In this document: positions 1 through 64,000 of the stretch, piece after piece
How positions within the stretch are numbered: position 1 is the stretch's first letter
Layout of the letters: every line of letters begins with the position of its first letter
NCBI GenBank assembly: GCA_016926625.1
Contig: JAFGOE010000107.1
Span: forward strand, 1 to 64,000
Direction: 5' to 3'
Source: Candidatus Zhuqueibacterota bacterium
Lineage (GTDB): Bacteria > Zhuqueibacterota > Zhuqueibacteria > Thermofontimicrobiales > Thiofontviventaceae
DNA: 64,000 nt
The notes under the pieces: model-generated
Database searches by the model: none
Told to the model about the DNA's origin: nothing
What the model saw: only the letters and a program-made list of their open reading frames with translations
Made by a program: the position numbers and the translations under genes

Positions 1-71
1 CGAATGCACCTGATGCGATGGTGAAGGTTTTAAATAGATCATTGTTCTTATCAGGATTCATCTTTCATAGC

Positions 72-176
72 GTTACGTCGAATGTCGTGGAAGCATATGC
101 GCTCACGGAACGACATGATGGCTATCCCATCAGAAGATGGGATTGCTTCTTCTGCTTGGCAAAATCGCAATGACAG
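72..176. repeat. 105-bp intergenic repeat, copy 1
   Basis: This block reappears at 196-300 at the same length with no net insertion or deletion. Conserved words include the start GTTAC, the stretch ATGCGCTCACGGAACGACA, the hairpin arms ATCCCATC and GATGGGAT, the word GATTGCTTCT, and the end CGCAATGACAG. The inner hairpin can fold as RNA. Both copies lie between genes. Confidence 0.85.
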
Positions 177-195
177 TGATAGTCGCTGCTATTGT

Positions 196-300
196 GTTAC
201 ATGGAATGTCGTGATTGTATATGCGCTCACGGAACGACAGGACGGCTATCCCATCGGATGATGGGATTGCTTCTCCCGCTTTGCGGGATCGCAATGACAG
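196..300. repeat. 105-bp intergenic repeat, copy 2
   Basis: Second copy of the repeat at 72-176, separated from it by 19 bp. It has the same ATCCCATC/GATGGGAT hairpin, and a second small hairpin (TCCCGC/GCGGGA) in the part that is degenerate in copy 1. The differences between copies are point changes, which suggests an old duplication or two members of a dispersed family. Confidence 0.85.
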
Positions 301-438
301 CAATAACAATATTAGTCCCAACCAGGCCGCAAAAAAGCGAATCAGCATTCCCACCCCATCGATATTTCACCCCCTCAATTATCATATGAATTTATTTATT
401 CTCAATAACTTAACTACAGTCATCCTTTTAATTTTTGC

Positions 439-467
439 TTGACTTGAAACTAATTTATATTTATATT
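439..467 (+). promoter_or_regulatory. Sigma-70-like promoter upstream of the propeller protein gene
   Basis: TTGACT at 439-444, a 17-bp spacer, then TATATT at 462-467. This is five of six matches to each canonical hexamer with the optimal spacing. Transcription would start near 474, leaving a leader of about 186 nt before the gene at 660, which includes the short frame at 598-663. Confidence 0.55.
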
Positions 468-659
468 GTTTATTATTAGGAATCATGCTTTATCCGTATT
501 CCTTCTTGCACCGTCCCGGCATAGAGGTCGATCCGGATACGACATCCGGATTGTCCGCAAATAGTGTCGAATGCAGCTCTATTGGCATTCCTATCAAATG
601 AAAATCGATCCTGAAGAAAAGTTCGATGTGGTCATGGAACAATATAAAGACAGGCTATT

Positions 660-2870
660 ATGAAAAGACATGCTGTATTTTGTTTACTATTAACAATTTT
701 GTTTACTCGTTCGTTATTTGGTGATATTGGCGATTGGACCACGTACACCAATAAAAGCGATATCCGTGATATCGATCTATATCAAAACACCTTGTGGTGT
801 GCAACGAACGGCGGAGTATTCGCGTATCGACTGGCTGACAGTACGTTTCAGGGATACACGAACACCAGCGGTCTGTCATCTAACGATGTCAAGACATTGG
901 CTGTGGATAGTCACGGAAATATATGGTTCGGGCACACAGGCGGTGAAATAGATGTTTTCAACGTCGAGGCGGGGACATGGAGTTCGGTCGATGATTACGT
1001 CGGGCGAGTGATTTATGATTTTAAATTTTACGGTGACTCGTTGTTTGTTGCTCTCGATATCGGTGTCAGTCTGTATGATATCGCAAGAAAAGAAGTGAAA
1101 GAAACGTATAAAAATTTGGGAGTGGGGTTTCAGGTAGAGATACCGGTTACCAATTTATATTTATACGGCAAAGACATCTGGGTGGGCACTGATTTTGGTA
1201 TCGCCAAATCGAACCTTGATAAGGTGAATCTTCTGGCACCGGAAAGCTGGACTAATTATACTCCGACGAATTCGGGAATCATCAGTAAGAAAGTACGCGC
1301 AATCGTTATGAACGACGGGCACATCTATGCGGGTACGGATGAAGGGATCAGTCGTTTCGATGGTAACACATGGGCCACGGTAAACAATGGTCTTACGGTT
1401 GCCCAAAACCGTGATATCTACTCATTAGCCACACATAACGACACGTTGTATGCGGGCACAAGCGCTGGCGTTTATCGCTTACGCGCTGATGACCAATGGA
1501 TTCGGATAGGCAGCCCGTTTCGTGACATCACGTCGATTTTCATCACGGAACAGGGTGATGTCTGGGTAGGCCGTGCGAAGACAAAATACAGTCAGGGATT
1601 TTCATTTTGTCATCATGATTCCACCTCATGGGTACATATGACCCCGCCCGGACCCGCTGGGAATAATTTCAAGAGTCTCGTCGTGGATGAGGATGGAGTT
1701 TTATGGTGCTGTTCTACTTCAGACGGCATCTCCCGTTTTGACGGGGAAATTTGGAGCATTTACACGACTGATAATTACCCGTTCAGTTACAATGATTTCT
1801 GGGCCGTGGATGTCGATGATGATAACAATAAGTGGTTTGCCAACTGGGGTTCCGGCGCTGTAAAAATCGATTCACAGGACAGCATGACAGTCTATTCAAG
1901 CGGATATTTGAGCGGAATCGATAACGCTCCTGACTACATCCCTGTGACCAATACGACGGTTGACAGGAACAATAACGTCTGGTTTACGGTTTACGGCGCG
2001 TCAGACGGAAACGTGGTAGCGGTCGTGACACCCGACGGTAGATGGCAATACTTCTCCACAGCGGACGGCGTGAGAACCAATACGGCTAAGGAACTCTATG
2101 GGATCACCGTGGACCGTTACAACAGGATGTGGGTCGGATCCAGAAGTGGAATTACGGTGATCGATCATAACAATACATTATTCGATAAGAGTGATGACGA
2201 TTTAACAGGGACGTTGACGACGAGCGATGGGCTGGTTAACAACGATGTGCGCTGTCTGGCTGAAGATTTGGACGGTGTTATGTGGTTGGGGACCAATCAG
2301 GGGTTGAATTATTGGCAGGCGGGTGTGGTATACGATAAGGGAGGTGTCATTCATGATAACATTCAATCGATCACTGTCGACGTTCGCAATAATAAATGGT
2401 TTGGAACGGTATCAGGGGTAAGCGTTTTAGCTGATGACAATTATACCTACACGCACTATACTACTGAGAACAGCCCGTTAGTCGGCGCTAATGTCACCTC
2501 GATTGCGTTCGATGAAAACACGGGGAAGGTCTATATCGGAACCACCAGCGGCCTGTCTTGCCTGGAAACTCCCTATGCCAAAGCCCAGATTAATCTTGAT
2601 AACGTGACGGCGGGCCCAAACCCGTATATACTTAGAGAAGGTGCTGATTTTACGATCTACAAACTTGCGAATAATGTAACCATCAAAATTTTATCACCAG
2701 AAGGTATGCTGGTACGCCATATTCCTAAAGATGAGGTTCAGGGATTTTATCAATGGGACGGGAGGAATGATTCGGGTGATCTCGTGTCAAGTGGAATTTA
2801 TCTGTATTTAATTTACAGCGAAGAAACAGGAGACTCAAAGGTAGGTAAGGTAGCGGTTATCAGAGAATGA
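660..2870 (+). CDS. Exported beta-propeller protein (two-component-regulator-propeller repeats) with FlgD-like C-terminal domain
   Basis: The 736-residue product starts with a clear signal peptide (about residues 1-21, ending SLFG). The body is built of repeats with motifs such as DxxGxxWFGT, WVGT and GxSRFDG, typical of the two-component regulator propeller family (Reg_prop). Here the propeller is not fused to any kinase. The last ~90 residues (AGPNPY, then VTIKILSPEG, WDGRNDSGDLVSSGIYLY) form a FlgD-like Ig fold of the kind that serves as a type IX secretion signal in FCB bacteria. Inference: a surface or secreted binding protein; the ligand is unknown. Its stop overlaps the start of the next gene (ATGA), so the two are probably cotranslated. 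The ribosome site before the ATG is weak (AGG, 5-nt spacing). Confidence 0.85.
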   Translation: MKRHAVFCLLLTILFTRSLFGDIGDWTTYTNKSDIRDIDLYQNTLWCATNGGVFAYRLADSTFQGYTNTSGLSSNDVKTLAVDSHGNIWFGHTGGEIDVFNVEAGTWSSVDDYVGRVIYDFKFYGDSLFVALDIGVSLYDIARKEVKETYKNLGVGFQVEIPVTNLYLYGKDIWVGTDFGIAKSNLDKVNLLAPESWTNYTPTNSGIISKKVRAIVMNDGHIYAGTDEGISRFDGNTWATVNNGLTVAQNRDIYSLATHNDTLYAGTSAGVYRLRADDQWIRIGSPFRDITSIFITEQGDVWVGRAKTKYSQGFSFCHHDSTSWVHMTPPGPAGNNFKSLVVDEDGVLWCCSTSDGISRFDGEIWSIYTTDNYPFSYNDFWAVDVDDDNNKWFANWGSGAVKIDSQDSMTVYSSGYLSGIDNAPDYIPVTNTTVDRNNNVWFTVYGASDGNVVAVVTPDGRWQYFSTADGVRTNTAKELYGITVDRYNRMWVGSRSGITVIDHNNTLFDKSDDDLTGTLTTSDGLVNNDVRCLAEDLDGVMWLGTNQGLNYWQAGVVYDKGGVIHDNIQSITVDVRNNKWFGTVSGVSVLADDNYTYTHYTTENSPLVGANVTSIAFDENTGKVYIGTTSGLSCLETPYAKAQINLDNVTAGPNPYILREGADFTIYKLANNVTIKILSPEGMLVRHIPKDEVQGFYQWDGRNDSGDLVSSGIYLYLIYSEETGDSKVGKVAVIRE

Positions 2871-4213
2871 TGTCGAAAAAGTCGAATTTTCCGCTGATTA
2901 TCATCATCTTCATCGCTCTCATAGTTTATGCACTAAATTATGTGAACGTGTGTAACAATCTTCAAATATCTACTGTAGGAGACGCGCAGGAGTATATAAA
3001 GTGCGCTGAAAACACGATCGATCATGGTCTGTTTTATTGCGGTGACCTGGATCAAGAGATCGACTACGATCTATTTACGAGGCGTACTCCTTTCTATCCG
3101 CTGATTCTGATAATCTTTTTGAAACTTACTCATTCCATTCGCTATGTTTTGTTCTTTCAAACGTTCCTGGTTTTTATCAACGCCTATTTGCTGCTCAAAA
3201 TTTTGATGCTGCGAAATACAGGCAAGCGTTATAGTTATCCCGTCATCGCGGTATATCTATTTTATCCGTCGCAGTGGATCTTCAGCACCATCGTTATGAC
3301 GGAAATTGTACTTCAATTTTTATTGCTTGCCTCATTTTATCTGCTATTTAAATTTGAATTGGTGAGGTCGAGTAAATTATTAATCGTTTACAATATGATA
3401 CTGGCATTAGCGGTTCTTACCAAACCGGTTCTTTTGTATGTATGGATCTTGAATCTTGTTTTTCATCTGGTTCTCGCTGGTAAAAAGTCGCGTCATCTCG
3501 TAGCGTATTCGTTGATCGCACTTGTCGCGATTGGTTTATGGAGTTATCGAAATTATCGGGCGACCGGTGTTTATCACTACTCTTCAATTAAGATGCACAA
3601 TTTATTGAATTATAATGTACGATATCTGCTCACTAAAAAATACGGATCAGACGAGGCGAACGAACGTATCGCCCAAATTGAAACGGAAGCGGGAAGAGGT
3701 GATAATTACAAGGCCTTCTATGACCGGATACAAGATGAGGCAATTCGTATTATCAAGCAACATCCTGTTGAATATGGAATATATCATATCAAAGGGATGT
3801 TCAATTTTTTTCTGGATCCGGGTCGGTTTGAGATCTATCATTATCTGCAAATCGATCAGACGACCAGTTTGATGAAATTATATCATGAGAAGGGATACTC
3901 CGGCATCTACCATTACATAAAGACGATGCCGGTGTCGATCGTATTGTATTTAAGCGTGATGTTCATCGTAAACAGCATACTGTTCATACTGTTTATTCTG
4001 TTCATCATAAATTTGAGAAGGTGTCATTTTAAAAGCATATATGAACTGTTCTTACTATTGATGATCTTATACTTTGCGCTGGTAACCGGTCCCATAGGAG
4101 CATCGAGGTTCAGGGTGCCCATCCTACCGTTTTTATTATTGACAGGGATCAGTGTTTTGAAAGGGCGGAAAGTGAAGACAACGGACATGGATACATTAAC
4201 CCTTAATTCATGA
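2867..4213 (+). CDS. Polytopic membrane protein, probable dolichyl-phosphate-mannose-type (GT39-like) glycosyltransferase
   Basis: 448 residues with about 10 predicted membrane helices. The first soluble loop after helix 1 carries GDAQEY and later RTPFYPL, which resembles the acidic first loop and the R-x-P-x-YP motif of GT39/PMT/ArnT-like enzymes that use polyprenyl-phosphate sugars. Such enzymes glycosylate proteins or lipids on the outer face of the inner membrane. The start overlaps the stop of the propeller gene by 4 bp, and recN follows after 7 bp, so all three may share a transcript. The substrate cannot be told from sequence; a flippase-like or plain hypothetical membrane protein is the alternative. 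Confidence 0.6.
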   Translation: MMSKKSNFPLIIIIFIALIVYALNYVNVCNNLQISTVGDAQEYIKCAENTIDHGLFYCGDLDQEIDYDLFTRRTPFYPLILIIFLKLTHSIRYVLFFQTFLVFINAYLLLKILMLRNTGKRYSYPVIAVYLFYPSQWIFSTIVMTEIVLQFLLLASFYLLFKFELVRSSKLLIVYNMILALAVLTKPVLLYVWILNLVFHLVLAGKKSRHLVAYSLIALVAIGLWSYRNYRATGVYHYSSIKMHNLLNYNVRYLLTKKYGSDEANERIAQIETEAGRGDNYKAFYDRIQDEAIRIIKQHPVEYGIYHIKGMFNFFLDPGRFEIYHYLQIDQTTSLMKLYHEKGYSGIYHYIKTMPVSIVLYLSVMFIVNSILFILFILFIINLRRCHFKSIYELFLLLMILYFALVTGPIGASRFRVPILPFLLLTGISVLKGRKVKTTDMDTLTLNS

Positions 4214-4220
4214 ATGAGAT

Positions 4221-5936
4221 ATGCTAAAAACGTTACAAGTCGAAAAATTTGCTCTGATAGACCGTATTGATGTCGATTTTTGCGACGGTCTGAATATTAT
4301 AACCGGTGAGACAGGAGCCGGGAAATCGATACTCATCGGCGCGCTCGGATCGACTCTGGGCGAGAAGGTCGATGGCGATGTACTGAGAAAGGGTAGTCAG
4401 AAGGCGATCATAGAGGGCATGTTCTCGTATGGCCACATCTCAGAGATCGATGATATTTTACTGCAGAACGAGATCGATTTGATTCCGGACAAAACGGTCA
4501 TCTTAAGGAAAGAGGTGCATCAATCGGGACGCAACAGGGCATTTGTCAATGATACGCCGGTAACGGTCAATGTCTTAACCGAGATCGGAGATCTTTTAGT
4601 CGATTTACACGGACAACATGACCATCAGGCGTTATTAAACGGACGATATCACATTCAATATCTGGATGATTATGGTCATTACGCCGATTTATTGCATGAG
4701 GTCGCCGAAAGTCATCGCGACCTCATGAAATATGAGCATGAGCTGCAAGATTTAGTGCAAAAGGAGCAATCGCTTCGAGAAAAAAAAGAATTGTATCAAT
4801 TTCAACTGCGTGAGATCAATGCGATAAATCCTCAACCCGGTGAAGAAGAGGAGTTAATTCAGGACGAGAAAATTTTAACACATAGTGAGAAACTGTTTGA
4901 AGCGACCAATACACTGTATGAGAAGTTATACGGCATGGATGGCTCCGCATTCGAGATTATTTCCGAAGCCCATGATACGTTAACCGAACTGAAGCAAATC
5001 GATGCTAAATTTGGTGATTTTATAACAGATATTGCGACTTCAAGGATCACCATTGATGAGTTGGCAAAGTTTTTGCAGAGTTATAACGCATCGGTCGAAT
5101 TTAATCCAGCTCGATTGGAGGAAATTCGTGAACGTTTGGTTCAATTTTCGCGCTTGAAGAAGAAATTTGGTGCTTCGATACACGATGTATTAATGCATCG
5201 TGATCGATTGGTTAAGGAGCTGGGCCAAATAGATAATCTTGATACGGAAATGGAGCGACTCAGACGAGAGGTATCAGATCAGCGATCAAAATTTTCTCTG
5301 TTATGTGAACGGTTATCGAGGCAGAGGAGGGAGGTCGCATCTGAATTAGAGCGCGTTGTAACCGATGTTTTGCATGAATTAGGGATGCCGGCCGCACGAT
5401 TTAAGGTGTCGATCGATGCAGTGGAAGATGACGATGGGATCGTCGTGTTGGAAAAGAAGTGCTTTCGGGCGAATCATCTGGGTATGGATCAGATCGAATT
5501 TCTCATTTCAGCCAATACGGGAGAAGATTTAAAACCGCTCGTCAAAGTTGCTTCGGGCGGAGAAATATCCAGGGTCATGCTGTCTATCAAATCGGCTCTG
5601 GCACAGGCGGACAGGGTACCGGTATTGATTTTTGATGAAATAGATAACGGTGTATCCGGAAGGATAGCTCAGGCGGTCGGAAGGCGGTTGCGGAAACTGG
5701 CGAGGACGCATCAAATTATTTGTATTACGCATCTGCCTCAGATCGCGAGTATGGCAGACCATCATTTTGTCGTAGAAAAATTCACTGACAATGACCAGTC
5801 GTTTACCAGAATCAGGAAATTACAGCCAGATGAACAGGCGTTTGAGGTCGCCAAATTAATGGGGGGAGAGGTCATTTCAGAGGCGCAATTGGAAGGGGCA
5901 GTTGAATTGATCAGAGAGGCACGGGGATTGTCATAA
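4221..5936 (+). CDS. recN: DNA repair protein RecN
   Basis: 571 residues, the usual RecN length. RecN is an SMC-like ATPase that acts in the cytoplasm on double-strand breaks together with RecA. The N-terminus reads LKTLQVEKFALID followed by Walker A GETGAGKS (about residues 30-37). A Q-loop region GQHDHQALL follows, then a central coiled coil (about 150-390). The C-terminal half has the signature VASGGEISRVMLSIKSAL, Walker B VLIFDEIDNGVSGR, and the D-loop/H-loop segment ending in ICITHLPQIASMADHH. The gene follows the membrane glycosyltransferase by 7 bp. No LexA box is evident nearby. All catalytic motifs are intact. Confidence 0.96.
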   Translation: MLKTLQVEKFALIDRIDVDFCDGLNIITGETGAGKSILIGALGSTLGEKVDGDVLRKGSQKAIIEGMFSYGHISEIDDILLQNEIDLIPDKTVILRKEVHQSGRNRAFVNDTPVTVNVLTEIGDLLVDLHGQHDHQALLNGRYHIQYLDDYGHYADLLHEVAESHRDLMKYEHELQDLVQKEQSLREKKELYQFQLREINAINPQPGEEEELIQDEKILTHSEKLFEATNTLYEKLYGMDGSAFEIISEAHDTLTELKQIDAKFGDFITDIATSRITIDELAKFLQSYNASVEFNPARLEEIRERLVQFSRLKKKFGASIHDVLMHRDRLVKELGQIDNLDTEMERLRREVSDQRSKFSLLCERLSRQRREVASELERVVTDVLHELGMPAARFKVSIDAVEDDDGIVVLEKKCFRANHLGMDQIEFLISANTGEDLKPLVKVASGGEISRVMLSIKSALAQADRVPVLIFDEIDNGVSGRIAQAVGRRLRKLARTHQIICITHLPQIASMADHHFVVEKFTDNDQSFTRIRKLQPDEQAFEVAKLMGGEVISEAQLEGAVELIREARGLS

Positions 5937-5994
5937 TGGCTACAGCGGCCGATGAAATTATTTTGCCCGGCATGGTCAGTGTATTTCATTACAC

Positions 5995-6023
5995 TTGATA
6001 TAATTTTAAAATTTTACTATGAA
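5995..6023 (+). promoter_or_regulatory. Sigma-70-like promoter for the TPR protein gene
   Basis: TTGATA at 5995-6000, 17-bp spacer, TATGAA at 6018-6023, in an AT-rich 137-bp gap. The start site would be near 6030. It matches the architecture of the promoters at 439, 28880, 34718 and 42877. Confidence 0.45.
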
Positions 6024-6076
6024 AATTATATAAAATTTATTATCTTTAATTTGATGTGTTAAGAAGGAGATAAGTG

Positions 6077-7126
6077 ATGAGTGACAGCAAAACACTATTG
6101 AAATCATCGATTATATCCATCATCATCGTGGTTATAGGATTCTTTATGCTGTGCGTAAGCAACGCGCCCAGAGTTAACCTCGATGAGCAGTTAGTGGATA
6201 CCGGTGCAGGAGATTCGAGTACAGAGGAGATGACGGACGATGAGTTTATGAATTTACTCGAGTCGGCTGATAACGAAATATCTAAAGACGACAGCAAAGA
6301 GCAGAAGACATCGGAATCGATCCTGTTGGGAGAAGGCGACCAGACGACCACGAGTGAAGATCAGGATCTGGCTGATCTGTTCAGTTTACTAAATTTAAGT
6401 GAAGATGACATCGCGGAAACTGGCAGTGATTCATATGCGGATGTGTCGTCGAGTTCAGGTGAGGATGAACTGCAAAAATTGCTGTTCGAGACAGATGACG
6501 GCGGAAGTTCGACGGAGATGATGGGACAGGTGACAATAACCGAACTGAATACTGAAGTTAAACGTTTGGAGCAGATCGCCGAAACAAAGGACAATGAAAT
6601 TCTCAGTTTGAACCAGGCGATCAGGGAGTATGATCAGCAGATCGCTCAATTAGAGGACACCGGTTATTACCCGGGAGGAGGGAGTAATTATGCTACCTAT
6701 ACTAATCCCGAAGCCGGAGAGACCACGATTGAACTAAACGATGAATTCGATAATGTGTCAGGTTTTCAGGGGCGCTATGATACCGCATTGAACTATTTCA
6801 ATAATCGACAGTACAGTCAAAGCATCAATGCATTTAAACGGCTTCTGGAACAATATCCAAATAACAAACTCTCGGATAACTGTCAATATTGGATCGGTGA
6901 GTGTGAATTTGCCCGCGGTAGATATGCACAGGCTATAGTCGAATTTCAGAAAGTATACTCTTACGATGCAACGGATAAATGGGACGATGCTCAGATTATG
7001 ATGGCGCTCGCCAACATGAAAATGGGGCAGAACACGCTCGCGAAGAGAGAGCTTTCATGGTTTTTCGCGTTTCATGAGAACAGCGAATATTATTCAAAAG
7101 CCAGATATTATTACAACGGACTATAA
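6077..7126 (+). CDS. Membrane-anchored coiled-coil TPR protein, YbgF/CpoB-like
   Basis: 349 residues from the ATG at 6077; a GTG sits directly before it, but AAGGAG at 6064-6069 gives 7-nt spacing to the ATG. Order of parts: one membrane helix near the N-terminus (SSIISIIIVVIGFFMLCV), a long acidic Ser/Asp/Glu-rich linker, a coiled coil (about 150-195), and tandem TPRs in the last ~130 residues (YDTALNYFNNRQYSQSINAFKRLL-type repeats with LSDNCQYWIGECEFARGRY). This layout is that of YbgF/CpoB, a periplasmic protein linked to the Tol-Pal system and septal peptidoglycan synthesis. No tol or pal gene is in the window, so the link rests on architecture only. A possible alternative is a generic cell-envelope TPR scaffold. 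Confidence 0.7.
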   Translation: MSDSKTLLKSSIISIIIVVIGFFMLCVSNAPRVNLDEQLVDTGAGDSSTEEMTDDEFMNLLESADNEISKDDSKEQKTSESILLGEGDQTTTSEDQDLADLFSLLNLSEDDIAETGSDSYADVSSSSGEDELQKLLFETDDGGSSTEMMGQVTITELNTEVKRLEQIAETKDNEILSLNQAIREYDQQIAQLEDTGYYPGGGSNYATYTNPEAGETTIELNDEFDNVSGFQGRYDTALNYFNNRQYSQSINAFKRLLEQYPNNKLSDNCQYWIGECEFARGRYAQAIVEFQKVYSYDATDKWDDAQIMMALANMKMGQNTLAKRELSWFFAFHENSEYYSKARYYYNGL

Positions 7127-7193
7127 TCGTTCAATCCATAGAGCACGTTATCCTTTCGAAATATTTCATTCACATTCCGATGGTTAATCTATT

Positions 7194-10100
7194 ATGTCAG
7201 AATTCGTGCATCTACACAATCATACACATTATAGTCTTCTCGATGGTGCTTGTAAAATAGATGATTTAATCGATCAATGCGTCGAACAGAAAATGAATGC
7301 CATAGCAATGACAGACCATGGCAATATGTTCGGCGCAATTGAGTTTTATAAGAGAGCGACTGAAAAAAATGTCAAACCGATCATCGGCGTGGAGATTTAC
7401 ATCGCACCAGAGAGCAGATTTACTAAATCCGTTTCAAAAAATTCCGATGAAGATACATCTTACCATCTGATTCTTCTATCCAAAGATTACGACGGTTATA
7501 GAAATTTAATGAAGCTGGTATCGGCTGGTTACCTGGAGGGATTTTACTATAAACCTCGTATCGATAAGGAGCTTTTACGACAGTATCATCATGGATTGAT
7601 TGCGCTGTCCGCATGTTTAAAAGGTGAAATACCCAGGATGCTGTTGCGGGAAAATTTCGATCGTGCTGAGAAAGCGATTGAGGAGTATCTCGATATATTT
7701 GGGGATGATTTCTACCTGGAACTCCAGGATCATAAAATCCCTGAAGAAAAAATCGTGTTGAATCGCATAGTCGAAATCAATAGTAAGTACCACGTACCCT
7801 ACGTTGCTACCAATGATATCCATTACATCAAACAAACGCATATGGAGGCTCATGACATTCTGGTATGTCTGCAAACAGGGAAGGACTTTGATGATCCAAA
7901 TAGAATGCGTATGACCACCGATCAACTCTATTTTAAATCAGCCGCTGAGATGGCTGAATTGTTCTCCGATTTCCCCGAAGCTATTTCGAACACCGTTAAA
8001 ATCGCAGAGAAGTGCCATATTGAACTGGACTTGAAAACGCCGCACCTGCCTGGTTACTCAATCCCTGACGAATATGGCGACATCAGCCTGGATGAGTATT
8101 TGCAGTTAATGGCCGAGCAAGGATTACGCAAGAAACTTCCTGAGGCCGATGAGGCGACTTTGGAACGATTGCATTATGAACTGGATATCATTAAGGAGAT
8201 GAAGTATACCGGTTACTTTCTGATTGTCAAGGACTTTATTGATTACGCGAAGAATCAGGGGATTCCGGTAGGACCAGGACGGGGTTCGGCCGCCGGCAGT
8301 CTCGTATCGTATTCATTAGGTATCACCAACGTCAATCCTTTACATTATACCTTGCTCTTCGAACGATTCTTAAACCCTGAACGGGTGAGCATGCCGGACA
8401 TTGATATCGATTTTTGTTATGAGCGTCGTGAGGAAGTGATTAAATATGTCAGAGACAAATACGGTGAAGACAATGTAACGCAGATTATAACCTTTGGTAC
8501 CATGGCAGCCCGGGCGGTGATCAGGGATGTGGGTCGCGTATTGAAAATACCCTATGGCGAAGTGGATAAAATAGCAAAGATGATTCCCTCAACCGCGGGC
8601 ATGACGATCGACAAAGCACTGGAACAGGTTGCCGAATTGCGGGAGTTAACGGCAAAGGAAGAAACCTACAAGAAGCTGATCGAAGTCTCAAAAATCCTGG
8701 AAGGGCTGGCGCGACATGCATCAACACACGCCGCAGGAGTGATCATCACACCGGAGGTGCTTACAAATTTTACTCCGTTATTCAGATCGAGTCAGGGTGA
8801 CGTAACCACGGAATATGACATGACATCGCTCGAGGATATCGGCGTCCTGAAAATGGATTTTTTGGGATTACGAACATTGACGGTCATTCAACACACGCTC
8901 AAGTCGTTGTCCCAGAAGGGAATCGAGATCGATATTGACAAACTCCCGTTAAATGATCAGAAAACATATGATATCTTCGTGAACGGTGAAACGGTGGGCG
9001 TGTTTCAGTTTGAAAGTCCGCCCATGCGCGAATATTTGAAAAAGCTTAAGCCGCGAAAGCTCGAGGACCTTGTCGCTATGAACGCGCTCTACCGGCCGGG
9101 TCCCATGAATTACATCGATGATTTCATTCAGCGGAAGCATGGATTGAAAGAGTTCGATTATCCTCATCCCGCATTGGAGCCTTTGCTCAGGGAAACGTAC
9201 GGTATCATCGTCTATCAGGAACAGGTCATGCAGATAGCCAGCGCGCTTGCCGGATTTTCAATGGGCAAAGCCGATATTTTGCGCTGGGCCATGGGTAAGA
9301 AGAAAGTCGAATTGATGGCTGAACAGCGAAAACTTTTCCTCGAGGGTACTGACGGGAACAATGTACCCCGAAAATTGGCAGAAGATATATTCGATTTAAT
9401 AGAAAAATTTGCCGGGTATGGCTTCAATAAATCTCATGCAGTCAGCTATTCTCTGGTAGCCTATCAAACGGCCTACCTGAAAGCTTACTATCCGGTGGAG
9501 TTCATGGCGGCATCGCTGACGAGCGAAATGGGGGACACGAAACGTGTCGTGATCCTCATCGAAGAGTGCAAGCGAATGGGAATCGAAATTTTACCGCCTG
9601 ATGTTAATGAGAGCATCGTTGAATTCATGCCGAATGGCGATAGTATCAGATTTGGTATGGGAGCCATTAAAAACGTGGGCCGAGGTGCCATTCGTTCCAT
9701 CATCTGCGCGAGGAATGAGGAGGGTCCCTTTAGAAGCATATTCGATCTCTGCAGCCGGATCGATTTGCGCCTGGTCAATAAAAAAGTATTGGAAAGTTTG
9801 GTGCAGGCTGGTGCTCTCGATTCAATCGATGAGAATCGGGCTCAGCTACTCGAGAGCATCGACATAGCAACCATGTACAGCCAGAAGCTAGGTGCATCCA
9901 GATCTCTCGGTCAGACCAGTATATTCGAAAGCAATAACGAAGAAATGGACTCGGTCTTGCCTAAAGTGCCGGAAGTAGCAACGTGGAACGATGCGGAGAT
10001 ATTAGCGCGTGAAAAAGAGATGCTCGGTTTCTACCTGTCCGGTCACCCGCTGTCAAAATTTGAAAAAGAGATTAAAATGTTCTCCAATACAACGTTGGAA

Positions 10101-10628
10101 GAGGTCTCTTCGTTCAAGGACGGGATGACGGTTAAATTTGGCGGCATGATCATCAACGTCAAAAAACATTATGATCGAAAGAATAAACCGATGGCGTTTA
10201 TCACGATCGAAGATTTCACAGGCACCATTGAAGCGATACTGTTCTCCTCTGTTTTTGAGAGATATGCGAACCAGATCGAAAACGATAAAATGCTTTTCTT
10301 TATCGGTAAGGTATCGATTAAAGACATAGAAGACGCAGCCAAAGTCTTGATCGACGAGGTCGTCGAACTACCCGACGTGTGGGAGAAATGCAGCAAGAAT
10401 TTATGTCTGGTGTTTAAAACAGATGTAGTTAACGATCCTGACATCCGATCGGTCGGTGAAATACTCACGCATTACAAAGGTGAGTGCGGTGTGTTGATCA
10501 ACATCGTCACACCAGACGATGGTGAATACGTATTACGCTCGCGGCGCATCAAAACAAAGGCCAATCCTGAATTGATAAGGAAGCTGAAACATGAACTCGG
10601 TGAGAAAAATGTCTGGATCGAATCTTAG
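7194..10628 (+). CDS. dnaE: DNA polymerase III alpha subunit
   Basis: 1,144 residues, the catalytic subunit of the replicative polymerase. The N-terminal PHP domain begins with LHNHTHYSLLDG and TDHGNMFG, with most of the metal-binding His residues of an active-looking PHP site. The palm domain has GPGRGSAAGSLV and the catalytic MPDIDIDF (Asp about 402 and 404). Further conserved blocks are RHASTHAAGV, YRPGPM, YGIIVYQEQVM and FNKSHAVSYS. The C-terminus holds the helix-hairpin-helix region and an OB fold near residues 985-1060 (VKFGGMIINVKK, FITIEDFTGTIEAILF). It stands alone between the TPR gene and a 321-bp gap. Identification is secure from the unbroken series of family motifs. Confidence 0.98.
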   Translation: MSEFVHLHNHTHYSLLDGACKIDDLIDQCVEQKMNAIAMTDHGNMFGAIEFYKRATEKNVKPIIGVEIYIAPESRFTKSVSKNSDEDTSYHLILLSKDYDGYRNLMKLVSAGYLEGFYYKPRIDKELLRQYHHGLIALSACLKGEIPRMLLRENFDRAEKAIEEYLDIFGDDFYLELQDHKIPEEKIVLNRIVEINSKYHVPYVATNDIHYIKQTHMEAHDILVCLQTGKDFDDPNRMRMTTDQLYFKSAAEMAELFSDFPEAISNTVKIAEKCHIELDLKTPHLPGYSIPDEYGDISLDEYLQLMAEQGLRKKLPEADEATLERLHYELDIIKEMKYTGYFLIVKDFIDYAKNQGIPVGPGRGSAAGSLVSYSLGITNVNPLHYTLLFERFLNPERVSMPDIDIDFCYERREEVIKYVRDKYGEDNVTQIITFGTMAARAVIRDVGRVLKIPYGEVDKIAKMIPSTAGMTIDKALEQVAELRELTAKEETYKKLIEVSKILEGLARHASTHAAGVIITPEVLTNFTPLFRSSQGDVTTEYDMTSLEDIGVLKMDFLGLRTLTVIQHTLKSLSQKGIEIDIDKLPLNDQKTYDIFVNGETVGVFQFESPPMREYLKKLKPRKLEDLVAMNALYRPGPMNYIDDFIQRKHGLKEFDYPHPALEPLLRETYGIIVYQEQVMQIASALAGFSMGKADILRWAMGKKKVELMAEQRKLFLEGTDGNNVPRKLAEDIFDLIEKFAGYGFNKSHAVSYSLVAYQTAYLKAYYPVEFMAASLTSEMGDTKRVVILIEECKRMGIEILPPDVNESIVEFMPNGDSIRFGMGAIKNVGRGAIRSIICARNEEGPFRSIFDLCSRIDLRLVNKKVLESLVQAGALDSIDENRAQLLESIDIATMYSQKLGASRSLGQTSIFESNNEEMDSVLPKVPEVATWNDAEILAREKEMLGFYLSGHPLSKFEKEIKMFSNTTLEEVSSFKDGMTVKFGGMIINVKKHYDRKNKPMAFITIEDFTGTIEAILFSSVFERYANQIENDKMLFFIGKVSIKDIEDAAKVLIDEVVELPDVWEKCSKNLCLVFKTDVVNDPDIRSVGEILTHYKGECGVLINIVTPDDGEYVLRSRRIKTKANPELIRKLKHELGEKNVWIES

Positions 10629-10949
10629 CGCCGGCGCGGAGATGCAATCGGAGGGCTTTTATCTATACGATCCGGAGAACGGATAAAGGTTTACTTGTGC
10701 GACCTGACGGGGAAAGGCATCAGGGATCATGTCCGAATCATCTTCATTTGACTCTGGGTCGACAAATATTTTTTCGATACCACAATCATCACCGGGTTGC
10801 CAGGTTTTTTAGGATCGTCTCACGTTTGCTGTGCTATCATGCATTCCGATAGCCGTTGTATTTCACCAGGTTTTTTATTATCTGCAGCAGTAACTGGAAT
10901 TTACTTCAATTAATTTTTATTTTACCAGAAAATTTTATGGGAGGAGATT
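10629..10949. other. Intergenic gap of 321 bp
   Basis: No gene is supported. Two short frames in the first 120 bp read like protein (for example YLCDLTGKGIRDHVRIIF in the stretch ending near 10,751) but they are in different phases and end quickly, so at most they are a decayed remnant. The last 30 bp carry the strong ribosome site of the DUF4282 gene (GGGAGGAG at 10,939-10,946). Confidence 0.4.
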
Positions 10950-11246
10950 ATGGATCAACCATCAAATTTCATTCAAACGTTGTTTGATTTTTCATTTTCC
11001 GAATTTGTAACGACGAAAATTATCAAGATCTTGTACGGTATCGGTATACTCTTCGCCGCCTTTGGTGCGCTGGCGTTGATTGTCAGCGGTTTTGGAGATT
11101 CCTTTGGTAAAGGATTGCTCTTTTTGATTATATCGCCGGTCATATTCATTATCTACACGATTTTCGCGCGTGTCCTTCTGGAAACAATCATCGTGATGTT
11201 TCGCATCGCCGAAAACGTAAAAGAGATAGCAGACTCGAAGAAATAA
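10950..11246 (+). CDS. DUF4282-family small membrane protein
   Basis: 98 residues with two membrane helices (about 28-50 and 60-85). The pattern FxFSEFVTTKIIKILYGIGI at the front and FARVLLETIIVMFRIAENVKEI at the end matches the DUF4282 family, whose function is not established. It is found in many bacteria as a small integral membrane protein. The ribosome site is near-perfect (GGGAGGAG, short spacing), suggesting good expression. The gene is monocistronic: a long gap precedes it and a hairpin terminator follows at 11,272-11,307. Confidence 0.8.
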   Translation: MDQPSNFIQTLFDFSFSEFVTTKIIKILYGIGILFAAFGALALIVSGFGDSFGKGLLFLIISPVIFIIYTIFARVLLETIIVMFRIAENVKEIADSKK

Positions 11247-11271
11247 TCACGGGCCGAATGCATCACTGAAC

Positions 11272-11307
11272 AAAGGGATGAGCAGATTTCCAGTCCATCC
11301 CTTTTTT
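11272..11307 (+). terminator. Rho-independent terminator after the DUF4282 gene
   Basis: Stem AAAGGGATG (11,272-11,280) pairs with CATCCCTTT (11,296-11,304) across a 15-nt loop and runs into six T residues (11,302-11,307). Its U-tract abuts an ATG at 11,309, which argues against that ATG as the start of the next gene. Confidence 0.7.
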
Positions 11308-11347
11308 AATGTTTTTTGAATTTCATTCAGAAGAACAGGGTAACAGA

Positions 11348-12943
11348 GTGAAGGCTGATCTGATTTTGGTGAACGGAATGATCTATACGGCGAACCGATC
11401 CGCACCTTGGGTCGATGCTGTCGCGTGCAGAGACGGGAAAATTATCGCCGTGGGCAGTAACCAATCTGTTAAAGAATACAGAACGACAGGCACTGTCGAG
11501 ATCGACCTCGAGCATCGGTACGCGATGCCTGGATTCAACGATGCACATGTGGATTTTTTACGCGGTGGCAGATCACTCAGCTCAGTGGATTTGCGCTTCG
11601 CCAAATCTAAAGATGAGTTTAAACGGCTGCTGGCCGATTTTATCAAGTCCCGTGAACCGGGTGATTGGATTCTGGAAGGTAACTGGAATCATGAGCTGTG
11701 GGTGGATCACAGGCTTCCCGACAGATGGCTTATCGATCCTGTTTCAACGGAAAATCCCGTCTTCATCTGCCGCGCGGATGAGCACGTAGCCCTCGCTAAC
11801 AGCCTCGCCCTGAAAATGGCAGGCATCACCAGGGATACGATCCCTCCGGAGGGAGGAGAGATAAGGAAAGATCCGCTCACCGGAGAACTTACTGGAATTT
11901 TAGTCGATACGGCTCAGGACCTGATCAATCGCATCATACCGGAACCGTCTGTTGAGCAGACAAACGAGTATCTGAGTAAAGCGTTGTCTTACGCTGCCAG
12001 CCTTGGCGTGACGAGTATTCAGGATAATGCGACTGCACAGACATTGCGTGTTTACCAGGACTTGCTACATCGCGATGAACTAACGGTGCGGGTTAATGCA
12101 TGGCGCCCTGTGGCGCACGTCGATGCATTCAGAGAAATCGGGATCAAACAGCAGTTCGGCAATGATATGATACGGCTGGGCGTCGTTAAAATTTTCGCTG
12201 ACGGATCCATGGGCGCTGGCTCAGCGTATATGTTTGATCCCTATACTGACGAGCCATCGACCAGGGGATTGGCCATCTATTCACAAGCGCAACTGACCAA
12301 ACTTGTCACCGCAGCCGATCAACTGGGGCTGCAATGCGCAGTCCACGCCATCGGCGACCAGGCAAATCATATGGTTCTGAACGCTTATGAGCAGGCGATC
12401 GACCACAATCCAGCCCGCAACAGGCGCCATCGCATCGAACATGCACAGATTATACGGCCCGCTGATCTATCTCGTTTCGCTAAATTGGGGATCGTGGCAT
12501 CGCTGCAACCCGCTCAATATTTAGACGACATCAGCTGGGCAGAAAATCGTATCGGGAGAGATCGATTGGATTGTCTCTTTTTGTGGAACTCGTTTATTAA
12601 CCTCGGTGTCAACGTGGCTTTCGGCACCGATTGGCCGGTGGCGTCGTTTAATCCGATGCTCACACTCTATGCTGCCACGACAAGAATGACAGAGGGCGGA
12701 GAGTTTAAATCGCAATGGAACCTGAATGAGCGGATCACGCTCGTCGATGCAATCTATTGTTACACGATCGGAGGGGCGTACGCTGAATTCATGGAACATC
12801 AAAAAGGTACTCTGGAGATCGGTAAATGTGCAGACATCGTGGTACTGTCCAACAATTTGTTTAACATCGAACCCGACGAGTTATTGAAGACGAGGGTGGC
12901 GTTGACAATTTTTAACGGTAAATTGATTTATGAGCGGAATTAA
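11348..12943 (+). CDS. YtcJ-like metal-dependent amidohydrolase with an HxD in place of HxH
   Basis: 531 residues from GTG at 11,348 (AGGG 7 nt upstream). An in-frame ATG at 11,309 is rejected because it sits on the U-tract of the terminator and has no ribosome site. The fold is the YtcJ/amidohydrolase-3 family: N-terminal beta-sandwich strand ADLILVNGMIYTANR, then PGFNDAHVDF, later AVHAIGDQANH, HRIEHAQ, GTDWPV, and the closing GKCADIVVLS. In the family the first metal motif is HxH; here the second His is Asp. No signal peptide, so probably cytoplasmic, unlike its paralogue at 24,984-26,645. The gene overlaps the ThiF-like gene by 14 bp. The substrate is unknown. Confidence 0.85.
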   Translation: MKADLILVNGMIYTANRSAPWVDAVACRDGKIIAVGSNQSVKEYRTTGTVEIDLEHRYAMPGFNDAHVDFLRGGRSLSSVDLRFAKSKDEFKRLLADFIKSREPGDWILEGNWNHELWVDHRLPDRWLIDPVSTENPVFICRADEHVALANSLALKMAGITRDTIPPEGGEIRKDPLTGELTGILVDTAQDLINRIIPEPSVEQTNEYLSKALSYAASLGVTSIQDNATAQTLRVYQDLLHRDELTVRVNAWRPVAHVDAFREIGIKQQFGNDMIRLGVVKIFADGSMGAGSAYMFDPYTDEPSTRGLAIYSQAQLTKLVTAADQLGLQCAVHAIGDQANHMVLNAYEQAIDHNPARNRRHRIEHAQIIRPADLSRFAKLGIVASLQPAQYLDDISWAENRIGRDRLDCLFLWNSFINLGVNVAFGTDWPVASFNPMLTLYAATTRMTEGGEFKSQWNLNERITLVDAIYCYTIGGAYAEFMEHQKGTLEIGKCADIVVLSNNLFNIEPDELLKTRVALTIFNGKLIYERN

Positions 12944-13991
12944 TTTAAGTGAATCCGATGACTCACGGGGAAGTCGTTACGCGCGGCAAATATCGCTTCG
13001 CGACATCGGCCAGGAGGGTCAGAGGCGAATCAGCACGAGCCATGTGTTGGTACTGGGGTGCGGCGGATTAGGCTCGGCGGCTGCCGAGATGTTGGTGCGG
13101 ATGGGAGTGGGGCAGATATCATTGGCCGACAGGGACATCGTGGAGCTGAGCAATTTGCAGCGACAGTCGCTATATACAGAAGCCGACGTTGCAGCAGGAT
13201 TACCCAAGGCGATAGCGGCCAGAAGGATGCTGGAAAAAATTAATTCCCATGTGAGGATAAAGTCTATCGTAGACGACCTGAATCGTTTCAATATCGAATC
13301 ATTGATCGAAGATGTTGATTTTACAATCGATGCAACTGATAATGATGCCACTCGATTTCTGATTAACGAGGTTTCTGTCAAGCTCGATAAAGCATGGATT
13401 TTTGGTGCCTGCGGAGAGACATCCGGAATGAGTGCGACGTTCGTACCAGGGATTACTCCGTGTTTTCGCTGTCTATTCGAACGAAGTACGAAAGATCGCA
13501 CAGGATCCATGATCGAAGACAACGGCATCATCAGTCCTGTTGTGCATCTCATCGCATCAATTCAGTGTGCTGAGGCCTTGAAGTTAATGCTTGGTCGAGT
13601 GGATCTGTTGAATAAGGCATTGCTGAGCGTTGATTTATGGCAAAATTTATACGTAGCCGGAGATTTTGCGGATATAAATACGGAAAAGAATTGTCCTGTG
13701 TGTAATTATAGGCAATTCGATCATCTGGAAGGGAAATATGGGACGGTGTATGCGAGCCTTTTCGGTCCGAACAGCGTACACATACTCCCATTTAATCGGA
13801 TCGAGCTGGATCCCCATGAGATCGCATCAAGGTGCGACAGAGATCGGGTGGTATCGGTGAACGAGTATGCAATCAAATTGAGCGAGGATCCATATGATAT
13901 CATTTTATTCTTCAATGGAAGAGTCATTGTTCACGGCACAACCGATGTCAGCATCGCCAGAGATGTAGTAAAAAAATATGTTGTCAGGTAA
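12930..13991 (+). CDS. ThiF/MoeB/HesA-family E1-like adenylyltransferase
   Basis: 353 residues. These enzymes adenylate the C-terminal glycine of a ubiquitin-like sulphur carrier (ThiS or MoaD). Visible are RYARQISLRDIGQEGQ, the nucleotide loop LGCGGLGS (about residue 43), ADRDIVELSNLQRQ, the Asp-rich DATDN, and two zinc-binding pairs, CFRC (about 174-177) and CPVC (about 251-254). After the zinc site there is a ~90-residue extension beginning HLEGKYGTVYASLFGPNSV, a feature I associate with the Bacillus-type ThiF used in thiazole synthesis rather than with MoeB. No thiS, thiG or moaD lies in the window. It starts inside the end of the amidohydrolase gene (14-bp overlap), so translation is likely coupled. 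ThiF is favoured over MoeB, not proven. Confidence 0.8.
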   Translation: MSGINLSESDDSRGSRYARQISLRDIGQEGQRRISTSHVLVLGCGGLGSAAAEMLVRMGVGQISLADRDIVELSNLQRQSLYTEADVAAGLPKAIAARRMLEKINSHVRIKSIVDDLNRFNIESLIEDVDFTIDATDNDATRFLINEVSVKLDKAWIFGACGETSGMSATFVPGITPCFRCLFERSTKDRTGSMIEDNGIISPVVHLIASIQCAEALKLMLGRVDLLNKALLSVDLWQNLYVAGDFADINTEKNCPVCNYRQFDHLEGKYGTVYASLFGPNSVHILPFNRIELDPHEIASRCDRDRVVSVNEYAIKLSEDPYDIILFFNGRVIVHGTTDVSIARDVVKKYVVR

Positions 13992-14042
13992 TACGATTCA
14001 AATGGTCAATATAGAATAAACCATAAAAAAGGACAGAGAATT

Positions 14043-15107
14043 ATGAAAGCAATCATCACCAGTGGAGGCAAAGGAACCAGGCTGCGACCTATAACCCATA
14101 CACAGAACAAGCATCTGATCCCCATCGCCAATAAACCTATTCTTTATTACGCGTTGGACACCATAGCCGGGACCGGCATCAAGGAAGTGGGGATCGTGAC
14201 GAACCAGGAAGGGATGGAAGTCAGAAATGATATCGGAGATGGGAGTCGCTGGGGAGTGAATGTCACATACATCGAGCAAAGTGCTCCTCTGGGACTGGCT
14301 CACGTGATCAAAATTTCTGAAGATTTCATTGCTGGTGAACCGTTTATCTTCTACCTGGGCGATAATATGGTAGTCGGTGGGGTTAAGCGATTTATCGATG
14401 CGTTTGAACAGGATAATGTCAATTGTTTTCTCACATTAGCGCGAGTAAAGGATCCGGAACGATTCGGTGTACCGGAGATTGTGGGGAATCGTATCATCAG
14501 TGTAGAGGAAAAACCGGCTCAACCTAAGAGCAAATTTGCTGTGGCGGGTATATATATTTACGATCAGGCTATTTTCGAGGCGGTGAATAACATAAAGCCC
14601 AGCGCCAGAGGAGAACTGGAAATATCCGATGCACATCAATATTTATTGGAGCACGGGTATAAGGTCGGCTACTCTGAAATAACAGGGTGGTGGAAAGATA
14701 CGGGCAAACCGGCAGACCTGTTGGAAGCGAATCGACTTGTTTTGGAACATCTGGAGCCAGCGATTCAACGGGGGACTGTAAAGGATTCTACGATCGCTGG
14801 TAATGTGATCATCGGCGAAGGTGCGCAGATATGCAATAGCAACGTCAGGGGTCCGGTGATCATCGGAAAACGAACCAAAATAGAAAATTCGTATGTTGGG
14901 CCTTTTACGTCGATCTATGATGACTGTATCGTGCGGAACAGTGAAGTTGAATTCAGTATCGTGCTCTGCCAGTGTCAGATCATAAACGTGGGTATACGCA
15001 TCGAAAGTAGTATCCTGGGCAACGACGTACAGATCGTCAAGGCGAAAGAGAAGCCGGCGACGCACAAATTTATGATCGGCGACCAGAGTCGCGTCGAACT
15101 CGTTTAA
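14043..15107 (+). CDS. Long-form RmlA-type glucose-1-phosphate thymidylyltransferase
   Basis: 354 residues. The N-terminal Rossmann-like nucleotidyltransferase domain begins KAIITSGGKGTRLRPITH with the activated loop GGxGTRLRP and KHLIPIANKPI. Typical partner motifs follow: YLGDNMV, EEKPAQPKS and GWWKDTGKP. The last ~110 residues form a left-handed beta-helix (hexapeptide pattern such as IAGNVIIGEGAQI, RGPVIIGKRTKI), so this is the long RmlA form (about 350 residues), not the short 290-residue RmlA. Expected role: making dTDP-glucose for envelope sugars. A glycosyltransferase gene follows after 15 bp, which fits a surface-polysaccharide role. rmlB, C and D are not in the window, and other NDP-sugar products are possible. 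Confidence 0.88.
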   Translation: MKAIITSGGKGTRLRPITHTQNKHLIPIANKPILYYALDTIAGTGIKEVGIVTNQEGMEVRNDIGDGSRWGVNVTYIEQSAPLGLAHVIKISEDFIAGEPFIFYLGDNMVVGGVKRFIDAFEQDNVNCFLTLARVKDPERFGVPEIVGNRIISVEEKPAQPKSKFAVAGIYIYDQAIFEAVNNIKPSARGELEISDAHQYLLEHGYKVGYSEITGWWKDTGKPADLLEANRLVLEHLEPAIQRGTVKDSTIAGNVIIGEGAQICNSNVRGPVIIGKRTKIENSYVGPFTSIYDDCIVRNSEVEFSIVLCQCQIINVGIRIESSILGNDVQIVKAKEKPATHKFMIGDQSRVELV

Positions 15108-15122
15108 ACCACACAATTGTCA

Positions 15123-16424
15123 ATGAGTAAAAACGTCATTATTTTGAGTTACTATTTTCCACCCATGGGGATGGGTGGAACACAACGAGCTGCCAAGTTT
15201 GCCAAATATCTGCATCGGTTCAACTGGAACGCCATCGTGGTAACCGTCAAGAACGTGCGGTATTACGCTCACGATGATTCATTGCTGGAGGAGATTCGTC
15301 ACGTACCCGTCATACGAACCGGATCGCTCGATCCGCTCAGGATCGTACACAAGTTAAGCCATAAAAAAAAGAAAACGGATTCGGATCAACACGTAGCGGG
15401 ATCAAATCCATCACGAACGTTCATGAATCGATTAAATGATCGCATCAGCGGCTGGATATTCATACCTGATAACAAGATATTATGGCTTCCGTTTGCGATT
15501 TATCGGTCCTGGAGGGTCATAAGAAGAAACCGTGTCAAGGTTATTTTTACGACATCACCCCCTCAATCCGTCCACCTGGCCGGATTTTTTATATCCAAAC
15601 TGACGGGGGTGAAATGGGTCGCTGATTTTCGTGATGCATGGACCGAAGGGGAGAGCCAGGCGAATCCCACGCTTCTCCATGCCCGCATAAACCGATTTCT
15701 CGAAAGGTGGGTGTTACGACGTGCCGATCGCGTGATCGGCATGTGTGCGCATCTTACGGACAGTCTCAAACAGAAGAGTGGATCTAAGCAGGATAAATTC
15801 ATTACGATCATGAACGGGTATGATCGAGATGATTTCGAATCACTCCTGAATACAGGTTTAGAAGAAAAGTTTACCATCACGCATTGTGGATCGATCAGCA
15901 AAGTGAGCAGTCCGGAACCTTTTTTGAAGGCTTTTCGGTTGTTAATCGATGAGCATGAAGAATTAAGGCAAGACATACATGTCCAATACTTCGGGATCGA
16001 TATTTTCGGCGAATTGAATCGGTTAATAACTGAGCTCGATTTAGGCGATTACATACGGCCAATGACCTATCTATCTCATAAGGAAGCGTTGAAAAAGATC
16101 ATGGGATCGCATTTACTGCAGATTACGATTATTAAGAAGTCCGCCGAAGAGGTCATTTCAGGAAAGATATTCGAATACCTGGGATCAGGTAAACCGATTT
16201 TACTGATATCTCGCGGTGGATTCGTGGCAAATTTAATAAAAAAATTAAACCGCGGAACCGTGATAGCTGAAAACGATATAATAACAATAAAGAACGTTAT
16301 TTATAACTATTATCACGCTTATAAATTAAATAAATATGTACTTGAACCGCCACTCGCGATCAATGAATTTGATCGTGAAATGTTAACGGGTCAATTAGCC
16401 GATGTCTTTAATAAATTACTATAA
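15123..16424 (+). CDS. Glycosyltransferase family 4-like protein
   Basis: 433 residues from ATG 15,123; an in-frame TTG two codons earlier is possible, and neither has a good ribosome site. The N-terminal domain opens with VIILSYYFPPMGMGGTQRAAKF, the usual start of GT4 enzymes that use a nucleotide sugar. The middle has IFTTSPPQSVHLAG and WVADFRDAW, and the C-terminal GT-B domain has ITHCGSIS and the E-x7-E-like region SGKIFEYLGSGKPILLI. It probably acts at the inner face of the membrane on surface polysaccharide or lipid precursors, together with the RmlA-type enzyme directly upstream. Acceptor and sugar cannot be read from sequence. Confidence 0.85.
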   Translation: MSKNVIILSYYFPPMGMGGTQRAAKFAKYLHRFNWNAIVVTVKNVRYYAHDDSLLEEIRHVPVIRTGSLDPLRIVHKLSHKKKKTDSDQHVAGSNPSRTFMNRLNDRISGWIFIPDNKILWLPFAIYRSWRVIRRNRVKVIFTTSPPQSVHLAGFFISKLTGVKWVADFRDAWTEGESQANPTLLHARINRFLERWVLRRADRVIGMCAHLTDSLKQKSGSKQDKFITIMNGYDRDDFESLLNTGLEEKFTITHCGSISKVSSPEPFLKAFRLLIDEHEELRQDIHVQYFGIDIFGELNRLITELDLGDYIRPMTYLSHKEALKKIMGSHLLQITIIKKSAEEVISGKIFEYLGSGKPILLISRGGFVANLIKKLNRGTVIAENDIITIKNVIYNYYHAYKLNKYVLEPPLAINEFDREMLTGQLADVFNKLL

Positions 16425-16437
16425 TCAGGAGATAGTT

Positions 16438-18726
16438 TTGTTTAAAAAGATTTGTTTGATGTTTTACAGTATGTTCTTTATGATTCCGTCTGTGTATGCT
16501 GCAGATTACATCTGGCCGACGGATGCGAGTCGCTATCTTACTTCTTCATTCGCTGAATACAGGCCAGGTCATTTTCATGCGGGGATAGATGTTAAAACTT
16601 GGGGACAGGAGGGGTACAGTGTATTCGCTGTTCGTGACGGATATATCTCCAGGATCCGTGTATCGCCGTTTGGCTATGGCAAAGTATTATATCATACTCT
16701 GGATACGGGTGAAGTTGCAGTGTACGCACATCTCCAGGGTTTCAGCGATGCGATCGAATCGATAGTCAAACGGGAGCAGAAGCGGGCTGGAGAGTATAGA
16801 GTCAATTTATATCTGGGCAAACTCGATGTTCCGGTGAAACAAGGTGAAGTGATCGGGTTTACCGGTTCGACCGGTATCGGTTATCCTCATTTGCATTTTG
16901 AAATGCGTGATAGCAGAAATTACCCATTCAATCCGATGCTGCGAGGTTACACTGTTAATGATAACATTCCACCGGGAATTAAGTCAGTCGCCATTACCCC
17001 GTTGGATGCCCGATCGCGAGTGAACGGAGACGTGAAACCATTGCTGGTTCAACCGCGATTAATCGAACGAGGGGAGTATGAAATAACCGAATCCTTATTA
17101 TTACACGGACGGATCGGCATTGCCATCGATTGCTTCGATTCAGCGAACGGCGTGTCCAACTCGTACGCAGCCTACATCCTTGAGTTATATCTGGACGGTG
17201 AACGGGTGTTCAGGGCGCAGTATGACGAGTTCTCTTATGACGCTTCCGGACTGATCGATCTCGACAGAGATTTCAGACTGGCTGAACGAAAGTTGGGTTT
17301 ATATCAAAAGTTATATATCGAACCAGGAAACACGTTGGATTTCTATGAGCCAGCGGATGCGGGGACCGGTGTACTGGAATGCAGGATGGCCGCAGCGGAA
17401 AGTTCTGGTAAAGGTAAACTGATTTTGCCGGGATTCCACAGCGTCAGGATCGAAGTCATCGATTTCAATGGTAATTCATCCTTTGTTCAGGGTGAATTCT
17501 GGATAGGGAATAATCATAAAATTGAGACTGAACATTATACCGATGAGCAGGGGCGACTCGTGATCTCAGGTTGTTCTGACGAACAGAGTGGGACGATCGC
17601 TAATCCCCACCTTTTTTTTACGAACGATCTCGGGGTAACATGGCGAAAAAAGACATCGACATTTCAAGGCTATCCTTTTGTGTTGGAGCGCAATGCTACC
17701 ACAATTCCGCAGGCGTTAAAAATAATCTCGATTAATGAGTACGGGATAGCCAGCTATCCCGAATATTTGCTCAGCATGTCGACACAGCATGTAGAACAGG
17801 ACAGTCTGTTTGTCAGCATCGATGAAGACTTCTATGATGATTTCGTACGTTTCGAAGTGAACGTCAAACCACCGCTTGTCAATCCTCCTGTACTCACGGT
17901 ACAGCAAAACGGAGCGCAAACGGTCACGGTCGATTTGATACAACATGCATTGAATGAATATTTTGGGGTTTATGAGTTAATCCCACATCATGATGGGCTG
18001 ATGAGAGTCGATCTGGCGACGACCGATCATGCCGGAAGACACAGCTCGAGAATGAAGAACATGAGTTTGACGACTATATCACCGGAAGAGGGAGGAGAGA
18101 TCAGGTCATGGGATGATGTGTGCACGGTCATTTTCAAGACGAACTCTGTGTATCGAACGTTATACGGACGAATAGAAGAACATCCGGAGATCATGACGGA
18201 AGGATACGACAGAGTGGGTATCGTATACACGCTTGCACCGCACGATGTTCCTTTAAAGAGAAGTGCCACCGTACGTCTTCAATATCCTGTAACGGATACG
18301 CTGAGTGAGAAATTAGGTGTTTACGGAAACGTCGCGGGCGACAATTGGAGCTTTATCGGATCGCAACGCGATCATGGATCCCGGACGATTTCAGCACAGC
18401 TCGGGGGGTTGCGCAATGTGACTCTGATTCGGGATACTGAGCCTCCTATGGTTACGATTTATTCACCCGAGAACGGAACCAGCACGACTCGCACACCTTT
18501 GCTTAAGGCCTATGTAAAAGATGAGCTGTCAGGAATCGCCAGTGAACGGTCTATCGAGATGATGCTGGATGGTGTGCGTTTAATAGCAGAGTACGATCCT
18601 GAAACGGACATAATTTTCCATCAGTGTGAAGAGCCGCTATCCGTTGGAAGACATGAACTGAAGGTATCCTCGTACGATAATATGAAAAATACGAATGAAC
18701 GCCTGCATGTTTTTTACGTGAAGTAA
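16438..18726 (+). CDS. Exported M23-family metallopeptidase
   Basis: 762 residues starting at TTG 16,438, chosen because AGGAGA lies 5 nt upstream and the frame then opens directly with a signal peptide (FKKICLMFYSMFFMIPSVYA). An in-frame ATG at 16,402 lies inside the previous gene and would spoil the signal peptide. The N-terminal peptidase domain (about residues 25-185) has the zinc motif HFHAGIDV and the distal HLHFEM of LytM/M23 endopeptidases that cut peptidoglycan cross-links. The remaining ~570 residues are beta-rich Ig-like modules ending with a DTEPPMVTIYSPENG-type domain. No T9SS sorting domain is visible at the end, so it is probably periplasmic or outer-membrane associated. Confidence 0.88.
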   Translation: MFKKICLMFYSMFFMIPSVYAADYIWPTDASRYLTSSFAEYRPGHFHAGIDVKTWGQEGYSVFAVRDGYISRIRVSPFGYGKVLYHTLDTGEVAVYAHLQGFSDAIESIVKREQKRAGEYRVNLYLGKLDVPVKQGEVIGFTGSTGIGYPHLHFEMRDSRNYPFNPMLRGYTVNDNIPPGIKSVAITPLDARSRVNGDVKPLLVQPRLIERGEYEITESLLLHGRIGIAIDCFDSANGVSNSYAAYILELYLDGERVFRAQYDEFSYDASGLIDLDRDFRLAERKLGLYQKLYIEPGNTLDFYEPADAGTGVLECRMAAAESSGKGKLILPGFHSVRIEVIDFNGNSSFVQGEFWIGNNHKIETEHYTDEQGRLVISGCSDEQSGTIANPHLFFTNDLGVTWRKKTSTFQGYPFVLERNATTIPQALKIISINEYGIASYPEYLLSMSTQHVEQDSLFVSIDEDFYDDFVRFEVNVKPPLVNPPVLTVQQNGAQTVTVDLIQHALNEYFGVYELIPHHDGLMRVDLATTDHAGRHSSRMKNMSLTTISPEEGGEIRSWDDVCTVIFKTNSVYRTLYGRIEEHPEIMTEGYDRVGIVYTLAPHDVPLKRSATVRLQYPVTDTLSEKLGVYGNVAGDNWSFIGSQRDHGSRTISAQLGGLRNVTLIRDTEPPMVTIYSPENGTSTTRTPLLKAYVKDELSGIASERSIEMMLDGVRLIAEYDPETDIIFHQCEEPLSVGRHELKVSSYDNMKNTNERLHVFYVK

Positions 18727-19036
18727 ATACACGTAACCCTCTGTCGAATTAATCGATAGGCTGCTTTGTGTGCGGTTTTTTTTGTGCTGAAATCGGGGTT
18801 GTATCAATAGTTAATTTGTAGTGACGAATTTATTCGTGAAATACCACGCATTGTATGGGATGGGTATATTTACTACTACTAATTGTGCTAAATATCATAT
18901 CGTGTGACTTTGGGTACATCCCCATGGATAGATTTTATATAAAAAGTCCGGATCGAGTTTCATCCGGACTTTTCTTATCGAACCATAGATTTTTAATCTG
19001 TTTTTACACGTTTACAGACGTTCGTCTGAAACGAGA
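18727..19036. other. Convergent intergenic gap of 310 bp with terminators
   Basis: Lies between the ends of the M23 peptidase gene (plus) and the GDSL protein gene (minus). It holds a strong bidirectional hairpin at 18,942-18,973 and a weak GC-containing hairpin before a run of eight T at 18,777-18,784, which may end the M23 transcript. An open frame crossing this gap is not considered a gene because it runs through the terminator. Confidence 0.6.
18942..18973. terminator. Bidirectional hairpin terminator
   Basis: Perfect 12-bp stem AAAAGTCCGGAT / ATCCGGACTTTT with an 8-nt loop. On the minus strand it is followed by TTTTTATATAAAA, placing it 64 nt past the stop of the GDSL gene; on the plus strand it is followed by CTTATC. 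Confidence 0.85.
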
Positions 19037-22000
19037 TTACTCCAATTTCATCAATTTAATCGTTTTATGCTGGTTTCCGAACTGTAATTCACAAATAAAC
19101 GCACCCGCTGCCGTCTGATTTCCCATAGCATCGACTCCGTTCCATTTGATCTCGTGCAAGCCAGCGGTTTGCAGTCCATCATACAATGAAATAATTTCCT
19201 GACCGAGCAGATTGTAGATGGTAATCTTCATTTCACCAGCCTCAGGTATACGGTAGCGAAACATGGTCTCCGGATTAAACGGATTCGGGTAATTCTGATA
19301 GAGTATGAAATCGTCTGGTTTATCGATATCAGAATTAATCTGGACGACCGCCGTGGTACATTCTGCATCGAAATTATTAATCTGGAATTGCTCTATATCG
19401 ATCGAGGCTTCTCTGTTTGCTGAACTGATCGCTTCGAAGACGATCTCAATCAGGACTCCTTTCGTGCTGATTTCGTTGGCACCGTAGAGCCCAGCCTTGA
19501 TTACGCCGTGTTCATCATTCCAGGCGATTTCAAATCCCTCTGTTAATTCAGTTTTTTTAATATCGATAAATCTTAATTGATCAGCATCGTATTTGAGTTT
19601 TAAAGCACACGAAATCATATTCATGTCCTTTTCGATCCATAAGGGAAGTGAGAATCTCGATCCTTCGTTAACGGACAGTTCGTTAAAATGAGCGAGTCCC
19701 TGTCTTAAATCTGATTTCAGAATTTGTTCGTTCTGATTCCAGCTTCCGGAAACGTCTCCTAATAGTAGAGTGAGATAATCTTGAAAATTGTAGTTCGTGG
19801 AGACCTGGAAATATTGTCTATATGCCGGATGGAACAGCCACTCACCCACATGGGAATCGGCGCTTCTGGGTAGTCCGACGGCGTAATGCGCGATCAGTGC
19901 GGCATCGTAGGTTTGCACGTTGCCATTTAAATCGACATCAGCAGCCTCGAGATAATATCCTTTCAAAGTGTCGAGTTGGACGACGTGTCGCATAATCAAG
20001 GCCGCATTGTACATGAACGCCAGTTGGCCGTCTTCGTTTCTGAATTCATTCTTTATCGGTGTGATGACGATATTGCTTCCCGATTCGATCGAACGGATTG
20101 AATAATTACCCAGATTGTCGGTTGTATCCGTACGAATCACGTCGCCAAGACAAACCAGTGCGACATCATCAACAGGATCCCCGTTGCTGAAATAAGTAAC
20201 CTTTCCGTTAATCGAATAGCCCATCGCTACTGCAGAAGCCTGGAATAAAACAGTTCCCAGTTGAGCGTGATCCGGACAAAACGCCTGAATAGAGCGGACA
20301 CCCTCTTCCTGACCCAGGCTGAAGTTAATCTTAGCGATACCCAATGCATCGCTCACGACAGGCTGAGGCTCTGTTATCGTCCCTGTTCCCTGAACCAGAT
20401 CGAACATGACGTCAACGTCAGGGATCGGTGCCCCGTTGATGTCAGCGACTCTTACTTCCAATGGTAAAGGTAAGGTTTCACCCACTGCAGCGAATTGATC
20501 GTTGCCACCGATGATCGTCAAACTGTAGGGGATCGGCTGTTCGGATCGTATAACGAGATTAAAAACGGCTTGTTCTTGAAGAGACGGCGACGATGCGGTC
20601 ACTTCGACCAGGCCGGGTGTCGACCCCAGTTCGACACGGGCATAAGCCTTGCCCGATGTATTGGTGATTACTGTTTCAACGCTTTTAGGCATGTACGAGT
20701 TGGGATTGAAACCGAGATCATTGGTGATGATCAACTTATCGATCTGCGATCCCCATTCTCTGTTTTTTACGGTTAGCTGATGGGCTCCGGCTGACAAATT
20801 GAACTGAACCGGATCATCACCGTTAAAAACATACACTTGATCCCAGGTCCAATTCCAATTTCCCGGAATATGCCATACGACCTCCGGCTGGTTATCGAGG
20901 CTTATTTTAAATGAATCATGCGTGTCCCCCGTCGATCGAACGCGTCCCCAAACGACGTAGGGACCTTGATGCGATGTCGTGAAATCGTAGACAGCTTTGG
21001 CCATCGAATCGTCTTCGTACTCCTGCGGTACGGTAATATATTTTCCTCCGGAGGCGCCGGCATCATTTTTAATTTGCATGGGATAGGTGAGCTGACCGAC
21101 TTCGGCTTCGAGCACAATATGATTACTGGTCGGATTTTCTATGACAGTTGCATCACCGCTGGTGACCGTAAAGTTGACCGCAATATTTGGGATGGGAGAT
21201 CCATGGTTATCGATTACTTCGACAACCAGAGAGTCTGATAAAATGGTATTTTTTTCACCCTGCTGTTCATCCCCCCATATCTTAACCATATGCTGAGCAT
21301 GGAATTCGGAATGGATTAATGTAAAGTTATCAATGATATTATTTTCAGTTCCGGCGAGCATGATACCAGCAAACTGATCTGTGTTATGTGCATGGACTTT
21401 ATCAGGATCGGTTAATTTTCCATCGAAGTATTCGTTTATGAGGAAGTTGAAATGATGACCGAAATCGTCCGTATAAAAAGCCACTTTAAAGGTATCGTCT
21501 TTCACCGGGGTGCCGATAAGGCCGACAGTTTCATCGATTAATCGATCAATTTGTCCGTCCCGTATAAGAAATAGCTTTAGTTTGGCTGTTTCGCTCTCTT
21601 TGTAGACGAGGTAGCCATCGGCCGTGGGTGTATCATCGTTCAACATCAGAGCGATTCCGGCGTTTCCGTTATTATATGCATTAACGTCGTCGCCCCAGCT
21701 GAAGCTGATAGCGATAGGATCCATCTCGGCGACGTACACGGCCGGTTTCCACCAGAAGTTGCCACCCGCATCGATGCTTAATTTATCGTCATAAAGGTTA
21801 TAATGACCTTCGCTGTTCCATGAATATTGCCCGAATGAGCTACGGTCAAAATTATCCGTAACCAGTCTTCTCCCGGCGGTTAACTCTGTCATGATGGTAT
21901 TGAAGTACACTTCGGCCATTACACTGTAGCCGAGATTATTCGGATGCCATAGATCGCCTAAATAGTCAACGGCCCAATTGGGGTTTGATACAAAAACTTC

Positions 22001-22606
22001 GTTCTGGCCCACGTAACGCAGGGGATAATACGCTCTGATTTTTTCCACGGCAAGATCGTGAATGGCACGGGCGAGCCGGGTGTTGTTATCGTTTTTTGCA
22101 TCGTTTCGAGGGATAGTGCTGCAGAGAAGGATCGGGATGTCGGGATCGTAAATCCAAATCTGCTCGAGTATTCGTTCGATATCGGTGACGATTCTCTCGA
22201 TCGTATAGCCTGAATAAATATCGTTTGTGCCGATGTGTAAGAGAACGATATCGGGATAGGTTTGCGTTAACCAATTCGTTATCTGGCTGGCAAGATAACT
22301 AGCAGTTTTCCCGGGATCTCCCTGATGCCATGGGTACAGGGAATTACCGTCGTTGAAGGTCCCGACAAGATCGAATTCCACGGCTTCATCCGAGAGCATG
22401 AAAGCGAGGTCGTCACGAAAACCACCGATCGGATTTGATTCTTTTTCCCCATGAGTGATTGAATTGCCCAACGGCATGATCCGAATTTGTGCGTGCGCTT
22501 GACCTGTTCCGATCAGAATGTTTAATAAGATAAATAAGATGGGTAAACGTCGTATTCTTTTCCGCGTCAAATCCCGTAAGATAGATAGCCTTGCAGCATT
22601 GAGCAT
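19037..22606 (-). CDS. Multidomain secreted GDSL/SGNH hydrolase with dockerin-like, cohesin-like and T9SS sorting domains
   Basis: 1,189 residues from ATG at 22,606 (GGAGG at 22,616-22,620); an ATG 24 bp upstream is less well placed. A long signal peptide ends near AHAQ. Domains in order: SGNH hydrolase (catalytic Ser in GNSITHG, then GTNDI and DLWHPNNLGY); a LamG-like region; a big-Ig region; a carbohydrate-binding-like module (GPYVVWGRVRSTGDTHDS, WNWTWDQVYVF); another Ig-like repeat (GGNDQFAAVGETLPLPLEV); a carboxypeptidase-like insert (VTYFSNGDPVDD); a dockerin-like pair around ADVDLNGNVQTYDAALI; a cohesin-like domain (FSLPLWIEKDMNMISCALK); and the classic T9SS type A domain (YQNYPNPFNPET to the end). 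Likely a cell-surface esterase acting on decorated polysaccharide. Ends at a strong terminator. Confidence 0.88.
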   Translation of the reverse strand: MLNAARLSILRDLTRKRIRRLPILFILLNILIGTGQAHAQIRIMPLGNSITHGEKESNPIGGFRDDLAFMLSDEAVEFDLVGTFNDGNSLYPWHQGDPGKTASYLASQITNWLTQTYPDIVLLHIGTNDIYSGYTIERIVTDIERILEQIWIYDPDIPILLCSTIPRNDAKNDNNTRLARAIHDLAVEKIRAYYPLRYVGQNEVFVSNPNWAVDYLGDLWHPNNLGYSVMAEVYFNTIMTELTAGRRLVTDNFDRSSFGQYSWNSEGHYNLYDDKLSIDAGGNFWWKPAVYVAEMDPIAISFSWGDDVNAYNNGNAGIALMLNDDTPTADGYLVYKESETAKLKLFLIRDGQIDRLIDETVGLIGTPVKDDTFKVAFYTDDFGHHFNFLINEYFDGKLTDPDKVHAHNTDQFAGIMLAGTENNIIDNFTLIHSEFHAQHMVKIWGDEQQGEKNTILSDSLVVEVIDNHGSPIPNIAVNFTVTSGDATVIENPTSNHIVLEAEVGQLTYPMQIKNDAGASGGKYITVPQEYEDDSMAKAVYDFTTSHQGPYVVWGRVRSTGDTHDSFKISLDNQPEVVWHIPGNWNWTWDQVYVFNGDDPVQFNLSAGAHQLTVKNREWGSQIDKLIITNDLGFNPNSYMPKSVETVITNTSGKAYARVELGSTPGLVEVTASSPSLQEQAVFNLVIRSEQPIPYSLTIIGGNDQFAAVGETLPLPLEVRVADINGAPIPDVDVMFDLVQGTGTITEPQPVVSDALGIAKINFSLGQEEGVRSIQAFCPDHAQLGTVLFQASAVAMGYSINGKVTYFSNGDPVDDVALVCLGDVIRTDTTDNLGNYSIRSIESGSNIVITPIKNEFRNEDGQLAFMYNAALIMRHVVQLDTLKGYYLEAADVDLNGNVQTYDAALIAHYAVGLPRSADSHVGEWLFHPAYRQYFQVSTNYNFQDYLTLLLGDVSGSWNQNEQILKSDLRQGLAHFNELSVNEGSRFSLPLWIEKDMNMISCALKLKYDADQLRFIDIKKTELTEGFEIAWNDEHGVIKAGLYGANEISTKGVLIEIVFEAISSANREASIDIEQFQINNFDAECTTAVVQINSDIDKPDDFILYQNYPNPFNPETMFRYRIPEAGEMKITIYNLLGQEIISLYDGLQTAGLHEIKWNGVDAMGNQTAAGAFICELQFGNQHKTIKLMKLE

Positions 22607-23209
22607 TAATTTATTCCTCCGTAACATCATATGGATTTATCAAAATACATTGTTATTTTCATAACCGTTGTGAATAATATCAAGGGATGTCGTATAAATC
22701 AGCACCATTATCATATCACTGCGACCGATAGAATCGGGGAGAATCTATTCTCCGGAAGCTGCCAATATTATGCCAATATCAGGCATTCTGGATGTCCAAA
22801 AAGTACTAATAAATATATATAATTAGGAACTAAAAAAATTAGATCTTGATGTCTTCAACGCAGAATGATGTCCGAAATGAAACAGTGTCGCAAATAAAAA
22901 CAGAAAAAAGTATTGACATTTTCTGAAATAAAATGTAATTTGTAACTTTAATACTGTCATCCACAGAGTTTTAATTTAAACTTTTCGTTCATACTTCGAA
23001 AGAGAATTTTTACGTCACATTCAACAGGATTGTCTGAGCAGGTGTTACCAAAAGCATGTTACCTCAAGTAATCACGTTAGAGTGCTGTCAATAGATATAT
23101 TTATTAAAGAATCTGATTGCGATTATAGTGTCCGGCAGATTTCTATTCGAGTTTAGTCGTCTGGCTTATACTTCTCATACGGAAATTATATTGGGAGAAT
23201 GGAGGGAAT
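22607..23209. other. Divergent intergenic region of about 600 bp
   Basis: Separates the minus-strand GDSL gene from the plus-strand NlpC/P60 gene and must hold promoters for both. It is AT-rich. One sigma-70-like site is visible on the plus strand (22,913-22,941). Short frames in it lack ribosome sites and protein-like sequence. No repeat or RNA gene was recognised. Confidence 0.5.
22913..22941 (+). promoter_or_regulatory. Possible sigma-70 promoter upstream of the NlpC/P60 gene
   Basis: A perfect -35 hexamer TTGACA (22,913-22,918) followed after 17 bp by TAATTT (22,936-22,941), which matches only three of six -10 positions. The leader to the gene at 23,210 would be about 260 nt, so another start site may be used. 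Confidence 0.3.
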
Positions 23210-23764
23210 GTGAGCGGATCGAGGATCTTTTTTTGTGGTTTGATATCGTTGTTCATGCTGAGTACGGCCTGTTCGATCCGAAGGGTCGAACCGGAGGGGA
23301 TCAATTACGACGGAGATAGAGGACTTCCTGACAGCTGGGAACGAACGCTGCACAGGGCTGAAGCGAGAGATTCCTCTTTGGATAGTAGAAGTTTACTGAG
23401 CTACATCAGACGTTACCTTGGTGCCCCTTATCGTGAAGGAGGAGTGACTCCGGAAGGTTTCGATTGCAGCGGGTTAGTCGTTAGACTATTCGAGGATTCG
23501 TTTGGGGTGACGCTTCCTCATAATTCATTCATGATTTATCAAGAGAGCAAACCATTAAATAAACGTAAGCCGATACTGGGCGATCTGTTGTTCTTTAAGA
23601 CAGGTTCAGACGGAAAGATTAATCATGTTGGCGTATATATCGTTGGTACAAAATTTGTACATAGCAGCTCGGAACGCGGAGTCGTCATATCCGATCTCAG
23701 GAGTGAATATTACAAGAAAAATTTTGCAGCTATCCGGCGATTCGAAATAAGTCCTACAGAATGA
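23210..23764 (+). CDS. NlpC/P60 family lipoprotein, probable peptidoglycan endopeptidase
   Basis: 184 residues from GTG 23,210, preceded by GGAGGG. The signal sequence FFCGLISLFMLSTAC ends in a lipobox-like STAC, so it is probably lipid-anchored in the outer membrane. The catalytic domain (about residues 60-180) has the nucleophile motif GFDCSGLV, the His motif INHVGVYI and the third polar site FVHSSSERGV, as in NlpC/P60 gamma-D-glutamyl-diaminopimelate endopeptidases. YLGAPYREGG just before the Cys motif is also typical. It is close to the length of small lipoprotein members such as Spr/NlpC. The panE-like gene follows after 23 bp. Confidence 0.9.
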   Translation: MSGSRIFFCGLISLFMLSTACSIRRVEPEGINYDGDRGLPDSWERTLHRAEARDSSLDSRSLLSYIRRYLGAPYREGGVTPEGFDCSGLVVRLFEDSFGVTLPHNSFMIYQESKPLNKRKPILGDLLFFKTGSDGKINHVGVYIVGTKFVHSSSERGVVISDLRSEYYKKNFAAIRRFEISPTE

Positions 23765-23787
23765 TTCAATGATCAGAGGAGAGTTCC

Positions 23788-24810
23788 ATGAGATTAGTCG
23801 TCATTGGTGCAGGTGCCGTAGGCGGCGTGATCGCGGCTTTTTTAGCGAAGGAACAGTATGATGTCGAATTAGTATGTAAGCATAGGGAAAGCGTCGATTT
23901 TATAGAAAACAACGGATTGAGAGTGGAGGGTAAGAAAAAGAGTATTATCTCCTATCCTGACGTGATCATCGACATTTCTCAGATATCGGAAAAGCCTGAC
24001 ATCATATTTTTAGCCACCAAGGCGATGGACGCGATAGACGCTGCGAAATCCGTGTTACCATTTTTGCATGATGATACGATGGTAGTCTCGCTTCAAAATG
24101 GGATGATGGAGGATCAGATCGCCCATGTTGTAGGTCGTTCACGAACGATTGGCTGCGTCGTCGAATGGGGAGCGACATACCTCGGTGTGGGAAGAATGGA
24201 GATCACATCGAATGGACGATTCATTGTCGGAGAGTTGAACAAAGAGATCACTCATCGTTTATTTGTCTTGAAATCTGTGCTCGAAAAGATATTTCCGGTT
24301 AAAATCTCGAGCAACATCGACGGAGAATTATTTACCAAGTTAATTATAAATTCTTGTATCACATCGTTGGGTGCGGTGACTGGCCTTCGTTTAGGGGAAT
24401 TGCTTAATTTACGGGTGGCCAGGCATATTTTTATGAAGATATTTACTGAATCTATTCATGTAGCTGATGCGATGGGCATCCGGTTGGAGAAAATTGCCGA
24501 CAAGATCAATCCTTACGAATTGGCTTTATCGGAGAATGAATTGGATCGTCGATTAGACTTCTCGCTTCTGAAGAAACATCTCGTCATTATGGCGATCGGT
24601 TTTAAATATCGCCGCTTAAAATCTTCATCACTGCAATCGCTGGAACGGGGAAAACCGACTGAAATCGATTATTTAAACGGATTTATTGAAGAGAAAGCCA
24701 GGAAGTTGAATATCCCGGTTCCGGTAAACCGGCAAATTATCGCGCTTATAAAGGATATTGAAAAAGGTAAACTCACGATGGAGATGGAAAATCTCTATCG
24801 AATAGTCTAA
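23788..24810 (+). CDS. panE: Ketopantoate reductase family protein (2-dehydropantoate 2-reductase)
   Basis: 340 residues with a good ribosome site (AGAGGAGAG). It would reduce 2-dehydropantoate to pantoate with NADPH in pantothenate and CoA synthesis. The N-terminal Rossmann domain starts MRLVVIGAGAVGGVIAAFLA, followed by DIIFLATKAMD and VVSLQNGMMED. The conserved Lys is in ELFTKLIINSCITSLGAVTG, and the C-terminal helical domain has PTEIDYLNGFIEEKARKLNIPVPVN, a family hallmark (Glu-Asp/Tyr-Asn-G). Members of this family also act on other 2-keto acids, and no other pan genes are nearby, so the exact substrate is likely but not certain. About 30 residues longer than E. coli PanE. Confidence 0.85.
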   Translation: MRLVVIGAGAVGGVIAAFLAKEQYDVELVCKHRESVDFIENNGLRVEGKKKSIISYPDVIIDISQISEKPDIIFLATKAMDAIDAAKSVLPFLHDDTMVVSLQNGMMEDQIAHVVGRSRTIGCVVEWGATYLGVGRMEITSNGRFIVGELNKEITHRLFVLKSVLEKIFPVKISSNIDGELFTKLIINSCITSLGAVTGLRLGELLNLRVARHIFMKIFTESIHVADAMGIRLEKIADKINPYELALSENELDRRLDFSLLKKHLVIMAIGFKYRRLKSSSLQSLERGKPTEIDYLNGFIEEKARKLNIPVPVNRQIIALIKDIEKGKLTMEMENLYRIV

Positions 24811-24827
24811 TACGGTTGAATTAAACG

Positions 24828-24959
24828 ATGACTAAACGCAGCAAACTAAATCTTTTTATCATTATATTACTCGTATTGATCACGATCTATTTCTATTTTA
24901 ATTTAAACTACTATGATCGTTTCCTCTTGAAACCGAGTCCCCAGGAGCAGAAAGAGTAG
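24828..24959 (+). CDS. Small single-pass membrane protein, 43 residues
   Basis: A short frame starting 18 bp after the panE-like gene. The product has a basic N-terminus (MTKRSKLN), one strong hydrophobic helix (about residues 8-27, rich in Leu/Ile), and a charged tail ending PQEQKE. The charge layout suggests N-in, C-out. No family is recognised and the ribosome site is weak (GGTTG region). It could be a genuine small membrane protein of the panE operon or a chance frame; the protein-like composition favours the former modestly. Confidence 0.4.
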   Translation: MTKRSKLNLFIIILLVLITIYFYFNLNYYDRFLLKPSPQEQKE

Positions 24960-24983
24960 CCACTCATACTCGGCGAATCGATA

Positions 24984-26645
24984 TCAATAGGAGTAAACGA
25001 TCTTCCCTCCCAGGATGGTGAATCTCACCCTGGTCGTTAAAATTTCCTCGGGTTCGATCGCGTATAAATCTTTATCAAGAACAATAATGTCTGCCAATTT
25101 TCCTGCCTCCAGTGAACCCTTGAGCTCTTCCTCAAAACTGGCGTAAGCGGAACCCATGGTATAGGCCTCCAGTGCCTCGGTGAGTGAGAGCTTCTGTTCA
25201 GGATACCATCCTCCCTCGGGTGTGCCTGTTTCGATGTTTTTACGAGTCACGGCAGAATAGATGCCACGCAACGGATCGAGCGGTTCGACCGGCCAGTCGG
25301 TTCCAAAGGCGATATGGACGCCATTGTCGATGAAGGTACGCCATGCATAAGCTCCCTTCGAACGTGCGGCTCCGATCCGTTGTTCGCAAAACCGCAGATC
25401 CGTGGTGCAATGAGTCGGTTGCATCGAGGCGATGACACCCAGGTCTGAAAATCGAGTAAAATCCTGGTCGATTACGATCTGTGCGTGTTCAATCCGATGA
25501 CGAAGCCCTCTCTTGCCGAAATTCTGTTGTGCATATTCAATTGAATTCAGTACCACGTTAACGCCCTTATCACCGATTGCATGCGTTCCCGTTTGGTAGC
25601 CTAGTTCGTGTGCCCTGGCAATTTTCTGCTGATACACTGTTTCAGGATATTGAATTAAACCGTTCGTCGTCGGGGCATCGCTATAGGGTTCGAACATCAG
25701 AGCCGTGCCGGAACCCAATGTCCCATCGATGTAACTCTTTAAAAAGCCAACCCGAAGCTCATTGTCACCGTCGCCTGGTTTTATATTGAGCTGCAATAGC
25801 GAATCCAATTGATCAAGATATTGCCATGCATAGATTCGCAGGGTCAATTTACCTTCCTTTTTAAGCTCGTTGAAGAATTCGAATTCGTTGAGACCTGCTG
25901 ATGTATGGACACTGGTGATGCCCAGACTATTGGCGTATGTCAAGCCTTTCAGCACATCGTCTTTGATCGTGGCAGGCTCATCGGCCGATTCATACAAGAC
26001 GCTCAGTAAGTCCATGGCCGACTCTTTCAATATCCCGCTGGGTTCACCCGTTTTCTGATCGGTAACGATCTCTCCGCCAAACGGTGATTTGGTCTTCGGA
26101 CCGATGCCAGCCATTTTTAGTGCCAGGCTGTTAACCCAGCATGAGTGTCCATCGATGCGTTCGATGACGACGGGGTTGTTGGGCGAAATGGGATCTAGAT
26201 CGGACTTATCGGGAAATTTCGCATCAGGAAATAATGTGTGATCATAATGAAATCCGAGTATCAGAGCTCGCTCGGGAAGTTCATCGATTTTTTCAGCGAT
26301 CATCTCTTTGATGGTATCGATTGAGTTGATGTTTCTGAAGTCCAACGTGCGCAGCGATTTGCTGCCCGAGACGAAATGACAGTGAGCATCATTGAAACCC
26401 GGTAGCACCGACTTCTGTTCGGCATCGATGATGATGGTATCATACCCACGATATTTATCGATCATGATGTTCGAGCCGACGGCGAGGATGCGGTCCGATT
26501 GGATGGCGATTGCCTCCTCGATCGAATGCTCAGGATCGAGTGTGATAATCTTGCCATTTACAATGATTAAATCGGCTGATTCGATGCCGCAGGATAAGCA
26601 GATTGATGCGATAAAGATGGTATATAGCGCTGATCTTCTTAGCAT
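24984..26645 (-). CDS. Exported YtcJ-like amidohydrolase, probable lipoprotein
   Basis: 553 residues. The N-terminus MLRRSALYTIFIASICLSCG looks like a lipoprotein signal, although the lipobox (CLSC) is not ideal. The amidohydrolase-3 fold is complete: ADLIIVNGKIITLD, PGFNDAHCHF with the normal HxH metal pair, WVNSLALKMAGI, GYQTGTHAIGDKG, HRIEHAQ, GTDWPV and GKLADIIVLDKDL. It is a paralogue of the gene at 11,348-12,943, with matching order and spacing of motifs, but that copy lacks the signal and has HxD. Probably hydrolyses an amide or related bond in the periplasm; the substrate is unknown. It lies 11 bp downstream of the DUF362-like gene on the same strand, so the two are probably cotranscribed. 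Confidence 0.87.
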   Translation of the reverse strand: MLRRSALYTIFIASICLSCGIESADLIIVNGKIITLDPEHSIEEAIAIQSDRILAVGSNIMIDKYRGYDTIIIDAEQKSVLPGFNDAHCHFVSGSKSLRTLDFRNINSIDTIKEMIAEKIDELPERALILGFHYDHTLFPDAKFPDKSDLDPISPNNPVVIERIDGHSCWVNSLALKMAGIGPKTKSPFGGEIVTDQKTGEPSGILKESAMDLLSVLYESADEPATIKDDVLKGLTYANSLGITSVHTSAGLNEFEFFNELKKEGKLTLRIYAWQYLDQLDSLLQLNIKPGDGDNELRVGFLKSYIDGTLGSGTALMFEPYSDAPTTNGLIQYPETVYQQKIARAHELGYQTGTHAIGDKGVNVVLNSIEYAQQNFGKRGLRHRIEHAQIVIDQDFTRFSDLGVIASMQPTHCTTDLRFCEQRIGAARSKGAYAWRTFIDNGVHIAFGTDWPVEPLDPLRGIYSAVTRKNIETGTPEGGWYPEQKLSLTEALEAYTMGSAYASFEEELKGSLEAGKLADIIVLDKDLYAIEPEEILTTRVRFTILGGKIVYSY

Positions 26646-26656
26646 AGAAAGTTCCT

Positions 26657-27988
26657 CTACGAATTTGCTTGTGGTGTTTTCCGTCTCCTTAAATACCCGG
26701 GCGCCGACGGAAAATGATATGTTGAACCTTTCAGCCGGGCTATGAGCACTGAACTCCAGGCTCGAATGGGATTGGTTCCAAATAGGTTGTATGAGCTGAC
26801 GCGCATGATTTTGAGTAGTACACCGATCAGGTGTCTTAGATCATGGCAAGCATCGATAAAATAGATCTCGCGATATCTCGAATTTAACATGGGAGCTGCC
26901 TCCTCACATGTGCCTGCACCCAGGACTACGACGGGTTCATGAATATGATCGAATTGCGAGGCCTGGAAATCATTGCCAACGACGATACTGAAATCCGTAT
27001 ATCCGCCAAGGTCCTCATGTAAAATTTGAATGTAATGCAACACCAGTCCCAGCTGATGATCGATATTGCTCCTATTCTTACCTATGATAATATCAAGGTT
27101 GTGAGGCAGGTCAGTGATGGTGATGGATGATAATATCTTTTCTTGAGTCTGCGGTAGATTACCAAGGATTCTGGGATTAGCGTCCGGATACGTTAATGAT
27201 TGCGCCGATTTCAAATGGATGATCTCAGCGATCGGTTGATTGATTAGCTTAAGCGCCGCGATGTCGGCGGCAAGAGGATCGATGCTGGCCAGTAGCGTGT
27301 TCAGTACATGGGCATAGGAATCGATCCGTGAATGACTGGGCAGTATGCCGTGACTAACTACCTCGATCGCGTTGATGATCGTAAGATCGGGTTTCAGCAT
27401 ATCGTAAAGATCCACAATCGTCCTGTGTACTGCATTAGAGTGGATGAATTCGTGGGACGACGGATTTAAAAATCGCAGCTGATGAAATAAACTACCCGCA
27501 AATTTAAGATGATGATGGGTCTTTAGGGGTGACACATTGATATAGAGCGCTTGATCACGATTTTTGATCAATTTGTCAACCAAAATCTTGGGGAAATTGA
27601 CCGCGTAAGACCGATCATCCTGGCCCAGCATCAACTTAACGGTGGCTTTCTCGTCGAGATATAGAAACCTGGCCCTGGTCCCTCTGAGCTGTGATCGAAT
27701 GGGACTGAGATTGATGAACAATCGAGTGCAAAACCCCAAAATAGTGTTGAATGTGATGTAGATTCTTATCTTTGGATTCAGCTGTCGCAGATACTCGCAA
27801 AGCTTTTTCAACAACATCGTATCACTGTAGAGGTAAGGACTGTAATGATGATCCAGGTATCCGGAAATGAAGATAATTTTCTTGTCTTTTATCTGATTCT
27901 TTACTGTCGGAAAATGCTCAAAAATAGTATGAATTGCCTGTAGATAATTTTTATTGAAAGGAATGGAGATAACAGGCGTATTTTCCAT
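26657..27988 (-). CDS. DUF362-like protein without ferredoxin domain
   Basis: 443 residues from ATG 27,988 with AGGA 6 nt upstream. The central part has the DUF362 pattern: a strand LYINVSPLKTHHHLKFAGSL, then SNAVHRTIVDLYDMLKPDLTIINAIEVV, then ASIDPLAADIAALKLINQ. DUF362 proteins often carry a 4Fe-4S domain; no Cys clusters are present here. A separate ~110-residue tail (VVVLGAGTCEEAAPML, DACHDLRHLIGVLLKIM) is not recognised and holds another DUF362-like GAGTCE element. Function unknown. It is the first gene of a minus-strand pair with the exported amidohydrolase. Confidence in the family is moderate because the sequence is divergent. Confidence 0.6.
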   Translation of the reverse strand: MENTPVISIPFNKNYLQAIHTIFEHFPTVKNQIKDKKIIFISGYLDHHYSPYLYSDTMLLKKLCEYLRQLNPKIRIYITFNTILGFCTRLFINLSPIRSQLRGTRARFLYLDEKATVKLMLGQDDRSYAVNFPKILVDKLIKNRDQALYINVSPLKTHHHLKFAGSLFHQLRFLNPSSHEFIHSNAVHRTIVDLYDMLKPDLTIINAIEVVSHGILPSHSRIDSYAHVLNTLLASIDPLAADIAALKLINQPIAEIIHLKSAQSLTYPDANPRILGNLPQTQEKILSSITITDLPHNLDIIIGKNRSNIDHQLGLVLHYIQILHEDLGGYTDFSIVVGNDFQASQFDHIHEPVVVLGAGTCEEAAPMLNSRYREIYFIDACHDLRHLIGVLLKIMRVSSYNLFGTNPIRAWSSVLIARLKGSTYHFPSAPGYLRRRKTPQANS

Positions 27989-28088
27989 AGAATATCCTGT
28001 TCTTTTGTGGATTATTGTTATGGTAAATAATAATAAATTGTGGAGTAAATGTCAATAGATAAATTTTACTGAATTGTAATTTTTACTG

Positions 28089-28112
28089 TGGCAATCTGTC
28101 TCAATATTGCCA
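28089..28112. promoter_or_regulatory. Candidate operator: inverted repeat TGGCAAT-N10-ATTGCCA
   Basis: Perfect 7-bp arms at 28,089-28,095 and 28,106-28,112 with a centre-to-centre distance of 17 bp. It lies about 100 bp upstream of the DUF362-like gene and 265 bp upstream of hsp20. Arms and spacing would suit a dimeric regulator. No regulator gene adjoins it. Confidence 0.4.
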
Positions 28113-28253
28113 TAATGACGGACGTTATGCAGAAGCATATAATATATCTGACATAATGACATATATCAATTACCCGCTGAGATAAATTGCATTAAATATA
28201 TAACTTAATAATTAACATTAATTTAAACACAATTAGATTGCTAATAAAAAAAA

Positions 28254-28269
28254 TGGCACAAAATTTGAA
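28254..28269 (+). promoter_or_regulatory. Sigma-54-like -24/-12 element upstream of hsp20
   Basis: TGGCAC at 28,254-28,259, then 5 bp, then TTGAA at 28,265-28,269. The -24 part is a perfect consensus; the -12 part has GA in place of GC, which weakens it. A start near 28,280 would leave a leader of about 98 nt to the hsp20 ATG. Confidence 0.35.
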
Positions 28270-28377
28270 TATTATAAGGGCAGTTAAGCAAACGATAAAA
28301 CAATAGATGATATGAAATCACAATAAGAAAAGTTGAGATTTTAAGGAAACAAAATGAATAAACAGGAGGTGTTAACC

Positions 28378-28815
28378 ATGGCTATAGTACGATGGATACC
28401 CAAACGATCGGTGTTTGATTTAGCAAATGAGTTTGACAGATTTTGGGAAGATTTTCTGCCGATGCAGGCGAGTGGACGGGATACGATGTGGAATCCGAGA
28501 GTGGACATGAAAGATAAGAAGGATGAATTTGTAGTGACAGCCGAGTTACCGGGGCTGACTGAGAAAGATATTAAGATCACCTTGAAAGAGAATCAATTGG
28601 TTATTTCCGGTGAGAAAAAGGTTGAAGAAGAGACTGACAATGAAACCTATCATTGCTGCGAGCGCTCTTACGGAAAATTTGAGCGCGCTATCTTGTTACC
28701 TACGGAGATCGATGCCAATAAAACCGAAGCCAGGGTAAAAGACGGCGTTCTGATGATTAAACTTCCCAAAGCCGAAAAAGTGAAACCAAAAGAGATCACG
28801 ATTTCTGCTAAATAA
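28378..28815 (+). CDS. Small heat-shock protein, Hsp20 family
   Basis: 145 residues from ATG 28,378, chosen because AGGAGGT (28,364-28,370) sits 7 nt upstream; an in-frame ATG at 28,354 precedes that site and is unlikely. The alpha-crystallin domain spans about residues 36-140: WNPRVDMKDKKDEFVVTAELPG, DIKITLKENQLVISGEKK, SYGKFERAILLPTEID, and the hallmark VKDGVLMIKLPK. A C-terminal IxI-like tail (ITISAK) is present. It holds unfolding proteins in the cytoplasm for refolding by other chaperones. It is a single-gene unit with its own terminator. Confidence 0.95.
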   Translation: MAIVRWIPKRSVFDLANEFDRFWEDFLPMQASGRDTMWNPRVDMKDKKDEFVVTAELPGLTEKDIKITLKENQLVISGEKKVEEETDNETYHCCERSYGKFERAILLPTEIDANKTEARVKDGVLMIKLPKAEKVKPKEITISAK

Positions 28816-28842
28816 AATACCTTTACAACACGTTAATTATTA

Positions 28843-28876
28843 AAAGCAGACGTTTAAACACGTCTGCTTTTTTTTT
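28843..28876 (+). terminator. Rho-independent terminator after hsp20
   Basis: Perfect 10-bp stem AAAGCAGACG / CGTCTGCTTT (28,843-28,852 and 28,861-28,870), an 8-nt loop, and a run of nine T at 28,868-28,876. A textbook intrinsic terminator 28 nt after the stop codon. Confidence 0.93.
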
Positions 28877-28879
28877 AGC

Positions 28880-28908
28880 TTGACTTTTATCGTATGGACT
28901 TATAAATT
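28880..28908 (+). promoter_or_regulatory. Sigma-70-like promoter of the ABC exporter operon
   Basis: TTGACT at 28,880-28,885, 17-bp spacer, TAAATT at 28,903-28,908. It begins four bases after the U-tract of the hsp20 terminator, so it is well placed to drive the ABC genes. The start site would be near 28,915, about 45 nt before the proposed ATT codon. Confidence 0.5.
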
Positions 28909-28959
28909 ATAATTTTATTAACTTTCTATATTCTATCGCAATTCAGAGAGGAGTACATC

Positions 28960-30705
28960 ATTCGCTCGCTGGTCAGCCTCAAAAACTATTTAATAAAACA
29001 TCGGAAATCGTATCTATGGGGTATGCTGTATATCTTACTATCGAATTTTCTGTACACAATCTCTCCATGGATCTTAAAAAATCTGATCGATGATATTGAA
29101 GACGGAATCGAGGTGCGTATCATCGGATATTATGCATTAGCCTTAGTAGGAATTTCCTTCTTGCACCTGATATTTCGATATTTGGTTCGTTATACGATCA
29201 TCGTTGCCTCGAGAAGGATCGAGTATAATATTCGTAACGATTATTTTTTACACCTGTTAAAATTACCCATGAAATTTTATCAGACCCATAGAACCGGTGA
29301 TCTGATGGCCAGAGCGACAAATGACCTGAACGCGGTCCGAGCTGTTCTGGGGCCCGGAATCATGCAAGGTATCTCCAATGTTATCTTTTTGATCTTTGTG
29401 ATCGGGATGATGTTTTCGCTCGATGTGCGACTGACGCTGATCGTCCTGATACCATTTCCGTTCGTCACGATAATTTCCAGGCTGTTGATCAAATATATTT
29501 TCGAAATCTCTAAAAAGAAACAGGCTAAATATTCGGATCTAACGGCGAAAACTCAGGAAAATATCGCCGGCGCTCGTGTGGTAAAGGCTTATGTGCAGGA
29601 GGAAAACGAAGCTGAGGAATTTAGAGAACTGAATGAAGAGTATTTTGATCTCAATCTGCGTTTGACCAAGATTCACGCCACGCTGATGTCGACCATCAGT
29701 TTCATTATGGGATCAGGGATCCTGATACTCATCTGGGCAGGTGGTGCACTGGTCGTTAATCAAACCATAAGCATCGGTGATTTGGTCGCCTTTACCGTAT
29801 GGATCGGTATGCTGATGGGACCGATGATCTCCATCGGATGGATTATTAATATCTTTCAGCAGGGTGCGTCATCCATGGAACGAATCAACGAGATACTGAA
29901 CTATGAACCGTTTATCAAAGATGATGAATCGACTGATCATACGATCTGCGAGATCAAGGGTGATATTCGATTAGAGAACCTCTACTTTTCGTATAATAAG
30001 GATTCTGATTACATATTGCGCGATATCAATCTGCACATACCGGAAGGCAGTACATTGGGTATCACGGGGCATACGGGTTGCGGGAAATCGACGCTGATGA
30101 ATATTATCTGCCGTACCATTGAACCGAGTTCCGGTCGCGTGATGATCGACGGGAACGATATAAAAAAGATTCCGATCAAGGTGTTACGGGATCATATCGG
30201 TTACGTTCCTCAGGAGACGTTTCTCTTTTCAGAGAGTATTTCCGATAACATCTCATTCGGTGCCAGGTCTGCAGACCAAAGTGATATCGTCAAGGCGGCG
30301 AATATTTCCACAATCCATCTCGACCTGCAGGAGTTCCCCGAAGCCTATAAGACCGTCGTTGGAGAACGTGGAATCACGCTTTCGGGTGGTCAGAAGCAGC
30401 GTACGGCACTCGCCAGAGCCATTATTAAAAATCCGACCATCCTCATCCTCGATGATGCATTCTCATCTGTCGATAGCGATACTGAAAACCACATCCTGGA
30501 ACGGATCGAATCGATGCCCGATCATCAGACCCGGATCATCATTTCCCAACGTATCTCAGCAATACAGGAGGCGGATAACATCATTGTTTTGGAAGATGGC
30601 CAGATCAGGGAGCAAGGCGACCACCAGCAGTTATTAGCGCTTAACGGTTACTATGCTAACCTGCATCAAAAGCAACTTCTTGAAGAAGCTCTGGAACACA
30701 TGTAA
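28960..30705 (+). CDS. ABC exporter half-transporter with degenerate ATPase site (TM287-like subunit)
   Basis: Proposed start is ATT at 28,960, giving 581 residues. AGGAG (28,949-28,953) lies 6 nt upstream, and the residues from there (RSLVSLKNYLIKHRKSYLWG) form the elbow helix normal for this family. No ATG, GTG or TTG exists in frame between the upstream promoter and ATG 29,023, which would cut the elbow helix off and has no good ribosome site. Six membrane helices precede an ATPase domain with Walker A GHTGCGKST and an intact signature TLSGGQKQR. However, Walker B ends LILDDAFSS (Asp for the catalytic Glu) and the H-loop reads SQRIS (Gln for His). It therefore pairs with the next gene product as a heterodimer. 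Substrate unknown. Confidence 0.88.
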   Translation: MRSLVSLKNYLIKHRKSYLWGMLYILLSNFLYTISPWILKNLIDDIEDGIEVRIIGYYALALVGISFLHLIFRYLVRYTIIVASRRIEYNIRNDYFLHLLKLPMKFYQTHRTGDLMARATNDLNAVRAVLGPGIMQGISNVIFLIFVIGMMFSLDVRLTLIVLIPFPFVTIISRLLIKYIFEISKKKQAKYSDLTAKTQENIAGARVVKAYVQEENEAEEFRELNEEYFDLNLRLTKIHATLMSTISFIMGSGILILIWAGGALVVNQTISIGDLVAFTVWIGMLMGPMISIGWIINIFQQGASSMERINEILNYEPFIKDDESTDHTICEIKGDIRLENLYFSYNKDSDYILRDINLHIPEGSTLGITGHTGCGKSTLMNIICRTIEPSSGRVMIDGNDIKKIPIKVLRDHIGYVPQETFLFSESISDNISFGARSADQSDIVKAANISTIHLDLQEFPEAYKTVVGERGITLSGGQKQRTALARAIIKNPTILILDDAFSSVDSDTENHILERIESMPDHQTRIIISQRISAIQEADNIIVLEDGQIREQGDHQQLLALNGYYANLHQKQLLEEALEHM

Positions 30706-30719
30706 AGGGACACCACTCT

Positions 30720-32495
30720 ATGACTCATTTTCAGGAAGATGAAATAACCGGTAAAGGATACGATGCCCGGCTGATGAAACGTCTGCTTGCTTTTCTGAAG
30801 CCTTATCGTTTGCACGTTGTTATTTCGATTATACTCCTGCTCGGTTACACGTTCACCGACCTGGCGATCCCATTTCTGATCAAGGTAGCGATCGACGACT
30901 ATATTTTAAATGATCAGTTCGGCGATATATATAAGATCATCGTTTTATTTGTAGGCGTCCTCCTGGTCCAGTTTATCATTCAGTATGCACAGACCTATCT
31001 GATGGAATGGCTCGGACAGCGGGTTATTCTCGATATACGGATGCAGGTGTTTCGTCATTTACAACGCCTGTCGCTCAAATATTTCAACCAAAATCCGGTC
31101 GGCAGGCTTGTTACCCGCGTCACCACCGATGTCGAGACGCTCAATGAATTATTCTCCGCCGGCATTGTCTCGATATTCGGCGATATTTTTCTGCTGATCG
31201 GCATCGTGGTGGTTATGCTCAATATAAATTGGAGACTTGCTCTCGTCACGTTTTCCGTGCTGCCCATCCTATTTTTTATCGCAATGATGTTCAGGATAAA
31301 AGTCAGGGAGAGCTTCCGACAGGTCAGGCTGAGGATAGCTAAAATAAATTCATATTTACAGGAAAATATATCTGGCATGCTCATCGTTCAGATGTTCAAC
31401 CGGGAGAAATTAAACTTTAAAAAATTCGACGATTTGAATCGCAGTCACCTGGATGCTCATGTACGAACGATACTTTACTTTGCGATATATTTCCCGGCCG
31501 TCGAATTGATCTCCACCATCGCGATAGCGCTCATTATCTGGTACGGCGGAGCGCTTTATCTCTCAGGCGCCGTAACGTTCGGAGTTCTCACGGCTTTCAT
31601 CCAGTATGCCAAACGATTTTTCCGACCGATCAGCGATCTGTCTGAAAAATATAATATATTGCAGTTAGCTATGGCATCTTCTGAGAGAATCTTCAAGCTG
31701 CTCGACCAACAACCGTTGATCGTAAATTCGCCCAGGCAGGTCGCGCCCATAGATGCATCCCCGCATATTGAGTTCAGAAATGTATCCTTCAGATATAATG
31801 ATAACGATTCTTATGTGCTCAAGAACGTATCATTTGATGTACAGAAAGGCGAAAAAATCGCCATCGTCGGTTACACCGGTGCCGGCAAAACGACGATCAT
31901 CAATCTGCTCTGCCGATTCTATGACGTCGTCGATGGTGAGGTTTGTTTGAATGGAATAAATATCAAGGACTATGATCTGCAGCTGCTGCGCCGTCATTTT
32001 GGTCTTGTGCTGCAGGACGTGTTCATATTTTCGGGTGATATCAAGAGCAATATCCGACTCGGAGAAAAGACTATAACGGATGAACAGATCGTAGAAGCCG
32101 CGTCCAATGTCCACATCCATCAATTCATCGAGAAATTACCGCATCAATACGATGAGATACTTACGGAGAGAGGGAGCACATTGTCGATGGGACAGAAGCA
32201 ACTACTCTCTTTCGCCAGAGCGCTCGCGTTCGATCCCGATATACTGATTCTCGACGAGGCAACATCCAGCATCGATACAGAAACCGAACTATTGATCCAG
32301 GATGCGTTGAAACGGCTGATGATGAACAGGACGTCGATCATCATAGCTCATCGCCTCTCCACCATCAAATTCTGCGACAAGATCATCGTGATCCACAAGG
32401 GAGAGGTACGCGAGGTCGGAACCCATCAACAGTTGATACGAAAGAGAGGAATATATTATAAGTTATACCAGCTCCAGCATAAAATTAACGTATGA
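30720..32495 (+). CDS. ABC exporter half-transporter with canonical catalytic residues (TM288-like subunit)
   Basis: 591 residues, starting 14 bp after its partner. Six membrane helices in the first ~320 residues, then the ATPase domain: Walker A GYTGAGKTT, Walker B LILDEATSS with the catalytic Glu, and H-loop IAHRLST intact. The signature is TLSMGQKQL, where Gly-to-Met departs from LSGGQ. Thus this subunit supplies the working Walker A/B and His, while the upstream subunit supplies the good signature, giving one active and one degenerate site, as known for heterodimeric exporters such as TM287/288. Family members export drugs, lipids or peptides; nothing here fixes the cargo. Confidence 0.93.
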   Translation: MTHFQEDEITGKGYDARLMKRLLAFLKPYRLHVVISIILLLGYTFTDLAIPFLIKVAIDDYILNDQFGDIYKIIVLFVGVLLVQFIIQYAQTYLMEWLGQRVILDIRMQVFRHLQRLSLKYFNQNPVGRLVTRVTTDVETLNELFSAGIVSIFGDIFLLIGIVVVMLNINWRLALVTFSVLPILFFIAMMFRIKVRESFRQVRLRIAKINSYLQENISGMLIVQMFNREKLNFKKFDDLNRSHLDAHVRTILYFAIYFPAVELISTIAIALIIWYGGALYLSGAVTFGVLTAFIQYAKRFFRPISDLSEKYNILQLAMASSERIFKLLDQQPLIVNSPRQVAPIDASPHIEFRNVSFRYNDNDSYVLKNVSFDVQKGEKIAIVGYTGAGKTTIINLLCRFYDVVDGEVCLNGINIKDYDLQLLRRHFGLVLQDVFIFSGDIKSNIRLGEKTITDEQIVEAASNVHIHQFIEKLPHQYDEILTERGSTLSMGQKQLLSFARALAFDPDILILDEATSSIDTETELLIQDALKRLMMNRTSIIIAHRLSTIKFCDKIIVIHKGEVREVGTHQQLIRKRGIYYKLYQLQHKINV

Positions 32496-32526
32496 CCTTG
32501 GATGCTTACGATGTTTTTAAGAATTT

Positions 32527-32570
32527 AAAACAGGTCGGGATGCGCTGATGCAGGTACCACGACCTGTTTT
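32527..32570 (+). terminator. Probable terminator after the ABC exporter genes
   Basis: Stem AAAACAGGTCG (32,527-32,537) pairs with CGACCTGTTTT (32,560-32,570) over a 22-nt loop, 11 bp perfect. The U-tract is only four T, part of the stem, so efficiency is uncertain. Confidence 0.6.
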
Positions 32571-32605
32571 CGAAATAAGCTGCTATAAAAAGTGAGGTAA
32601 ATCGA

Positions 32606-33391
32606 TTGAATAATTTCCCTACAAAAGAAGACATTGTAAAAAATTGGCTACCGCGGTACACGAACACACCGCTGGAAGAGTTCGGTGAATGGATCCTGTT
32701 GACCAATTTCCAGGATTACGTCGATAAATTTGCGGAACGATTCGACGTACCCATTCGCGGATTAGGGGGCCCCATGACCACGGCCACAAACCCATATGGA
32801 ATTACCATCATTAATTATCGAATGGGCAGCGCGAACGCGGCTACGATCATGGATCTGCTGACCGCCATCAAGGTGAAAGGTGTTTTGTTCCTCGGTAAAT
32901 GCGGGGGACTCAAGAAGACGACGGAGATAGGGCATTTTATCCTACCGATTGCCGGAATACGCGGCGAAGGAACGAGTAATGATTACTTTCCTCCTGAAGT
33001 GCCTGCACTCCCGTCGTTCAAACTGCATAAATTTATCTCCAATATCATCATCGAACATAAACAACAATATAGAACCGGCGTAGTGTATTCAACCAACCGC
33101 CGGGTGTGGGAATACGATGCTGATTTTCGGGCCTATCTGAAAAAGGTCCGCGTGATCGGAATCGATATGGAGACTGCGACAATATTTATCGTCGGGCATA
33201 AAAACAGCATTTCACGCGGAGCTCTGCTCCTCGTTTCTGATATTCCGATGTATCCCGAAGGAATTAAAACAGATGCGATGGATCGCATGGTGAAAGATCG
33301 ATATATGGACATGCACCTCAACATCGGCATCGAATCGTTGATGAGGATCCAGAAAGAGGGAGAGCAAATCAAACATTTTACATTCGACTGA
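32606..33391 (+). CDS. amn: AMP nucleosidase, short form
   Basis: 261 residues from TTG 32,606 with GTGAGGT 7 nt upstream. The enzyme splits AMP into adenine and ribose-5-phosphate in the cytoplasm. It belongs to the nucleoside phosphorylase fold: GITIINYRMGSANAATIMDLL, the glycine-rich VLFLGKCGGLKKTTEIGHFILPIAGIRGEG, and the purine/ribose site VRVIGIDMETATIF followed by LLVSDIPM. E. coli Amn is about 480 residues; this form lacks the N-terminal regulatory half, as is common in Bacteroidota and relatives. A general purine-nucleoside phosphorylase is less likely because of the GKCGG...RGEGTSNDYFPPEVPALP pattern specific to this group. Confidence 0.85.
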   Translation: MNNFPTKEDIVKNWLPRYTNTPLEEFGEWILLTNFQDYVDKFAERFDVPIRGLGGPMTTATNPYGITIINYRMGSANAATIMDLLTAIKVKGVLFLGKCGGLKKTTEIGHFILPIAGIRGEGTSNDYFPPEVPALPSFKLHKFISNIIIEHKQQYRTGVVYSTNRRVWEYDADFRAYLKKVRVIGIDMETATIFIVGHKNSISRGALLLVSDIPMYPEGIKTDAMDRMVKDRYMDMHLNIGIESLMRIQKEGEQIKHFTFD

Positions 33392-33419
33392 CGCACTATT
33401 CGTTTAAGGAGAAAGAATT

Positions 33420-34604
33420 ATGATACGAATCATGAGATTATGGCTTATTTTATTGCTGCCATTGTGGCTGATGACCTCCATTGCCCATGCGCAAACGAGG
33501 GGTGATATGACGTTCTATGAAGCGACGACCACCTATTCGGGTGAACAGGATACAGTTTTAACGTTCGATGCATCGATGGTTAAACGCCCCGCTTCAGTGG
33601 AATCGTTCAATCCGCCATTTCACTTTCAACCGATTCGTCAGGATACCACTGGCACATGCTGGGCATTCGCCTCGATATCATTTTTAGAATCGGAGCTTGC
33701 ACGCCTTGGTAAAGGACAGATCGATCTATCGGAAATCTTCGTCGTCTATTATGAATATCTGGAAAAAGCAAGGCGCTTTGTGCAACGCAGAGGGAATTCC
33801 GGATTTATGCAAGGTTCTGAAGAGAACGCGACGCTGCTCCGCATTAAGCAATACGGGATCGTAAGGGCACAGGATTACACGGGTTTACTCGAAGGACAAC
33901 GCTTTCATTCACATGATGCGATGTTCGATCGTATGAACGCCTACCTGCAATTCGTCAAAAAACAGCAGCTATGGAATGAAGATGTCGTCCTGAGTCAGAT
34001 CAAGATGATTCTCAACGCGCATCTCGGTGAACCACCCGCTACGATTCTTATCAACGGCAGGAACGTAACACCGCTAGAGTATGCGACCGAAATCCTGACT
34101 ATTCCTGTTGATGATTACGTCGATTTGATGTCGTTCAAATATGCTCCGTTCTATACACAGGCCGAATACAAGGTGCCGGATAATTGGTGGCACTGTAAGG
34201 ATTATTACAATGTCCCGCTGGATGAATGGTACAAAGCGTTGGTCAACGCCATGAAAAATGGGTACACGGTAGCTATCGGCGGAGATGTCACCGAAATCGG
34301 CAAACAAGGGGATAAAGATATTGCTATTATTCCTCCGTTCGATATTGAGCCGGATCGAATCGATCAGGATGCGAGAGAATATCGGTTTAATAATCAAACC
34401 TCCACCGATGATCATCTCTTACACGTGCTCGGTTATCAGCGCTATAGCGTACACGACTGGTTTCTGATCAAAGATTCGGGGTACAGCGCAACTCAGGGAA
34501 AATTTAAGGGATACTACTTCTTCAGAGGCGATTACATCAAGCTGAAGATGCTGACTTTCCTGGTCCATAAGGATGCGGTGACCGATCTTTTACGTAAATT
34601 TTAG
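33420..34604 (+). CDS. Exported C1-family (bleomycin-hydrolase-like) cysteine peptidase with Asn-to-Asp triad change
   Basis: 394 residues with a strong ribosome site (AAGGAGAAAG). A signal peptide (about 1-24, ending AHA) exports it. The papain-fold motifs are DTTGTCWAFAS with nucleophile Cys80, DDHLLHVLGYQ with His332, and WFLIKDSGY, where Asp352 stands in the place of the usual catalytic Asn (papain-type KNSWG). The 'LSEIFVVYYEYLEKARRF' stretch and the GFMQGSEENATL region match the bleomycin hydrolase (C1B) branch found in Bacteroidota. It should be a periplasmic or outer-membrane aminopeptidase-like enzyme. A long inverted repeat follows the gene. Confidence 0.85.
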   Translation: MIRIMRLWLILLLPLWLMTSIAHAQTRGDMTFYEATTTYSGEQDTVLTFDASMVKRPASVESFNPPFHFQPIRQDTTGTCWAFASISFLESELARLGKGQIDLSEIFVVYYEYLEKARRFVQRRGNSGFMQGSEENATLLRIKQYGIVRAQDYTGLLEGQRFHSHDAMFDRMNAYLQFVKKQQLWNEDVVLSQIKMILNAHLGEPPATILINGRNVTPLEYATEILTIPVDDYVDLMSFKYAPFYTQAEYKVPDNWWHCKDYYNVPLDEWYKALVNAMKNGYTVAIGGDVTEIGKQGDKDIAIIPPFDIEPDRIDQDAREYRFNNQTSTDDHLLHVLGYQRYSVHDWFLIKDSGYSATQGKFKGYYFFRGDYIKLKMLTFLVHKDAVTDLLRKF

Positions 34605-34628
34605 TTTGAAGAGGGGTCGATCGATGCG

Positions 34629-34667
34629 TCAAGCTTCGGTGTGAAACATGATCACACCGAAGCTTGA
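34629..34667. terminator. Long hairpin after the C1 peptidase gene, without U-tract
   Basis: Perfect 16-bp stem from TCAAGCTTCGGTGTGA (34,629-34,644) and its complement (34,652-34,667) with a 7-nt loop. Outer bases GGTCG (near 34,616) and CGACC (near 34,673) could extend the structure. No T run follows, so it may be a transcript-stabilising structure or a protein-binding palindrome rather than an intrinsic terminator. Confidence 0.6.
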
Positions 34668-34717
34668 TGGCCCGACCTCGGCTGAACTTTTGCTCTGTGT
34701 CATTTTTAATTCATTTC

Positions 34718-34746
34718 TTGATATTTTCGACTGCTATCATTATATT
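34718..34746 (+). promoter_or_regulatory. Sigma-70-like promoter upstream of the phosphodiesterase-rfaE1-sbcD genes
   Basis: TTGATA at 34,718-34,723, 17-bp spacer, TATATT at 34,741-34,746. The start would be near 34,753, with a leader of about 197 nt. Confidence 0.45.
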
Positions 34747-34949
34747 ATATAATCATCCAAAGAGAGCGGATCGATGGTTGGGGTCACAGTATATGATGTA
34801 ACAGCCGTATAGAACTGATGGTATGACAGACTGATGATTCTATGATTTTCCTTGTTTAATCGACCGCTTTCCGTCGCTATAATGATAAGAGAAGTGCTGA
34901 CTATACGGAAATCGTGACCATGGCATCAGTAACACGGGAGAAAATTTAA

Positions 34950-35438
34950 ATGCAGGACATACGTTCAGTCGGTATACTTTCAGATAGTCATGACAACATG
35001 AACGCGCTCAACAAGGCGGTAACCTTATTTAATTCGCGGGGTGTGGACCTGGTGATACATGCAGGCGATCTGGTAGCACCTTTCACCGCGGCTGAATTAA
35101 AAAAATTAAATTGCCCGCTCGTGATCACGTTCGGAAACAATGACGGTGAGATCATCGGTCTATATAAAGTATTTGACAGGCAAATTTTCATGCCGCCTCA
35201 CGAATTAATGGTGAACGAAAAAAAAGTGCTGATTTACCATGATCCACTGTTTCTGAATCACCTGGCCAGCCATTCCGATTATGATGTGATCATTTATGGA
35301 CATCTGCACGTCATCGATGTCAGGAAAGGGAAACCATTGATAATCAGTCCGGGTGAATGCGGGGGTTGGCTGACCGGCAGACAGACTGTCGCCATTTGGA
35401 CTGTCGCCAACGATGAAGTGGAGATCATCGATCTGTAA
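34950..35438 (+). CDS. YfcE/MJ0936-family metallophosphoesterase
   Basis: 162 residues, the usual size for this compact family. All metal motifs are present: GILSDSHDN (DxH), VDLVIHAGDLVAP (GD), FGNNDGE (GNND), LLIYHDPLF-type His and IYGHLHVI (GHxH variant). YfcE-like enzymes hydrolyse phosphodiester bonds with two metal ions in the cytoplasm; the natural substrate is not generally known. It precedes rfaE1 by 72 bp and may be cotranscribed with it. Confidence 0.9.
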   Translation: MQDIRSVGILSDSHDNMNALNKAVTLFNSRGVDLVIHAGDLVAPFTAAELKKLNCPLVITFGNNDGEIIGLYKVFDRQIFMPPHELMVNEKKVLIYHDPLFLNHLASHSDYDVIIYGHLHVIDVRKGKPLIISPGECGGWLTGRQTVAIWTVANDEVEIIDL

Positions 35439-35510
35439 CCGACTCGTTCAACGGACATTGCACACAATACTCCCATTCCAACGGGGAGAAGAATAAACAG
35501 GAATCCGGGT

Positions 35511-36494
35511 ATGATCAATATTTCTGCTGCACGGAAGCAAACTATTTTCTCAGAATTCAAACAAAAACGAATTCTGGTCATTGGTGATCTCATGCTGGAC
35601 CGGTATTTAATTGGTAACGTCACACGCATATCACCCGAAGCACCGGTTCCGGTGGTCGAGATCGATCATGAGATGGATCGATTAGGGGGTGCGGCGAATG
35701 TTATTCATAACCTGAAAATGCTGAGCGCGCAGGCGATTCCAGTGGGCGTCATCGGAGACGATGAACCAGGTAAGATACTGACTGCTGAATTCAGCGAACT
35801 GGATTGTTCAACCACCGGATTAATCGTCGATAGAACACGGCCGACATCCATTAAAACACGAATCATCGCCCATCATCAGCATGTCGTTCGAGCAGACCGT
35901 GAATCGAGACAGTATATCGATGATGATATCACTGAAAAATTGACGGATATCATCGGACGATTGATTCATACGGTTGACGCCGTCATCATCGAAGATTACA
36001 ACAAAGGCTTGTTGTCCCCTGTACTGATTTCGAATATCATTAAGCTGGCGCGCCGTTCGAATACGATCGTTACGGTCGATCCGAAGTTTGAAAATTTTTT
36101 TAGCTACAAGGGTGTTACCGTATTCAAACCGAATCGTAAAGAAGCCGAGGCTGCACTGGGCCTTAGCCTGACAGATGAGGATGATTACCTTGAAGTATGC
36201 AAGCGCATTCGGGAACGGTTGGATTGTGATAACGTATTGATTACGTTGGGCGAAAAGGGGATGTGTTTACTGGAAGCGAACGGTGATTTTTCTCTGATAA
36301 CGACCAAAGCACTCGAAGTGCACGATGTCTCCGGCGCTGGTGATACGGTGATCAGCACGTTGACGCTCGCCCTGGCCGCCGGAGCCACGATGAAGGAGGC
36401 GACGACGATCGCCAATTACGCAGCCGGCATAGTGGTTAGTGAAGTCGGCGTGGTGCCTATCTCGTTCGATCAGTTATACGCTGTAATTACTTGA
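35511..36494 (+). CDS. rfaE1: D-glycero-beta-D-manno-heptose-7-phosphate kinase (RfaE1 domain only)
   Basis: 327 residues of the PfkB/ribokinase fold. It opens with FKQKRILVIGDLMLDRYLIGNVTRISPEAPVPVVE, a hallmark of the HldE/RfaE kinase domain, followed by RLGGAANVIHNL, HVVRADRE and the anion hole/catalytic base motif VHDVSGAGDTVISTLTLALAAG. It makes the bisphosphate intermediate of ADP-heptose, a precursor of the LPS inner core. The cytidylyltransferase-like second domain of bifunctional HldE is absent, so that activity must be encoded elsewhere. The SbcD-like gene starts 7 bp later. Confidence 0.93.
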   Translation: MINISAARKQTIFSEFKQKRILVIGDLMLDRYLIGNVTRISPEAPVPVVEIDHEMDRLGGAANVIHNLKMLSAQAIPVGVIGDDEPGKILTAEFSELDCSTTGLIVDRTRPTSIKTRIIAHHQHVVRADRESRQYIDDDITEKLTDIIGRLIHTVDAVIIEDYNKGLLSPVLISNIIKLARRSNTIVTVDPKFENFFSYKGVTVFKPNRKEAEAALGLSLTDEDDYLEVCKRIRERLDCDNVLITLGEKGMCLLEANGDFSLITTKALEVHDVSGAGDTVISTLTLALAAGATMKEATTIANYAAGIVVSEVGVVPISFDQLYAVIT

Positions 36495-36501
36495 GGAACC
36501 T

Positions 36502-37623
36502 ATGAAGTTAATACATTTTTCGGATACACATCTCGGTTACTCTGAGTATCATAAAATCGATCCCGCCACCGGAATCAATCAACGCGAACAGGATTTCTAT
36601 GATTCATGGAATCGTGTGATCGATGATATCATCCAGCTCAAACCCGATATGGTCTTGCACGCCGGAGACCTGTTTCATACGACCAGGCCTGGTAACCGAG
36701 CCATCGCTATCGCATTGGAAGGAATACAGAAGATCAGCGATTGTCATATCCCGTTGGTGATTATCTCCGGAAACCATTCCACCCCCAAGATCAGGGCGAC
36801 CGGTTCGATATTCGAGTCGATTGATCTATTCCCACAAGTATACGCGGCGTATAAAAGTGAATATGAGAGATTTCGCATCAACGCCTGCGATGTTCATTGC
36901 GTGCCTCATTGTTCGCTGGTGGACGAACTCGAACAGGCGTTTAATCAGATTAAAATCGAGTCGGACGCCTCTTACAATGTTTTCATGGCTCACGGAGCCT
37001 GGACAGGCTCGCGATCCTACTCGATGGGCGAATTCAACGAACAGCATCTGCCTAATCCGGAGCTGAACTTGAAGCTACAGTTCGATTACATCGCACTGGG
37101 TCACTATCACAAATACCTTGAGATTTCAGATCACATCATCTACTCCGGATCAACAGAACGCACCAGCTATAATGAGGTCGGATACAGTTCCGGTTACGTC
37201 TGGGTGGACCTGGCTAAAAAAACACACGAGTACCGTAAAATTCCTTCGCGGTCGATGGTCAAATTACCCGCTATCGATTGTGCGGACTTGACTATTAAGG
37301 AGATTAACGATTCGATTGAAGAGTTAGCGACCCCGGATCTGGAACAATCTCTTGTAGCATTAGAGTTAAAGAATATACGGCACGACACGTTTCTACGCGT
37401 CGATTGGAGAGAGATCGATGATATGTTCAACCATGTGTTCCATCTCGAAAAGACTGTGACCCGGATCGGAAAGGACAATGTCGAATTGTCATCGACGACG
37501 TTTCAATCATTGCCTGTGGAATTTGAACGATATCTGGATGCGATTGAGTTGAAGGAACTCGATGCCGATCGTCTGAAAAAACTGGGTCTCGATTATCTGC
37601 AAAACGAGGACGTCTCTGAATAG
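36502..37623 (+). CDS. SbcD/Mre11-family DNA repair exonuclease
   Basis: 373 residues, ribosome site GAGGAA. The calcineurin-like phosphoesterase core has all motifs: HFSDTHLGY, LHAGDLFHTTRPG, IISGNHSTPK, FMAHGAW, ALGHYHKY. A C-terminal capping domain of about 120 residues follows. Mre11/SbcD nucleases trim DNA ends with two Mn ions, normally with the ABC-ATPase SbcC/Rad50. No sbcC follows here; the next gene encodes a large envelope protein. It may work with a distant SbcC, or as one of the stand-alone DNA-repair phosphoesterases in this group. Confidence 0.85.
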   Translation: MKLIHFSDTHLGYSEYHKIDPATGINQREQDFYDSWNRVIDDIIQLKPDMVLHAGDLFHTTRPGNRAIAIALEGIQKISDCHIPLVIISGNHSTPKIRATGSIFESIDLFPQVYAAYKSEYERFRINACDVHCVPHCSLVDELEQAFNQIKIESDASYNVFMAHGAWTGSRSYSMGEFNEQHLPNPELNLKLQFDYIALGHYHKYLEISDHIIYSGSTERTSYNEVGYSSGYVWVDLAKKTHEYRKIPSRSMVKLPAIDCADLTIKEINDSIEELATPDLEQSLVALELKNIRHDTFLRVDWREIDDMFNHVFHLEKTVTRIGKDNVELSSTTFQSLPVEFERYLDAIELKELDADRLKKLGLDYLQNEDVSE

Positions 37624-37765
37624 AGCAGCGGGCAGTTGTTATGTTAAACATCCTCTTCACGGTCGCGCAAATTCAATAACTGATGATATCTGTACCTTAA
37701 ATGAGTCCTCCGAAATAAGTCATCAGCAGCACGGCGGTTTATAACCAAAAGAAAAAAATAGCTGC

Positions 37766-40700
37766 ATGAATTTTCGATATAGTTTACATATCTCCGTGGT
37801 GTTTTTTTTGATAGGAATGATTCATCCTCAAACACAGCGAGCGCAAATCATTACGAAATATGGTCCCGTCTCATCGTATGAACGACAATATAGAATCTCA
37901 ATCGACTCCGTTCTCTCGGAAATAAATTTAATAGATAGTCTGATTATTAAAAATTCCGAACTCATCGTGTGGAGTGATGATACATTGAAGCGATCGCAGG
38001 ATTATGAGATCGATTATATACGCGGAAAGTTGAAACTGGCCGATCGATTAACAATCGGTAGTCAGTTAAATATTTCGTATCGTTACCTGCCTTTCCATCT
38101 GCGGACCACCTACACTCGCAGACGGATGACATATCTCGGTGATTCCACGAGAGCCTCAATTCCGATCGAATCGATTACGACGGCCAACACGTATGATCAG
38201 ACCACGTTACGAAAAAATGGAAGCGTGGTGCGTGGAATTTCTATCGGATCGAATCAGGGTCTGAAAGTCGAATCCGGTTTACGAATGAACCTCTCCGGAC
38301 GCATTGCCGACAAGGTTGATGTGGTCGCCGCTCTGACGGATCAAAATACCCCGATCCAGCCTGAGGGCAATACTCAGACTCTGAATGAAATCGACAAAGT
38401 ATACATCCAACTGAAGAGCGATCATTTCGATGCCACCATGGGAGATTATTACCTGGCCTTTGACGGTAGTGAATTTTCGAGCTATCAGCGGAAATTACAA
38501 GGTGCCATGGGCTCGATGCACTATGATGATCTCGACGTGACGTTGTCCGGGGCAGTCTCAAAAGGAAAGTATACCAGCAATAAATTTAACGGACAGGAAG
38601 GTAATCAGGGGCCATATCAGTTACGGGGTGATAATGGTCAAATCGATATTATCGTATTGGCTGGAACCGAGAAAGTCTGGATCGATGGTGAATTAATGGT
38701 CAGAGGCGAAAACAACGATTACGTTATTGAATATAGCAATGGTCAAATTACGTTCACACGGCGTCGGCTCATCACGTCAGACTCACGAATCACTATCGAT
38801 TTTCAATATTCTGATTTACAGTTTCAACGGAGCCTTTTCGGATTAAACGCAAAATCTCGGCTATGGGACGATCGCTTGAATATCGATTTGCGTCTCCTTC
38901 ATGAGGCCGATGATAAAAATAATCCGTTGGATTTTACACTGACCGATGAAAACCTGAGTCAATTGCAGCAAGCGGGTGATGAGATCGATTCGGCCTATGT
39001 CAGTGGAGTAAAGTATGTCGGAGAAGGAAAGGGCCGTTACGTGCAGGTCGATTCTCTGAACATACGATTTTATCGCTATGTAGGCGATGAGATGGGTGAT
39101 TACTCCGTATCGTTTCACTATGTAGGACCCGAGAAAGGCGATTATAAATCGCTAGGATACGGACGATATTCATATGTCGGTGAAAAAAGAGGAACCTATC
39201 TCCCAATCATCGCCCTGAAGCCGGCACAGCGACATGATCTGGCCGATATGTCCACGGATATCAAATTAACCAAAAATTTAGTGTTATCCACTGAACTGGC
39301 GATGAGCAAGTTCGACTACAATGCGTATTCGGATATCGGTGATGGTGATAATGTGGGTATAGCCAGCAATACGAGTTTAGAATACGCTGCAGAAAAAATG
39401 AGTCTGCAGGGTATCAATTTGGGTAGTCTGAAGATATCGGGTAAGCTGCGGAAAGTCGGGCAAGATTTTCAATACATCGACAGAACGGATGTGGTGGAGA
39501 AGACGAGGAAATGGGATTCTGAGGGGATCAATACGAACGAAGAGTCGATCAGAGAATTGAGCGTCCTCTATTCACCGGTAGCGAATACACAGTTGAGCGT
39601 GGGTCATGGTGACATCAGCAAGGGGTCGACCTTTCGCTCACACAGGGTCGATGCGAAGATGACGATCGCATTGGATCATTTGCCTCAGTTACGATATGAG
39701 TTGGAACGTATCGGGAGTGAGAACGATGCCGCATCGAAACAGGGCGACTGGTTTCGCAACAGAGGAGGGTTCTCCTATCAGTGGTGGAAAGTGCGTCCCT
39801 TTATGGATTATCTTGCTGAGGACAAGAAGGAGACGATCGCGGATTCTGCTCGTACCGGATTCAGGTTCCATGAATATACGTACGGTCTCGATTTGGTCAA
39901 TTTGAAGAACTTTGCCACGACCGTATCGTTTATCAAGCGCGATGATGCTGAATACAGAGATAAAATTCGAAAACCGACATCCAATTCATTTACGCAACGA
40001 TATCAATGGCAGTACAAAAAAGGGAACCAATTCGCTGTAAATTTTCAATTCATTCACCGGGAGAGGCGCTTCAACGATCTGCAGCAGAATGATACCAAAA
40101 CTGATCTGGGCGATTTGGAGTTGATGTTCTCCGCCTTTAGACGGGCGATCAAGACCAATTGGCACTATCAAATATCGAATACGCAGGTCGCGAAAAAAGA
40201 GCGCGTCTATTTTAAGGTGGAACAGGGTGAGGGTAATTACAGGTTCAATGAAGAAACCGATGAATACGAACCGGATGACCTGGGCGATTTTATACTCAGG
40301 ATCAGAGATACCGATGATTTTATCCCTGTCATCGAACTTAAAGCGAATTCCAGGGTGCGCTTTGAACCCGGATTGATGTTGAATCGACAGAAGAAATCGT
40401 TATGGTACACGATGTTGTCAAAAATTACTACAGACACTCACGTTCGAATCGAGGAGAAGACAGAGGAGGACGATGTCTGGGCAATTTACAGACTCGATTT
40501 GGATAAATTTCAGCGAACAGGGACGACGCTCTTCGGCAACAGGAACGTTCGACACGATACCTATCTTTTTGAGAATGAAAGAGATTTTTCGATTCGTTTC
40601 CGATATGAGGAAAAGAAGGAAGTAAATTACCAATATATAGAAGAAGGAGTTCGCAACACCTTTATCGAGAGATCGTTGCGAATAATGAGGCGTTTTTCAG

Positions 40701-41179
40701 ATAAATTCAGCCTGCAACTCGATGCGCAAAATGCGAGCAGATCTTATCATTTCACGGCTCGTTCCGATAAATACATACGATTGAACGAATTGCTGTGGGA
40801 GCTGTCGTATCGGCCGAAACAGATCATCGAAATTTCCTTGAAATCAAAACTGGCGCTGAAGAAAGATCAGGCTCTTGACCCGGCGACCGAAGCGAACGAA
40901 TTTTCTCTGATGCCGAACTGCAGCTACTCGTTCCGCGGTAAAGGGAAAATCCACGCAGAATTGGAATGGACGCAGGTAAACATTACGCCGGATGATCGGG
41001 TCGTCCCCTATGAGCTGGTTGGTATCAATCGCAAGGGAACGACGCTGAGATGGTTGATCGGCATAAATTATAATTTATCGACCTATCTTCGTGCGACAGT
41101 GAGTTATAACGGACGCTCTGAACCGGATCGTCCCGATATGATTCATATCGGTCGCGCCGAGATCCGTGCCTATTTCTAG
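37766..41179 (+). CDS. Very large beta-rich envelope protein with YVG-x3-G repeats, function unknown
   Basis: 1,137 residues with a signal peptide (about 1-25). Secondary-structure-like patterns are overwhelmingly alternating beta strands rich in Tyr, Arg and Asp, and the chain ends in a strand with terminal Phe (AEIRAYF), typical of outer-membrane barrels. Residues about 417-478 hold four copies of Y-V-G-x3-G-x-Y (YVGEGKGRY, YVGDEMGDY, YVGPEKGDY, YVGEKRGTY). The segment VAALTDQNTPIQPEGNTQTL after a GISIGSNQGLKVESGL block looks conserved. I do not recognise a named family; size and barrel-like character recall SprA-type translocons of T9SS bacteria, but I cannot support homology. No TonB box or plug is evident. 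Confidence 0.6.
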   Translation: MNFRYSLHISVVFFLIGMIHPQTQRAQIITKYGPVSSYERQYRISIDSVLSEINLIDSLIIKNSELIVWSDDTLKRSQDYEIDYIRGKLKLADRLTIGSQLNISYRYLPFHLRTTYTRRRMTYLGDSTRASIPIESITTANTYDQTTLRKNGSVVRGISIGSNQGLKVESGLRMNLSGRIADKVDVVAALTDQNTPIQPEGNTQTLNEIDKVYIQLKSDHFDATMGDYYLAFDGSEFSSYQRKLQGAMGSMHYDDLDVTLSGAVSKGKYTSNKFNGQEGNQGPYQLRGDNGQIDIIVLAGTEKVWIDGELMVRGENNDYVIEYSNGQITFTRRRLITSDSRITIDFQYSDLQFQRSLFGLNAKSRLWDDRLNIDLRLLHEADDKNNPLDFTLTDENLSQLQQAGDEIDSAYVSGVKYVGEGKGRYVQVDSLNIRFYRYVGDEMGDYSVSFHYVGPEKGDYKSLGYGRYSYVGEKRGTYLPIIALKPAQRHDLADMSTDIKLTKNLVLSTELAMSKFDYNAYSDIGDGDNVGIASNTSLEYAAEKMSLQGINLGSLKISGKLRKVGQDFQYIDRTDVVEKTRKWDSEGINTNEESIRELSVLYSPVANTQLSVGHGDISKGSTFRSHRVDAKMTIALDHLPQLRYELERIGSENDAASKQGDWFRNRGGFSYQWWKVRPFMDYLAEDKKETIADSARTGFRFHEYTYGLDLVNLKNFATTVSFIKRDDAEYRDKIRKPTSNSFTQRYQWQYKKGNQFAVNFQFIHRERRFNDLQQNDTKTDLGDLELMFSAFRRAIKTNWHYQISNTQVAKKERVYFKVEQGEGNYRFNEETDEYEPDDLGDFILRIRDTDDFIPVIELKANSRVRFEPGLMLNRQKKSLWYTMLSKITTDTHVRIEEKTEEDDVWAIYRLDLDKFQRTGTTLFGNRNVRHDTYLFENERDFSIRFRYEEKKEVNYQYIEEGVRNTFIERSLRIMRRFSDKFSLQLDAQNASRSYHFTARSDKYIRLNELLWELSYRPKQIIEISLKSKLALKKDQALDPATEANEFSLMPNCSYSFRGKGKIHAELEWTQVNITPDDRVVPYELVGINRKGTTLRWLIGINYNLSTYLRATVSYNGRSEPDRPDMIHIGRAEIRAYF

Positions 41180-41232
41180 ATTAATTTCATGCTGTTCAGA
41201 CAAAAATGACATCGAATTAGACGGTAAAGACT

Positions 41233-42840
41233 ATGAGAAAGAGAATTTTTATAAACCTGGTAAATCTCTCCACAGGGACATTCATTTCGCGTGTGCTCGG
41301 ATTCTTTCGGGAACTGGTCACTGCGGCATTTTACGGTACGGGTCGCGCGATGGACTTGTTTGTCATCGCGTTTACTATCCCTACATTCTTTCGTCATTTC
41401 CTGGGTGAGGACGTGGTTGAACGAGCATTCATGCCTCCGTTCAAACGGCTCATCAGTCAGAATAAATATCAGGCAGCCTGGCGGATAGTCTCTGCGAGTC
41501 TCAATTTCATGACGATCATCCTACTGGTTTTGATGGCCTTGCTGTACGTTATCGCGCCCTTTATTGTCAAATTCATCGCACCGGGACTCGAAGATCAGTA
41601 TTTTTCTCAGGCAGTGACGATGACGTACTGGATTCTGCCATTTATGGTCATCATCGGTCTGGCGTCTTTTGTAGGGGGAATTTTAAATTTTTTCGAATTC
41701 AATCGTATTTACAGTATCGCACCGGCGTTCATGAGTGTTGGAGTGATGGTCGGTATCTATCTGTTTAAACCGATATTAGGACTATATGCGCTGCCAGCAG
41801 GTTTTTTAATCGGAGGAGTGCTCGAATTACTGGTTCAGATCCCGTTTCTGTTTCATCATAAGATTAAACGAAACACTCAGGCTCGTTATTATCCAACCAT
41901 GAATCTTCGGGAAGATGATTTTCGAAAAATAGGCAGGGAGAGTGGTATTATATTTTTAAAATCGATGCTGGATAAGACGGTGGAAATTGTCGACAGAATA
42001 TTGGCATCGTTTCTAATCTCCGGGAGTATCGCCTCGCTCTGGTTTTCTCAGCGATTGATACAGCTACCCGTGGCGATTTTTGGATTGGCTATCAGTCGTT
42101 CCCTGATACCCTATATGACGGAAATAAAGGCGCTTGACAAACACGATGAGTTTAACAGCGCCGTCCAGTTAGGGATACGCATTAATTTTCTGTTGATCAT
42201 ACCGACCATCGCCCTTATGCTTTTATTAGGGGAACCGATCATCACGCTGGTTTATCAACGAGGTTCATTCGATGCTCAGAGCACCCAGCTGACAACGATT
42301 GCCTTTATGTGCTATGCCACAGGATTACTGGGATTGAGTCTAAACGCATTTTTTTCCAGGATATTTTCCATCTATCAACAGAACATCATCCCCTTGCGAG
42401 TGTCGATATTCTCAGCGATATTAAACGTCGTTTTAAATCTAATCCTCGTGAGAACACCGTTGAAACATGGCGGCATTGCCCTCGCTTCATCGATCGCGTT
42501 CACGATTAACAGTGTTATATTATTTTATTTTTTAATAAGGAAATTTGATATTACACTGAAATTGAAAGCCATTGTGATCGACCTTATTTCCATCGGCCTG
42601 TATTCGATCAGCTCAGGATCCATCCTCATCCTGTTAAACCGAATCGTACTGAAACAATATTTAAACAAAATAGTAAATAATGTCTACATGCAGAATGTCG
42701 TTTATAGCAGCATCGTGTTAGTATTGTTTTTATCTATGGTGTACATACAGATCTTGATGTTCGGTCCTGGAGATTTACGGTTGAATGCGTTGGCAAAGTT
42801 ACGAAAAATCAGGATGAAGCGACACCGTTCAGCAGAGTAA
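41233..42840 (+). CDS. murJ: Lipid II flippase MurJ
   Basis: 535 residues, close to the usual ~510-530, with 14 predicted membrane helices. MurJ moves the peptidoglycan precursor lipid II across the inner membrane. The start STGTFISRVLGFFRELVTAAFYG corresponds to the typical N-terminal helix with SRxLGxxRE, and FFRHFLGEDVVERAFMPPF is the following family motif (usually LxEGAFxxAFxP). Further MurJ-like blocks: YQRGSFDAQST, GLSLNAFFSRIFSI and HGGIALASSIAF. The start codon is preceded by only a weak ribosome site. The gene lies 53 bp after the large envelope protein gene. Confidence 0.93.
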   Translation: MRKRIFINLVNLSTGTFISRVLGFFRELVTAAFYGTGRAMDLFVIAFTIPTFFRHFLGEDVVERAFMPPFKRLISQNKYQAAWRIVSASLNFMTIILLVLMALLYVIAPFIVKFIAPGLEDQYFSQAVTMTYWILPFMVIIGLASFVGGILNFFEFNRIYSIAPAFMSVGVMVGIYLFKPILGLYALPAGFLIGGVLELLVQIPFLFHHKIKRNTQARYYPTMNLREDDFRKIGRESGIIFLKSMLDKTVEIVDRILASFLISGSIASLWFSQRLIQLPVAIFGLAISRSLIPYMTEIKALDKHDEFNSAVQLGIRINFLLIIPTIALMLLLGEPIITLVYQRGSFDAQSTQLTTIAFMCYATGLLGLSLNAFFSRIFSIYQQNIIPLRVSIFSAILNVVLNLILVRTPLKHGGIALASSIAFTINSVILFYFLIRKFDITLKLKAIVIDLISIGLYSISSGSILILLNRIVLKQYLNKIVNNVYMQNVVYSSIVLVLFLSMVYIQILMFGPGDLRLNALAKLRKIRMKRHRSAE

Positions 42841-42876
42841 AAAGATCGCTTAAAAACGAAATTTGATACCTTGCTC

Positions 42877-42905
42877 TTGACAATAAATTATAATAGTGTT
42901 ATATT
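42877..42905 (+). promoter_or_regulatory. Strong sigma-70-like promoter of lspA
   Basis: Perfect -35 TTGACA (42,877-42,882), 17-bp spacer, TATATT (42,900-42,905). The start near 42,912 gives a 26-nt leader with AAGGAG at 42,927-42,932 before the ATG at 42,938. This is the best-looking vegetative promoter in the window. Confidence 0.7.
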
Positions 42906-42937
42906 TCTATACTTATTCGTATTTTCAAGGAGAATAA

Positions 42938-43489
42938 ATGATTCGAAGCCGGAAAATAATGATCTTGTTGTTACTGCTTATCATCCTGGTCAGTTGCGAT
43001 CTGACCACGAAGAATGAGGCGAGAGAACGTCTAAAATATAGTGCTCCTATTCAACTGGTCAAAGATTATGTTGAATTTCGCTATACGGAAAACGATGCGA
43101 TCGCATTCAGTATGCTGAAAAGTATCTCCCAACCGAAACGTTCGATCATCATTTACACGACGACGACGATCGCTTTTTTGATCCTGGGGTTGCTCGCATA
43201 CCAATCGCGGCGTGAACGATTCCCGTGGCAGGTTGCTATTGTTTTTATCATGGCTGGTGCGATCGGAAATTTAATCGATCGACTGATGGATGGACACGTC
43301 ATAGATTTTATTCATTTTCATTATAAAGATCAATTCAGTTGGCCCATTTTTAACGTCGCAGATATTCTGATAACATGCGGTGCGATACTGCTTGCTATAT
43401 TGATGCTCAATCGCAGCGATGAAGAACATGAAGACAAGGGCGATGAGCAGAGTGAACCATTGATAACGGAAACAATCGAATCGGAGTAA
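42938..43489 (+). CDS. lspA: Lipoprotein signal peptidase (SPase II)
   Basis: 183 residues with four membrane helices. It cleaves prolipoproteins in the inner membrane after lipid attachment. The conserved sequence boxes are present though divergent: [10 protein letters not shown] (usual DQxTK), [11 protein letters not shown] (usual NxGAAFxxL), [20 protein letters not shown] with the first catalytic Asp, and [14 protein letters not shown] with the second. A charged C-terminal tail of about 25 residues is extra. An LVSC sequence at the end of the first helix resembles a lipobox but is probably part of the membrane domain. Window proteins with lipoprotein signals (23,210 and 24,984 genes) are its expected substrates. 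Confidence 0.87.
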
Positions 43490-43493
43490 AGAT

Positions 43494-44240
43494 ATGGACA
43501 TCAGCGAATTACCGCGTTCACAGGCAGATCTGACCGACCTTACCTGGCGTTTGGCTAAATATTGTGAAGACAACGACATCACGAAATTCGAACCGGATGA
43601 GATCATCGAATTGATCTCCGATGGTGAGGATATCGAGTGGATCGTCGACCAGTTAGGATCAGATTCTCAGGCTATAGTGCAGGATGAGCTGAAGGGTATT
43701 CTGGCAGAGATTGCGAATTTAGTTGCGTCCCCAGAAGAGGGAGACGACGTTAACATGGCAAAGGCAGATGAAACCGCCCTTAGCCCGGATATCAGGGCGG
43801 TGGTGGGCGAGATATCGGACGCCGTTTCAGAAAAAGGTTTTGAGCTGCCTGATTTATCGCAAATTGACGACATGTCACTCCTGTCAGGGATGGACCTGCC
43901 CCCCGGTTTAGACATCAAGCAGGTACAGAAAATGATGCAAACACCTCAGGGTATAGCGATGTTGGATTTCGGTCTTTTTTGTCAGGAGAAAGGCATTTCT
44001 GATCTTGAAAGCACCTTATCGGATCAGCAGAAGATGAACGAATTGCGGGAAGAGTGGATGAATACGCCGCGACCAATGCTGGAAGACAAAAAACCCATTG
44101 AAAAGTTCGGAGCTGATCCCTTGCTTTCCTTACAGAAGCCGGAGACATACCGCCGTGACCAGCCGCGAGTGGGGCGTAATGATCCCTGTCCCTGCGGAAG
44201 CGGTAAAAAATATAAGAAGTGTTGTGGTCGTGGCGAATAG
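43494..44240 (+). CDS. SEC-C motif zinc-binding protein
   Basis: 248 residues starting 4 bp after lspA, hence the same operon. The C-terminus has the SEC-C zinc motif ([20 protein letters not shown]), best known from the end of SecA, where it binds zinc and SecB or ribosomes. The first 220 residues are acidic and helical, with no recognised domain and no similarity to SecA. Proteins with only a SEC-C tail are common and largely uncharacterised. A role near protein export or the ribosome is a guess from the motif alone. Confidence 0.8.
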
Positions 44241-44320
44241 GATCGCGAGGAAATTATAGGGTGACGTACATTTACAAACATGTAATATGGTAAAGCTGGA
44301 GTTTATAAAGGAGGAGTAAA

Positions 44321-45466
44321 TTGAAAATAGGAATTCCGAATGAACGGTTTAATAATGAGACGCGTGTAGCGCTCATCCCGGCGGCGATAGCAAATTTAAA
44401 GAATGAACATCATGAAGTTTACATCGAGTCGGATGCCGGGATCGGTTCATATATCCCGAATGAAGAATACGAGAAAGCCGGGGCGACGTTGGTTTCTGAT
44501 ACGAAAAAGTTATATGAAAGTGTCGATGTCATTTTTAAGGTGAGCCCTCCCACGCAGAATCTGACATTGAAACAGCATGAAGTTAATTTAATGAGAGAGG
44601 GGATCATTTACATCGGCTTTCTGGCGCCTCACTCGAATCGTGATGTATTGGAGAAAATGCAGGATCGCAAGATCACGGTCTTTGCGATGGAATATGTCCC
44701 TCGTATTACGAGAGCGCAAAGCATGGACGCGCTGAGTTCCATGGCGACTCTAGCCGGTTATAAAGCCGTGTTATTGGGAGCCAATCATCTTGGTAAGATC
44801 TTTCCGCTGTTAATGACCGCAGCAGGATCAATCACGCCCGCGAATGTGTTCGTCCTTGGAGCGGGCGTGGCAGGATTGCAGGCTATAGCAACGGCGAAGC
44901 GTCTCGGTGCGCGGGTGGAGGCGTTCGATCCGCGAGCGGCTGTTAAGGAGCAGATCGAGAGTCTCGGTGCGAAATTCGTTGAAATGGAGTTGCCGAAAGA
45001 GGATGTGGAGACTGCCGGTGGTTATGCTAAAGAACAGACGGACGAATTTTTAAAAAAGGAACAGGAAGCCATTGCGAGGCGGCTGTCACGTACCGACGTG
45101 ATTATATCCACGGCTCAAATATTTGGAAAAAAGGCTCCCATACTGATTACCGAAGAGATGGTAGCCCAGATGAAACCCGGCTCAGTCATTGTCGACCTCG
45201 CCGCGGAACAAGGTGGTAACTGTGAATTGACACAGGCGAACGAGGTCGTTAATAAGCATAGCGTCACTATCGTCGGAGCAGTCAATTTACCGGCGTCCAT
45301 CCCGTTTCACGCGAGTCAGATGTATGCGAAGAATATCTCGAACCTGTTCAGGCACTTGTTCCAGAGTCCTGATTTTAAACTTGATTTCGACGATGAGATC
45401 ACTCGTTCCGCTTGTATCATTCGAAACGGAGAGATCGTTAACGAAATGGTTAAACAATTGGTATAA
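44321..45466 (+). CDS. pntAA: NAD(P) transhydrogenase subunit alpha, part 1 (NAD-binding)
   Basis: 381 residues from TTG 44,321 with a very strong ribosome site (AAAGGAGGAG). It is the soluble NAD(H)-binding subunit of the proton-pumping transhydrogenase. It begins KIGIPNERFNNETRVALIPAAIA, as alanine dehydrogenase/PntA proteins do, and has EYVPRITRAQSMDALSS, the Rossmann motif VLGAGVAGLQAIATAKRLGA, and GSVIVDLAAEQGGN. The alpha subunit is split here: the membrane part is the next gene. The operon interconverts NADH/NADP+ and NAD+/NADPH using the proton gradient and is a likely NADPH source for the reductases in this window. Confidence 0.96.
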   Translation: MKIGIPNERFNNETRVALIPAAIANLKNEHHEVYIESDAGIGSYIPNEEYEKAGATLVSDTKKLYESVDVIFKVSPPTQNLTLKQHEVNLMREGIIYIGFLAPHSNRDVLEKMQDRKITVFAMEYVPRITRAQSMDALSSMATLAGYKAVLLGANHLGKIFPLLMTAAGSITPANVFVLGAGVAGLQAIATAKRLGARVEAFDPRAAVKEQIESLGAKFVEMELPKEDVETAGGYAKEQTDEFLKKEQEAIARRLSRTDVIISTAQIFGKKAPILITEEMVAQMKPGSVIVDLAAEQGGNCELTQANEVVNKHSVTIVGAVNLPASIPFHASQMYAKNISNLFRHLFQSPDFKLDFDDEITRSACIIRNGEIVNEMVKQLV

Positions 45467-45481
45467 GGAGGATTTAGCGTA

Positions 45482-45775
45482 ATGGATAGTTCAATCATTA
45501 TCTCAATCTATATATTTGTTCTGGCAATTTTCATTGGATTTGAAGTCATCACCAAAGTCCCGCCGCTCTTGCACACCCCGTTGATGTCAGGATCGAACGC
45601 GATATCCGGAATTACACTGGTCGGATCGGTGATCAGTGCAAGCAAGGGGCAGGATGGACTGAGCACCATACTGGCTACAGTGGCAGTGGTTTTTGCGACG
45701 ATCAACGTCGTCGGCGGCTACCTGGTCACCGACAGAATGCTTGAGATGTTCAAGAAAGAGAAAGAGAATAAATAG
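45482..45775 (+). CDS. pntAB: NAD(P) transhydrogenase subunit alpha, part 2 (membrane)
   Basis: 97 residues, three membrane helices, starting 15 bp after pntAA with AGGAGG-like site. The motif FEVITKVPPLLHTPLMSGSNAISGI is characteristic of the PntAB channel component. The last part VVGGYLVTDRMLEMFKK also fits. Together with PntB it forms the proton channel. Confidence 0.96.
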   Translation: MDSSIIISIYIFVLAIFIGFEVITKVPPLLHTPLMSGSNAISGITLVGSVISASKGQDGLSTILATVAVVFATINVVGGYLVTDRMLEMFKKEKENK

Positions 45776-45786
45776 GAGATATATAA

Positions 45787-47196
45787 ATGGAAACAGTGTC
45801 AGGAATGGACAAAATCACGATGCTAGTTTACTTAATCGCTGCCATTCTGTTTATACTCGGTTTAAAGAATTTAAGCTCCCCAAAGACTGCCAGACGCGGA
45901 AACCGCCTTTCCATGCTCGGGATGTTCCTCGCTGTCGTGATGACAGCGTTCAAAATTATCGATCCTGTTTATGTTCTCATCGGATTGGTTATCGGTTCAG
46001 CCATCGGCGCCATCTCGGCCAAAAGGGTTCAGATGACCGCTATGCCGCAGATGGTGGCGATATTCAATGGATTCGGAGGCGGAGCATCTACGCTGGTCGC
46101 TTTTTCTGAGTACCTCAGTCTCAACAGCGGTTATCAAACTCTTGATTTCAGCATCACCGTCGTGCTCAGTATACTGGTAGGTACGGTTACTTTCTTTGGT
46201 AGTATGATCGCCTTTGCAAAACTCGAAGGGATTATGCGCGGTTCGCCGATTACGTTCAAAGGTCAGCAACTCGTCAACGCGGTACTGTTATCATTCATCT
46301 TAATTATCGGTGCCTTTTTCGTCATGGCGCTCGGAGGTGTCAGTATATTTTCTCAGATACCACCGTGGGCCTATCTGATCATTATCGCCATCTTATCGAT
46401 GATTCTGGGAGTAACATCGGTCATTCCCATCGGCGGTGCCGATATGCCGGTGGTCATATCGCTTCTAAACTCGTATTCCGGACTGGCGGCGGCGTTCACG
46501 GGTTTTGTTTTATCGAATTACGTCTTGATCATCAGTGGCGCCCTGGTCGGCGCATCGGGACTCATCCTGACGAATATCATGTGCAAGGCGATGAATAGAT
46601 CGCTTACCAACGTGCTCTTTGCGGCAGTTGGAAAAGAGGCTGGATCCAGTACACAGGGCGAACAGCGTACCGTCACCCGATACACGGGTACGGATGCAGC
46701 AGTGATGCTCGAAAACGCTCAATCGATCATCATCATCCCGGGGTACGGTCTCGCCGTGGCTCAGGCACAGCATGTACTCCATGAGATGGCTACATTGCTC
46801 ATGGAACGTGGCAAGGATGTTAAGTACGCGATTCATCCGGTCGCTGGTCGCATGCCCGGACACATGAACGTGCTTATGGCAGAGGCTAATGTCCCCTATG
46901 ACTATCTATATGAGATGGACGAAATCAACGATGATTTCCAGCATACAGACGTGGCGCTGGTCATCGGAGCCAACGATGTCATCAATCCTGCCGCACGTTA
47001 CAAGAAGGATTCGGCCCTGTACGGCATGCCCATATTAAACGCGGATAAGGCGAATACCATCATGATCATCAAACGAAGTTTAGGAGCGGGATTCGCTGGC
47101 GAACAGAATGAGTTGTTTTACGATCCGAAAACGATGATGGTGTTCGGCGATGCAAAGAAGATGTTAATGGAAATCGTCAATAATCTAAAAGCATAG
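45787..47196 (+). CDS. pntB: NAD(P) transhydrogenase subunit beta
   Basis: 469 residues, starting 11 bp after pntAB. About nine membrane helices make the N-terminal channel half (with IGADMPVVISLLNSYSGLAAAFTGF-like GGADMPVVISLLNSYSG). The C-terminal domain binds NADP(H): IIIPGYGLAVAQAQ, AIHPVAGRMPGHMNVLMAEA, VIGANDVINPAA and IKRSLGAGFAGEQNELF. Complete and normal in length. It ends the three-gene operon; no clear terminator follows. Confidence 0.97.
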   Translation: METVSGMDKITMLVYLIAAILFILGLKNLSSPKTARRGNRLSMLGMFLAVVMTAFKIIDPVYVLIGLVIGSAIGAISAKRVQMTAMPQMVAIFNGFGGGASTLVAFSEYLSLNSGYQTLDFSITVVLSILVGTVTFFGSMIAFAKLEGIMRGSPITFKGQQLVNAVLLSFILIIGAFFVMALGGVSIFSQIPPWAYLIIIAILSMILGVTSVIPIGGADMPVVISLLNSYSGLAAAFTGFVLSNYVLIISGALVGASGLILTNIMCKAMNRSLTNVLFAAVGKEAGSSTQGEQRTVTRYTGTDAAVMLENAQSIIIIPGYGLAVAQAQHVLHEMATLLMERGKDVKYAIHPVAGRMPGHMNVLMAEANVPYDYLYEMDEINDDFQHTDVALVIGANDVINPAARYKKDSALYGMPILNADKANTIMIIKRSLGAGFAGEQNELFYDPKTMMVFGDAKKMLMEIVNNLKA

Positions 47197-47321
47197 TTTG
47201 CTAACAGGAAAAAGGATCACGTATGATCGATTTGAAGTGACATTGATGTTTTTATAGAAAAACAGTAAGAGATACAATCAACAAATTAAATAACAGAATA
47301 AGAAAAAGTATGGAGACAGTT

Positions 47322-49466
47322 ATGCGGAAACTAGCAGGAGTTTTACTTATGGTCATGTTTTTATCCACTGCGATACAGGCCGAAGAGGGTATGTGGCTGT
47401 TGAATCAGCTCGAAGGTCTGAATCTTGAGAAGGAGGGTTTAGAAATACCTCTCGAAAAAATTTACAACCCCGAACAACCTTCCCTTGTGGACGCCATCGT
47501 TTGGCTGGGAGGATGCAGTGCCTCATTTGTATCCGGGGACGGATTAATCCTTACCAATCATCATTGTGCATATTCTGCCCTGCAGAGGGCTTCGACGGAG
47601 GAAAATAATTACATCAAAGACGGATTCCTGGCGAAGACAAGGGCAGAGGAGATTGAGGCCAGAGGCGTCAATGCTCATGTTTTACAACAGATGAAAGAGG
47701 TCACCGATGATGTGTTAAAAGTGGTCAAAAAGGTCAGCGATCCACTGGAACGTGATAAAAAGATCAGAGAACGCATCAAGACGATGACCGAGAAGATCGA
47801 AGGTAAGAGAGACGATTTGGAGGCCAGGATCGTCGACATGTATAACGGCAAGCAGTATTATCTGTTCGTCTTTAAAAAATACCAGGATGTGCGAATTGTC
47901 TTCGCTCCGCCGAGTTCGATCGGCAATTATGGTGACGATATCGATAACTGGATGTGGCCTCGTCATACGGGCGATTTCACCTATCTGCGTGCTTATATGG
48001 CACCGAACGGGGATGGCGCAAAATATAGCGAGAATAACGTGCCTGTGAAACCCAAAAATTATCTGAGGATAGCCAGCGGGCACCTGAAGGAGGGAGATTT
48101 TACGTTTATACTGGGATTTCCGGGAAATACGACACGATGGAGGACATCGAACTCGGTGCGCTGGAATCTGCAGAATAATTATCCTCAATCGATCAGGAAT
48201 TTCAGCGAGATCATTGATTTGATGGATGAAATCACCAAAGATTCTCCGGAGGGGAAAATAAAGGTCGCCAATTTGCGGACCGGCCTCGCGAACGTCCTGA
48301 AAAATTATCAGGGCAGAGTGACGGTCATGAATAAAACAAATTTTCTGCAAAAGAAGATCGAGTTCGAGAATGAATTGATGGCAGAGATAAATAAGAGCGA
48401 GGAGTTAAAAACGAAGTACGGCACTGTTCTGAAGGATATAGAGGCACTCTATGCGCAACTTGCAGAGACGAAGGATAAAGACGACGCTATTCAAGCGTTC
48501 AACATTTCGGGTACGTTGCTGGGTATCGCAAGACAGGCCTACAGTATCGCCAGGGAGAGAGAGAAACCAAAGGCAGAAAAAGACCCCGGTTTTTCAGAGA
48601 AAGATGTCGAGAGAAACGTGGAGCAGTTGCACCTGAGATATTACGGTTACTATGAACCGTTTGACCGGGCGATGCTGAAGCGTATCCTCGCTCAGAGCAA
48701 AGAATTGCCGGATGAATCGAGGATTAAGGGATTGGATTATGTGCTAAAACACGAGACGCCGTCGATCGACGAATTCGTGGATGAGGCCTTTTCCAAGACC
48801 AAACTGGCGGACTTAGATTATGCAAAATCGCTGTTCAGCAAGACATCGAAGGAGCTGGAGGCTGAGAACGATCCACTTATTAATCTGGTGGCGGCGATCT
48901 ATGATGAAGCGGATGAGATGAGCAAGTCATCCGAAAAGTTCAACGCAGCGATCACAGAGTTGCGGAAGCAATATATCGATGCTCTGTACTCATGGAAAGG
49001 AAGCACTCTTTATCCCGATGCCAACAGCACCATACGGTTCACCTATGGCCATGTCGTTGGATACGATCCTGCGGACGCCGTAATATATAAGCCGTTTACC
49101 ACCTTGAAAGGTGTGATCGAGAAGAACACGGGAGTCGAACCGTTCGATATGCCCTTAAAGCTGGAACAACTATGGAAGGATAGGGATTTCGGACGATGGA
49201 TGGATCCAAATCTGAATGATGTGCCGGTCGACTTCACGCATCGTTGCGACATCACAGGAGGCAATAGCGGAAGCGCGGTGATGAACGGGAAGGGAGAGTT
49301 GATAGGACTCGCGTTTGATGGCAATTACGAGGCGATGTCCAGCGATTGGCAGTACGACTATGATATTCAGCGTACCATATCGGTGGATATTCGCTATGTG
49401 ATGTTTATAACGGAGAAGTTTACGGGCGCTGATCATTTGTTGAAGGAAATGAAAGTAACAGAATAA
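47322..49466 (+). CDS. Exported S46-family dipeptidyl-peptidase, DPP7-like
   Basis: 714 residues from ATG 47,322 (GGAG 6 nt upstream; an ATG four codons earlier overlaps that site). A signal peptide ends AIQA. The S46 triad is visible: His in LILTNHHCA, Asp in GDDIDNWMWPRHTGDF, Ser in CDITGGNSGSAVMNGKGE. After the Ser, the segment LAFDGNYEAMSSDW has Gly in the position where, to my recollection, DPP7 has Gly and the acidic-specific DPP11 has Arg. I therefore infer removal of N-terminal dipeptides with hydrophobic P1 residues. S46 enzymes are periplasmic or surface enzymes of peptide-feeding FCB bacteria. A terminator follows at 49,657-49,694. Confidence 0.92.
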   Translation: MRKLAGVLLMVMFLSTAIQAEEGMWLLNQLEGLNLEKEGLEIPLEKIYNPEQPSLVDAIVWLGGCSASFVSGDGLILTNHHCAYSALQRASTEENNYIKDGFLAKTRAEEIEARGVNAHVLQQMKEVTDDVLKVVKKVSDPLERDKKIRERIKTMTEKIEGKRDDLEARIVDMYNGKQYYLFVFKKYQDVRIVFAPPSSIGNYGDDIDNWMWPRHTGDFTYLRAYMAPNGDGAKYSENNVPVKPKNYLRIASGHLKEGDFTFILGFPGNTTRWRTSNSVRWNLQNNYPQSIRNFSEIIDLMDEITKDSPEGKIKVANLRTGLANVLKNYQGRVTVMNKTNFLQKKIEFENELMAEINKSEELKTKYGTVLKDIEALYAQLAETKDKDDAIQAFNISGTLLGIARQAYSIAREREKPKAEKDPGFSEKDVERNVEQLHLRYYGYYEPFDRAMLKRILAQSKELPDESRIKGLDYVLKHETPSIDEFVDEAFSKTKLADLDYAKSLFSKTSKELEAENDPLINLVAAIYDEADEMSKSSEKFNAAITELRKQYIDALYSWKGSTLYPDANSTIRFTYGHVVGYDPADAVIYKPFTTLKGVIEKNTGVEPFDMPLKLEQLWKDRDFGRWMDPNLNDVPVDFTHRCDITGGNSGSAVMNGKGELIGLAFDGNYEAMSSDWQYDYDIQRTISVDIRYVMFITEKFTGADHLLKEMKVTE

Positions 49467-49656
49467 AACCGCTGCTGAGCTATCCGAGCGTTTTTCATCA
49501 GTACAAAACGCAACTGAACGTATCGGGATAATAGACAGGAAGCAGGTGTTTATTTTTGAGCGAAATTAGCATTTGAACAAATTCTTATAAGTCGGTATCC
49601 GACAGCGCCATCGCAGCATGGCGCAAGGTTATCTAAGGATTATCATTTTGAACTAC

Positions 49657-49694
49657 AGGATCATGATGCCGTCAATCGCATCATGATCCTTGTT
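49657..49694 (+). terminator. Hairpin terminator after the S46 peptidase gene
   Basis: Perfect 13-bp stem AGGATCATGATGC / GCATCATGATCCT (49,657-49,669 and 49,678-49,690), 8-nt loop, followed by TGTTTTA. It lies 190 bp past the stop and 60 bp before trmB. Confidence 0.8.
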
Positions 49695-49753
49695 TTATCG
49701 CACAATGCGTGCTTATGACAGACATTTTATCTGGAATTATCGGTCAGGGAGTT

Positions 49754-50398
49754 ATGGCGAAGAGGAAACGAGAACATTACGCTGAATTAATGAGCTTTGA
49801 TAATGTGTTGAAAAATCCGCCTGAGATGAGAGGCAAATGGCGAGAAAGTGTCTTCAAGAACATGCGACCTGTCGTTGCAGAACTAGCTTGCGGGAAAGCG
49901 GAATATGCACTGGCCCTGGCACGCAGATTTCCCGAAAACAACTATATCGGAGTCGATAAGAAAGGGGCCCGGTTATGGTCAGGAGCGAAGACAGCGATAG
50001 AGGAGAATATCACGAACCTGTTCTTTCTGATGATTTTAATTCAGGAGATAACCGATTATTTCGCCGAAAAGGAGGTCGATGAACTATTTATCACCTTCCC
50101 GGATCCGTATCCCAAATCGCGGCATGCAAAACATCGTCTGACTTCGATAAACTTTCTGGAGAAGTATCGAAAGATCCTGAAACGTGGTGCATCGATCCAC
50201 TTGAAAACGGATGATGCAGTTTTATATGAATATTCCATCAACCAGATTATGGAATTCGGTGGGAATATCCATGAATCGATCGATGATATATACTCCCTGC
50301 AACAAATCGATGAGATAATCACCTTCAAAACGACCTACGAAAAAAGACATCTCGCGCTGGGCAGAAGAATCAGATATCTGCGTTTTACTTTAAGTTAG
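49754..50398 (+). CDS. trmB: tRNA (guanine-N7-)-methyltransferase TrmB
   Basis: 214 residues from ATG 49,754, chosen because MAKRKREHYAELMSFDNVL matches the usual TrmB N-terminus; in-frame GTG 49,709 and ATG 49,715 upstream would add unrelated residues, though the ribosome site at 49,746 is tight to 49,754. TrmB makes m7G46 in tRNA with SAM. Motifs: VAELACGKAEYALALA (SAM loop), NYIGVDKKG, the catalytic-region TFPDPYPKSRHAKHRL, and the closing TTYEKRHLALGRRIRYL. The PDPW usual in the family is PDPY here. It ends close to and converges with the LKR gene. Confidence 0.92.
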   Translation: MAKRKREHYAELMSFDNVLKNPPEMRGKWRESVFKNMRPVVAELACGKAEYALALARRFPENNYIGVDKKGARLWSGAKTAIEENITNLFFLMILIQEITDYFAEKEVDELFITFPDPYPKSRHAKHRLTSINFLEKYRKILKRGASIHLKTDDAVLYEYSINQIMEFGGNIHESIDDIYSLQQIDEIITFKTTYEKRHLALGRRIRYLRFTLS

Positions 50399-50417
50399 CA
50401 GCATTGTATGAATCGGC

Positions 50418-51725
50418 TTAAATATGACCGACATATTTTTCCAAATACCTATATTTCGGTGTGAGCTCCCCATTGTGGACGATGACTGCATTCTGCAGTT
50501 CAGGGGACAATGCGCTCTGATCAAGCGATTTTGAGAAATCGGCTTGCAGCAGATCGGGCATAAATGGCTTGAGCTGATTGCTGAAGAACGTCGATGAATC
50601 GTTCGGCAATTCACATGGCAGATTGTCTATCGCCAGCATCACGATTCCTTTCCCCTTATATCCATCGGTGATAGACCTGGTATATGGATCACAGAGGTAA
50701 GCTGGATCACCAGAATTAGTCGTTTTTACATTGCATTCGATGGATCCATTTACATCACATGTGATATCGGCGATTCCTTCTAATTTTGTGTGGCCCGCGG
50801 TGTAGCATTGTTTAAGCGAATCCCAGGTCACAAATCTGGGATATTTGTTCTCCCAGTAGATGGCATTTAACAGGATCGAGATATGAGGCAGATATTGATC
50901 GAACTGGCTCTGATATGTCTCCGGATTGGAATAATATTCCTGAAGGTTGAAATCGCCGCCGTCCGTTTTACGCACCAGGTCGTTTTCCTTAAATACGCAG
51001 AGGTAGACCTCATGTCGTGTTTGTTCACTCCGCGTCAGCGAGGGTAACTCGGCAGGAGCGACGCGTTTGATCGGCAGAACATCCAGAATATTTTGGACAC
51101 CTTTGGAGACGTTGCCATAGCCAAGCAGGCCAAACACCAACGGTGATAGTTCAGACGGGATGCCCTGTTTCTTTATATCATGACTCAGCAGTTGCAGATG
51201 ATTTTTAGCATCCTGGACCGATGAGTATTCGATCGCTTGTTTCAGTTGTGAGAACGGTGTGTTGATACCACAATGTTTCCAATATTTCCCCATCAGCCAC
51301 AGGATATTGATGGCACCGGCATCGCCGGCATATGGTCCGAAATAAACCGATCGCCGACCGTTTACATCGATGATCTTTTCGTAATCGATGAGAGTCGACT
51401 TCAACGACATAATTTTTTTAAGCATAGGCATATTGGCTGGCTGGCCTTTGATGGTATGCGAGAAGAAGACATAGATCTTATTGGGTTGCAGTTTCTCGAC
51501 AGGGATCTCTTTGATCCCGAGTATAATTTCTCCGGGTGTCATGTCATCGCAGATGTGCGCGCCGACTTTTTCGTACAGATTCTCCGGGAAAAATCGTTTG
51601 TCCGACCTCTGCACGTAGGCTTGCGCTCCTGTCTTTTCGATGATCTCCCGCAAATCGTCCGGAGTAAGCGGTGTCCTTCTTTCATAGATATTCTTATCTT
51701 CTGCTCGAATCAATAATTTGTGCAT
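50418..51725 (-). CDS. Saccharopine-forming lysine-ketoglutarate reductase, animal AASS-type LKR domain
   Basis: 435 residues from ATG 51,725 (AGGAA 7 nt upstream; an in-frame ATG 27 bp earlier is less likely). It condenses lysine and 2-oxoglutarate to saccharopine. The sequence follows the LKR half of the eukaryotic AASS protein: LIRAEDKNIYERRTPLTP, VFFSHTIKGQPANMPMLKK, LIDYEKIIDVNGRR, FGPYAGDAGAIN, GLLGYGNVSKGVQNIL, DITCDVNGSIE, VMLAIDNLPCELP and the closing NGELTPKYRYL. In animals this is fused to SDH; here it is a separate gene 93 bp downstream of SDH on the same strand. Confidence 0.88.
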   Translation of the reverse strand: MHKLLIRAEDKNIYERRTPLTPDDLREIIEKTGAQAYVQRSDKRFFPENLYEKVGAHICDDMTPGEIILGIKEIPVEKLQPNKIYVFFSHTIKGQPANMPMLKKIMSLKSTLIDYEKIIDVNGRRSVYFGPYAGDAGAINILWLMGKYWKHCGINTPFSQLKQAIEYSSVQDAKNHLQLLSHDIKKQGIPSELSPLVFGLLGYGNVSKGVQNILDVLPIKRVAPAELPSLTRSEQTRHEVYLCVFKENDLVRKTDGGDFNLQEYYSNPETYQSQFDQYLPHISILLNAIYWENKYPRFVTWDSLKQCYTAGHTKLEGIADITCDVNGSIECNVKTTNSGDPAYLCDPYTRSITDGYKGKGIVMLAIDNLPCELPNDSSTFFSNQLKPFMPDLLQADFSKSLDQSALSPELQNAVIVHNGELTPKYRYLEKYVGHI

Positions 51726-51818
51726 AGGTAAATTCCTGTCCTTGATATTCATGATTATAATATGGTGTGCAATCTCCTTGTAAACGGAATAGATGACACG
51801 ACGAATTCTTATGTGTAA

Positions 51819-53141
51819 TTACAGACGGTGACGCTGATGAACGAGTTTAATGTTGAGTTCCTCGAGTTCAGCTAAAACCGGTTCGTAAATTTCAGGAAGC
51901 ACGGGTATGTGCACACCCGTCACCTTTATCTCTCCGTTCAGGATCAATTTAGTCGCAATCGCTGCCGGTAGAGAGACGGTGCGGGACATCGAACTGTCGC
52001 CGTAGGAAATACCTTTGTCCACGAGGGTAGCGGTGATTTTCTCAGTCCTGTCATCCGGATATTCGGCGATAAATTCGTGATGCTGAATGAGCAAGTCCAC
52101 TTCGCCGGTTGTAAAAATAAGTTTGTTTTGTAATATATAAGCGAACATATCGAAAACTGACCCTTCGTTCAGTGGGAGCAATTCATTACTGAAGAGACCC
52201 AACCACTTCATTTTATGCATGGTGACAGAGTGCTGCGGAATATGCAGGAATGTAGCCACATCGCGTTCCAGGTGCTTACCATTGCTGTTTGCCAGGTGTG
52301 CTATGACGGATGCCGGCGGGACTTTGCTGAAATCATAGCGGCGATCCTGATTCAGGAGTCCGATTTTTTTAAAGTTATTCCAGGTTTCGCAATGTCCGAT
52401 ATTGCGTAAAGTACCCCGATACATGCTTTCTGCGTCGGGGATGTTATACAGTTCCAGATAGGGTATCGCGTCCCTGTTGACGTAGGCTTCGAATGTACCG
52501 GTGTTCGGAATATCGATAAACCAGTAATGTTCGAATAATTTTTCGGCTGGAATCTCGATGATCTTACCGTCTCTTAAGTATTTGCCCGCGGAATTGGTAG
52601 CCAGCATGACGCCCACCGGACTCCAGGAGAACTTATATCCCAACGGATTTGTGTTGTGTTCCATCGAGGGCAATCCGCCGCAATATGAATAGAAACTCTT
52701 TATTTTTCCACCGTGGTTCTGTACACTTTGGATGACTTTCATGGCAGCCATGTGGTCGATACCGGGATCCACCCCTATTTCATTTAGAAAGATAAGCTTC
52801 CTTTGTTTCACCTCGTCGTCGAGTGCCCTCATTTCCGGTTTTACATACGAGGCTGTCACCAGGTTGACATTCGATTCCAGACAAATTTTAGCGACCTTTA
52901 AATGGTAAATCCAGGGTAATAAACTGACGACAATGTCGGATTCCCTGATCGTTTTGCTGAGCAGGTCGGTGTCGTCAACCCCTAATTGCATGGCCGTGCC
53001 GTTTGGATGTCCTGCTGTCAGGGCGACGGCTTTCTCTTTAACGATGTCGGCCACGGTCACAGCAAAATCGGGTTGATTCAACAAATAATGTACTAATGGA
53101 CGAGCGACTAACCCGGCACCGAACACTAATATTTGCTTCAT
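51819..53141 (-). CDS. Saccharopine dehydrogenase (glutamate-forming, SDH)
   Basis: 440 residues. It oxidises saccharopine to glutamate and aminoadipate semialdehyde. The N-terminal Rossmann domain is KQILVFGAGLVARPLVHYLL, and the SDH/LYS9 family motifs follow: VVSLLPWIYHLKVAKICLE, NLVTASYVKPEMRALD, FLNEIGVDPGIDHMAA, YSYCGGLPS, NPLGYKFSWSPVGV and GLFSNELLPL. First gene of the two-gene minus-strand unit with LKR. The pair would degrade lysine to aminoadipate semialdehyde; run backwards it could belong to aminoadipate lysine synthesis, but the AASS-type LKR favours breakdown. Confidence 0.9.
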   Translation of the reverse strand: MKQILVFGAGLVARPLVHYLLNQPDFAVTVADIVKEKAVALTAGHPNGTAMQLGVDDTDLLSKTIRESDIVVSLLPWIYHLKVAKICLESNVNLVTASYVKPEMRALDDEVKQRKLIFLNEIGVDPGIDHMAAMKVIQSVQNHGGKIKSFYSYCGGLPSMEHNTNPLGYKFSWSPVGVMLATNSAGKYLRDGKIIEIPAEKLFEHYWFIDIPNTGTFEAYVNRDAIPYLELYNIPDAESMYRGTLRNIGHCETWNNFKKIGLLNQDRRYDFSKVPPASVIAHLANSNGKHLERDVATFLHIPQHSVTMHKMKWLGLFSNELLPLNEGSVFDMFAYILQNKLIFTTGEVDLLIQHHEFIAEYPDDRTEKITATLVDKGISYGDSSMSRTVSLPAAIATKLILNGEIKVTGVHIPVLPEIYEPVLAELEELNIKLVHQRHRL

Positions 53142-53331
53142 AGACTACTCCATATTAATTCTTGATTCGCCTCGACGGATAATATTTAGCCATGTTTTAT
53201 ACAGGTCTGCTAGTAATAGAGAATATAGAATATAATAAAAATAAACATGAAATCAATGAAAAAAAATCAAATAATGACGTTGTGATACAGGAAAAGAGGG
53301 AAAGGTTCATGAATATAGACTGAGAATTTTC

Positions 53332-53360
53332 TTGCATTTAATTATTGGATGAGTTATGTT
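53332..53360 (+). promoter_or_regulatory. Possible promoter of the exported protein gene
   Basis: TTGCAT at 53,332-53,337, 17-bp spacer, TATGTT at 53,355-53,360. Each hexamer matches about four of six positions. It lies in the 299-bp divergent gap between the SDH gene and the gene at 53,441, which otherwise holds only AT-rich sequence. Confidence 0.35.
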
Positions 53361-53440
53361 AATGATAACTTGAACCATGTGCAGTGCCATCTTTTGTACA
53401 CAGAAATTGAGTTAATGATAAAGGAGGGTAGGTAGTCATC

Positions 53441-54505
53441 ATGTATAAGCAGATGATACGTTGTTGTGTTGTTTTCTTTCTTTTCGTTCTGATAATCGTC
53501 CCTGTTTTCGGACAGGAGAGGATGATACTGGTTCCTCAGATGGTGGAAACGCCGGAGTTAATCTATCAGGATCACGATGATGTGTGCCGAAATATGATCA
53601 TTTTCCTTGAGGATGGTGATGTCGAAAACGCTGCCGATAGTCTGAAGAAAATGCTGATCGAAGCAGGTTTAAAAATCAAAAAAAATGATTATTACATCGT
53701 TGTCGTCAATTACCACTCCAATAAGAATATAATCGGAATGTTCCATGGTGACAAATCGTTCCAGGATACGCGATTATATGGATTAGGATCCGATTCGTTG
53801 TTTTATGTGTTTGTCACGGACGACAGCACGATGAAATCATCGGTGTCTGCTATCGTAACCAGGAAGGATTCCAATTTTTCCAAAAATTTAGGTGAATTTC
53901 TCTCCCTTTTTCAATTAGGCGGAGTTTTAGGTGTGAGACCGTTGGCACTGGACAAGATAACGGCCTATATATCGGTCCGCAAGTTTGAAGTACCGAAAAA
54001 ATTTCAAAAGAACTGTGATATCACCATCGTTGCGATGAACGAGAGCAAGAATAAAGAGCTTGTCAGGGCGATATTCGACAATAGTTCGAAAGAGAGATGG
54101 AGTTACGGTGTCGCCAGTGCGGTGACCACGGTTAACGATATCGACTATGAAATCGACAACGGAGCGATCTCGATCAGACCGAAGTCCAAAGGTGATTTTG
54201 CGACGTTCGGCGTAATCAATTATCATTTCAAGGCAGTGGATACGAAATCGAAAACCTTCAGCACGTCGATACATCTGATGGGTGGATTACGAACATCAAC
54301 CACGTTCGAGCCCATTTTAGGGCTGGGCGGAGGCCTTCCGATCCCTTATATTAACTTGCATCTATTCGCGGGCTATAGCTTTGAATTCGCTCAGATATTA
54401 AAGGAAGGCGTACGAGTCTGCGATATCGTCACGTCGAATAAAGATCCATTTAAGTTGAAGGTGAGAGGTAAACCGAGGTTTGGAATAGAGATCCAGTTTC
54501 CTTAA
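53441..54505 (+). CDS. Exported protein of unknown function with possible outer-membrane C-terminus
   Basis: 354 residues. A signal peptide (about 1-26, ending VFG) is clear. No known family is recognised. The middle is mixed alpha/beta; the last ~90 residues alternate polar and hydrophobic residues with glycine-rich turns (GLGGGLPIPYINLHLFAGYSFEF) and end in RFGIEIQFP, so a small membrane-embedded or barrel-like sheet is possible. A GGAGGG site lies 13-19 nt upstream of the ATG, which is far. It stands alone between the lysine pair and the MFS gene. Confidence 0.7.
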   Translation: MYKQMIRCCVVFFLFVLIIVPVFGQERMILVPQMVETPELIYQDHDDVCRNMIIFLEDGDVENAADSLKKMLIEAGLKIKKNDYYIVVVNYHSNKNIIGMFHGDKSFQDTRLYGLGSDSLFYVFVTDDSTMKSSVSAIVTRKDSNFSKNLGEFLSLFQLGGVLGVRPLALDKITAYISVRKFEVPKKFQKNCDITIVAMNESKNKELVRAIFDNSSKERWSYGVASAVTTVNDIDYEIDNGAISIRPKSKGDFATFGVINYHFKAVDTKSKTFSTSIHLMGGLRTSTTFEPILGLGGGLPIPYINLHLFAGYSFEFAQILKEGVRVCDIVTSNKDPFKLKVRGKPRFGIEIQFP

Positions 54506-54722
54506 GTAAACAACGCTTATAAGCGATGTTATTTATCATTTGGCTAGCAGAGTCTGGAGTATGCTGTATAATTTTAGCTAACTTCGTTTTGCTGAGCTCT
54601 ACTGCGGGAAATGTCTTTATTTATAGAGGTCCATTTAAAGTGTGTTCGTGGTGGATTTGGATCATGCGATCAATTATTAACTAAGATCAGCTGTAATATT
54701 AAATTGTGCGAGAAAAACGACA

Positions 54723-56096
54723 ATGCAAATTCTGGTTACTAAACGTTCTGCTCTCATAATAGCTGTTATCGGCTCCTTTTTATTTCCGTTGTTAGGATCC
54801 GGCGTCAATATTGCTCTGCCGTCGATCGGTGAAGATTACAATATGGATGCGGTAACATTGAGCTGGGTTGCAACTTCATTTCTGTTGTCTGCGGCTGTAT
54901 TTTTAGTACCATTCGGTAGATTAGCGGATATTTATGGTCGTAAAAAAATCTTTACTATAGGGATGATTATCTCCTCAATCGCTTCCTTGTTTTCGGCGGT
55001 TGCTCTTACCGGTGTGCAGTTAATTACAGCGCGGGTGATTCATGGTGTGGGGAGTGCGATGATTTACGGTACAGGAATAGCTATTCTCGTGTCTGTTTAT
55101 CCGCCGAAAGAACGAGGTAAGGCCATTGGAGTTACGGTAGCTGCGACGTATTTGGGATTATCGGTCGGGCCGTTTTTAGGTGGTTTTTTGGTGCAACAGA
55201 TTGGCTGGCGGTCTATCTTTTGGATAAATGTTCCTCCCGGAATTTTTGTGATTGCCCTGATATTCTGGAAATTAAAAGGTGAATGGGCTGAAGCCAAAGG
55301 GGAGAAATTTGATATTATCGGTTCGACACTGTACGGGATATCACTCATTTCAATCATGTACGGATTTACATTATTACCGATATTGCTGGGATTTTGGGTG
55401 ATAGCGGGCGGTGTTGCTGGTTTAGTCGCGTTTGTCGTTTGGGAATTAAAACAAGAGCACCCTATTTTAAACATGAAATTATTTGCGATCAACAGGATCT
55501 TTGCTTTTTCTAATTTAGCTGCGCTGATTAATTATAGTGCGACGTTTGGGGTGACGTTTATGATGAGTCTGTATCTGCAGTACATCAAGGGATTTTCACC
55601 GCAGGAAGCAGGGACCTTGTTAATGGCACAACCGATAATGATGACAATTGTATCCCCGATCGCGGGAAAAATCTCTGACAGGGTAGAACCGCGAATCGTT
55701 GCAACCATCGGGATGACGATCACCACTATTGCATTATCAATGTTTACACTGGTGGGGGATGCTACTTCATACGCTTATCTCATCTGCACGCTTATTGTCA
55801 TGGGAACTGGTTTCGGTATTTTCTCTTCTCCGAATACGAGCGCCGTCATGGGCTCAGTAAGTAAAAAATATTACGGGGTGGCTTCGGGGACTATTGGTAC
55901 GATGCGAACGATCGGCCAAATGTTTAGTATGGGTATTGCTACTCTTGTGTTCTCGGTCCTTATCGGCCGGGTGGAAATTACACCGGAGCACTATTCAAAT
56001 TTTTTGAAAAGTTTGCGGATCAATTTCATCATATTTGCAATATTATGCTTCATTGGCATCTTCGCCTCATTGGCCAGAGGGAAGACGAATCGATAA
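54723..56096 (+). CDS. MFS transporter, DHA2 (drug:H+ antiporter-2) type
   Basis: 457 residues with about 14 membrane helices, the size and helix number of the DHA2 group. Visible are the opening VNIALPSIGEDYNM, SWVATSFLLSAAVFLVPFGRLADIYGRKKIF (motif A is GRLADxYGRKK), RVIHGVGSAMIYG, and motif C-like ATYLGLSVGPFLGGFLVQQIGWRSIFWINVPPG. These proteins export drugs or metabolites against protons. The gene ends 5 bp from the converging DMT transporter gene. Its codons look richer in TTA, GTA and ATT than those of its neighbours by eye, which hints at later acquisition. Confidence 0.9.
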   Translation: MQILVTKRSALIIAVIGSFLFPLLGSGVNIALPSIGEDYNMDAVTLSWVATSFLLSAAVFLVPFGRLADIYGRKKIFTIGMIISSIASLFSAVALTGVQLITARVIHGVGSAMIYGTGIAILVSVYPPKERGKAIGVTVAATYLGLSVGPFLGGFLVQQIGWRSIFWINVPPGIFVIALIFWKLKGEWAEAKGEKFDIIGSTLYGISLISIMYGFTLLPILLGFWVIAGGVAGLVAFVVWELKQEHPILNMKLFAINRIFAFSNLAALINYSATFGVTFMMSLYLQYIKGFSPQEAGTLLMAQPIMMTIVSPIAGKISDRVEPRIVATIGMTITTIALSMFTLVGDATSYAYLICTLIVMGTGFGIFSSPNTSAVMGSVSKKYYGVASGTIGTMRTIGQMFSMGIATLVFSVLIGRVEITPEHYSNFLKSLRINFIIFAILCFIGIFASLARGKTNR

Positions 56097-56101
56097 TGGG
56101 A

Positions 56102-57001
56102 CTAAGTAAGAAAGATGAAACTAACTCCCAGGAACACCAGCAGGGTTCCACTGAGTGATCGCCACGATATTTTTTCGTGAAATATCCAGTAGGAAAGCGG
56201 AATTAAAAAAATGGGCGGCAATGCCATCAGGGTTGATGCGATTCCCACATTTGCATATTTAATGGCGATAAGGGACAACCATACGCCGATAAATGGTCCA
56301 AAAACCGAGCCGCCGATGAGGGGGAGTCGCACTGATTTTACAGACCAGAAAAAAAGCGTCTTTAATGATCTTTCTCTTATCAACGTGATCAGCATAAAGA
56401 TAAACGCTGCCGTAAACATCCTGATTAAATTGGACGAGAGGGGAGAGAATAAACCGATCATTCCTTTTTTGGCCGTGATGAGCGCTATCGATTGACCGAC
56501 GGCTCCTCCCAGACCGAATAATATCCCCCAGATATAGCCTGAGCCATGAGGTAGATCGTTACCGGTATTTCGCTCTGCGACTACCCATGCGATGCCGGCT
56601 ACGGTCAAAACGATCGCAGCGATTTCGATCAGGGAGAGCAGCTCACCCAGCATCAACCATGCGAGCATAGTCGACATGATTGGTACCAGGGACATCAGCA
56701 GCATCGACACGCGTGCTCCAATCATCGAGAAGGCTTTGAATAACAGTGAATCGCCGATAACGAGTCCGATGAACCCTGAAAGACCTAACCAGAACCACCT
56801 GTATCGTTCTACCTCAATGGGAAGCGCTGTTCCGAACACGAGGAGATGAACCCCGATCAACAGCAAAGTAGCCAGGACGAGCCGGATGAAATTGACTCGC
56901 AACGATCCTAATTTTTTACTGGCGATGGTAAAGAATATAGATGTGAATGACCAGCAGAAGGCAGTCGCCAGTGCAGCCGTTTCTCCGATGTAATTCTCCA
57001 T
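56102..57001 (-). CDS. DMT-superfamily transporter with two EamA domains
   Basis: 299 residues with ten membrane helices in two five-helix EamA repeats. Repeat 1 has LATAFCWSFTSIFFTIASKKLG and GFIGLVIGDSLLFKAFSMIGARVSMLLMSLVPIMSTMLAW; repeat 2 has GILFGLGGAVGQSIALITAKKGMIG and GPFIGVWLSLIAIKYANVGIASTLMALPPIF. Family members export or import small metabolites such as amino acids or nucleotides; the substrate is unknown. It converges with the MFS gene, and its promoter lies in the 204-bp gap before 57,206. Confidence 0.9.
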   Translation of the reverse strand: MENYIGETAALATAFCWSFTSIFFTIASKKLGSLRVNFIRLVLATLLLIGVHLLVFGTALPIEVERYRWFWLGLSGFIGLVIGDSLLFKAFSMIGARVSMLLMSLVPIMSTMLAWLMLGELLSLIEIAAIVLTVAGIAWVVAERNTGNDLPHGSGYIWGILFGLGGAVGQSIALITAKKGMIGLFSPLSSNLIRMFTAAFIFMLITLIRERSLKTLFFWSVKSVRLPLIGGSVFGPFIGVWLSLIAIKYANVGIASTLMALPPIFLIPLSYWIFHEKISWRSLSGTLLVFLGVSFIFLT

Positions 57002-57205
57002 TTTCGGTAGTTTCTCAGTAAGATGAATGGTTGAAATGCTTATAAAAAAAGAGTTGTTTTTATCGTACGTAATTTATAAATTTAAAGTTCCAGGATATGT
57101 TGAACGGAGATTTCGGTCTAAGAATTGACGGTGATGACATCGAAGTCTATCGTGATTATAATTGGTAAATCGACTTAAATTAATGTATCAAATGGGATCG
57201 AAATA

Positions 57206-57568
57206 ATGAGTAAGGACAGAGTAGAAGAATTCCAGGAGACGAGAAAGCGGTTAAATGACATCGTCATGGAATACGCCCAACTGGAAACCAAACGGTTTTT
57301 CAGTCTGGATTCACAGGTCTATCGCGCCGGTGCTTTATCTTCGAAAATGAAAGAATTAATGGGCCTGGTGGGTTCTATGGTGCTGCGCTGCGATGATTGT
57401 ATCACCTATCACATCACCCGTTGTTTTGAGGAAGGGGTAAGCAGTGAGGAGTTGGAAGAGGCGTTATCCATTAGTTTAATTATCGGAGGATCGATCGTCA
57501 TACCGCATCTGAGAAGAGCGTTCGAGACATGGGATGAACTGATGAAGAAAAAGGTGTATCGTGTATGA
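57206..57568 (+). CDS. AhpD-like carboxymuconolactone decarboxylase family protein
   Basis: 120 residues. The CMD/AhpD fold is recognised by KMKELMGLVGSMVLRCDDCITYHITRCFEEGVSSEELEEAL. The CxxCxxxH motif (CDDCITYH) is that of the redox-active AhpD branch rather than of decarboxylases. Such proteins reduce peroxides or serve as thiol relays in the cytoplasm. Its stop overlaps the start of the GAF gene (ATGA), so the two are translationally coupled and probably work together against oxidative damage. Confidence 0.85.
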   Translation: MSKDRVEEFQETRKRLNDIVMEYAQLETKRFFSLDSQVYRAGALSSKMKELMGLVGSMVLRCDDCITYHITRCFEEGVSSEELEEALSISLIIGGSIVIPHLRRAFETWDELMKKKVYRV

Positions 57569-58041
57569 ATGAAATGGAATTGAAATTCGAGCAAATTTTA
57601 GGGGACATAATCCGTTTTTTACAAACCAGTAAGGATAGGGACAGCGCTTTATTTTACATATGTGATACATTGAAGCGTGAGATCGATCATTATGACTGGG
57701 TTGGTTTTTATCTGGTGGACGACAGCGACAAACGTATGTTGTATCTGGGTCCGTACGCCGGAGCGGCAACCGAGCATGTGAGAATTCCCTTCGGCAAAGG
57801 AATTTGCGGACAGGCTGCTGAGAAGCGACGCACTCTGGTGATTCAGGATGTCTCTGCTGAGGGCAATTATCTCTCCTGTAGTCCGATCGTGAAGTCGGAG
57901 ATCGTCGTACCTATATTTCGAGGCGACGAATTGATCGGTGAGCTGGACATCGATTCACACAAATTATCTCCATTTACGGCTGCGGACAACCGATTCACAG
58001 TAAAGCTGTGTCAGTTGGTGGCGGAGCACCTGTTTTCCTGA
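57565..58041 (+). CDS. GAF-domain protein, probable free-methionine-(R)-sulfoxide reductase (fRMsr)
   Basis: 158 residues, one GAF domain, matching the size of E. coli YebR/MsrC (about 165). It shares the pattern YDWVGFYL, IPFGKGICGQAA, SEIVVPIF and GELDIDS. Relative to my recollection of the three fRMsr cysteines (84, 94, 118 in E. coli), Cys81 corresponds to Cys94 and Cys105, 24 residues later, to the catalytic Cys118. The Cys84 position is His71 here, so only one resolving cysteine remains. The enzyme would reduce free methionine sulfoxide. Overlaps the AhpD-like gene. A plain signalling GAF protein is the alternative. Confidence 0.7.
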   Translation: MNEMELKFEQILGDIIRFLQTSKDRDSALFYICDTLKREIDHYDWVGFYLVDDSDKRMLYLGPYAGAATEHVRIPFGKGICGQAAEKRRTLVIQDVSAEGNYLSCSPIVKSEIVVPIFRGDELIGELDIDSHKLSPFTAADNRFTVKLCQLVAEHLFS

Positions 58042-58159
58042 CCAGTGCTGACCGAGTGTCGATCCATGCAGAAGTGAAATCGTAACGATCGTCTGCCGAA
58101 TCAAGCTTTTGGTACAGTTTCATTTAAAAGCGATTAATAAAGCATGAGGTGAAATTTCC

Positions 58160-59491
58160 TTGAAATTTCCAAAAAATTTTATTTCCGGATCAAGTTTGAT
58201 ATCCGGTTCAGTCGTTATTGTCATCGCCGCGTTAATAATCTATATGTTCACACCGGTCGGTAATTACGATCAGATCGGTGATTCGGTTGTAAAATTATAT
58301 CTTGCCGACAACATATCGCCTGCTCATGAGATTATAATTCAAGCGTTTAATACCGAATATCAGGGTGAAATCGAGTTAGTCCCGATAAACCTCCCTTTCT
58401 CCAAGTTCAGCACGAATGAAAGAAAAGAGCTGCTCGCGAGAACGTTACGCAGCCAGAGCAATCGCATCGATCTGTTTACAGTCGATTTGATCTGGGTCCC
58501 TCGATTCGCGCGGTGGAGCCAACCTTTGGACAGTGTATTCACGAGCGATGAGCGAGATCGGATACTCGAGCCGGCGTTGTATTCATGTTACTTCAATGAT
58601 CGATTGTATGCGATACCACTCTATTTCGATGTGTCGTTGATGTACTATCGTAAGGACATCGTGGCCAGGTTGACAGATAGTGAAGGCGTGATTGAAAGAT
58701 TAGAACGTTCGATGACATGGGAGGAGATGATCGAATTATGCAGACAATTCCCATCGCATCATGGCTATCATTTTTTGTTTCCGGCAAATAATTTTGAAGG
58801 TCTTGTGTGTTGTTTCCTCGCCGGACTCGAGAGTCAGGGTGCGTCTATTTTTTCGGGTGACTCCATTCAGTTATGCACGAAAGAGGCGGAACGTTCGTTG
58901 CAGATATTAATCGATTTGGTCAACAAATACCAGCTAACCCCATCTCTTGTCACCAAATGCAATGAATATCAATGTTATTTGAAGGCGAATCAGGAGGATG
59001 CGATCTTCTTCCTGGGATGGCCGGGATTAAAAAAGTATTTTGAAGGTTTTATAGGACATCCTGAACGGGCGGAAAACCTTGGAATCGCAGCTCTGCCTCA
59101 TTTAGACGGAGGGGTGCCGGCACATGTGTATGGCGGATGGAATCTGATGGTATCGAAGCACACAGACTATTTTGATGCTGCTATCCAATTTATACGATTT
59201 GTTCAACGACCTGAAAATCAGAAAATTTTATATAGCCTTTGCGGCTATCTGCCAGTTATTAAGGAGGTCTACACGGATTCGGCATTTGTGGCGGAGGAAC
59301 CGGATCTGGCTTATTATCAGTACCTGTTGAGGATGGGATTTCATCGACCTTATTTGACGGATTATACTAAGATCTCGGACTATATATCGTATTATCTGAA
59401 TTTAGCGATTAAAGGAGAAATGAGCGCGACCAACGCGCTGACGAACGCGACTAAATCGATCAACTCGGATAAAATCATAAGTAATTATTAA
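58160..59491 (+). CDS. Membrane-anchored family 1 extracellular solute-binding protein
   Basis: 443 residues from TTG 58,160 (GAGGTG 8 nt upstream). An N-terminal hydrophobic helix (about 14-30) with no lipobox would anchor it to the inner membrane facing the periplasm. The rest has the SBP_bac_1 pattern: VVKLYLADNISPAHEIIIQAFNTEY, DLFTVDLIWVPRFARW, YAIPLYFDVSLMYYRKDIV, MTWEEMIEL, HVYGGWNLMVSKHTD and ENQKILYSLCGYLPV. These proteins bind sugars for ABC importers, but no ABC permease or ATPase gene is nearby. It is followed by a sensor kinase (16 bp) and a response regulator, so I infer that it is a receptor for the kinase. Confidence 0.85.
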   Translation: MKFPKNFISGSSLISGSVVIVIAALIIYMFTPVGNYDQIGDSVVKLYLADNISPAHEIIIQAFNTEYQGEIELVPINLPFSKFSTNERKELLARTLRSQSNRIDLFTVDLIWVPRFARWSQPLDSVFTSDERDRILEPALYSCYFNDRLYAIPLYFDVSLMYYRKDIVARLTDSEGVIERLERSMTWEEMIELCRQFPSHHGYHFLFPANNFEGLVCCFLAGLESQGASIFSGDSIQLCTKEAERSLQILIDLVNKYQLTPSLVTKCNEYQCYLKANQEDAIFFLGWPGLKKYFEGFIGHPERAENLGIAALPHLDGGVPAHVYGGWNLMVSKHTDYFDAAIQFIRFVQRPENQKILYSLCGYLPVIKEVYTDSAFVAEEPDLAYYQYLLRMGFHRPYLTDYTKISDYISYYLNLAIKGEMSATNALTNATKSINSDKIISNY

Positions 59492-59507
59492 ATGAAGTTG
59501 GCTTATT

Positions 59508-60986
59508 ATGGGTGCTAACGTTCCGACAGTCGAAAATAAGTATCATTTCAAATTAAAGCATCTTTTTGCTCTGCTGGCCATTCTGGTTACCTTTCAGATT
59601 TTAGTCTCGCTTGTACATAGGCTGTCATTAAAGAACTTAATGCTCAAGACACAAGGGTGGTATCAACAAGATTTTGCAGAACGACTGGCTAATTTAACCA
59701 CGACTTCTCTCGAAATGCTCATGGAGACGACGCTATATGATCAAACCGGAGAGCATGCGGATACGACGAAGATCGTCAAGGCGTTCAACATCATTCTCAC
59801 ACAACAACTACTACAACATCATGTGGAAGAGGTGTGTATATTAATTTGCAGAGATGATTCGATTTACGCCATTGATAACGGACATATCTTGTTTTCCTAT
59901 ATCATGCATCCTGAGCGGCGACTCGAAGCAGGGGCACAGAGACATATGCAAGCGGTTAAGATGTACCGGGAGAATCGAAGTGAGATCATACGGACTGAAC
60001 AGATACTCAGCATTGTGGAACAGGAGCAGATCTTCCATGTTCTGGTACCACTGGTGCCCAAAGGTGAGTTTTTTGGCGTCGTTTACGTGAAGAGCAAGCC
60101 GGATTTCGGTTTTATGACGAGGGGAATCATTTCGAGTTACGACGAGTCGAGTCTGATCTTTACAGCCCTTATCCTGTTCGGATTATTAGCGATGTTTTAT
60201 ATCAGTACCTATACGGTGCGAGAGAGAAACGAGGCGCAACGATTATTATACGAGGAGAAGACGAAGCAGCTCACAGAACACATTAATCTGCAGAAGGAGG
60301 CGTTGTTCGCTAAACGCATCTATCACACCCACCACAAGGCTGAAAAGGTCATGGGATTCATCAAAGAAGATTTGCATGATTTGAATGAGAAAAATATGGA
60401 AGAGATCAAATATCGGGTGACCAAGTATGCAAACTTTATATCCCGGGTCATCTACGATATGAAATTATATGAACCTCCCCTGCAGACCATCCGTAATCCG
60501 ATCTTCAATACCGATTTAAATGAATTGATTCATTTCATCGTGGAGAACATATTCTTGCGGTTGTCGGCGAGTCGCGATATATTTAATTTTGACTTCGACT
60601 TCGATGAGCGTTTACCCTATGTCCACGTAAATGAATTCGTAGTCTGGGAGGTTATTGAACCGCTCATTCAGAACAGCATTGAGCATTCTGGAAAGGAACG
60701 CATCTCCATCGTTATTCAGACTCGTTTTGATGAGGAATCCGGAGAAATAAAGGTCAGGATCAGGGACAATGGAGTGGGTGTAAAAGAGGAGTTAATGCTG
60801 ACCAATGAGGATGGTATTAAGATGTTGTTTTTGGAAAATGTGTCCACCAAGACCAATGCGCAACAAAAAGGGTATGGTTGTTATATCGCCTATGAGATTG
60901 CCACTCAACGATGTGGTTGGCAGATCGATGTCCGCAATATAGAAACCGGGGGATGTGAATTCACCATTACAATACCCAATCTTTAA
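59508..60986 (+). CDS. Membrane-bound sensor histidine kinase
   Basis: 492 residues. Membrane helix 1 (about 17-37), a periplasmic sensing part (about 38-210), membrane helix 2 (about 214-236), then a coiled coil and a kinase core. The phospho-acceptor region KRIYHTHHKAEKVMGFIKEDL is unusual compared with the standard HExxxP box. The ATP-binding domain is normal: N-box EVIEPLIQNSIEHSG, G1 DNGVGV, G2 KGYGCYIAYEIA. The next gene is its likely partner response regulator. Its periplasmic half has no recognised PAS or Cache signature by eye; direct contact with the SBP encoded just upstream is proposed. Confidence 0.88.
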   Translation: MGANVPTVENKYHFKLKHLFALLAILVTFQILVSLVHRLSLKNLMLKTQGWYQQDFAERLANLTTTSLEMLMETTLYDQTGEHADTTKIVKAFNIILTQQLLQHHVEEVCILICRDDSIYAIDNGHILFSYIMHPERRLEAGAQRHMQAVKMYRENRSEIIRTEQILSIVEQEQIFHVLVPLVPKGEFFGVVYVKSKPDFGFMTRGIISSYDESSLIFTALILFGLLAMFYISTYTVRERNEAQRLLYEEKTKQLTEHINLQKEALFAKRIYHTHHKAEKVMGFIKEDLHDLNEKNMEEIKYRVTKYANFISRVIYDMKLYEPPLQTIRNPIFNTDLNELIHFIVENIFLRLSASRDIFNFDFDFDERLPYVHVNEFVVWEVIEPLIQNSIEHSGKERISIVIQTRFDEESGEIKVRIRDNGVGVKEELMLTNEDGIKMLFLENVSTKTNAQQKGYGCYIAYEIATQRCGWQIDVRNIETGGCEFTITIPNL

Positions 60987-61005
60987 GATGAATCGGATAT
61001 AAGAT

Positions 61006-62454
61006 ATGAGCACAATGAAAATCTCTGTATTACTGATTGAGGATGAAGAATTTGACGTGCAGCGGATTCGCAGAACCATTAATCCGTTCAAACATCGCAT
61101 CATCATAGAAGATGTTGTAGCAAGTGGTATTTCTGCGGTTGAATTGCTTGAAAAAGAGACACATAAATATGATGTCATCATCATGGATTATCAGATTGCG
61201 GGTGGGCTTATGGGAGAGAATCTCATCAGGCGCATAAAAGAGATTAACCCGTTGTTGCAGATAATCGTCGTTACTAAGATGACTATCAATATGACTGATT
61301 ACGATTTTGCCAACCGGATGCTGGAAGCAGGGGCGACGTGGTATTGTACGAAATATCCAGGCGATATCGAGGAGTTCATTTATCAACCTACCGATTTTAT
61401 TTTAAACATATTCAATGCCTGGGAAAAGAAGAAACTGGAGACCGAAAAAATACATTCCAAACGCCAGTTACAGCAGAATATCGATGATATCCTGAACCGG
61501 AATCAAATCATCGGCAGATCTAAAGCCATCACAACGCTAAAGGAGCAGATCCGTCGGTTTGCAGGTTCTGATGTCACTGTTATCATACGTGGCCCTTCAG
61601 GCACCGGGAAGGAACTCGTCGCCACGCATATCCATTATCATGGTAAACGAAAATTTGAAAATTTTATTCCGATCAACTGCGGCAGTTTACCTGACAACCT
61701 CATCGAAAGTGAACTGTTTGGTTTTGAAAAAGGGTCGTTTACCGGTGCGAATAAAGATAAATTAGGACTTTTTGAGGTGGCCAATAGAGGTACTGTATTT
61801 CTTGACGAGATCACAGAGCTTCCTTATACACTTCAATCGACGTTGCTCAGAGTGATACAGGAGGGAGAGATCGATAAGATCGGCCGTACTAAAAAAGTGG
61901 AAGTGAAGGTTCGTATCATCGCTGCTACGAACAAAGATTTGGAGAATGAGGTAAGAGAAAAACGTTTCCGCGAGGATTTGTATTATCGATTAAATGTCGT
62001 ATCCATTCCTATTCTGCCGCTGGAGCAGCGTAAAGAAGACATTCCGTTATTGATCGATCACTTCATGTCCCGGTTCGGCAGGGACATGAACAAGGAGATC
62101 CCGGAGATATATGCTGAGGGGTATCATGTGTTGAGTCATTACAAATGGCCGGGCAATGTCAGGGAACTTCAAAATGTGGTGCAACGATTATTATTTTTGA
62201 ATAAAAGAAGAATTGTTGAAAAAGATGTTTATATGGCCCTTGGCGTGAGAATCGATACCGATGAGACCAGGGATGTGGAAGCAATCGGGATATCGTCTGA
62301 GATAATTCCATGGCGTGACAAAGAACGGCGATTGAAACGGCAATATTTTGAACACGTCAGACAGCACACGTCGTCTGATGCCGAAGCGGCGCGGAAGCTG
62401 GGTCTGGCTCCTCCAAATTATTATCGCATGTGTAAAGAGCTGGGGATAAAATGA
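61006..62454 (+). CDS. Sigma-54-dependent response regulator, NtrC family
   Basis: 482 residues in three parts. Receiver domain (about 5-130): LLIEDEEFDVQRIRRTI, phospho-acceptor Asp61 in IIMDYQIAGG, and Thr/Lys in VVTKMT. AAA+ domain (about 160-400): IIGRSKAITTLKEQI, Walker A GPSGTGKE, FEKGSFTGANKDK (GSFTGA variant of the sigma-54 contact loop), Walker B GTVFLDEI, and sensor/arginine-finger region REKRFREDLYYRLNV. C-terminal Fis-type helix-turn-helix: SDAEAARKLGLAPPNYYRMCKELG. It should activate transcription from -24/-12 promoters. The nearest such site is 376 bp downstream, in front of the symporter gene. Confidence 0.96.
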   Translation: MSTMKISVLLIEDEEFDVQRIRRTINPFKHRIIIEDVVASGISAVELLEKETHKYDVIIMDYQIAGGLMGENLIRRIKEINPLLQIIVVTKMTINMTDYDFANRMLEAGATWYCTKYPGDIEEFIYQPTDFILNIFNAWEKKKLETEKIHSKRQLQQNIDDILNRNQIIGRSKAITTLKEQIRRFAGSDVTVIIRGPSGTGKELVATHIHYHGKRKFENFIPINCGSLPDNLIESELFGFEKGSFTGANKDKLGLFEVANRGTVFLDEITELPYTLQSTLLRVIQEGEIDKIGRTKKVEVKVRIIAATNKDLENEVREKRFREDLYYRLNVVSIPILPLEQRKEDIPLLIDHFMSRFGRDMNKEIPEIYAEGYHVLSHYKWPGNVRELQNVVQRLLFLNKRRIVEKDVYMALGVRIDTDETRDVEAIGISSEIIPWRDKERRLKRQYFEHVRQHTSSDAEAARKLGLAPPNYYRMCKELGIK

Positions 62455-62715
62455 AGGGATGAGGATCCGATTTGCTAAATGGAATGACGTATGAGGCCGA
62501 TGGCGCTTTCACAAAGGAATATATAGATATGGATGCGGCGTGAGATGGTCGAAACGATTCCGGTGAGCATGTGGGCAATCGAGTCTGTAATTGAAAGATG
62601 ACGGCAAAGGCCAACAGCAAGATTCATAGTCTAAAGCGTAAAATAATAGTCATAAACTGGGGATTTGACTAAAGCGGACTTTGAAAAAATGATTATATGT
62701 TATTGTTTTAATAAT

Positions 62716-62736
62716 TTATTATTAATCTAATAATAA
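62716..62736. promoter_or_regulatory. Candidate enhancer site 1 for the NtrC-type regulator
   Basis: Perfect inverted repeat TTATTATTA-ATC-TAATAATAA, 9-bp arms with a 3-bp centre. Its centre is about 104 bp upstream of the GG of the -24 element. In such AT-rich sequence, chance palindromes are common, so the case rests on position. Confidence 0.45.
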
Positions 62737-62738
62737 AA

Positions 62739-62757
62739 TATTATTGAATTAATAATA
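62739..62757. promoter_or_regulatory. Candidate enhancer site 2 for the NtrC-type regulator
   Basis: Perfect inverted repeat TATTATT-GAATT-AATAATA, 7-bp arms with a 5-bp spacer. It shares the TTATT / AATAA half-site core with site 1 and is centred 22 bp further downstream, i.e. about two helical turns. Confidence 0.4.
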
Positions 62758-62829
62758 AGAGAGCTTTCGATTTATGAAAGGGGTGATATAATTAAATAAT
62801 AAACAATAACTTGTAAATATATATGATTT

Positions 62830-62845
62830 TGGTATGTTTGTTGCA
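62830..62845 (+). promoter_or_regulatory. Sigma-54 (-24/-12) promoter of the symporter gene
   Basis: TGGTAT, 5 bp, TTGCA at 62,830-62,845. It has the invariant GG and GC elements at the exact 10-bp separation and a full TTGCA -12 box; only two of the -24 positions (C to T) depart from TGGCAC. Transcription would start near 62,856, 22 nt before the TTG start codon. Confidence 0.7.
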
Positions 62846-62877
62846 TTATTGTAACGAACATAAAATCGGGGTCAAAT

Positions 62878-64000
62878 TTGCATCAATTTCCGATGTTCGA
62901 TCAGATCATAATTCTTTCCTATCTGTCAGTAATTCTCGGAATAGGATTTTACATTTCGAGATTTGAAGGGGATGAGAACGATTATTTCCTGGCGGGCAGG
63001 CGTATGAGATGGATGACCATCGGTGCTTCGCTTTTCGCAGCCAGTGTTTCGGGTGAGCATTTTATCGGACTATTCGACCTTGGGGCAATATATGGTTTTC
63101 AATTCGGCCATATCGAATTGATCTCATGTTTTATGTTATTGATCCTCTGTTACTTCGTATTACCCATCTATTTAAGAGCCGGCATCTCTACTGTTCCTGA
63201 ATATTTAGAAAAACGTTTCAGCAAACCGAGCCGTATATACCTCAATGTTATTTCAATGTTTACCTATATAGTGACAAAGATATCCGTCACACTCTTTGTC
63301 AGCGGATTCTTATTGCATAAAATATTGGGTTGGGATATTAGTAAGTCAGCGATCATAATCATCATCGTCTCCGGGATGTATGCGATCCTGGGAGGATTCA
63401 AGACGATTATCAAGATCGATGTCATCCAATCGGCGGTGTTGATCTCCGGTATGGTTCTCCTGATGATTTTCAGCGTAAAGGCGATCGGTGGTTTCAATGC
63501 TCTGCAGTCAGCGGTTCCCGGTGAATATCTATGTATCTGGAGCAGGCAGAGGTTAGATGATCTACCGCTGGCGGGTCTTATCGTTGCCATACCGATCATC
63601 GGATTTTGGTATTGGTGCACGGATCAATTTATCGTGCAGCGAGCCTTAAGCGGTAAAACGGTACAGGACGCACAGCGTGGTACCATTCTGGCTGGATTTT
63701 TCAGAGTATTGCCGATATTTTTCTTTCTCTTACCCGGAATGATATCTCATGTCGTGTTACGACCTGCGAACGGGAACGGAAGTTTTATTTTCGCCACCCT
63801 GGTGATGAGTCAGATAATACCCACCGGTGTAAAAGGTCTGGTAGTGGCTGGTTTATTAGCCGCATTGATGTCCTCCCTGGCGAATGCGTTGAATGCCTGT
63901 TCCGCCCTGTTCACCCTGGATCTCTACAAACAGCTCAAACCGGGTGCAAGAGGAAGTGAGCTGGTTTTGGTGGGACGGTTAATCACGACTGCACTCGTCA
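62878..64000 (+). CDS. Sodium:solute symporter (SSS family), N-terminal part, cut by window end
   Basis: 374 codons are visible and the frame is open at the window edge. The start is TTG 62,878 with GGGGT 5 nt upstream; ATG 62,893 is the alternative. The protein reads as an SSS/SGLT transporter: helix 1 DQIIILSYLSVILGIGFYISR, then DYFLAGRRMRWMTIGASLFAASVSGEHFIGL (the usual YFLAGR..W..IG.SL.A...S), STVPEYLEKRFSKPSRI, YAILGGFKTIIKIDVIQSAVLISG, and FWYWCTDQFIVQRALSGKTVQDAQRGTILAGFFRVLP (usual YWxxxQxxVQRxLaakn). SGLT-like members carry sugars with Na+. Driven by the sigma-54 promoter just upstream. Confidence 0.93.
   Translation, partial: MHQFPMFDQIIILSYLSVILGIGFYISRFEGDENDYFLAGRRMRWMTIGASLFAASVSGEHFIGLFDLGAIYGFQFGHIELISCFMLLILCYFVLPIYLRAGISTVPEYLEKRFSKPSRIYLNVISMFTYIVTKISVTLFVSGFLLHKILGWDISKSAIIIIIVSGMYAILGGFKTIIKIDVIQSAVLISGMVLLMIFSVKAIGGFNALQSAVPGEYLCIWSRQRLDDLPLAGLIVAIPIIGFWYWCTDQFIVQRALSGKTVQDAQRGTILAGFFRVLPIFFFLLPGMISHVVLRPANGNGSFIFATLVMSQIIPTGVKGLVVAGLLAALMSSLANALNACSALFTLDLYKQLKPGARGSELVLVGRLITTALV

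Follow-up and report, generated by a model that had tools for sequence, protein, structure and literature searches.

A predicted membrane-anchored sugar-binding sensor, histidine kinase and sigma-54 activator with a conserved operator in uncultured KSB1/Calditrichota/Ignavibacteria-type bacteria

The 3' end of the window (the whole 64,000-nucleotide stretch analyzed here) contains a solute-binding protein (SBP) gene, followed after 16 bp by a gene for a membrane histidine kinase (HK) and after a further 19 bp by one for an NtrC-type response regulator (RR), beyond which lie a sigma-54 promoter and a gene for an SSS symporter, in the order that an earlier note on this DNA had given (Table 1). 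The symporter gene runs past the window end, with its stop codon 503 bases further on, and encodes 541 aa once completed in the genome (L051). It is followed by genes for a CBM9/T9SS protein, a TonB-dependent receptor, a 1171-aa protein, a PorV-like protein, a GH18 enzyme, a second SSS protein and a GH20 enzyme; these genes, and three operator palindromes described below, are absent from the earlier note. The genome is 3.6 Mb in size, possesses rpoN, and codes for about 20 sigma-54 activators besides the RR; it further contains about 15 permease genes outside this locus and about 14 SSS genes in total.

Table 1. Coordinates of the genes and sequence features at the locus (window positions)
Feature	Position	Strand	Description
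SBP gene	58160..59491	+	443 aa; Pfam SBP_bac_8 1.6e-16, SBP_bac_1 3.2e-15
SBP N-terminal transmembrane anchor, residues 8-30	58181..58249	+	modelled helix, without lipobox
Membrane histidine kinase gene	59508..60986	+	492 aa; HATPase_c 2.6e-13
Candidate phospho-acceptor box YHTHHK, HK residues 272-277	60321..60338	+	conserved His
NtrC-type response regulator gene	61006..62454	+	482 aa; REC, Sigma54_activat 3.5e-68, C-terminal HTH
Sigma-54 contact loop GSFTGA (GAFTGA variant) of RR	61732..61749	+	translation; flanking positions conserved
Operator/UAS copy 1, TTATTGTTTTAATAA	62700..62714	+	
Operator/UAS copy 2, TTATTAATCTAATAA	62719..62733	+	
Operator/UAS copy 3, TTATTGAATTAATAA	62741..62755	+	74 bp before the -24 element
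Sigma-54 promoter (-24/-12), TGGTATGTTTGTTGCA (TGGTATG-TTTG-TTGCA)	62830..62845	+	sequence match
SGLT-type SSS symporter gene	62878..64000 (window end)	+	SSF 4.6e-58

Sequence profile analysis of the SBP recovered the trehalose/maltose-binding protein type (1EU8 at 4.1e-70), and its AlphaFold model (pLDDT 90.5) gave 1eu8 and 6dtq as the best Foldseek matches. An alignment with 41 relatives (36-52% identity) revealed that R88, D157, W327 and R396, the counterparts of R49, D118, W287 and R356 that were mutated in a solved alpha-glycoside-binding protein series, are invariant in all 42 sequences. The conservation of both the fold and these ligand-contact residues is that of a binder of disaccharides or oligosaccharides, which agrees with the probable sugar ligand proposed previously: the pocket is intact by sequence, with the ligand itself a prediction. 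The transmembrane anchor without a lipobox that had also been proposed is borne out by the modelled helix and is kept across the family; a lipobox pattern is absent in 43 of 44 members, and the single match falls within the hydrophobic helix. The SBP thus retains a membrane anchor along with a predicted disaccharide-type pocket.

The HK has a periplasmic domain spanning approximately residues 40-212; among the matches listed in a Foldseek search for the identity of this domain, those found were to the kinase core. The core fold matches WalK/YycG and ZraS, there is no Pfam HisKA match, and H273, H275 and H276 are invariant in 38 sequences, making one of these the candidate phospho-acceptor. In the RR, the acidic pocket of the REC domain (E12/D13, D61, T90, K116) and the Walker A motif are conserved in 31 sequences. 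It hence combines a phospho-Asp REC domain, a Walker A AAA+ core, a GAFTGA-like loop and sigma-54 target promoters, as is typical of NtrC-type sigma-54 activators.

The SBP is strongly detected in 23 of 60 related genomes and the kinase in the same 23 (23/23), with one kinase fragment elsewhere, supporting a strict co-conservation of the two as judged from genome content. Distances of the SBP, HK and RR correlate at 0.86-0.89, and the three genes are adjacent and co-inherited, as in three-component systems of the PgtCBA/AioXSR kind. Apparent overlaps that suggested SBP-HK fusions in two loci (L039, L055) are in our reading over-long start choices. The SBP, kinase and sigma-54 activator appear to constitute a conserved predicted switch in uncultured KSB1/Calditrichota/Ignavibacteria-type bacteria; all named records of carriers that were encountered are MAGs or unisolated bins.

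The sigma-54 site TGGTATGTTTGTTGCA is the sole perfect match within the window, with 0.08 expected, and its position is conserved among relatives. With a home-made scoring matrix, sigma-54-like sites reached significance in 21 of the 31 gaps that follow the RR gene versus 2 of the 45 regions preceding the SBP gene. The conserved position and this upstream control rule out a chance origin of the site, and the scarcity of sites before the SBP (2/45) likewise led us to reject sigma-54 autoregulation of the SBP-HK-RR triplet.

Upstream of the sigma-54 site, the gap after the RR gene contains a conserved palindrome, TTATYRNNNYRATAA, often in pairs about 22 bp apart. Its dyad, TTAT-N7-ATAA, occurs in 19 of 21 gaps, with at most 6 in shuffles, and SBP-anchored loci have 44 operator copies against 2.0 expected. 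The window's tandem array of three copies (62700-62755) is unique within its genome. Tandem arrays are present in 18 of the 23 genomes with the system as opposed to 1 of the 37 without it (p = 6e-10; reversed-pattern control 0), and the spacing from operator to promoter clusters near 50, 62 and 74 bp. Counting against this pattern, five genomes with the system do not have a strict tandem operator, with a single copy in their RR gaps, and one 90% complete genome (G035) has the operator and an SSS gene, yet neither SBP nor kinase was detected in it. The window's operator lies within very AT-rich DNA, and GC-rich relatives retain the operator; an AT-rich artefact was ruled out by the shuffles and by the same palindrome in GC-rich relatives, e.g. 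TTATCACCGTGATAA in L057.

The closest solved structures to the window symporter are human SGLT1 (3e-95) and SGLT2 and vSGLT, and its TIGR00813 score (258.5 bits versus a cut-off of 184) places it in the SGLT-type SSS family, with its substrate a prediction. Operator copies away from the RR gene lead via sigma-54 sites to genes for SSS symporters, GH3, GH9 and GH16 enzymes or CBM9/T9SS proteins. Across 46 sites that combine operator and sigma-54 element the targets include 15 SSS symporters, five GH3, five GH5, two GH9 and two GH16 enzymes, and in 12 cases a CBM9/T9SS protein or TonB receptor; at about nine, counted against the pattern, the first downstream gene is unclassified. These sites support the earlier proposal that the regulator switches on the symporter and at the same time broaden it, since the symporter is only one target. 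A lack of symporter co-conservation with the regulator, which had been named as evidence against that proposal, was tested for and not seen. The predicted regulon appears to be one of glycan degradation and uptake, comprising secreted GH3/GH5/GH9/GH16 enzymes, CBM9/T9SS proteins, TonB-dependent receptors and symporters. The SBP ligand is most likely an oligosaccharide of the beta-linked glucan type or a chito-oligosaccharide. The glycan chemistry varies by lineage, with GH5/GH9/GH16/GH3 elsewhere and GH18/GH20 further downstream in the window's genome; therefore, a single ligand may not suit all members.

Gene order, co-conservation, operator and sigma-54 sites, sugar pocket and absence of linked ABC permeases are established at the sequence level. 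We hold it to be highly probable that the system is a sugar sensor resembling PgtC/PgtB/PgtA. The anchored SBP would capture an oligosaccharide in the periplasm and, once loaded, activate the partner kinase through a putative direct contact; the kinase would phosphorylate the RR, which is predicted to bind the tandem TTATYRNNNYRATAA palindromes and, with sigma-54, to induce the SGLT-type sodium symporter. Across the family, the RR and sigma-54 may also induce secreted glycoside hydrolases, CBM9/T9SS proteins and TonB-dependent receptors.

There is roughly an even chance that an oligosaccharide is sensed while the symporter carries another solute, such as a monosaccharide freed by the co-induced enzymes; this would alter just the final step of the above scheme. 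The SBP pocket resembles those of disaccharide binders, whereas SGLT-type symporters carry mostly monosaccharides, and the co-regulated GH3, GH5 and GH9 enzymes would yield monomers or dimers. The vSGLT sugar-contact positions, which we take to map onto the window symporter through SGLT1, are identical for the glutamate and lysine, and not for Q428. However, some SSS proteins may accept disaccharides.

It is unlikely that the SBP instead serves, as an orphan binding protein, an ABC importer whose genes lie elsewhere, with the adjacent two-component system sensing independently. While the permease genes elsewhere in the genome, and the ABC importers with which the SBP's closest solved relatives work, would be compatible with this, at least two of the other permease clusters have an SBP-like neighbor of their own, the SBP and kinase occur together in every genome with the system, and the anchor is retained throughout. 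The absence of an ABC permease claimed earlier holds both here and in 62 related stretches (752 kb), as judged with a detector that recovered 14 ORFs of the own genome as a control; linked permeases in relatives, previously named as contrary evidence, were looked for in these stretches and not seen. We accordingly rejected this role. As in three-component systems of the PgtCBA/AioXSR kind, the SBP lies outside any linked ABC importer, and its predicted role as an anchored, transporter-free, sugar-type sensor component is supported. Less probable still is binding of the palindrome by a different regulator, with the window RR acting elsewhere: operator binding by this RR is a prediction, G035 carries the operator although neither SBP nor kinase was detected there, and other sigma-54 activators abound, but across 60 genomes the operator goes together with the system and the window's genome has the tandem array only beside this RR.

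Returning to the sensor reading, it seems moderately probable that the KSB1/Calditrichota/Ignavibacteria-type branch runs glycan use through an anchored SBP sensor, sigma-54 and its own operator. If so, this branch-wide control would offer a different route from that of Bacteroidota utilization loci, which rely on SusR, hybrid kinases and ECF sigma factors. Should the sensor reading itself be right, the operator and sigma-54 site would provide a sequence-readable rule for locating genes of glycan use in lineages that are largely uncultured, and the SBP would be a clear example of a sugar-binding protein gone from ABC transport to dedicated sensing. Searches of the open-licence literature turned up no account of a glycan regulon under sigma-54 in which an SBP acts as the sensor, or of sigma-54 combined with an SBP or SSS protein.

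PgtC is binding-protein-like, and the PgtC-PgtB-PgtA-PgtP layout of binding-protein sensor, kinase, sigma-54-type regulator and secondary transporter is that of the window. In Salmonella, the secondary transporter PgtP (3-phosphoglycerate) is induced by the membrane sensor PgtC together with the kinase PgtB and a regulator predicted to carry a sigma-54-contacting domain (PMC11077982). However, the Pgt system responds to a phosphorylated metabolite, its transporter PgtP falls outside the SSS family, and the Pgt regulon as described is without glycoside hydrolases; the window RR scores below threshold against the PgtA model (90.5 bits, with an equivalog cut-off of 650 bits) and is not classed as PgtA. 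AioX-AioS-AioR comprises a periplasmic binding protein, a kinase and an AtoC-type regulator binding upstream of an RpoN promoter (PMC5908839). This arsenite-sensing system (and Arx) follows the same logic and uses RpoN, but Aio has an oxyanion ligand, a binding protein of another family and a respiratory oxidase as target. In CuaD-CuaS-CuaR of Ruminiclostridium cellulolyticum, a dedicated sugar SBP binds the kinase, senses cellobiose and controls uptake genes for cellulose use (PMC10384115). The genes under Cua control encode an ABC importer and a phosphorylase, with SSS or T9SS targets not described. To our knowledge, CuaR is not a sigma-54 activator. GltB-GtrS-GltR and ChiS, a chitin sensor of Vibrio, likewise couple a periplasmic sugar-binding protein to a histidine kinase. 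ChiS is linked to a periplasmic chitooligosaccharide-binding protein; in both systems the binding protein also serves transport and the gene order differs from the window, and we know of no sigma-54 activator of the window's type in either. In P. aeruginosa, the periplasmic sugar-binding GltB signals to a histidine kinase that governs sugar use (PMC7927077). Sigma-54 control is known from the cellobiose PTS operons of Firmicutes. In polysaccharide utilization loci of Bacteroidota, a glycan sensor (SusR, hybrid two-component systems or ECF sigma) controls TonB-dependent receptors and secreted glycoside hydrolases, a cargo similar to that of the regulon predicted here; unlike these, the window uses a separate anchored SBP as the putative sensor, and sigma-54 with an upstream operator for transcription. 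The arrangement had been regarded as unfamiliar and perhaps undescribed: given the precedents of PgtC-PgtB-PgtA, AioXSR and CuaDSR, the architecture is a known kind of three-part sensor, and the family, operator and regulon are the new part.

The solute-binding protein (SBP) encoded in the window belongs to a family with strong matches in 23 of the 60 genomes surveyed, the window's own included; in a public collection of genomes it was located at 28 loci. An independent search with the membrane histidine kinase recovered strong matches in those 23 genomes and in no others; one further genome contained a fragment of 63 residues. In loci with enough sequence the gene order is SBP, kinase and NtrC-type regulator, mostly with gaps of less than 50 bp or small overlaps, and pairwise distances calculated for each of the three proteins are correlated (0.86-0.89), partly owing to shared species history. 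One genome (G002) carries two SBP-kinase pairs (contigs C800 and C516), the second being more divergent, with 43-46% identity to that of the window.

Features of the window; the four genes of the module lie where the earlier note had placed them
Feature	Positions	Remarks
Carboxymuconolactone decarboxylase-like gene, overlapping a GAF-domain gene	57206-58041	just upstream of the module, apparently unrelated to it
SBP gene	58160-59491	within the window
Kinase gene	59508-60986	within the window
Regulator gene	61006-62454	within the window
GSFTGA motif of the regulator	61732-61749	replaces the usual GAFTGA; second position outside the family's conserved columns
Three palindrome copies	62700-62755	0.3 expected in the whole window
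Sigma-54 promoter	62830-62845	no other perfect match to TGGYAYRN4TTGCW within the 64 kb; 0.08 expected
Sodium:solute symporter (SSS) gene	from 62878	runs past the window end; 541 aa in full

The SBP yields a confident structure model (pLDDT 90.5), with trehalose/maltose-binding proteins as its nearest structural matches. Its residues R88, D157, W327 and R396 align with R49, D118, W287 and R356, the positions mutated in a solved series of alpha-glycoside-binding proteins; none of the four varies among 42 members of the family. Throughout the family the N-terminus retains a hydrophobic helix that lacks a lipobox, as would suit a receptor kept at the membrane. Alternatively, the SBP could serve in transport, and as ABC permeases exist elsewhere in the window's genome such a role retains some probability; however, a profile trained on that genome's own permeases, which recovers 14 of its ORFs, detected no ABC permease in 62 related stretches (752 kb), making this role unlikely. 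As for the presumptive signaling partner of the SBP, the kinase displays the kinase-core fold and invariant YHTHHK-box histidines, while the strand and helix order of its periplasmic domain (~170 residues) suggests a possible Cache-like fold.

Scoring with a home-made matrix revealed a significant sigma-54 site in 21 of the 31 gaps that follow the regulator, compared with 2 of the 45 regions preceding the SBP. A blind count of dyads recovered TTAT-N7-ATAA in 19 of 21 gaps after the regulator (maximum in shuffled sequences, 6), which was refined to the palindrome TTATYRNNNYRATAA, a putative operator commonly occurring as pairs 19-23 bp apart. The tandem array of the window is found nowhere else in its genome. 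In the set of 60 genomes, 18 of the 23 that encode the system have tandem operators, compared with 1 of the 37 that lack it (p = 6e-10), and the reversed control pattern had zero matches; in the other five system-bearing genomes, the gap after the regulator contains a single copy. Single operators number 44 in SBP-anchored loci, versus 2.0 expected. Spacings between the last operator and the -24 element group around 50, 62 and 74 bp, and their periodicity of 9.5-13 bp exceeds that of 99.9% of random draws. Such regularity would be expected if activator and polymerase had to be placed on a fixed side of the double helix; the period that fits best, ~12 bp, is slightly above one helical turn. In genome G035 a tandem operator and sigma-54 site precede an SSS gene (locus L117, contig C263:24738-24774), with neither SBP nor kinase detected; these are perhaps missing from the 90% complete assembly.

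An SSS symporter is the first recognisable gene at 15 of 46 distinct operator plus sigma-54 sites, a count that includes loci selected through the operator and in which part of the query proteins were drawn from these loci, so that 100% identities are self-matches. The other first recognisable genes encode GH3 (5), GH5 (5), GH9 (2), GH16 (2), TonB receptors (5) and CBM9/T9SS-tail proteins (7, four of which start 1.4-1.5 kb downstream and are thus second genes); 5 of the 46 sites have no recognisable gene. Pfam confirmed the classes, that of the symporters included. In two relatives (loci L118 and L119, ~5240-6950) the first gene after the sites is unclassified, and a CBM9/T9SS-like match comes next. 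SSS genes thus occupy one third of the sites, while the window's genome has ~14 of them, well under 1% of its genes. The symporter link is convincing because many sites are distant from the regulator gene; in G001, G002, G011, G026 and G042 the operator-linked SSS is on a different contig from the SBP, though, given how fragmented these assemblies are, the two may in some cases lie close together.

The window is the first 64,000 bases of a contig of 79,516 bases (assembly of 3.6 Mb in 134 contigs). Beyond it follow, in the same direction, the symporter remainder, a CBM9 protein with a T9SS tail, a TonB-dependent receptor, a 1171-aa protein without a Pfam match, a PorV-like protein and, after a gap of ~215 bp, a GH18 chitinase with a T9SS tail, a second SSS-like symporter and GH20. 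These last three, spaced by ~10-20 bp (locus L066:11984-16517, contig C127), constitute, downstream of the module, a compact cluster of chitin/GlcNAc type.

The proposal of an SBP-sensor switch for a symporter holds in outline, but its scope was too small, as the predicted regulon also includes secreted glycan-degrading enzymes. To call it an undescribed kind of module was too strong, as the same architecture is already known. In Salmonella, 3-phosphoglycerate is sensed by PgtC and signaled via the kinase PgtB and the regulator PgtA, which has a predicted sigma-54-contacting domain, to induce the transporter PgtP (PMC11077982); by the curated cut-off the window's regulator is not a PgtA orthologue. 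AioXSR likewise combines a binding protein, a kinase and an AtoC-type regulator acting at an RpoN promoter (PMC5908839), and in CuaDSR cellobiose is sensed via an SBP that binds its kinase (PMC10384115). What is new relative to these systems is the SBP-kinase-regulator family, its operator and its predicted regulon of symporters and secreted glycan-degrading enzymes.

Follow-up and report, generated by a model that had tools for sequence, protein, structure and literature searches.

The segment at positions 62,700-62,845 of the window (the whole 64,000-nt stretch of DNA that was analyzed) holds, with high probability, the enhancer and promoter for an operon that depends on sigma-54 and would be run by the sugar sensor cluster encoded upstream of it. 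The locus very likely serves to switch an operon for polysaccharide uptake, and the whole is best read as a three-component, sigma-54-dependent polysaccharide-utilisation regulon. The circuit thus looks wider than the one in the preliminary description, which had considered a single symporter gene. The host is an uncultivated bacterium, very probably of the KSB1 group, whose genome assembly comprises 3.61 Mb in 134 contigs and is 85% complete. The features of interest are the following:

58160..59491, + strand: gene for a sugar-type extracellular solute-binding protein (SBP; SBP_bac_1/8, Pfam) with a hydrophobic N-terminal anchor
59508..60986, + strand: membrane histidine kinase gene (HATPase_c, Pfam; H273 and H276 invariant)
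61006..62454, + strand: NtrC-type response regulator gene (receiver with D61, sigma-54 AAA+ domain with GSFTGA loop, C-terminal HTH)
62700..62714, no strand: third dyad, TTATTGTTTTAATAA, full consensus
62719..62733, no strand: dyad 1 of the conserved pair, TTATTAATCTAATAA, candidate regulator site
62741..62755, no strand: dyad 2 of the conserved pair, TTATTGAATTAATAA, candidate regulator site
62830..62845, + strand: -24/-12 sigma-54 element, TGGTATGTTTGTTGCA, from pattern search and ortholog promoter comparison
62878..63999, + strand: gene for an SGLT-like sodium:solute symporter of 541 aa, continuing past the window end

The regulator is encoded by the final gene of a conserved cluster that brings together a sugar SBP, a histidine kinase and an NtrC-type regulator, and this gene order is kept at all ortholog loci with enough flanking sequence. 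The nearest solved relatives of the SBP are trehalose/maltose-binding proteins; its gene is retained upstream of the kinase gene in the orthologs, and we propose that its product is the sensor subunit. No HisKA match was obtained for the kinase in the Pfam scan. Its orthologs have in common the motif KRIYHTHHKAEKVMGFIKED and two invariant candidate histidines, H273 and H276, which make up an unusual H-box. The regulator carries the receiver aspartate, Walker A and B motifs, a GAFTGA-like loop (GSFTGA here) and a C-terminal HTH. Alignment of its orthologs revealed conservation of the receiver aspartate, the Walker motifs, the FTGA loop (FT in 62 of the 62 sequences having letters at that position) and the recognition helix, APPNYYRMCKELGLK, which is near-invariant. 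The host genome also contains an rpoN gene, and RpoN was detected in 21 of the 23 genomes that have the regulator, the remaining two being 56% and 67% complete.

The -24/-12 element claimed in the preliminary description is present on the + strand at 62,830-62,845. It reads TGGTAT-GTTTG-TTGCA, with GG at -24, GC at -12 and 10 bp between the two dinucleotides, and the strict pattern TGGYAYN5TTGCA has 20 matches in the host genome versus 3 for the reversed control. Transcription is predicted to start near 62,856, i.e., 22 nt ahead of the TTG start codon of the symporter gene at 62,878. This gene, proposed to be the first of the target operon, encodes an SSF protein that its best solved relatives assign to the SGLT group.

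Upstream of the promoter, three 15-bp dyads at 62,700, 62,719 and 62,741 match the consensus TTATYRNNNYRATAA. The centers of dyads 1 and 2 lie 104 and 82 bp ahead of the -24 T, at a distance of 22 bp from each other, which agrees with the position and the spacing of about two helical turns reported earlier; the midpoint of the pair lies 93 bp before the -24 element. Paired dyads at this place would correspond to an NtrC-type enhancer. The two inverted repeats had initially been described as perfect and AT-only: both are there, but a third dyad with the full consensus lies 19 bp from dyad 1, and only the outer arms are free of G and C, as the centers hold one C or one G. Among 2000 dinucleotide shuffles of positions 62,691-62,830, none gave a pair at 24 of 24 consensus positions, and 22 positions were reached by 2 shuffles only. 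One concern had been that such dyads might be common in the AT-rich DNA of this genome. The exact pair occurs at a single site genome-wide (control matches, 0), and allowing up to three mismatches added one weak match beyond this locus, at control level. None of the other 19 strict -24/-12 loci of the host genome has such a dyad pair.

The search with the regulator yielded 52 loci from named genomes, and 23 of 60 genomes (the host plus 59 relatives) proved to have orthologs. The dyads might equally have been absent from orthologous promoters, which was the other concern. After removal of duplicates, 63 ortholog loci were left, and in 30 of these a dyad pair followed the regulator gene within 500 bp, whereas shuffling each locus 100 times gave an expectation of 0.0. 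Nine loci (L055, L067, L070, L073, L074, L078, L079, L091, L096) carry a pair, also or instead, before a more distant SSF gene. The other 33 loci, which include some on contigs ending early, have no pair within 500 bp of the regulator; in 5 of them it is located elsewhere in the locus, and for several orthologs from Ignavibacteria and Bacteroidetes it was found nowhere in the fetched loci. In the 51 distinct pairs the centers are 20-24 bp apart, with 22 bp in 34 of them; the scan admitted this range only, and a wider one (15-70 bp) returned the same range.

Across the 60 genomes, the pair is present in 18 of 23 with the regulator versus 1 of 37 without it (Fisher p = 6e-10). The five regulator-positive genomes without an exact pair include cases of near matches (L048 and L102 for G004, L114 for G033) and of single dyads (L118-L120). 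A control pattern for the pair had 0 matches across 119 genomes. This co-occurrence, together with the near-invariant recognition helix, supports the local circuit with the adjacent regulator suggested at the outset, and we infer that this regulator binds the dyads. Many orthologs without a nearby pair have APSN or other changes in the recognition helix, although the correlation is not strict, since L065 has the APSN helix and the pair. In the regulators of several Bacteroidetes/Ignavibacteria MAGs (L075, L080-L083, L088, L093, L095) the helix is of the APSN type and the fetched loci contain no pair; these may use a different operator.

The geometry of the promoter is conserved as well. For 44 of the 51 pairs, the gene side has a -24/-12-like element at a distance of 70-95 bp, and the 93 bp seen in the window is the commonest value. 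The best -24/-12 score found 60-110 bp away had a median of 11.8 on the gene side versus 0.7 on the other, and scores of at least 10 were reached by 38 pairs versus 0; the side had been picked by the better score, so that the Wilcoxon p-value is inflated. As an independent check, the chosen side was that carrying the SSF or GH reading frame. Helical phasing between pair and promoter is weakly supported (Rayleigh p of about 0.03 at 10.5 bp and 0.006 at 11 bp).

A strict -24/-12 expression lost most ortholog promoters because many of them have T or A in place of the -12 C, and a weighted scan recovered them. In the 44 promoters the G of the -12 element is present in all, an invariance partly built in, as the scoring weighted this G strongly and admitted bases other than C next to it; the C position holds C in 10, T in 19, A in 14 and G in 1. 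Summed over 21 regulator-bearing genomes, TGGYAYN5TTGCA had 408 matches versus 67 for the control, and the TTGTA variant 342 versus 122. Given this genome-wide enrichment of TTGTA, the class as a whole seems to tolerate T at the C position; this T is not peculiar to the regulon, although it is more frequent there. In the RpoN of the host genome (L021:1492-2937) the HTH reads MDISTVSRVT and the RpoN box ARRTVAKYRE is kept. The arginine that we take to match R383 of E. coli is retained, while the residue presumably matching E378 (E. coli numbering) is I, and this I is possibly linked to the relaxed -12 C.

With regard to the target genes, those behind the promoters encode SGLT-like symporters, beta-glycanases (GH16, GH3, GH5, GH9, GH2), carbohydrate-binding T9SS proteins and TonB receptors. 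Scanning 49 proteins encoded by the first genes behind the pairs gave 19 SSF, 7 GH3, 6 GH5, 6 GH2, 5 GH16 and 2 GH9, besides others. Past the window, the same strand continues (L150:2289-17117, contig C127) with genes for a CBM9/T9SS protein, a TonB receptor, a large T9SS-like protein (its T9SS-tail match is weak), a PorV-like protein, GH18, a second SSF symporter and GH20, and this is likely a polysaccharide-uptake run. In a family-level relative (L153), the promoter heads a run of SSF, CBM9/T9SS protein, GH16 and TonB receptor genes that equals the window's run except for the enzymes. Such targets, together with the run in this relative, argue for a regulon serving the uptake of what glycan breakdown releases. 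Among the targets, beta-glucans are the most frequent theme, and the host's own run has the chitin-type GH18 and GH20; the ligand is likely an oligosaccharide of the beta-glucan type.

Sequence and comparison document the elements with their spacing and conservation, the way in which they co-occur with the regulator, and the target genes. From these we infer the nature of the ligand, a phosphorelay, binding of the regulator to DNA with looping, and a joint transcript for the downstream genes. The periplasmic sugar-binding protein would signal the oligosaccharide to the histidine kinase, which would phosphorylate the NtrC-type regulator. The latter would bind the TTATYRNNNYRATAA dyads, which stand in tandem at a distance of about two helical turns, and by looping its AAA+ ring would reach the RNA polymerase-sigma-54 complex at the -24/-12 element, about 90 bp off, and melt the promoter. 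The output would be the SGLT-like symporter, followed by the carbohydrate-binding T9SS protein, the TonB receptor and, in the host genome, the GH18 and GH20 enzymes.

It could be argued that the dyads serve another regulator and that the -24/-12 element is driven by a different sigma-54 activator, of which the host genome encodes about 20. Three genomes (G035, G061 and G103, the last from an unrelated phylum) do contain the pair with no detectable orthologous regulator. We consider this unlikely, as the presence of the pair across genomes tracks the adjacent regulator, in 30 lineages the pair lies directly behind its gene, and the remaining strict -24/-12 loci of the host are devoid of it.

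The position of the palindromic repeats behind the regulator stop codon might also suggest a role as RNA, for instance in terminating the regulator operon or as hairpins within an mRNA. However, positions 5 and 11 are non-complementary in 45 of 102 dyads and still keep the Y/R pattern, which fits a protein site and not a hairpin; the arms are almost without G-C pairs and no terminator is predicted here. We thus rejected this role, to which the narrow distance between pair and promoter and the pairs before SSF genes far from the regulator are also opposed, and we regard it as very improbable. A fortuitous -24/-12 match in AT-rich intergenic DNA is the least credible explanation and hardly deserves any weight: the segment is indeed AT-rich and one-mismatch -24/-12 matches are frequent within the window, but the shuffles, the uniqueness in the genome and the conservation in orthologs at the same spacing refute chance. 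Control by the adjacent NtrC-type regulator is therefore the reading we retain.

A three-component system, CuaDSR of Ruminiclostridium cellulolyticum, controls a neighboring operon for the uptake of sugars produced when polysaccharides are hydrolysed (PMC10384115). The present locus shares with it a sugar SBP gene beside a histidine kinase and a response regulator, and the adjacent sugar uptake operon (PMC10384115). It differs in that its output relies on an NtrC-type sigma-54 activator and paired enhancer dyads, uptake is assigned to an SGLT-like symporter with TonB/T9SS parts instead of an ABC importer, and the phyla are not the same. Owing to the class of the target transporter and the NtrC-type regulator, we do not file it as a member of CuaDSR; the system is best read as one that would work like CuaDSR at its input and like NtrC at its output. 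Common to NtrC/NtrB systems are the receiver, AAA+ and HTH domains, the -24/-12 element and a pair of dyads placed some 80-140 bp upstream at a mutual distance of about two turns, while the sugar-binding-protein input, the polysaccharide hydrolysis and uptake targets and the TTATYRNNNYRATAA consensus, which tracks this regulator, are distinct. Regulators of the CelR and LevR type are PRD/PTS-regulated activators without an SBP and histidine-kinase input. Those of Bacillota sugar PTS operons resemble the present case in the sigma-54 control of sugar uptake, cellobiose included (PMC10864463, PMC6615313). In CbrA/CbrB of pseudomonads, an NtrC-type regulator is likewise tied to an SSS-family protein and to carbon use, but the SSS domain is inside the kinase, whereas in the present system the symporter has a target gene of its own and the SBP is the proposed route of sensing (PMC7918813, PMC6296734).

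No description of such a regulon in these phyla was found in the literature searched, mostly freely accessible papers. The architecture as such is known, but the sugar-sensing regulon seems not to have been described. On balance, we lean toward an undescribed class of three-component polysaccharide sensors in KSB1, Calditrichota and Ignavibacteria-like lineages, in which a sugar-binding protein is coupled to a sigma-54 enhancer-binding regulator that switches whole glycan-uptake operons (SGLT symporter, GH16/GH3/GH5/GH9, CBM/T9SS proteins, TonB receptor) from promoters with a relaxed -12 C. Such a regulon would represent an alternative, based on sigma-54, to the SusR/HTCS logic found in Bacteroidetes. 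For almost entirely uncultivated phyla, the analysis provides an operator sequence, a promoter geometry and a regulator for polysaccharide use, and the operator can be used to predict co-switched glycan genes in metagenomes. Finally, the full pair in the genome from the unrelated phylum that lacks the regulator (L130, G103:C7:88320-88358) has a 24-bp spacing and is flanked on one side by an amidohydrolase-like gene that has a -24/-12-like site 114 bp away; it is either due to chance or the site of another regulator.
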